22,359 nt of DNA, from positions 1 through 22,359 of the IMG/VR virus record IMGVR_UViG_3300028569_000182. One strand, given 5' to 3'. Position numbers and translations under genes: made by a program. Position 1 is the stretch's first letter, and each line of letters begins with the position of its first letter. The stretch is from a virus. Shown one piece after another: positions 1 to 22,359 of the stretch. The notes beneath the pieces are model-generated. The model saw only the letters and a program-made list of their open reading frames with translations. It was not told the origin of the DNA and did no database searches.

Positions 1-1
1 G

Positions 2-304
2 TTGACCAAAAAAGAACGCTTAATGGAAAACGTTTTGCGTAACTACTTTTTATGCCGTACGTCATGCCCTACCCCAGAATACGATCAGACAGTATACAAA
101 GTACACAAAGACGACAAAATACAGTTTTTATGGGTGCTACCGTCCAAAGACACCTGCGAAATGTTTATACGGCATGCAGGTGAGATAGTACCAGACGAAA
201 GATGGTTGTTGTATTATGTACTTGCCGACCAGAACGGCGACTTACTTAAACTATGCAAGCAGTTAAACAACGAAGCAGATAACTCAATATTGATAAAGGC
301 GTAA
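2..304 (+). CDS. Conserved small phage protein before the scaffold gene, possibly 5'-partial
   Basis: The reading frame is open from the window edge. A TTG lies at position 2 and the first in-frame ATG is at 23, so the true start may be either of these or upstream of the window. The protein is at most 100 aa and mostly polar, with the pattern NYFL-R-CPTP-YDQ near the N-terminus and a central VLPSKDTCEMFI segment. I see no membrane segment or catalytic motif. Its place directly upstream of the scaffold and capsid genes matches the small uncharacterised proteins often found between portal and scaffold in short-tailed phages. That role is inferred from position only, and no function can be assigned. 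It ends 4 nt before the next start, so the two are probably co-transcribed. Confidence 0.75.
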   Translation: MTKKERLMENVLRNYFLCRTSCPTPEYDQTVYKVHKDDKIQFLWVLPSKDTCEMFIRHAGEIVPDERWLLYYVLADQNGDLLKLCKQLNNEADNSILIKA

Positions 305-308
305 GATT

Positions 309-1121
309 ATGGATTTACCAATAGCAACACAATCACAAATTGACCAAATGAACAGAGACGCAGCTAAAAAAATGCAAGAAGAGGGTATTGATATGGTAGA
401 AGAACAAGTAGTAGACCAAGTACAAGAAGAGGCCGTTGAGGAAGCCCCACAACAAACGATACAGGCTACACCCGAGCAATCTATTGAGGCAGAGCTAAAG
501 AGCGTTAAAGACGAAAATTGGCGGTTATTGCGTCAGTCTAAAGAAAAGTTACAGCGTGAATTAGATGAAGCACGTGAGTTGTTGGCTCAACGACAAGCTG
601 CAACAAAGCCAGCAGAAGAAAATATTGACCTTAATGACCTTGGCTTATCGGAGAACGATTTAGCTGAGGGTAGGCATCTGCTGACCATCAAAAAAGAGTT
701 AGCTGCGCTTAAAAAAGCCAGAGAGGAAGACCTTAAAAGGTTGACCATGTCTAACGCTGAGATGCGCATTAAAAACGACTTTCCTGATTTTGAGAAAGTA
801 GTGTCATATGAAAATCAAAAAAGATTGCGTGAGGTAGATCCAGATGTAGCAGATGCTATTTTAGCTACCGGTGATGTGTATAAAGCCCATGCCATGGCGT
901 ACAAGATGATTAAGCTATTAAATATCCATCGTGATACTTCATACGATGCTGACAAGCTCAAAGCTCAGCAAAACTTAGCCAAGCCTAAGTCATTGAGTAG
1001 TATTGCACCACAAAAAAGTGAATCTCCTTTGAGTCATGCCAATGCTTTTGCTAACGGTTTAACGCCAGAGTTAAAAGACCAGCTAGTCAAAGAGATGTTT
1101 GCAGCACGTCAAAACTTATAA
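309..1121 (+). CDS. Putative capsid scaffolding protein
   Basis: The protein has 270 aa and is highly charged and helical. A Glu/Gln-rich N-terminal third (about residues 20-60) is followed by a long predicted coiled coil (about 65-160, rich in K/E/L/R). A short helical C-terminal tail, residues 247-270, carries a PELKDQLVKEMF motif. No enzyme motifs are visible. Scaffolding proteins of tailed phages are typically acidic, coiled-coil proteins of this size, encoded immediately upstream of the major capsid protein, with a basic or amphipathic C-terminal helix that binds the capsid protein. Context fits, because the capsid gene is the next + strand gene once the HNH gene on the other strand is disregarded. 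The start has only a weak SD. A hairpin follows the stop codon. The assignment rests on composition and position. Confidence 0.7.
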   Translation: MDLPIATQSQIDQMNRDAAKKMQEEGIDMVEEQVVDQVQEEAVEEAPQQTIQATPEQSIEAELKSVKDENWRLLRQSKEKLQRELDEARELLAQRQAATKPAEENIDLNDLGLSENDLAEGRHLLTIKKELAALKKAREEDLKRLTMSNAEMRIKNDFPDFEKVVSYENQKRLREVDPDVADAILATGDVYKAHAMAYKMIKLLNIHRDTSYDADKLKAQQNLAKPKSLSSIAPQKSESPLSHANAFANGLTPELKDQLVKEMFAARQNL

Positions 1122-1127
1122 AATTAT

Positions 1128-1160
1128 GGGGAGTAGTATCAATCTGCTCCCTAGTTTCTT
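1128..1160. terminator. Candidate bidirectional rho-independent terminator
   Basis: GGGAG at 1129-1133 pairs with CTCCC at 1147-1151 around a 13-nt loop. The + strand continues with a T-rich run (1152-1162). The - strand continues into the complement of AAATTAT, which is also U-rich. The hairpin lies between the converging scaffold and HNH genes and overlaps the HNH stop codon. It could end transcripts from both sides; strength is moderate because the stem is only 5-6 bp. Confidence 0.5.
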
Positions 1161-1810
1161 TTGATGCGATTTTGACAATTAGTTTTATGGTCAACCCAGC
1201 GACAATTTTCTGGAGTATAATTACCATCATTATCAATTCTGTCTAATGTTAACCCATCTGGTCGCTCACCCATGTCTGCCAAAAAATTTTCAAAATTATT
1301 CCATCTTTCACAAACTTGAATCCCTCTTTTGCCGTACCATTTAAATGCCGAGTCACTTGGGTTTCTACAACGTGATAACATGCTACTCCAAACTTTATAT
1401 AATGGAGTGCCATGTAAACCATGCTTTGTGTTTTTTATAGCGTTTAATTGATTATGACAATTTGTGCACATAGTTGATTTATTTGATTTAAGATCAGCAA
1501 GAGCATGTTTTCCTATTGTTCCGCACTTGCAACGCGTTTCAAAATGCTTTAATTTGCGATGTATGCCTAAATATTTAACTATAGTCCAAGAACCAAATAT
1601 TTTACCTATATCAATCAAAGGATCATATAAAACGCGATACTGACAAGGTCTACATTGCTTGCCTTTACCAGCCCGCAATTCAGTACCTTTTTTAATGTAT
1701 ATGTTGCCACAAACACACATGCATTCATACCATAATCCAGGCTTAGCATAATCTATTTGTTTAAGCACCGTCCAACTATTAAATTGTTTATTAATCATTG
1801 CATTTTTCAT
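1151..1810 (-). CDS. HNH homing endonuclease with two zinc-ribbon-like repeats
   Basis: The protein has 219 aa. Two similar N-terminal modules each hold a CxC plus CxxC set: CMCVCG...CRPC at about residues 31-57 and CKCG...CTNC at about 93-118. They look like duplicated zinc ribbons for DNA recognition. The C-terminal half carries the phage HNH signature: W-SML-RC, YGKRGIQVCERW, then LDRIDNDGNYTPENCRWV, ending in a basic tail. The D-R-I-D-N and N-C-R-W residues are the expected metal and catalytic core. It is on the strand opposite the structural genes and sits between the scaffold and the intron-split capsid gene, as expected for a free-standing homing endonuclease that uses flanking recombination to spread. 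ATG at 1810 was chosen; an internal ATG four codons later is also possible. Its DNA target is unknown. Confidence 0.9.
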   Translation of the reverse strand: MKNAMINKQFNSWTVLKQIDYAKPGLWYECMCVCGNIYIKKGTELRAGKGKQCRPCQYRVLYDPLIDIGKIFGSWTIVKYLGIHRKLKHFETRCKCGTIGKHALADLKSNKSTMCTNCHNQLNAIKNTKHGLHGTPLYKVWSSMLSRCRNPSDSAFKWYGKRGIQVCERWNNFENFLADMGERPDGLTLDRIDNDGNYTPENCRWVDHKTNCQNRIKRN

Positions 1811-1959
1811 AAAATACCCTATAAATAAAACCAGCCGTAATGAGAACTCGCTACTCTCACTTTTCTTAATGGCCGTATAGATCCTCGCCAGATTATTAGA
1901 CTGTATGAAGACTCGTCATCTTAAATATATTGTTTTTTGGAATAATGATCAACAAATTG

Positions 1960-1988
1960 TTGTAATTTATACCAAATTTTGTTAATAT
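1960..1988 (+). promoter_or_regulatory. Possible sigma70-like promoter of the capsid gene
   Basis: TTGTAA (1960-1965) and TAATAT (1983-1988) are separated by 17 nt in the 195-nt gap between the divergent HNH and capsid genes. The predicted start would be about 11 nt before the capsid ATG, placing the AAGGA SD (1995-1999) at the very 5' end of the transcript. That is tight, and AT-rich DNA gives such matches by chance. The rest of the gap (1811-1959) shows no gene. Confidence 0.35.
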
Positions 1989-2005
1989 AAATTTAAGGAA
2001 AAACT

Positions 2006-2317
2006 ATGGCAGTTACGACTACCAGCATCCTTCCATCACCGGTACAACAATCTTTTAGTTACAAATTATTGTCAGTACCTGTGCCTAACATGATTCATAA
2101 TATCCCAGCAATGCGTAAAAATATGCCTCGTAATGGTGGTAATACTTTACGTATGCGTAGATATAACCCATTACAAACAGCTATGGTTCCTTTGGGGAAC
2201 AGTGGTATTACTCCACCACCACAAAACCTGACAGCTGTCGACATCGACGCTAAGATTTCGTTTTATGGAACTTACGTCGTACTGAATGAACAAGTGACAT
2301 TACAAAACCAAGACCCT
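2006..2317 (+). CDS. Major capsid protein, N4 gp56-like family, exon 1 (join 2006..2317, 3530..3571, 3776..4372)
   Basis: Exon 1 encodes residues 1-104 of a 316-aa capsid protein. It starts at ATG 2006 after the SD AAGGA and ends at the conserved segment YGTYVVLNEQVTLQNQDP. Reading on into the intron gives only five extra codons before a stop at 2333, so the unspliced product would be a useless 109-aa fragment. The 5' splice site is placed after the T of CCT (2317). There, exon 2 continues in phase 0 as P-VLNE, matching the continuation I expect for this family, and group I introns follow a U. The full spliced protein then runs through QTEDQLTRDML and EGEDKFGTAPVRDAYF to FIYRPPIYDGPLALNASVG, segments characteristic of N4 gp56-like capsid proteins. 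Family recognition is from memory, without a database search. Confidence 0.88.
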
Positions 2318-3529
2318 AGATCCATAGGCATATAATTTAACTTGCTTCTTTTGTTAATTATATATATATTAAAATATATGTAAACAATAGGAGTAACATG
2401 GAAAGCGAAAAAACAATTATGGCATATTTAGCAGGAGTTATGGATGGTGATGGTAGCTTTGGGTTAACTAGATTAACTAAGCTAAGTCGCAACCTGCAAT
2501 ATAGACCAGAATTACAATGCTGTAAGGTTAGAAAAGAGTTTTTAGAATTATTGCAAACTACTTTTGGTGGATATTTAATGACTGGTAAAATACACATTTG
2601 CAAAGACGGAACAGAGGGGCAAGCCTTGACTACATGGAAGCTTCAATCGTCTGGCAATGTAAAGCCTGCACTTGAAAAACTAATACCGTATTTAGTTATA
2701 AAAAAAGACAGAGCTGTGCTTTTATTGGACTTTATAAATAATAATCCATTTGAAAGAGGCAAGATTCTAAGCCCTGAGATTTTAAGGCAACGAGAAAAAG
2801 CTTATCTTGAAATAGTTCAGCTTAATGACTGGGTAAGTCAAAGTTCCAAAATAACTACAGTGCTAGCAAAAGATAACACTGATAATGAGTTGTTTTGGGC
2901 TTATGTTGCTGGGTTAATGGATACGGATGGTTCTTTTTCTGTAAAAAGACAAATGCAGAACAAAGGTACAGATGTTAAAAACCCAAGATATTTACCAGTT
3001 ATTAGTTTAGGTATGGTTGATGCTCGAGGGATAAATTATATTCGTGAAAACTGTAATATAGGTAAATTCTATGTACCTACACACAGAGACACAAAAAAAG
3101 GAATATTTTATCTGTTTGGTATTTACACAAAAAAAGAATGCATAGCTTTTTTACAAAGGATAATACCTTATCTCAGGTCAAAAAAACTTAACGCCCAAGT
3201 ATTGTTAAACTTTTGCGTAAATGCTAAAAATACAGGTTACTGTAGAGCAGGTATACCAAAAGAAGAGTTAGCTTTCCGTGATAAATGTTATCAAATATTA
3301 TGCGAATTAAATAAATATGGGGTCTCTAAATCTCCTCTGATAGTCTTGGAACCCTTACCAGATAATGCTGGAGGCAACAAGGAGCAAGCAGGCTTTATGC
3401 CGTGCAGCTTGAACGCAGTAAGCGAGGAGACGTCGAAAGACGATGCGGTACTCTGATCTTACAGGAAACTGTAAGAGGTAGGCTGAGAAGATCTACCCGC
3501 CACGCAAGTGGTCATAAAGTAACAGAATG
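2318..3529 (+). ncRNA. Group I intron 1 in the capsid gene, encoding a LAGLIDADG endonuclease
   Basis: The intron is 1212 nt. The 3' core shows the group I pseudoknot in correct order: P3 (CTCCTC 3332-3337 with GAGGAG 3424-3429), P4 (CTTG 3345-3348 with CAAG 3385-3388), P5-like hairpin CCAG/CTGG, P6 (3388-3407), P8 (CGTC-GAAA-GACG 3431-3442) and P7 (CAGTA 3416-3420 with TACTcTG 3449-3455). Three hairpins follow: 3458-3475 with a GAAA loop, 3476-3496, and 3502-3513 with a GCAA loop. The intron ends on G3529, as the family requires. At the 5' end, CCTA/TAGG (2315-2328) could form P1, but the usual U-G wobble at the splice site is not seen, so the 5' boundary rests on the protein reading frame. 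Group II was considered, but no proper domain V is present. Confidence 0.88.
2398..3456 (+). CDS. LAGLIDADG homing endonuclease encoded in intron 1
   Basis: The protein has 352 aa and two LAGLIDADG motifs: LAGVMDGDG at about residues 10-18 and VAGLMDTDG at about residues 169-177. Two motifs in one chain mean a monomeric enzyme with a pseudo-symmetric DNA-binding saddle. The acidic residue ending each motif (the last D of MDGDG and MDTDG) supplies metal-binding catalysis. Each half has the expected follow-up of beta strands and a YLR/YLV-type helix ending. ATG 2398 is preceded by an AGGAG SD, so it is translated on its own rather than fused to exon 1. The C-terminal roughly 40 codons (from about 3332) also encode the P3-P7 core of the intron, so this tail is under RNA constraint. 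The enzyme should cut the intronless capsid allele near the exon 1/exon 2 junction (inference). Confidence 0.95.
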   Translation: MESEKTIMAYLAGVMDGDGSFGLTRLTKLSRNLQYRPELQCCKVRKEFLELLQTTFGGYLMTGKIHICKDGTEGQALTTWKLQSSGNVKPALEKLIPYLVIKKDRAVLLLDFINNNPFERGKILSPEILRQREKAYLEIVQLNDWVSQSSKITTVLAKDNTDNELFWAYVAGLMDTDGSFSVKRQMQNKGTDVKNPRYLPVISLGMVDARGINYIRENCNIGKFYVPTHRDTKKGIFYLFGIYTKKECIAFLQRIIPYLRSKKLNAQVLLNFCVNAKNTGYCRAGIPKEELAFRDKCYQILCELNKYGVSKSPLIVLEPLPDNAGGNKEQAGFMPCSLNAVSEETSKDDAVL

Positions 3530-3571
3530 GTATTAAACGAATGTGCAGCACGACTAGGCGTATCACTGCGT
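3530..3571 (+). CDS. Major capsid protein exon 2 (42-nt micro-exon)
   Basis: The 14 codons read VLNECAARLGVSLR. They exactly bridge exon 1 (NQDP) and exon 3 (QTEDQLTRD) in phase 0 at both ends. The segment has no start codon, and the frame is closed at once by TAA at 3572, so it makes sense only as a spliced exon. It lies between two independently recognisable group I cores. The upstream boundary follows the intron-terminal G3529. The downstream boundary is T3571, where a 7-bp P1 helix with a terminal U-G pair forms. The residues match the amphipathic helix I expect between these landmarks in N4 gp56-like capsid proteins. It would not be found by an ORF search. Confidence 0.88.
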
Positions 3572-3775
3572 TAAATTTGGCGCAGTATAAATTTTCGGTA
3601 ATTGACTTGGAAGCCTAAGGCAAAAGCTATGGCGACAAGGGGCAAGTTTAAATACAGCCTGAGAGACTAAACCCGAAAACCCGTAAGGGATGTGATAGTC
3701 CGCACAGAACAACGAAAGGTTCTGAGGTAAGCAGAAATGACTTATCCGCACTTTTTAAAGTGTAGTAACAATAAG
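3572..3775 (+). ncRNA. Group I intron 2 in the capsid gene, 204 nt, no ORF
   Basis: All core helices can be drawn by eye. P1 pairs exon ACTGCGT (3565-3571) with GCGCAGT (3580-3586), a perfect 7-bp helix with the conserved U-G at the splice site. P10 pairs TTTG (3576-3579) with CAGA at the start of exon 3 (3776-3779). P3 pairs TTTTCGG (3592-3598) with CCGAAAA (3673-3679). P4 is CTTG (3606-3609) with CAAG (3643-3646). P7 is GACTA (3665-3669) with TAGTC (3696-3700). P8 is CCC-GTAA-GGG (3680-3689). P9 is CAGAAC/GTTCTG (3705-3724). A final stem pairs CTTAT (3741-3745) with ATAAG (3771-3775). The intron ends on G3775. This is a minimal ribozyme whose splice sites are both defined by pairing. Confidence 0.93.
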
Positions 3776-4372
3776 CAGACAGAAGATCAGTTAACACGTG
3801 ATATGTTGGCATCAACAGCATCATTTATTAACTGTGTTGGTGGCGTAAACGGCGACAGTCCGACCGAGCTAACATTGTTAGACGTGTCAGAAGTAACACG
3901 TGTGTTGCTAGGTAACAACGCTTATACAATCTCCGATAACATCGAAGGTGAAGATAAGTTTGGTACAGCTCCAGTTCGTGATGCGTACTTTGCATTATGT
4001 CATACAAACATGACTAAAGAGCTAGAAGGCGTTAATAACTTTACATCAAAAAGTAATTACCCAGCTCCTACAAATGCATTGCGTTCCGAGTGGGGTTGCG
4101 TAAACAACCTTAGATTCTTGGTATCAAGCATCGGCTCAATTAGTCCAAATGCTTCTGTTAATGGTAGCGATGTGTATAACATCTTCTGCGTTGGTATGGA
4201 AGCTTATGCTACTGTACAGCAAGATGGTTACTCAGCGTCGTTTATTTACAGACCGCCAATTTATGATGGCCCATTAGCGTTGAACGCTTCTGTAGGCTAC
4301 AAATTTGCGACATGTCCAAGAATAACCAACGATCTCTGGGTTATCAACCTAAGAGCTACATTAGCACAATAA
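3776..4372 (+). CDS. Major capsid protein exon 3
   Basis: This exon encodes the last 198 residues of the capsid protein, from QTEDQLTRDMLASTASF to the stop at 4372. The frame is also open back to an ATG at 3737, but codons 3737-3775 are intron sequence (the final stem of intron 2), so the apparent 211-aa reading frame should not be taken as a separate protein. Family landmarks are a GGVNGD turn, EGEDKFGTAPVRDAYF, LRSEWG, DVYNIFCVGMEAYA, and FIYRPPIYDGPLALNASVG near the C-terminus. Together with exons 1 and 2 this yields a 316-aa shell-forming protein. The next gene starts 9 nt after the stop, with a strong AAGGAG SD. Confidence 0.9.
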   Translation, partial: QTEDQLTRDMLASTASFINCVGGVNGDSPTELTLLDVSEVTRVLLGNNAYTISDNIEGEDKFGTAPVRDAYFALCHTNMTKELEGVNNFTSKSNYPAPTNALRSEWGCVNNLRFLVSSIGSISPNASVNGSDVYNIFCVGMEAYATVQQDGYSASFIYRPPIYDGPLALNASVGYKFATCPRITNDLWVINLRATLAQ

Positions 4373-4381
4373 GGAGATATT

Positions 4382-5443
4382 ATGGACGGAACAATTATAG
4401 TACGTGGTAATTTCGTATCTACCGGTGCGGATAAAACTATTGTATTTAGACCAGGTGTAAACTGGATTACTGTATTTAACATGTTAGCTAATAATGGCGT
4501 TGGTGCTCCATTACAGTTTTATTTCCAAACTGGAATGACTAACGGTGTTGCTATTGATGGCGCCGGTGCAACAACAGCTCCTGCAGGCATGTTTACAGTA
4601 ATTGATTACTCTAACCCTGCTAACTTTGCATCTATTAAATACACAACTACTGCACAAACAAACGCAGTTCAGCCTGTTGTAACATCTGCGGCTACAACAG
4701 CTGCAGTAGCTGTTGCTGTTGGTAATATCGTACGTATTACTGGTAGAAACGTTGCTGGTGTTTTAGGTGTGCCTGTATTTGGTAACTATGGCGTAGATAT
4801 GATTGTCAGCGTTGTTGCTGGTAACGACTACACATTATTGGGTGCAAATAACGCATTAGCTACAGCTTCTGGCGTTGCTGGTACTGATGGTGCTTTACAG
4901 CGTATTGATATTAGCTCAAGATTCTATCCAGCTAACAGAATCATTACTAGCATCACACAAGCTGCTGGTGTAATCACTGTTGCTACATCTGTGCCTCATG
5001 GTATGACTGTAGGACAGCAAGTTAGATTTGATATACCTGCTGTTTGTGGAGCAGGAATTAGTGCTTTATTAAGCGCTAGTTCAGCAAATAACTATGTATC
5101 AGCTACAGTAACAAGCGTAGTTGCTAATACAGCTGCTTTAGCTGGTTTTGGATCAGTTCGCTTTACTATCGACATTGTTGGTAGCGGTGAAGCTTTTGCT
5201 TATCCAACATCTGCACAAGTTGCTGCTGGTTCACAATTGCCAGAGATGATACCTTTCGGTCAAGACACAGCTTACTCAGTATCACAAAATGCTAACATTT
5301 TGGCTGATGCTACAGTAAACCAAGGTTTTGTTGGTATCAAACTAAGAGGCGGTGCTGCTAGAGCAAACAACCCAGCTGGTCAAGCAGGGGATGTTATATT
5401 CTGGAAAGTTGGAGCTTGCTTTAACTCTGAAGAATACGCATAA
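4382..5443 (+). CDS. Putative head-associated structural protein with FCCH-like beta domains
   Basis: The protein has 353 aa and is rich in Ala, Val, Thr and Gly, with alternating beta-strand patterns throughout and no membrane segment. The middle and second half contain repeated beta modules such as RIITSITQAAGVITVATSVPHG followed by M-VG-QVRF-IP. This resembles the FCCH-like domain that recurs in phage structural proteins. A related module makes up most of the 114-aa protein at 5870. Its position directly behind the major capsid gene suggests a capsid decoration, head-completion or virion-surface role; this is inference from position. The SD AAGGAG overlaps the end of the capsid gene, giving coupled translation. 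The stop is followed by a strong hairpin. Confidence 0.75.
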   Translation: MDGTIIVRGNFVSTGADKTIVFRPGVNWITVFNMLANNGVGAPLQFYFQTGMTNGVAIDGAGATTAPAGMFTVIDYSNPANFASIKYTTTAQTNAVQPVVTSAATTAAVAVAVGNIVRITGRNVAGVLGVPVFGNYGVDMIVSVVAGNDYTLLGANNALATASGVAGTDGALQRIDISSRFYPANRIITSITQAAGVITVATSVPHGMTVGQQVRFDIPAVCGAGISALLSASSANNYVSATVTSVVANTAALAGFGSVRFTIDIVGSGEAFAYPTSAQVAAGSQLPEMIPFGQDTAYSVSQNANILADATVNQGFVGIKLRGGAARANNPAGQAGDVIFWKVGACFNSEEYA

Positions 5444-5455
5444 TCTTATTCATTT

Positions 5456-5475
5456 GGGAGGGGTTGCGCCCTCCC
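5456..5475 (+). promoter_or_regulatory. Strong GC hairpin after the head genes
   Basis: GGGAGGG (5456-5462) pairs perfectly with CCCTCCC (5469-5475) around a 6-nt loop. It lies between the stop at 5443 and the next SD at 5488. No U-tract follows, so it is more likely an RNA processing or stability element, or a partial attenuator that lowers expression of downstream genes relative to the capsid gene, than a full terminator. Confidence 0.45.
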
Positions 5476-5497
5476 TACAATTAACAAGGGAGTAATC

Positions 5498-5869
5498 ATG
5501 GAAAGAAAAAAGTTAACAAGTAAAGAGATGGAAGCCTTACGTAACCGTGATGCCGAAAAAGTAAGCGGCAAGTTTATCTTTCACGAAGTGCCAGGCGGTG
5601 TCATGGACTTTAGTATAAAATTATACAAAGGCGACGCCCCACAAAACTATTCGTTGCGTGATGGTGAGATATATGAGTTACCACTAGGCGTAGCACGTCA
5701 TCTAAACACTAATTGTTTTTACCCAGTGCATTCTTATAGCCAAGACGAGTTTGGTAAGCCTATTGCTAAAATTGGGCAAAAAGTACGCCGTTGCAGCTTC
5801 CAGTCATTAGACTTTATGGGTATCGATGCCCAACCAAGTAAAGAGATTATTACTGTAGAAAGGATCTAG
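5498..5869 (+). CDS. Hypothetical phage structural-region protein
   Basis: The protein has 123 aa, with a basic helical N-terminus (MERKKLTSKEMEALRNRD) followed by a beta-rich body with FIFHEVPGG and YELPLGVARHLN segments. I see no signal peptide, membrane segment or enzyme motif. The size and placement between the capsid-associated gene and the neck genes resemble small head-neck proteins of other short-tailed phages. I do not recognise a named family. The start ATG has a clear AAGGGAG SD 6-12 nt upstream. The stop codon directly abuts the next start codon, indicating translational coupling. Confidence 0.75.
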   Translation: MERKKLTSKEMEALRNRDAEKVSGKFIFHEVPGGVMDFSIKLYKGDAPQNYSLRDGEIYELPLGVARHLNTNCFYPVHSYSQDEFGKPIAKIGQKVRRCSFQSLDFMGIDAQPSKEIITVERI

Positions 5870-6214
5870 ATGCCGATACTTGCTGTAGCTACGCCAATAT
5901 TCCAACCTGCTATGCGTATTATAACTAACATAACTAACTCGAACCCTGTAGTTATTACTACTTCGTTTGATAACCAGTTTGTTACAGGTTTAATAGTACG
6001 CTTATATGTGCCACAAGGTTACGGCATAACTCCTCTTAACCATGTTGAAGCACCTATAACAGTACTAACCAACACTACATTTTCTATGCCCATAGACACA
6101 ATTAATATGCCAGCATATACGACGCCAGTAGGAGCAGAACAGTTTGCACAGGTAGTGCCAACAGGCGAAATTAACAGCATTTTATACGCGGCAACTAGAA
6201 ATATATTGAATTAA
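5870..6214 (+). CDS. Small beta-rich virion protein with FCCH-like domain
   Basis: The protein has 114 aa and is almost entirely one beta module: RIITNIT-NSNPVVITTSF, then VTGLIVRLYVPQGYG, ITVLTNTTFSMPIDT and a closing PAYTTP. The same order of segments occurs in the second half of the protein at 4382, suggesting a shared fold. The phrases VRL-VP and TTF-IDT are typical of a domain I have seen in phage baseplate, tail and head accessory proteins. No function is established. The start codon directly follows the preceding stop; the SD (AAAGGA) lies inside the upstream gene. Confidence 0.72.
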   Translation: MPILAVATPIFQPAMRIITNITNSNPVVITTSFDNQFVTGLIVRLYVPQGYGITPLNHVEAPITVLTNTTFSMPIDTINMPAYTTPVGAEQFAQVVPTGEINSILYAATRNILN

Positions 6215-6274
6215 CAATTCAACTGGTTTGTAAGTTTGCTAAGCTATAACCAATTTACATAATAAGGATGTAGC

Positions 6275-7342
6275 ATGGCAGCAAACTTACAAACCATTAG
6301 AACTAAAGTAAGACGGCTTACCCGTAGCCTGTCGCCCGCCCAACTAACAGACGCACAGATAGACGAATATATAAATACATTTGTGCTTTATGATTTTCCG
6401 GAACATTTACGACTAGCAAACTTGCGTGAGACATTTAGTTTTTATACAACTCCGTATGTAGACACATACGACACTAATGATAGTCAGCCAAATAACCCAT
6501 TATATGACTTTAAAAACAGATACATTACTGTACACCCGCCTGTGTTTATAGCAGGATATCAATCATGGTTTTGTGAAAGCAGAACATCTTTTTTTGGTGT
6601 ATACCCAAAAATAAACTCTATAGCCCAAACATCTGCTACAGGTGACGGCAACGTAGGGCAAGCAATTACGTTTACCATCAATACCCAACAAGCCAACACT
6701 GGCGGTGTAAGTATTACTACATGTCTATTACGCAATAACGTCGTAATAACAACCGTAGATGCGTTACAAAATGCATTAACTTTGATTGATGAACCTATAC
6801 CTAATAACGGTGTATCGGGCAATTTAAAAGAACCTAACTATCCAGCTATACGTGGTACAATCAACTATCTAACAGGCGTAGTTAGTATACCTAACGGCTT
6901 TACGTTTAATGGTGCTGCAACAGCAGCGTTAGCTGGAGCGCCAATATATTCCGAAACAGTATTAGTATCACCAAGCTTGCCGCAAGCTGTTTTGTTTTAC
7001 GATGGCAAATTTGTAGTGCGCCCTGTGCCTGACAAAGCATATAAAATAGATATGGAAGTCTTTGTACAACCTACGGCGTTTTTGTCTAATACACAGAATC
7101 CTAAACTTGATGAATGGTGGCAATTTATAGCATATGGAGCTGCAATTAAAGTCTTCCAAGACCGTCAGGACTATGAGTCTGTTAAAGCCATTATTCCTGA
7201 GTTTACAAATCAGATGGACTTAATCCAGCGCCGTACTATAGTACAGCAAACAAGCCAACGCTCTCCGACAATATATACTGAGCAAATGACTGCCGCAGGT
7301 GCATATGGACCAGGCTTTTTTAGCGGCGGTGGAAACTTCTAA
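6275..7342 (+). CDS. Putative head-tail adaptor / tail-tube A-like protein
   Basis: The protein has 355 aa. The N-terminal helical segment (residues 5-45, IRTKVRRLTRSLSPAQLTD then AQIDEYIN) and the C-terminal helical half (from about 240, LDEWWQFIAYGAAIKVFQD followed by a long helix) flank a beta-rich insertion (about 100-220). This helix-insert-helix arrangement and the genome position just before the nozzle-like gene suit the adaptor ring that joins portal to nozzle in podoviruses (T7 gp11-like role). Sequence similarity to gp11 is not evident by eye, so the role is inferred. The beta insertion resembles accessory domains of neighbouring genes. The SD is AAGGA at 6264-6268. The C-terminal tail is Gly-rich (GPGFFSGGGNF). 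Confidence 0.65.
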   Translation: MAANLQTIRTKVRRLTRSLSPAQLTDAQIDEYINTFVLYDFPEHLRLANLRETFSFYTTPYVDTYDTNDSQPNNPLYDFKNRYITVHPPVFIAGYQSWFCESRTSFFGVYPKINSIAQTSATGDGNVGQAITFTINTQQANTGGVSITTCLLRNNVVITTVDALQNALTLIDEPIPNNGVSGNLKEPNYPAIRGTINYLTGVVSIPNGFTFNGAATAALAGAPIYSETVLVSPSLPQAVLFYDGKFVVRPVPDKAYKIDMEVFVQPTAFLSNTQNPKLDEWWQFIAYGAAIKVFQDRQDYESVKAIIPEFTNQMDLIQRRTIVQQTSQRSPTIYTEQMTAAGAYGPGFFSGGGNF

Positions 7343-7364
7343 CAATTTATAAAAGGATAAAATT

Positions 7365-8057
7365 ATGCCATATACTCGTAACGTCCCTCAAGCAGCACAA
7401 ACAATTGCTTCAAGTCAAAACCAAATATTACAAAACTTTGAAACCATTCAAGATTGGACAAACGTTGACCATGTACAAATAACAGGTGCAGGAGGTAATG
7501 AAGGTAAGCATGCTAAGGTTTCATTGATTCAACAACCTTATGTTGCTGGGGGTAATTTTACACCAGCTATTAATGCTGCTACTGGTCGAGGAACATTAGG
7601 TATTTATGCTGCTTTAAATGCTGCTAACGATCCGAATTCACAATCAAGAATGTGGGCTGTAATACCAATAAAAAATTCTAATACTACTTGGGTAGCTGCA
7701 AATATACCATTTACTGAATCAAGTTTATTAAATATCCTGCAATCAGGTTCTATTAATGGATATACATATTTACCGTCAGGTTTAATAATTAAATTTGGAC
7801 GATTTTCAACAACTATTCCTGATCAAAACATTAAGACACAAGCTTATACTTTTAGTGCTTCATCTGGTGGCCCATTTCCAACTGCATGTATTGCTGTAAT
7901 ATTAAGTTCGATTGTAACTAATACTCCCGATAATTGTGCTGCACTTTGTCAAGCAAGTAATTTAACAGTTAATGGATTTACTGGTGTTTTTCGTGGGGTT
8001 ACTGTTACTGGTACTACTCAGCCAAGAGAATTTACTTACATAGCTATAGGGTATTAA
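7365..8057 (+). CDS. Putative tail fibre with gp53-like C-terminal tip domain
   Basis: The protein has 230 aa. Residues 1-60 are helical and may attach to the virion. The C-terminal third, from about residue 130, reads GSINGYTYLPSGLIIKFGRF, then FPTACIAVILSS, and ends with REFTYIAIGY. This is the pattern of the gp53-like C-terminal domain of phage tail fibres: W/F-G start, FP-AC strand, terminal YIAIGY. Such domains form the trimeric tip that touches the host surface. It is unusual in being placed between the adaptor and nozzle genes, well away from the main fibre cluster at 14918-18921, and may be an exchangeable second receptor-binding protein. The SD is AAAGGA. The next gene starts one base after the stop. 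Confidence 0.8.
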   Translation: MPYTRNVPQAAQTIASSQNQILQNFETIQDWTNVDHVQITGAGGNEGKHAKVSLIQQPYVAGGNFTPAINAATGRGTLGIYAALNAANDPNSQSRMWAVIPIKNSNTTWVAANIPFTESSLLNILQSGSINGYTYLPSGLIIKFGRFSTTIPDQNIKTQAYTFSASSGGPFPTACIAVILSSIVTNTPDNCAALCQASNLTVNGFTGVFRGVTVTGTTQPREFTYIAIGY

Positions 8058-8058
8058 C

Positions 8059-10674
8059 ATGCCAATAGACAAATTTATAATTGGATACACCGATGACAAG
8101 GCAAGTACCCAAACAAATTTTCAACCATGGTTATTACCAGACAATGCTTTTCAAATGATGTTCAATGCTTACGCTTGGCGAGGCAGAGTTAGAAAGCGCA
8201 TAGGCAGTACGTTAATGACCAACGGTGTTAATGGTAGTAGGTTGCGTATACAAGCTATACCAATTGGAGGTGGCGGTGTAATTACTTTGCCATTAAATGT
8301 GGCTGTAGGTATGCAAATAGAAGTAGCTGCTGTTGGTGGCGCTACTCTGACTGTTGTAAATAGTACAGTTGGTCAAGCTTTGATAACTACTGACAATGCT
8401 GTAACTGCAATTGTAGGTGCTGCAGCAAATGAAATAACTATTACAGGTGTAGTTGGAGCAGTTTTTTTATACCCTGCATTACCTGTTACAGGCATAGGAC
8501 AATTTGAACAGGCATTTACTAACGATGAAGTAACAGTAGCGTTTGACACAAAATTTTCCTATTTCTATAGCGGCGGTGATTGGCAGCGTTTAACTGGTGG
8601 TGTAGACCAATGGACAGGTACAGATAGTCAACTTTTTTGGATAGTTAACTATCGTGGCGTTACAGCTAGTGAAAACTATCTATGGGTTACTAATTTTAAC
8701 ACTACTGATGGTATACGGTTTAGAGATGCTATCGTTGGTGGCAACTGGCGTAAACCTAGTCTTTTTCACAGCAAAGGGCCACAAATAACCACAACAAATG
8801 GTGCTGGTGCTGTAGTTGCATTTATAGTAAACCCATTGCCTGTGCCAGGTGATATTTTTATTGTTGGTAGTACTGCTTTGGTTGTTCCTGCTGCAACAGG
8901 TAACTTAATAATATTGCCTTTGACGTCTGCTCCAGTATGTGCAGTGCAGCCAGGTACTACAATTGATTTAGCTACAGGACAGTTAGATATTGCACCTAGT
9001 CTTACGCCATCACCAAATACAGCAGTTTATTACAGCCATAATTTTAAAATCTCTACAGCACGAATTATAGTGCAGTTTAAAAACAGATTAGTACTACTCA
9101 ACACAGTTGAACAAGTTAATGGTGCTGACCAAGTATTTTCTAATAGATGTCGTTTTAGTGCTGTAGGTAATCCATTGTTTGGGTCATCTGGTGCAATTTA
9201 TACCTCTGTATCGTTTATGGGCGATTTGCCTGGCTATGGTAATGCCATAGATGCAGCAACACAAGAAGCTATTATTACCGCCGAGTTCCTTAAAGATAGG
9301 CTTATTGTTTACTTTGAGCGTTCTACATGGGAGCTTGTATATACAGGTAACCAAATATATCCGTTTACATGGCAAAAAATCAATACAGAGTTAGGTGCTG
9401 AATCAACGTTTAGTACAATACCATTTGATAAAACAGTGCTGGGTTTTGGTAATGTTGGTATACATAGCTGTACTGGGGCAAACGTTGTTCGTATAGATGA
9501 AAAAATCCCTGAGTTTGTTTTTAAAGTACATAATGAAAATCAAGGCTTAGAACGTGTTGTAGGTATTAGAAATTATGAACCTGAGATAGCTATGTGGACT
9601 TATCCAGGTGTAGATAGAGGCGTAAATTTTCCATATCCAAATAGATTGATTGTATATAATTACGTCAATACATCATGGTCGTTTATAGAAGACAGCTATA
9701 CGTTCTTAGGATATTATCAAACTAGTAATACTGCTCCTGCGCCCCCAGCTACATGGGCAAGCTCAACTATTTATTGGGAAAATGCGTTAGATGTTTGGTC
9801 TGGTAATGTTGGTACTAGCAACGCCGTCAAAACAATTAAGGTATTAGGTGGCAATCAACAAGGATTTGTGCATATTATGAATTATAATGTGTCTAATAAC
9901 GCGCCTGGATTGTCTGTTACTGGTGTTAGCGGTGCAGCTGGAACAGTAAATGCTGCTGTAGCTGGTAGTTCTCCTATATACCTATGGTGCGTAGATCACA
10001 ATTTTGAAACAGGTGATTATATAGCTATAGACAATTTACAAGGAATAGCTGTAACTTATCTTGAACCTGTTCTACCGAATACGCTGTATACCATTACAAG
10101 ATTTGTAGCTAGAGTGATTCAGGTTGTTGATAGAAACCAAATAAGAATTACCGCAGGAAAGCTAGAGACGGCTAATAATGTAGTAACTTTGTTTACTTTT
10201 ACAGGTACTTATAGAGGACTAGGGACTATAGCACGCGTTAGTTTAATACAGCTGGAAAGCAAAGACTTCAATTTATATGTTGGCAAAGACTATAATGCCT
10301 ACATCAGCCGTATCAACTTTTTAGTAGATAGAACAAATCGAAATTATATCCGGGTAAACTACAATATTGGCACTGCTAGAACGTTGGGTTTTCCGCAAAT
10401 AAATGATGCGTTATTGGGTACCTCACAACTTGAGACTTTTCCATATGCCTTAGCGCCATACGAACAATATCAAAATCAAATATGGCATAACGTATATTTA
10501 GCCGCAGATGGTGAGTTTATACAAATTGTATTGCAAAACGATGAAGACCAACCGTTTTCCTTTGCTTTAACAGGTGATCCAGCTACCGCAACAACAAGCT
10601 ATGGTATTGAAGAAGACTTTCAGATGCACTCCATGATTATTTATGCGCAACCTACAAGTTCGGGGCTACAATAA
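8059..10674 (+). CDS. Putative tail nozzle (tail-tube B-like) protein
   Basis: The protein has 871 aa. The N-terminus, with NFQPWLLPDNAFQMMFNAYA followed by WRGRVRKRIGS, has the layout of nozzle proteins, where an early 'leave out / parameter then gene product with KRxG' segment follows the first strand. The remainder is beta-rich with Trp-containing propeller-like strands (for example LFWIVNYRGVTASENYLWVTN, 630-aa region with SPIYLWCVDHNFETGDYIAI, and a closing segment QPFSFALTGDPAT). Size and beta-propeller character fit T7 gp12-like nozzle proteins, which continue the DNA channel below the adaptor ring. The assignment is inferred from N-terminal pattern, size and gene order, not from a detected homolog. 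An embedded FCCH-like module around residues 610-710 resembles those in the head proteins. The stop overlaps a short downstream ORF. Confidence 0.68.
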   Translation: MPIDKFIIGYTDDKASTQTNFQPWLLPDNAFQMMFNAYAWRGRVRKRIGSTLMTNGVNGSRLRIQAIPIGGGGVITLPLNVAVGMQIEVAAVGGATLTVVNSTVGQALITTDNAVTAIVGAAANEITITGVVGAVFLYPALPVTGIGQFEQAFTNDEVTVAFDTKFSYFYSGGDWQRLTGGVDQWTGTDSQLFWIVNYRGVTASENYLWVTNFNTTDGIRFRDAIVGGNWRKPSLFHSKGPQITTTNGAGAVVAFIVNPLPVPGDIFIVGSTALVVPAATGNLIILPLTSAPVCAVQPGTTIDLATGQLDIAPSLTPSPNTAVYYSHNFKISTARIIVQFKNRLVLLNTVEQVNGADQVFSNRCRFSAVGNPLFGSSGAIYTSVSFMGDLPGYGNAIDAATQEAIITAEFLKDRLIVYFERSTWELVYTGNQIYPFTWQKINTELGAESTFSTIPFDKTVLGFGNVGIHSCTGANVVRIDEKIPEFVFKVHNENQGLERVVGIRNYEPEIAMWTYPGVDRGVNFPYPNRLIVYNYVNTSWSFIEDSYTFLGYYQTSNTAPAPPATWASSTIYWENALDVWSGNVGTSNAVKTIKVLGGNQQGFVHIMNYNVSNNAPGLSVTGVSGAAGTVNAAVAGSSPIYLWCVDHNFETGDYIAIDNLQGIAVTYLEPVLPNTLYTITRFVARVIQVVDRNQIRITAGKLETANNVVTLFTFTGTYRGLGTIARVSLIQLESKDFNLYVGKDYNAYISRINFLVDRTNRNYIRVNYNIGTARTLGFPQINDALLGTSQLETFPYALAPYEQYQNQIWHNVYLAADGEFIQIVLQNDEDQPFSFALTGDPATATTSYGIEEDFQMHSMIIYAQPTSSGLQ

Positions 10675-10775
10675 TGGACGATAATTACATATATATAGTT
10701 TATGCTCACAGGTTTATAAAAGCCTGCTGCATAATATTTTGTGTGTATATGATTATAAAAGATGTTATAAAATAA
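10674..10775 (+). CDS. Possible 33-aa single-pass membrane microprotein
   Basis: The ATG at 10674 uses the last base of the preceding TAA stop (TAATG overlap), a classic coupling arrangement. The product is a 33-aa peptide with a hydrophobic stretch from about residue 14 (FIKACCIIFCVYMII) flanked by Lys residues. It would be a small membrane peptide, conceivably lysis- or entry-related, but no family is recognisable. No convincing SD is present, and the base composition is strongly AT-rich, so it may be a chance ORF. It lies in the 187-nt gap between the nozzle-like gene and the next virion gene. Confidence 0.35.
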   Translation: MDDNYIYIVYAHRFIKACCIIFCVYMIIKDVIK

Positions 10776-10804
10776 TCTGCCAATCCGAGCAGGAATTGGC
10801 AGAT
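10775..10804. promoter_or_regulatory. Perfect 10-bp inverted repeat
   Basis: ATCTGCCAAT (10775-10784) and ATTGGCAGAT (10795-10804) flank a 10-nt spacer. No U-tract follows on either strand, so it is not a standard terminator. It may be an RNA stem separating the tail gene from the next cistron (processing or stability), or a dyad bound by a regulator. The remaining bases up to 10861 show no further gene. Confidence 0.5.
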
Positions 10805-10861
10805 CACCAGGAATAAATACGATACGGCAATAATATAGCATAAAAAGATTGAGGCGCTAGT

Positions 10862-11416
10862 ATGGAGCAAAATAATGTCGGTTTGTTTATAGATACCACG
10901 CAAATATGGGATGAATATTTGCAAGCTGCACAAGAAAATATTGATGCACGTGAGTTGTTTTTAAGGCTGTACCAAAACATCAACAAAATAGCCATAGCAT
11001 TGAATTTAAAAGACAGTGGGATATATTCACAGACCGAGTTTGTAAACGGTCAACAGTGGTGTCCTATTAACGAAATAACCAATTTTGTTGGTACTGTTAG
11101 TAGCAGTGACAATCAGTTAAACGCTGACCCTCGCCAAGTATACCGTAAGATCGTTTATTGTGGCGCATTATTAAACGCTGCAGCTAAAACAATACCTCAT
11201 GGAATAGTTATAAGTGATACTACTAGATTTGTAAGAATGTATGGCGCAGCTAATACAATTAACACAGCTCCTACTAAATTATATAAGCCTATACCATGCA
11301 CGGGCGTAGACCCAATAGACTTGCTTGTAGACGAAGTCAACATAACTCTTACCACAACGACCAACTTAACTGCTTTTAATGAAGTATGGGTTGTGCTTGA
11401 GTACCTCAAACTTTAG
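10862..11416 (+). CDS. Virion-associated protein of unknown function
   Basis: The protein has 184 aa, with a helical N-terminal half (QIWDEYLQAAQENIDARELF, LYQNINKIAIALNLKDSG) and a beta-rich C-terminal half beginning KIVYCGALLNAAAKTIPHG and ending NEVWVVLEYLKL. The IPHGI segment and the strand-rich tail recall small structural proteins that sit between nozzle and ejection genes in short-tailed phages. I do not know an assigned function. The start has only a weak GAGG SD; the upstream dyad may influence translation. It is probably co-transcribed with the ejection genes that follow. Confidence 0.7.
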   Translation: MEQNNVGLFIDTTQIWDEYLQAAQENIDARELFLRLYQNINKIAIALNLKDSGIYSQTEFVNGQQWCPINEITNFVGTVSSSDNQLNADPRQVYRKIVYCGALLNAAAKTIPHGIVISDTTRFVRMYGAANTINTAPTKLYKPIPCTGVDPIDLLVDEVNITLTTTTNLTAFNEVWVVLEYLKL

Positions 11417-11452
11417 GGTAATATTACAACAATATTTATATAAAGGATTATT

Positions 11453-12148
11453 ATGGCAATACCAGCATTATTAGCAGCAGCTTTACCATATTTAGCGCAA
11501 GCTGCTCCATATTTAGGCGCAGCAGCAGGCGGAGCTGCGTTAAGTGGTTTAGCCTCGCGTGGAGGAGTAGGTGAAACCTTGTTTGGTAAAGAAGGTCAGA
11601 CCAAAACGTTTCAAAGATTTACACCAGAACAGCAAAAGCTACAAAACCAAGCTATTAGTAATTTAATGGCAGGTTTGCAGCCAGGCGGACAGTTAGATTT
11701 TGGGCCAATTGCACAGCGTGCTAGAAGTCAGTTTAGCCAGCAAGCTATACCAACTATAGCAGAACGGTTTAGCTCATTAGGGCAAAACGCTTTATCTAGC
11801 CCAGCGCTTTATAGTCAGCTGGGCGGTTCAGCTGCCAACCTAGAAGAAGCCTTAGCAGCTCAGCAAGGAGCTTTTCAACAGCGTAATATGCTGGGATTAC
11901 TTGGACTAGCAGGACAGCCAAGCTTTGAGTCAGCCTACATGCCAAGACAAAGAGGGTTAGCGGAGGTTGGTGGGTCTGCTTTATTGCAAGCGTTGCCATA
12001 TTTAGCTATGGCATATGGTGGCGGCATGGGCGGTATGGGCGGCGGAGCAGATTTAGCTCCAGCTCTAGCCATGAGTGGCTTAACTGGTCAAGCAGGCGGT
12101 GTTGGTGCAGATGGGTTTTTTAGACCACAGGGCGTAAATTATTTCTAG
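11453..12148 (+). CDS. Putative small internal virion / DNA ejection protein
   Basis: The protein has 231 aa. Residues 1-45 are Ala/Leu/Gly-rich and hydrophobic (PALLAAALPYLAQAAPYLG, AAAGGAALSGLA), and another such stretch (LLQALPYLAMAYGGGMGGMG) is near residue 180. The middle is Gln-rich and helical (EQQKLQNQAISNLMAG, SQFSQQAIPTIAERF). Hydrophobic Ala/Gly helices with Gln-rich linkers are typical of podovirus ejection proteins that leave the capsid and enter the cell envelope. It is directly followed by the large candidate ejection protein with a 7-nt gap. The SD is AAAGGA before ATG 11453. The role is inferred from composition and order. Confidence 0.68.
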   Translation: MAIPALLAAALPYLAQAAPYLGAAAGGAALSGLASRGGVGETLFGKEGQTKTFQRFTPEQQKLQNQAISNLMAGLQPGGQLDFGPIAQRARSQFSQQAIPTIAERFSSLGQNALSSPALYSQLGGSAANLEEALAAQQGAFQQRNMLGLLGLAGQPSFESAYMPRQRGLAEVGGSALLQALPYLAMAYGGGMGGMGGGADLAPALAMSGLTGQAGGVGADGFFRPQGVNYF

Positions 12149-12155
12149 GAGAAAC

Positions 12156-14417
12156 ATGGCAGTACAAATAATACCAGAACAAGGACTAGGAGAATCGCTA
12201 GGCGCTGGTCTTGCCCAAGGTTTACAAGGATTAGCTCAACTTAAAGCTCAAGATTTGATGAGAAGGCAACAAGCTCAATATAACGTACCTTTGTTGCAAG
12301 GATTATTACCAGGCGTGCAAGGGCAGCAGCTCCAACAATTGGCTATGGCTGACCCTGCGTTATTAAATCAATTGATACAAAGACAAACACAATTACAGCA
12401 AGGGCAAAGATTAGCTGGTTTACTGGGAGACCCAAATTTAGCAGGATTAACACCTAAGGAAATACAAACTGTTACAAGCTCGTCACAATATCAAAGACAA
12501 GAGGCCCAAGGTTTAGCGAAGCCTTTAATTGATAATTTGCGCAAATTAATACAAAAAGGTTATGGTTCTAACGTTGCTACTAACTACCTGTCAAAAATAT
12601 TTACAGGTAACATAGATGCTATTAATACCGTCGCGGCGCAGTTAAAGGCACTCAAAGACCCAGAACTTGTTGGCTTAGGATCAGCACTTGAAACAGCTAA
12701 AAACAACGAACAACGAGCAAATGCTTTGATTGGTTACTTAAGGGCGCACCCTGAATCGGTATCTTCAGTTGGTAATATGATATCTGGCGCAGTTGCACAA
12801 ACACAACCAGGCCAAGCTATGCAAGCACAGATGCCGCAAGGTATGGACATGCAGCAACAAGATATGAGTATGCAAGGGCAGCTAGGTATGCCAATGCAGC
12901 AAGCTCAAACATTAGAGGGTGCAATAGCTGATTTAGCTCCTGTAGAAAGAAAAGCAAGGACATATGGTCAGCAAATAGTAGGCGGATTGGAACAGTTGCC
13001 GCAAGGGGCTTTGGATGTACCTGAGCTACCAGAGCAACTAGTTGGTGCTGTTGCACAAAAAATAGCAGATCCAAAAATTATTGAATTAACCAAGTTGCCA
13101 TTAGAGCAACAGCAAGCTGCTATTGATAAAATGCCTTTATTTGAAAGAATGAAAGTTTTGCCGCAACTTGTTGGTGCTTCATTGTATGGTGACTTTAAAC
13201 TCAGCAACATAACTGAGCCTATTAGAAAAACAATTAGTCAGGTAGCAGAATATATTAGCCCTGGTTCTACTGATAAAGATGTAGGCATCGGAGAAAAAGG
13301 CTTTAGGTTTGGTGTTAGGTCTATACCAACATTGATGGCATTTGGGGGTGCCGATATTCCTAATGTAGCAACACAGATGGCAACAGGTACAACATTAGCT
13401 GCTCTAGAAGATGCAGGTATTACAGACCCATATGTTAATTTAGGCACAGGTATTGTAGCAAATTTAGCTTTTGGAAAAGGTTTTGGTGCGCTAAATAATT
13501 ATCTTAGAGGGATAGACCCTAAAACACCTGTAGGTAAGCTAACATCGAAGCTATATGGAGATGCTAGAAAAGAAGGTGATGTTATTGCTACAACACAATT
13601 TCAAGGTAAAAATGTGCCTATAAAATTAAAACAACAAATAAAATTGGATAAAGAAGGCAATATTATTAAAGGGCAACCTGGTATTCTTGATAAATTAGAA
13701 GAAGTAGCCAAAGAAGCTGGAAAGAAAACTACTGGTAAGCGGTCAAAATATGGTACGACTGAAGAAAGATCTTTACAAACAAATATTCAAAAATCTATGG
13801 ACAATTTGCGCGACGCCGCAAAGCCAAATATTCTTAAAGATAAGGGTGCAACACTTACATTCAATGACTTGGTTGAAGAGTATCAAAATATCAACGCAAA
13901 CTTTGTAGAGGGTACTACTGTTGAAGCTCAGTTATATCGTAAATATAGAGACGTATTAGGTAATGCTCTTAAAGAAGCCGGCAAAACCAACCCTAAAGCA
14001 TATAAAAACTTTTTGGCTGCTAATGAATTGTATAGTATTCAAAACTGGCGCTCACCTTTTACAACTGCTTTACAGGAAGCCAAGGGTGAGAAAATTGTCA
14101 ATATGTTAAGGAATAACCCTGCAACAGTGTATGCTTTACCGTTTATGACAGTAAAAAAAGCTGGTGCATTAGCAGGTACCGCTATAGGTGGCTTGCTTGT
14201 AGATAAGACTATGCAAGGTGCTAAAATCATGAAATGGGCATATAACAACGAGCAGGGCGCTAAACTCATATCTGACATAATACAAGCTTCAGCTAAAAAT
14301 GACGGTGGTGCAATTAGAAGCACATTGTTAGCATTTGATAAGTTCTTGCGTAAAAACGAAGCTGCTATCAAACGTCAAGTAGGCGAAGCCGCTACGTTGC
14401 AGCCTCAACAATCTTAG
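12156..14417 (+). CDS. Putative large internal virion / DNA ejection protein
   Basis: The protein has 753 aa. Residues 1-110 are Gln/Leu-rich helices. Residues about 215-250 form a low-complexity Met/Gln segment (repeated MQ, PM and QG pairs), and 250-360 is a helical region. Residues about 395-470 contain Gly/Ala hydrophobic stretches (IPTLMAFGGAD, LGTGIVANLAFGKGFGALN). The C-terminal part, 480-753, is a long charged helical region with a membrane-like segment at about 665-690 (AGALAGTAIGGLLVDK). No lytic transglycosylase or peptidase motif is visible. This architecture resembles large ejection proteins that build the trans-envelope channel, and the gene position after the smaller ejection candidate supports that. 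The SD is AGGAG. A hairpin belonging to the opposite-strand unit begins right after its stop. Confidence 0.68.
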   Translation: MAVQIIPEQGLGESLGAGLAQGLQGLAQLKAQDLMRRQQAQYNVPLLQGLLPGVQGQQLQQLAMADPALLNQLIQRQTQLQQGQRLAGLLGDPNLAGLTPKEIQTVTSSSQYQRQEAQGLAKPLIDNLRKLIQKGYGSNVATNYLSKIFTGNIDAINTVAAQLKALKDPELVGLGSALETAKNNEQRANALIGYLRAHPESVSSVGNMISGAVAQTQPGQAMQAQMPQGMDMQQQDMSMQGQLGMPMQQAQTLEGAIADLAPVERKARTYGQQIVGGLEQLPQGALDVPELPEQLVGAVAQKIADPKIIELTKLPLEQQQAAIDKMPLFERMKVLPQLVGASLYGDFKLSNITEPIRKTISQVAEYISPGSTDKDVGIGEKGFRFGVRSIPTLMAFGGADIPNVATQMATGTTLAALEDAGITDPYVNLGTGIVANLAFGKGFGALNNYLRGIDPKTPVGKLTSKLYGDARKEGDVIATTQFQGKNVPIKLKQQIKLDKEGNIIKGQPGILDKLEEVAKEAGKKTTGKRSKYGTTEERSLQTNIQKSMDNLRDAAKPNILKDKGATLTFNDLVEEYQNINANFVEGTTVEAQLYRKYRDVLGNALKEAGKTNPKAYKNFLAANELYSIQNWRSPFTTALQEAKGEKIVNMLRNNPATVYALPFMTVKKAGALAGTAIGGLLVDKTMQGAKIMKWAYNNEQGAKLISDIIQASAKNDGGAIRSTLLAFDKFLRKNEAAIKRQVGEAATLQPQQS

Positions 14418-14446
14418 AAAAAACAAAGGAGTCCCATGAGACTCCC
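14417..14446 (-). terminator. Rho-independent terminator of the leftward RHH unit
   Basis: On the - strand, GGAGTC (complement of 14440-14445) pairs with GACTCC (complement of 14428-14433) and is followed by TTTGTTTTTTC. This is a strong intrinsic terminator reading leftward, just past the end of the two-gene - strand unit and before the 3' end of the ejection gene. In the + direction there is no U-tract. Confidence 0.75.
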
Positions 14447-14474
14447 TTGCCACACATAGAAAGTAAGATTATTG

Positions 14475-14657
14475 CTAATCTCCCTTAATTATAATACTGT
14501 TGGCGGTACCTTGCAAAATATTCTTGGCATGTTGCATATAAGAACGGCGGTTGACATATAAGTCTTTGCCTAGAATAGCTACAAACATAATTAGCACTAA
14601 ATTTAGCCTACGATTAACGCTTTTTAATTCTTGAGCATTATTGCTTAGACGTGTCAT
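14475..14657 (-). CDS. Small membrane protein of the moron-like unit
   Basis: The protein has 60 aa. A charged N-terminus (about residues 1-18) is followed by a hydrophobic segment at about 19-30 (LNLVLIMFVAILG) and a basic C-terminal half containing YVNRRSYMQHAKNIL. One membrane pass is likely, short for a full bilayer. Its ATG lies inside the 3' end of the RHH gene (20-nt overlap), with GAGGAT as a usable SD, so the two genes form one operon and translation is coupled. No family is recognised. In context it could alter the infected or lysogenic cell envelope; this is speculation. A terminator lies 29 nt beyond its stop codon. Confidence 0.6.
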   Translation of the reverse strand: MTRLSNNAQELKSVNRRLNLVLIMFVAILGKDLYVNRRSYMQHAKNILQGTANSIIIKGD

Positions 14658-14805
14658 TTGATTGATCCTCGATGATTTTTAAGTATATAGCTTGCCTAAT
14701 ATAGTGTGAGTAACTGCGTTTTTGAATAATACACAACTCTTGGATTTGTATAAACCACTCGTTGGGTATAAATAACGTGATGCGTTTTAAGTTGTCTCGC
14801 TCCAT
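14638..14805 (-). CDS. Ribbon-helix-helix (Arc/CopG-like) transcription regulator
   Basis: The protein has 55 aa. The N-terminal segment LKRITLFIP is the DNA-contacting beta strand. It is followed by helix 1 (NEWFIQIQELCIIQKRS) and helix 2 (SYSHYIRQAIYLKIIED), the standard RHH order and spacing; RHH proteins are dimers that bind direct or inverted repeat operators. The length is typical for Arc-type repressors. The ATG (complement of 14803-14805) overlaps the first of two identical TTGTAACCCTT repeats that fill the leader, the expected place for autoregulation. The gene is oriented against the surrounding structural genes. The small membrane-protein gene overlaps its 3' end. Because it is short, it is easily missed by ORF length cut-offs. 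Confidence 0.8.
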   Translation of the reverse strand: MERDNLKRITLFIPNEWFIQIQELCIIQKRSYSHYIRQAIYLKIIEDQSNDTSKQ

Positions 14806-14828
14806 TGTAACCCTTACTTGTAACCCTT
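14805..14828. promoter_or_regulatory. Direct-repeat operator candidate for the RHH protein
   Basis: Two identical 11-bp copies of TTGTAACCCTT lie at 14805-14815 and 14818-14828 with a 13-bp period. They occupy the transcribed leader of the RHH gene just downstream of its predicted promoter. RHH repressors commonly bind short repeats spaced by about one helical turn, so autoregulation is likely (inference). Confidence 0.6.
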
Positions 14829-14844
14829 GTCACCAATTTACCAC

Positions 14845-14873
14845 AAAATAACAAGTTATGGGTTTCTTAGCAA
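14845..14873 (-). promoter_or_regulatory. sigma70-like promoter of the RHH unit
   Basis: Read on the - strand, TTGCTA (complement of 14868-14873) and TATTTT (complement of 14845-14850) are separated by 17 nt. Transcription would start near 14838, giving a roughly 33-nt leader that contains the direct repeats. With the terminator at 14417-14446 this makes a self-contained unit. Confidence 0.5.
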
Positions 14874-14902
14874 TTGTAGTTAACTAGGGTAATTATTAAC
14901 AT
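14874..14902 (+). promoter_or_regulatory. Possible promoter of the tail-fibre genes
   Basis: TTGTAG (14874-14879) and TAACAT (14897-14902) with a 17-nt spacer precede the fibre gene at 14918. The -35 is back to back with that of the divergent RHH promoter, so the RHH protein could in principle affect both. Matches to consensus are only partial. Confidence 0.35.
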
Positions 14903-14917
14903 AAAACAAGGGATATT

Positions 14918-16075
14918 ATGGCAACAAGTCCATTAAGATTACAACAAGGTTATGGTATTGGTAATGCGTTACAGCCGTTACCACCATTTTCAATTATTGC
15001 TAACCGTGCACCTACACAGCAAGATAAAGCGCGTATTGGTACATTTTGGGTATACACAGCTTTAAATAACGTATATGTATTAACATCTGTTACAGGTGGT
15101 AATAGCAACTGGCTAACATTGTCTAATGGTGGCGCTGGTGTGTTTTTAAGCTTAACTGTAAATGGTCCATCTACATTTAACGGCAATATTACACAAATAG
15201 CTGGCGTAACATCGTTATTGGCAACAACAATAAACGGATCGTTGACTCAAAATGGTGGTAATACAGTATTAAATAGCGATGCTAACGCTTCAACTATTCT
15301 AATAGGTACTGGTTTAGCTGCAAAAAATATACAAATAGGTAATCCAGCTGATGGGAGTATACGCACCTTAGGCGGCAAGTTTCTTATAAGTGACAATGCA
15401 GTATCACCTGCTACAAGTTTATTGATTGAAACCGCCGCCGCTACTGGTGCATTTTCATGTCTAGATACATTTATGCTAAATGATGTAGCAGCAGACATTC
15501 GATCATTACGATTTACTGCTTCTACTGTTGCGCCAAGACAGCAGTTTTTAAAAGCACGAGCTAATCCAGCCACAGGTGCGGGTGCAAACGTACAAAACGG
15601 TGATGCTTTAGGTCAGGTTGATTTTATTGGATTTAGACAAACCGGTGCATTAGCTGATGCTTTTATACAGGGCTCACAAATTCAAAGTATAGTAACCGAT
15701 GTAAATGCTGGATTAGGACTAATTTCATCAAATTTGCGTTTTAATACAAGAACTCCTGGAGCCGCAACTCTTACCGTAAAAGTTACTATAACAGATAGTG
15801 GCGCCCTTCAAATTAATGAAGCAGGTCAGACATTAGCTGTTCAAGGCGGTGCTGTAACTGACTTTATTGGTCAAGCAGTATTGGCTGCTGGAACTGTAAC
15901 TGTAAACAACACAAACATAACTGCCAACGATAAAATATTCTTAAGTGTAAGTCTGCCAGGTGGTACCCAAGGTATCTTGTCATACGCTATAGCTGCTGGT
16001 GCTAGTTTTACAATTACCTCGACTAATGCTTTAGACACAAGTACAGTTGAGTATTTTATTGTAAGACAAATATAA
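14918..16075 (+). CDS. Tail fibre / tail spike-like protein
   Basis: The protein has 385 aa. The N-terminal section (residues 1-70) has PPFSIIANRAPTQQDKARIG and a TFWVYTALNNVYVLTSVTGG strand pair, a common virion-anchoring start in phage fibres. Residues 75-160 are repetitive beta strands (LTVNGPSTFNGNITQIAG type) suggesting a triple-beta shaft. Residues about 200-300 contain a fibre repeat of the type LGQVDFIGF, A-IQ, SNLRFNTRTPG, VTITDSGALQI, which recurs in the larger fibre at 17101. The C-terminal part (about 310-385) is a compact beta domain that could trimerise. The SD is AAGGGA. It opens the fibre cluster behind the moron-like insertion. The host receptor is unknown. Confidence 0.8.
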   Translation: MATSPLRLQQGYGIGNALQPLPPFSIIANRAPTQQDKARIGTFWVYTALNNVYVLTSVTGGNSNWLTLSNGGAGVFLSLTVNGPSTFNGNITQIAGVTSLLATTINGSLTQNGGNTVLNSDANASTILIGTGLAAKNIQIGNPADGSIRTLGGKFLISDNAVSPATSLLIETAAATGAFSCLDTFMLNDVAADIRSLRFTASTVAPRQQFLKARANPATGAGANVQNGDALGQVDFIGFRQTGALADAFIQGSQIQSIVTDVNAGLGLISSNLRFNTRTPGAATLTVKVTITDSGALQINEAGQTLAVQGGAVTDFIGQAVLAAGTVTVNNTNITANDKIFLSVSLPGGTQGILSYAIAAGASFTITSTNALDTSTVEYFIVRQI

Positions 16076-16078
16076 CCC

Positions 16079-16234
16079 ATGAAAACCAATCTTTGCGTCG
16101 AACTTACAATTAACAGCAAAGATTTTAAATTTTATGTGCCAGTAGACACCACAGCTGTTGAATTACAACAAGCTATGGACGAGCTGGCACATATGTTGAG
16201 TTATTCTTTGCGAGAACCAGATTTATTTGACTAG
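16079..16234 (+). CDS. Small 51-aa protein between fibre genes
   Basis: The protein has 51 aa, starting with a beta stretch (LCVELTINSKDFKFYVPVD), followed by a helix (TTAVELQQAMDELAHML) and an acidic tail ending in DLFD. The ATG at 16079 comes 3 nt after the preceding stop, and it ends 8 nt before the next ATG, so it fills the gap exactly, which argues for a real cistron. The SD is poor, so translation probably depends on coupling. No family is recognised; it might be a chaperone or assembly aid for the fibres (speculation). Confidence 0.6.
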   Translation: MKTNLCVELTINSKDFKFYVPVDTTAVELQQAMDELAHMLSYSLREPDLFD

Positions 16235-16242
16235 GAAAAATT

Positions 16243-16593
16243 ATGTTAAATACGACAATAAGGGCGAGGTTTGAAGCTTTAAGAAGCTTGGCTGGTACTA
16301 CGCCTATATCTAATGCTTATTTGGCAATAGGCACACCACTAACACAACCTGCGCGTATTATAAAAATTAGCAATGAAACAGATATTAATATATTAATATC
16401 TGCAGATGGAGTTACAGATATGGATTTTATTCCTGCTAATGGCTTCGTGTTATATGATTTAGGTAGCAACAAAGCCGAACAAGCTTCAACATTACAGTTT
16501 GCTACAGGCACAAGATTTTTTGCAAAAAGAGCTGGTGCAGCAGATTCAACTTCAGGTGCTATTTATCTAACTGTTATTTACGCAGGGGTATAA
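16243..16593 (+). CDS. Small beta-rich structural protein in the fibre cluster
   Basis: The protein has 116 aa. An N-terminal helix (TTIRARFEALRSLAG) is followed by a beta sandwich-like series: YLAIGTPLTQPARIIKIS, ETDINILISADGV, FIPANGFVLYDLGSN, and a closing SGAIYLTVIYAGV. The pattern 'ARIIKISNETD..ILIS.DGV.D..FIPANGF..YD' is one I associate with small accessory proteins found among phage fibre genes. The role may be head-completion or fibre attachment and is not established. The next gene begins 1 nt after its stop, so it is part of a tight operon. Confidence 0.72.
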   Translation: MLNTTIRARFEALRSLAGTTPISNAYLAIGTPLTQPARIIKISNETDINILISADGVTDMDFIPANGFVLYDLGSNKAEQASTLQFATGTRFFAKRAGAADSTSGAIYLTVIYAGV

Positions 16594-16594
16594 T

Positions 16595-17101
16595 ATGTCA
16601 CAAAGTGGAATATTAAACCGTGGAGTCTATCCTCCTGGTACGGTTGTTGAGACTCTTCAAGGGTCTAACGTTGGTACTCTTGTTGCACCCCCTATATCAC
16701 CAGATGCAACAAATAATATTATTTTGAATAGCACTAACGGAAACCTAACGTTTTCGAATGGTGCTGGTAATATTTTAAATTTAACGGTTAATGCATCGCC
16801 AATAATAAGTTATGTTGCTATTGCTTTTGCAAATAGTCCATATACAGCATCTGTAACAACTGAATTTATTAGCTGTGATACAAGCGGTGGAGCTATAACA
16901 ATTAATTTACCGTCTGCTGGTGTTGTTCAAGGCGAGAGCTGGATTATCAAAGATAGAACTGGCCAAGCAAATATCAATCCAATTACAATTCAATCTCTTG
17001 TTGGTGGTAAAACTATTGATACAGCAGCAAATTACATTATCAATGCGTCGTTTGGCTCAGTAAGAATATTGTATAACGGCACAAATTATGAGGTGTACTG
17101 A
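16595..17101 (+). CDS. Short tail-fibre-like protein
   Basis: The protein has 168 aa. Residues 1-45 are an extended N-terminus with PPGTVVETLQGSNVGTL. Residues 35-70 (NNIILNSTNGNLTFSNGAGN) have the short repetitive strands of a fibre shaft. The C-terminal 100 residues form a beta domain with SPYTASVTTEFISCDTSGG, AITINLPSAGVVQGESWIIK and GGKTIDTAANYIIN; the 'ITINLPSA...G..W.IKD.TG.A' pattern is frequent in phage tail-fibre and spike C-terminal domains. Its stop codon overlaps the next start (TGATG), so it is co-translated with the 606-aa fibre and may be its attachment partner. Confidence 0.75.
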   Translation: MSQSGILNRGVYPPGTVVETLQGSNVGTLVAPPISPDATNNIILNSTNGNLTFSNGAGNILNLTVNASPIISYVAIAFANSPYTASVTTEFISCDTSGGAITINLPSAGVVQGESWIIKDRTGQANINPITIQSLVGGKTIDTAANYIINASFGSVRILYNGTNYEVY

Positions 17102-18921
17102 TGTCATATAACAGTTTTAGAAACGATAATAATGGTGCGGGCGAATTTGCACTGATCCAGTTTAGAAAAAGCAATAACTTTGCATCAGTTGCTGCGCTTG
17201 ATTTGTTAGGGCAAGTACTATGGTCTGGTTATGATGCTGGAACAAGCACTTATAAATCAGCTAGCTATATTTATTGCCAGGCTGTTGGCGCTCCAGCTGC
17301 TAACGTGCCGTCTGAGCTGCAATTTAACACTAGCTTTGGTACTGGTACACAATTAGCTATGACCATTGGTCAAAACGGGCAAGTTAGTATTAGTGACCCA
17401 GCTGCAAATGAAACTACGCTGGTGGTTGTTAACAATCAAACATCGCCAAACATAAACTTAAGAACTGCAAACGCTACGGCAACTAATAGTCCTCACGTTC
17501 ACTTTACACGCAGTAGAGCTGGTACAGCAGATGTACAAGCGTCTGACGATATAGGTCGTTTAGAGTTTAGAGGCTTCCAAGGTGGTACTGCCATTGAAGC
17601 GGCTGACATACGAGCGCAAGCCCAAACGGTAAACGGTGCGTCGGTCAGTGGTTCTTTACAATTTAGAACACGTCCTACCACATTTGCTGCTATAGCTACA
17701 AGGATGACTGTAAGTGCTGATGGTAACGTGACCATTAGCGCCCCAGTGTCTGGCGATGCATTAACTGCTACCGCAGTTGCTGGATCATTAGCTGCTTCAT
17801 TTGCTGGTAGTAATGCTGGAGGTGTTTCTGTTACTCAAGCTAACGGCGGTGCTGGCTCGTATCAAGCAGTACAAAGCTCCGTTGATGCGCAACCAGTATA
17901 TTTTAACGCATTTAAAAACCGTGCTGGTGGTATTATAGTAGCCAACGACGTTATATATCAACTTAATGGAACTGGTTTTGCTGATACTAATCGTACGGCT
18001 GCGTTATATCGTATATTTTCTACTAACGTTGGCGCAAATTATGTGTCAGGTGGTCATGATTGGTGGACAACGTCAACAGCTGGAACTACTGGCCAACGTA
18101 TGGTTTTAGGTGCCGATGGACTGGTAACTATAAATGCGCCTGCAGCAGCAGGAACCGCGCTTCGCGTAAACGGATTTGCTGGTACTGGTAATTATGCAGC
18201 TGAGTTTTTCGGTAATGCACCAGGTGCATTATTTGATGGGATTAGAGTTATTAATAATACTACTACAGCTGGTAGTTCATCTCAGATAGAATGCAGTGTG
18301 TCAAGTCAGGCATTAGTAACAGGCGGCGATCCATATCTGCGATTTGTTAACTATGGATTTAATGCTGTCAGTATAGGATTTGATACCTCCACACAACAAT
18401 TAGCTATGACGAGCGGAAGCGGCGTCGGTGGTGCCGGCAACTTCTTTACATGGACTATCGCAAATAACCAAATTAATCTGCCGTTGCAAGCTAGCTTCCA
18501 TGCTTATAGTGGTGCAGACCAAATAGACGTTACTGGAGCTGGAGCTGTCTATACAGTGCAGTTTAATACTGAGCGCTTTGATGTAGCTAACGGTTACAAC
18601 CCTGCAACAGGAATATACACGGCGCCAGCAGCGGGTAAATATATGTTTTATGCTCAAGTACGAGTAGATAATATCACCGCTGCCATGACTGCAGGATTCA
18701 TGCAATTTATTGTAAACGGAGGTGTTTTTACGCAAAACGATTTGAAAAATCCTTTTGCCTCTGGCTATGGGATTGTAAGCTCTTTCCAAGGAACAATTAT
18801 TGCCAACCTAGCTGCTGCAGATACTGTATCTGTACAAATTCAAATTAGTAATGGTGCTGGTGATACAGCTGACATATTAACCACTGTTTCTACATACTTC
18901 TGTGGACAACTATTATCTTAA
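17101..18921 (+). CDS. Large tail fibre with C1q-like C-terminal receptor-binding domain
   Basis: The protein has 606 aa. Residues 1-450 consist of about four successive fibre modules of roughly 80-100 aa, each with a variant of 'LG.L.F.G', 'A.I', 'S.LQF.T', 'MT...DG.V.I.AP', for example MTVSADGNVTISAP near 200 and MVLGADGLVTINAP near 340. The last 140 residues, from SFHAYSGADQ, contain TVQFNTERFDVANGYNPATG, IYTAPAAGKYMFYAQV and a final TVSTYFCGQLLS. These match the C1q/TNF-like jelly roll, a known trimeric tip of phage fibres. This is the best candidate for the main host-receptor-binding protein. A GAGGTG SD and the TGATG overlap link it to the upstream gene. Confidence 0.85.
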   Translation: MSYNSFRNDNNGAGEFALIQFRKSNNFASVAALDLLGQVLWSGYDAGTSTYKSASYIYCQAVGAPAANVPSELQFNTSFGTGTQLAMTIGQNGQVSISDPAANETTLVVVNNQTSPNINLRTANATATNSPHVHFTRSRAGTADVQASDDIGRLEFRGFQGGTAIEAADIRAQAQTVNGASVSGSLQFRTRPTTFAAIATRMTVSADGNVTISAPVSGDALTATAVAGSLAASFAGSNAGGVSVTQANGGAGSYQAVQSSVDAQPVYFNAFKNRAGGIIVANDVIYQLNGTGFADTNRTAALYRIFSTNVGANYVSGGHDWWTTSTAGTTGQRMVLGADGLVTINAPAAAGTALRVNGFAGTGNYAAEFFGNAPGALFDGIRVINNTTTAGSSSQIECSVSSQALVTGGDPYLRFVNYGFNAVSIGFDTSTQQLAMTSGSGVGGAGNFFTWTIANNQINLPLQASFHAYSGADQIDVTGAGAVYTVQFNTERFDVANGYNPATGIYTAPAAGKYMFYAQVRVDNITAAMTAGFMQFIVNGGVFTQNDLKNPFASGYGIVSSFQGTIIANLAAADTVSVQIQISNGAGDTADILTTVSTYFCGQLLS

Positions 18922-18930
18922 AGGATTATT

Positions 18931-19224
18931 ATGAAATTTTATGTAGACCAAACACAAGTATATGAACTAGATGCAACTCAACAAAAAATCATCCAAGACA
19001 ACGTCAAACCTGATTTGTTTGTAGCTGATATGGAGCGGCGTGTGGCATGGGTCATTAGTCAAAAACTAGACCAATCATTTGACCAATTATTTGCTCACTG
19101 GTTGCCGATTTTACAACAACGATATGAAAGCCTACCAAGCAATAAAAGTTCGTTTGCTGAGCTTGTATTTGTTCAGCCAGACTATAAACCCGCGTATCCA
19201 CTAGAAACACAAATTGAGGAGTAA
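18931..19224 (+). CDS. Small protein of unknown function after the fibre genes
   Basis: The protein has 97 aa, predominantly helical. It contains ELDATQQKIIQDNVKPD, an aromatic-rich middle (VAWVISQKLDQSFDQLFAHW) and an extended acidic tail (YPLETQIEE). There is no membrane segment or cofactor motif. A good AAAGGA SD precedes ATG 18931, identical in layout to that of the small ejection gene at 11453. It is the start of a short two-gene tail of the late operon. I do not recognise a named family, though small helical proteins in this position are common next to fibre genes. Confidence 0.72.
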   Translation: MKFYVDQTQVYELDATQQKIIQDNVKPDLFVADMERRVAWVISQKLDQSFDQLFAHWLPILQQRYESLPSNKSSFAELVFVQPDYKPAYPLETQIEE

Positions 19225-19225
19225 T

Positions 19226-19414
19226 ATGTTGGAACTATCACTAATAGCAAAAATACTACTTGTAGGTTCTCTTATAGGCGGTGTTGCTGTGTATAAATCA
19301 CGCACACCAGACTATAAAGACGACAACCAAGTTGAAGAAGTTGTCGAAGTAGTGTTACATAAAGTAACGGGGCTAAATGTAGATCTCACACCTGAGAGTC
19401 CTGAAAAGCCTTAA
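19226..19414 (+). CDS. Small membrane-anchored phage protein
   Basis: The protein has 62 aa with one N-terminal membrane segment (LSLIAKILLVGSLIGGVAVY, residues 4-23) followed by a charged cytoplasmic or periplasmic part. The tail carries the acidic EEVVEVVLHKVTGLNVDLTP motif and ends SPEKP. Small proteins with one membrane helix and a 'K.TG.D.DL.P.SPE' tail occur at the end of late operons in short-tailed phages. A lysis-related role such as holin-like or spanin-like is possible but not shown. The GAGGAG SD supports ATG 19226 rather than an upstream in-frame TTG. It is the last rightward gene before the terminator. Confidence 0.68.
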   Translation: MLELSLIAKILLVGSLIGGVAVYKSRTPDYKDDNQVEEVVEVVLHKVTGLNVDLTPESPEKP

Positions 19415-19421
19415 CCTTTAT

Positions 19422-19452
19422 CCCCCGCCGTCTAATGAAAGATGCGCGGGGG
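19422..19452. terminator. Terminator-like hairpin between convergent genes
   Basis: CCCCCGC (19422-19428) pairs with GCGGGGG (19446-19452) around a 17-nt loop, between the end of the late + operon and the end of the leftward ERF gene. The U-tracts are weak on both sides, but the stem is GC-only and the location is right for ending both transcripts. Confidence 0.6.
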
Positions 19453-19466
19453 AGTTTATAAAGGAA

Positions 19467-20051
19467 TCAGTTTTTAAGACGTTTTATTAAACTAGCAAAA
19501 TCACTTTGTTTAAGCTGTGCTAAGTTGCTGATTTTGTAGTGGTCGCAAATTTTAGCCGTCAATTGATCGTCTACCAGTGTTTGCAGTTGAGCTAACATGT
19601 CATTATTAATAACACCTTGATTGTTAGAAAAAACAACATTAGCAGCATAATTTCCGTCATCGTCGTCCTCGTCTGAACAAATTATCCCTATTAAATCACG
19701 ATACATCACGCGCCGCCAGTATGAATGCGCTCCACTAAATCCTTGCATGTCTCGTTTTGTAGGCTCTAGTTTTTGCCAACAACGAGTAAACTGCTGGCTT
19801 GCTCCGTGATGCAGTTCAAGCAGTGAATACACATCGCCATCTATATGTAAAACTTTGCTTATAGCGCATAAACCTTGCTCGGCTAATGCTGCCCTACTAG
19901 CACGTAGTAAATCTTCGTACAGGGCATATTTTGATTTATAGAAGGGGTTGTCTGCGTCCTTGGTGCAAATTTGAAAGTTGACTTGTGCTTTTGCAAGCGC
20001 TTTATATAACTCGCCAGTGTCGAGGCTTGATAACTCAAAATTAACAGCCAT
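19467..20051 (-). CDS. erf: ERF-family single-strand DNA annealing protein
   Basis: The protein has 194 aa. The ERF signature covers residues about 14-130: LYKALAKAQ, then DADNPFYKSKYALYEDLLRA, ALAEQGLCAIS, LLELHH, and the closing GAHSYWRRVMYRDLIGI followed by the acidic DEDDDDG. The NPF-KSKYA and S-WRR-Y-D-LGI-DEDDDG elements are the family hallmarks (P22 Erf-like recombinases). These form rings on single-stranded DNA and anneal complementary strands, helping circularisation and recombination of phage DNA. A short C-terminal part (150-194) is a helical tail. It overlaps the upstream small zinc-ribbon gene by 11 nt and is transcribed leftward with it. Recombination of this kind would also help intron homing, though no direct link is shown. 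Confidence 0.88.
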   Translation of the reverse strand: MAVNFELSSLDTGELYKALAKAQVNFQICTKDADNPFYKSKYALYEDLLRASRAALAEQGLCAISKVLHIDGDVYSLLELHHGASQQFTRCWQKLEPTKRDMQGFSGAHSYWRRVMYRDLIGIICSDEDDDDGNYAANVVFSNNQGVINNDMLAQLQTLVDDQLTAKICDHYKISNLAQLKQSDFASLIKRLKN

Positions 20052-20208
20052 TATACTCTGCCATTTCGTTGGATTGAAGTTGGTTTTTGCGGATCAGAAT
20101 CTCAAGCTTAAGATCCCTAAAGTCTTTGGTTTTACAGTCCTCGCAAAGATGAATTACTGCATATTCTCGAACTAATGGATTACATAGAAAACATTTAGTT
20201 GGTAACAT
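20041..20208 (-). CDS. Small zinc-ribbon-like protein upstream of the ERF gene
   Basis: The protein has 55 aa with two CxxC pairs: CFLC near residue 6 and CEDC near residue 22. It is likely a single zinc ribbon, followed by a helical basic segment (KDFRDLKLEILIRKNQLQS). The start at 20208 is chosen over a longer frame from 20250 because an AAGGAAG SD sits 5-11 nt upstream, whereas the longer form has none and would extend into the promoter. It overlaps the ERF start by 11 nt, so the two are coupled. The function is unknown; it might modulate recombination or replication (inference from neighbours). Confidence 0.65.
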   Translation of the reverse strand: MLPTKCFLCNPLVREYAVIHLCEDCKTKDFRDLKLEILIRKNQLQSNEMAEYNGC

Positions 20209-20223
20209 AATACTTCCTTCACT

Positions 20224-20251
20224 ATTATAAACTAATCTTAACCTAAACAAA
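20224..20251 (-). promoter_or_regulatory. Leftward early promoter for the zinc-ribbon/ERF operon
   Basis: On the - strand TATAAT (complement of 20224-20229) is a perfect -10 box. TTTGTT (complement of 20246-20251) is a partial -35 at 16-nt spacing. The start would lie about 10 nt before the SD of the zinc-ribbon gene. The -35 overlaps a palindrome. Confidence 0.5.
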
Positions 20252-20260
20252 CTAGTTTGT
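20247..20260. promoter_or_regulatory. 14-bp perfect palindrome, candidate operator
   Basis: ACAAACTAGTTTGT is self-complementary and overlaps the -35 box of the leftward ERF promoter. A repressor dimer bound here would block transcription. The binding protein is not known; the HTH protein at 20741 is a candidate by position only. Confidence 0.5.
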
Positions 20261-20262
20261 CA

Positions 20263-20300
20263 ACAAAAAACCCCCAACATTGTGAGGCGTTAGGGGTCTT
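20263..20300 (-). terminator. Rho-independent terminator of the leftward 122-aa gene
   Basis: On the - strand ACCCCTAAC (complement of 20289-20297) pairs with GTTGGGGG (complement of 20271-20278, with one bulge) and is followed by TTTTTTG. It lies just past the stop of the 122-aa gene and separates it from the ERF operon. Confidence 0.78.
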
Positions 20301-20319
20301 AAATAGGAGGAGGAAGTCA

Positions 20320-20688
20320 TTACGACAAAACTTCTGCTTCGATTGCAGGCTTGTCTGAATCAACTATCACATTATAGCGACGTACTAGCTCGCTGACAAT
20401 GTAATTTTGTAAAACTTGTTGTGTACCTGCGTTAGTAAAACCTGCGTTAATAGGCAGGCTGTAACTTACTGCTTGGTGGTAAATGGTAACTAAAATATTA
20501 TCGATTGTAATTGATTTGTCACCCTCGTGATACACGACACTAGCAACGCCATACCTTAACGGCTGAGCCTCACCACTTTTGAGCTTCTCATCCAATTGCT
20601 CTTGACTCAAAATCTCTTTTTCAATTTGCTCGCGAAAGTCTGCATCGCTGATGTGTGGAACTAGTTGTAAATCTGTTAATCTAAACAT
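20320..20688 (-). CDS. Hypothetical early protein, 122 aa
   Basis: The protein has an acidic helical region (residues 14-40, DADFREQIEKEILSQEQLD) followed by a beta-rich middle (YGVASVVYHEGD, SITIDNILVTIYHQ) and a helical C-terminus (QQVLQNYIVSELVRRYNVIV) with an acidic tail. No membrane segment, cofactor site or DNA-binding motif is visible. It starts at ATG 20688, with AAAGGTG as SD, from a divergent promoter region shared with the HTH gene, and it ends at its own terminator, so it forms a single-gene transcription unit. Such placement is typical of early, host-interaction or regulatory genes. No specific function can be claimed. Confidence 0.68.
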   Translation of the reverse strand: MFRLTDLQLVPHISDADFREQIEKEILSQEQLDEKLKSGEAQPLRYGVASVVYHEGDKSITIDNILVTIYHQAVSYSLPINAGFTNAGTQQVLQNYIVSELVRRYNVIVDSDKPAIEAEVLS

Positions 20689-20689
20689 A

Positions 20690-20717
20690 TTGACACCTTT
20701 TGATTTTATAGTATACT
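20690..20717 (+). promoter_or_regulatory. Strong sigma70 promoter for the rightward early genes
   Basis: TTGACA (20690-20695), a perfect -35 box, is followed 16 nt later by TATACT (20712-20717). The -35 overlaps the start codon of the divergent 122-aa gene. The predicted start (about 20724) leaves a short leader before the ATG at 20741. The -10 lies inside a palindrome. Confidence 0.75.
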
Positions 20718-20720
20718 ATA
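20707..20720. promoter_or_regulatory. 14-bp palindrome over the -10 box, candidate operator
   Basis: TATAGTATACTATA is self-complementary and covers the -10 element of the rightward promoter. It also offers a TATACT box on the - strand. It is a plausible site for autoregulation by the HTH protein encoded downstream, but it is AT-rich and could be incidental. Confidence 0.45.
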
Positions 20721-20740
20721 TATAACAAGAACATTATATC

Positions 20741-21037
20741 ATGAAAGCACATATGAACAGCAAAGGCCCATATTCTGGAACAGTAACAGGATATAATTTT
20801 GAACCAATTTTCTTAGCGATTATACGCGGTAAAATCATATCTAGTCAAGATGCATGTGCTGAGATAGGTATTTCAAGAACGCATTGGTTACGCATACGCT
20901 CAGGCAATAAGTACGGCGCGGGCAGTTTAGCGGTTGGAAAATTACAACGATGGGTTGCGGATAACAAACACTATCTCAAAAACAGTAAAGATTTACTTTT
21001 GTTAAAGGCGTTCCATGAAGAATTTGGAGAACAATAA
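20741..21037 (+). CDS. Putative helix-turn-helix DNA-binding protein (early regulator)
   Basis: The protein has 98 aa. Residues about 33-57, SSQDACAEIGISRTHWLRIR, have the helix-turn-helix pattern (Q-A-C-x-E-I-G-I-S-x-T-x-W-x-R-I) seen in small XRE/Cro-like proteins. The rest is a helical body that may allow dimerisation. It is the first gene behind the strongest promoter in the window, with a palindrome at that promoter, so it may regulate its own transcription and the divergent 122-aa gene. The SD is weak, and ATG at 20753 is an alternative start. The next small gene overlaps its 3' end by 23 nt. The HTH call is by eye and needs a profile search. Confidence 0.6.
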   Translation: MKAHMNSKGPYSGTVTGYNFEPIFLAIIRGKIISSQDACAEIGISRTHWLRIRSGNKYGAGSLAVGKLQRWVADNKHYLKNSKDLLLLKAFHEEFGEQ

Positions 21038-21188
21038 ACCTAAAAGATTAGTGCGAGCTAAGGTGGTCAATCTGCCGCCTGCCGTAAAGCGGTGTGAGAT
21101 TTGCTACAGCAAGCTTACGCATATACCTGTAAACCGTCGTACGATTTATAAAATGAAGTATTTTTGCAGGTGTGAAAAACAAGATTAA
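21015..21188 (+). CDS. Small cysteine-rich (zinc-binding) protein
   Basis: The protein has 57 aa: a basic N-terminus (KPKRLVRAKVV), then CEIC at residues 27-30 and CRC near residue 51-53, separated by a basic stretch (VNRRTIYKMKY). The four cysteines could bind one zinc ion. It starts inside the end of the HTH gene (23-nt overlap), with GGCG only as a weak SD, so translation is coupled. It is followed by a strong terminator hairpin that closes the two-gene unit. No named family is recognised. Confidence 0.6.
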   Translation: MKNLENNKPKRLVRAKVVNLPPAVKRCEICYSKLTHIPVNRRTIYKMKYFCRCEKQD

Positions 21189-21193
21189 AAAAA

Positions 21194-21236
21194 ATGACAA
21201 GCGTAGTTATTTCAACTATACTTGTCATAAATTTTT
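21194..21236 (+). terminator. Strong rho-independent terminator
   Basis: ATGACAAG (21194-21201) pairs with CTTGTCAT (21221-21228), and an inner GTAGTT/AACTAT stem extends it to about 14 bp. It is followed by AAATTTTT and preceded by a long A run, so it may work in both directions. It ends the HTH/Cys-rich unit just before the repeats. Confidence 0.75.
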
Positions 21237-21281
21237 AAACCCTCTACTAACTTACCGAGCCGGTGGGGGGCAACAAACAGA

Positions 21282-21439
21282 GTATAAAAGTCTACGAAAG
21301 AACAGTTAAAACATGTATAAAAGTCTTTACACAATTAAAAGGCCCGACGAAAGGACAGTTAAAACATGTATAAAAATTTTTACAAAATTAATCCCCACGA
21401 AAGGACAGTTGTAAAACATGTATAAAAGTCTAACAGAAT
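21282..21439 (+). repeat. Tandem repeats duplicating the start region of the replication-type gene
   Basis: Three copies of a unit built on ACGAAAGGACAGTT, AAAACATGTATAAAA and AATTA begin at 21294, 21347 and 21397 (periods 53 and 50). A partial copy with GTATAAAAGTCT is at 21282-21293. The last copy contains the SD and start codon of the gene at 21418. The first two copies also carry GAAAGGA, then ATG TAT AAA, and would direct short peptides of 33 and 19 codons. The array may be iterons for replication, or repeated promoter or leader elements. Positions 21237-21281 hold a small ACCG/CGGT stem and a G-run but no gene. Confidence 0.75.
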
Positions 21440-22359
21440 TAGTCTCTATTTGTATAAATAAAGATTACCACAAAGAGACACACAAATCAACTGTTTGTAA
21501 ACCTTTGGGTAATAAGCAAACCCAGTTATATAATTCTGCTAAAAAACGTTATGCGTTTAACCCTGCCGAGCAAGTCGGAACAGTGGATAATTACACCTTT
21601 AACAAGTTATCCCCAGCCTATCAAAAAGTATGGGGTGCGTTATGTACATTAGCTAAAACGGTTGAGACTACACAGCAAGGCAGCCCACGCGCTTATGAGT
21701 TTGGGGACAAGATTTGGTTATCTGCTAAAGCTGAAACAATAGCCGAGCGGGCAAATATTACGGTAAGAACATATTTTAGGGCTGTAAATCATTTTATTGA
21801 GCTGGGTTGGTTGGAGCGTTATAAGTGTAACAACACAAACGGGCGTAAAAATAATTTTGCTCCTGTTTTTTATAGAATCACTTTATCGCCGTCTGCTATC
21901 AAAAAAACCATGATGCTACTTACCTCGTTTTTGCAGCTTCTATGCTTTACAAAACCATGTCATACAGACACTAAACTCTATAGTAATATATATATAAATA
22001 AGACTCTAAATATTGTAAGTAATGTGACAAAAGCGCACATGTTTGGTTATGCTAAGTCATTTAACAACCCTTTTATAAAAAAAGGAGGGGGAGGGGAGAT
22101 GAGCGAAGCGACAATCAACCATGTTTTAGAGGAGTTGGCCTTAACAATCACACCAGCCACTACAGAAAACCAATTGCGTAGTCAGGTCAATACCATATTG
22201 TGCAAACACCTTAAACGTGATGAGGTTGATTATAGAGTCGTTGAACAAGCCACCAAGCGAGCTATTGCATATATCAGCAAAAAACGCGGTGAGCAGAGAT
22301 TACGCAAAACGCAAGAATATATGGCAAGCCGTCCTTTTGGGGTTATGGGTAATACGCCA
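21418..22359 (+). CDS. Winged-helix replication-initiation-type protein, 3'-partial
   Basis: The frame is open from ATG 21418 to the end of the window (314 codons, no stop). Residues about 62-145 form a winged helix-turn-helix: LSPAYQKVWGALCTLAK, a YEFGDKIWLSAKAETIAERA strand-helix, then NITVRTYFRAVNHFIELGWL as the recognition helix and a basic wing ending FAPVFYRITL. This arrangement is common in phage replication initiators and replisome organisers. Residues about 150-220 are a linker with a KKGGGGE low-complexity stretch. From 228 a helical domain follows that may contact helicase or loader. The tandem repeats upstream would be a natural binding site and origin (inference). The AAAGGA SD lies 13 nt before the ATG, within the last repeat. 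Confidence 0.72.
   Translation, partial: MYKSLTELVSICINKDYHKETHKSTVCKPLGNKQTQLYNSAKKRYAFNPAEQVGTVDNYTFNKLSPAYQKVWGALCTLAKTVETTQQGSPRAYEFGDKIWLSAKAETIAERANITVRTYFRAVNHFIELGWLERYKCNNTNGRKNNFAPVFYRITLSPSAIKKTMMLLTSFLQLLCFTKPCHTDTKLYSNIYINKTLNIVSNVTKAHMFGYAKSFNNPFIKKGGGGEMSEATINHVLEELALTITPATTENQLRSQVNTILCKHLKRDEVDYRVVEQATKRAIAYISKKRGEQRLRKTQEYMASRPFGVMGNTP

Follow-up and report, generated by a model that had tools for sequence, protein, structure and literature searches.

A tandemly duplicated translation-initiation region upstream of a phage replication gene as a possible coupled leader

Results

The window, by which we mean the whole stretch of 22,359 bases that was analysed, is an IMG/VR virus record from an uncultured phage, and it carries head, tail and fibre genes and, on the minus strand, a gene for an Erf-like annealing protein. 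An HNH endonuclease (phrog_374, E=9e-59) is encoded amid the structural genes at 1151-1810 on the minus strand. A LAGLIDADG-type endonuclease gene at 2398-3456 stands upstream of a gene piece at 3737 that gives a match to the C-terminal portion of a family of major head proteins, and an intron carrying a homing endonuclease probably interrupts the capsid gene. After the Erf-like gene there is a rightward operon comprising a 98-amino-acid gene at 20741, a 57-amino-acid gene at 21015 and a gene at 21418. A sequence scan places a candidate promoter for this operon, TTGACA-16-TATACT, at 20690-20717 on the plus strand, and its counterpart in the related contig L004 reads TTGACA-17-TATACT.

The third gene of the operon (21418-22359, plus strand) runs off the end of the window and is 370-371 codons long in its relatives. 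Its product best matches phrog_186, a family of DnaD-like helicase loaders (E=1.2e-6), followed by phrog_391 (E=3e-4), and also O-like families, in agreement with the initial annotation, which had called it a replication gene. That annotation had also described the product as a winged-helix protein, a description for which we found only sub-threshold Pfam helix-turn-helix matches and a low-confidence AlphaFold2 model (mean pLDDT 48, too weak to search with). The first 25 or so codons of the gene vary freely among relatives.

Between the 57-amino-acid gene and the replication gene lies a gap of about 230 nt. The part of it that precedes the leader contains a hairpin at 21194-21228 (plus strand; fold z -7.1), which overlaps a promoter-like ATGACA-17-TATACT. 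Counterparts in the relatives have changed arms and a retained structure (z -5.4 in L004 and -4.0 in L002), and the hairpin is therefore probably functional, perhaps as a terminator, a processing site or an operator. A terminator scan was empty, and an Rfam search matched no family.

Downstream of the hairpin lies a single strong tandem array at 21294-21431 (period 53, 2.7 copies, 85% matches), which is real and unusual: its TRF score of 189 compares with a top score of 61 in 40 first-order shuffles of the window. The unit consists of a ribosome site, an ATG and the first codons of a reading frame, and it occurs three times on the plus strand, with ATGs at 21313, 21366 and 21418 that are 53 and 52 nt apart and have AAAACATGTATAAAA in common. 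In a scan of all ATG neighbourhoods in the window, the pair at 21313 and 21366 was the most alike, with 27 of 28 positions matching, against at most 21 in shuffles. Copy 1 (21294-21346, 53 nt) has a weak Shine-Dalgarno (SD) sequence, AAAGAA, whereas copies 2 (21347-21396) and 3 (21397-21439) have AAAGGA, so that, contrary to what had been claimed, the SD is not the same in all copies. The SD lies 10 nt before the ATG in copy 2 and 12 nt before the true ATG in copy 3. The array had initially been drawn as starting at 21282, and indeed a fourth, ATG-less remnant, GTATAAAAGTCTA, lies at 21282-21294 on the plus strand; these 13 nt match the gene start (BLAST self-match to 21414-21438, E=0.002). 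The repeats are best explained as tandem copies of the region where translation of the replication gene starts, comprising SD, ATG and first codons.

Each of the two upstream ATGs opens a short reading frame on the plus strand, and the codon counts given for them in the initial annotation, 33 and 19, are exact. Leader ORF1 (MYKSLYTIKRPDERTVKTCIKIFTKLIPTKGQL, 21313-21414, 33 codons and TAA) is in frame with the replication gene and ends 3 nt before it, with only TAA AAC between its last sense codon and the ATG (TAA AAC ATG) and a start-to-start distance of 105 nt. Leader ORF2 (MYKNFYKINPHERTVVKHV, 21366-21425, 19 codons and TAA) has its stop at +6 to +8 of the gene, an overlap of 8 nt. Copy 3 differs from copy 2 by two extra bases (TTGTAAAAC versus TTAAAAC), which both create the ORF1 stop and move the SD of the gene out to 12 nt before the ATG. 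With an aligned SD spacing of 9, as against 7 in copy 2 and 2-7 in 17 other window genes, the replication gene has the longest spacing of the 18 genes checked. Its start is also predicted to be modestly less accessible than those of the leader ORFs, with a mean unpaired probability over the start footprint of 0.36 versus 0.58 and 0.63 (in L002, 0.40 versus 0.60 for the leader start). Folding of the leader RNA is no stronger than that of shuffled sequences (z -1.3, -0.5 and -0.3), which argues against a strong structure hiding the gene start.

Six related contigs were found, five of which encode a protein with 75-93% identity along most of its length, the sixth covering the end of the replication protein. 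The leader region is present in four of them (L002, L003, L004 and L006) and looks quite different from that of the window, with the SD AAAAAAGGAGTTTTTAAAT before ATGATTAAAAG and many indels among the relatives. In L004 and L006, the SD, ATG and first codons recur 100 nt upstream of the gene (90% over 29 nt in L004) and open a 35-codon ORF. In L002 and L003, a duplicate of SD and ATG lies 33 nt upstream (96% over 28 nt), together with an additional partial copy of codons 9-15 and a 30-codon ORF. All four ORFs end with TAA at +6 to +8 of the gene, the same 8-nt overlap as ORF2, and for the leader ATGs concerned the distance to the gene is 52, 85 or 100 nt, in every case 1 modulo 3. Across the window and these four relatives, the short leader ORFs span 19-35 codons and are at least partly degenerate copies of the gene start. 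Start copies within one genome are more like each other than like those of the other leader type, which suggests that the duplications arose separately in each lineage or have been kept alike.

How often shuffled leaders stay open as far as the gene start is suggestive rather than conclusive (0.06 for window ORF1, 0.23 for window ORF2, 0.046 for L002 and 0.055 for L004), since the leaders of the relatives share common ancestry and the stop register is inherent in ATGTATAAA and ATGATTAAA. An ORF reaching the ATG in that frame is bound to end there, which leaves only the frame and openness of the leader ORFs as informative, and the homology of the L002, L004 and L006 leaders leaves few independent cases.

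An exact search for the window repeat among viral contigs gave zero matches; when the gene, its C-terminal part or its neighbours served as queries against viral contigs, just the same few contigs or distant Erf relatives came back. No relatives were found in GTDB genomes or among GenBank phages. A search with the gene-start pattern hit 44 places, with the gene start itself only in L053, L057, L068 and L074, all of them contigs that were already in the set.

Discussion

We propose, with close to even confidence, that the array is a self-duplicated, coupled translation leader, made by tandem duplication, that sets the output of the replication protein; what the leader does is most likely to tune the amount of that protein. 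Ribosomes loading at one or more of the upstream start copies would make a short leader peptide, terminate translation at a TAA located at the true ATG or immediately ahead of it, and start again at that ATG. Output would then depend on translational coupling and not only on direct initiation from an over-spaced SD. We infer all three elements of this scheme, namely translation of the leader ORFs, ribosome re-initiation and raised or tuned expression. The sequence of the leader peptide varies from lineage to lineage, so the peptide as such is probably unimportant.

Coupling is expected for stop-start distances of about -8 to +10 nt, and an 8-nt overlap (-8) is the third commonest in prokaryotic gene pairs (PMC10666635). 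Both ORF2 (-8) and ORF1 (+3) fall inside this range, and the window and four relatives each have a short ORF with a start signal and a stop at or overlapping the gene start, as a coupled leader should. The over-long SD spacing of the gene and the ORF1 stop, both due to two extra bases, would be expected if direct initiation were weak and ribosomes arrived from the leader. Against coupling, the SD of copy 1 is weak, and the gene has an SD of its own from which it could be translated directly. Among the three roles initially suggested for the repeats, the leader fits best, in the broad sense that it would control how the replication gene is expressed. The number of repeats may matter as well, but the comparison included only one leader of the window type.

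The main rival to a coupled leader is neutral tandem duplication, in which slippage or recombination copied the start region and the extra ATGs have no function, persisting because the N-terminus and the leader are under little constraint. The freely varying first 25 or so codons of the gene agree with this, and start copies from one genome are closer to one another than to the equivalent copies in relatives, as recent lineage-specific duplication would leave them. Start-region duplicates without an obvious role also occur elsewhere (L003 8257/8438; L027 8880/9115). Neutrality accounts less readily for leaders that differ and yet all keep an open frame ending on the gene start, or for the fact that each of the four relatives with the leader has a partial copy of the gene start, and we regard it as somewhat unlikely.

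The upstream copies might instead lower synthesis, by capturing ribosomes and having them read across the true start out of frame. ORF2 and its counterparts do run across the SD and ATG of the gene in a different frame, and the SD spacing is better in copy 2 than in the gene. The decoy starts proposed in the initial annotation are thus possible, yet both leader ORFs end at the true start, which makes coupling at least as likely as sequestration. Stops placed directly at a start favour re-initiation over loss, and overlaps of this size normally couple positively (PMC10666635), so an inhibitory decoy appears unlikely.

The repeats had also been suggested to be iterons, that is, binding sites of the encoded protein and a site of replication initiation. 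They adjoin a replication gene with an O-like or DnaD-like product and they are AT-rich. We rejected this reading on account of a double dissociation between leader and DNA-binding domain. Over residues 29-160, which include the helix-turn-helix, the window and L002 match at 128 of 132 positions, yet only 93 bases of their leaders could be aligned over 190 columns, and the window-type unit is absent from L002 despite the near-identical binding domain. Conversely, L004 and L006 have 170 of 171 leader bases in common and match at just 75 of 131 residues. Because these two pairs dissociate in opposite directions, leader and binding domain appear to have been inherited independently, and in the window, L002, L004 and L006 the repeat sequence did not track the domain as iterons should. 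In addition, the SD and ATG are in register within the repeats, and GC skew along the window, a check proposed in the initial annotation, has no clear switch or origin mark at them. The repeats are probably not a DNA replication origin, and we give an iteron role very little credence. In phage lambda, iterons lie inside the O gene and fit the N-terminal domain of O. The window resembles lambda and its relatives (PMC7466680) in having repeats near a gene of a phage replication initiator family, but its repeats precede the gene and do not track the binding domain.

Least probable of all is control at the transcriptional or RNA level, with the repeats binding a regulator or forming an attenuator together with the hairpin at 21194-21228, which is strong, is kept with changed arms and contains promoter-like sequence, but lies apart from the repeats and gave neither an Rfam match nor a hit in the terminator scan.

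The closest known parallels to a coupled leader of this kind come from other replication genes. In Salmonella Genomic Island 1 (SGI1), the last codons of the leader peptide S004 overlap repA, translation of S004 is essential for RepA, and a stem-loop hides the repA start and enforces coupling (PMC7826253). In plasmid R1, according to Blomberg (1992) as cited in PMC7826253, an antisense RNA controls translation of the leader peptide in tap-repA. The window shares with both a short ORF overlapping the start of a replication gene, an arrangement in which coupling controls initiator synthesis in those systems. Unlike either, it has a leader ORF that copies the start of the downstream gene itself, and that gene is from a phage; the lack of unusual folding in the leader RNA, with no strong leader structure in the window, further sets it apart from SGI1 repA. 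Its 8-nt overlap and +3 spacing are within the coupling range of termination-reinitiation gene pairs (PMC6728339, PMC10666635), although the upstream cistron in this case is a degenerate duplicate of 19-35 codons rather than an established gene. We searched a literature library for duplicated translation-start regions before phage genes and found no direct precedent in it.

If the leader does couple, a leader ORF can have a simple origin, in a duplicated start region, a difference in frame and one stop, and the control of replication proteins by leader peptides, familiar from plasmids, would extend to a phage gene. A broader version, which we consider rather unlikely, is that self-duplication of the initiation region is a repeatedly used route to a coupled leader in this phage group, with the number of repeats serving as a rapidly mutable dial on replication-protein synthesis and the copies kept alike by concerted change.

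A better candidate than the leader for a cis element such as an origin may lie inside the replication gene, at about 21955-22100, where conservation is strong at the codon level even in L006, whose preceding part is scrambled. The first part of this segment is AT-rich, and the segment includes an AT-rich palindromic run, TAGTAATATATATATAAATA; a recombination boundary would explain the pattern equally well.

At 22072-22110, TTTTATAAAAAAAGGAGGGGGAGGGGAGATGAGCGAAGC is perfectly kept in the window and all six relatives. Here a very strong ribosome site lies inside the gene, with an in-frame ATG (Met228) after it, which suggests a second, shorter product consisting of the C-terminal domain. In the low-confidence AlphaFold2 model, a new helical domain begins in the region of Met228.

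Other duplicated start sites were seen in the contigs L003 and L027. L003:8231-8440 contains another duplicated ribosome site and ATG (93% over 29 nt, 181 nt apart), and this pair flanks a small ORF; L027 has a similar duplicated pair. This suggests entry or movement of small genes between ribosome-site copies.
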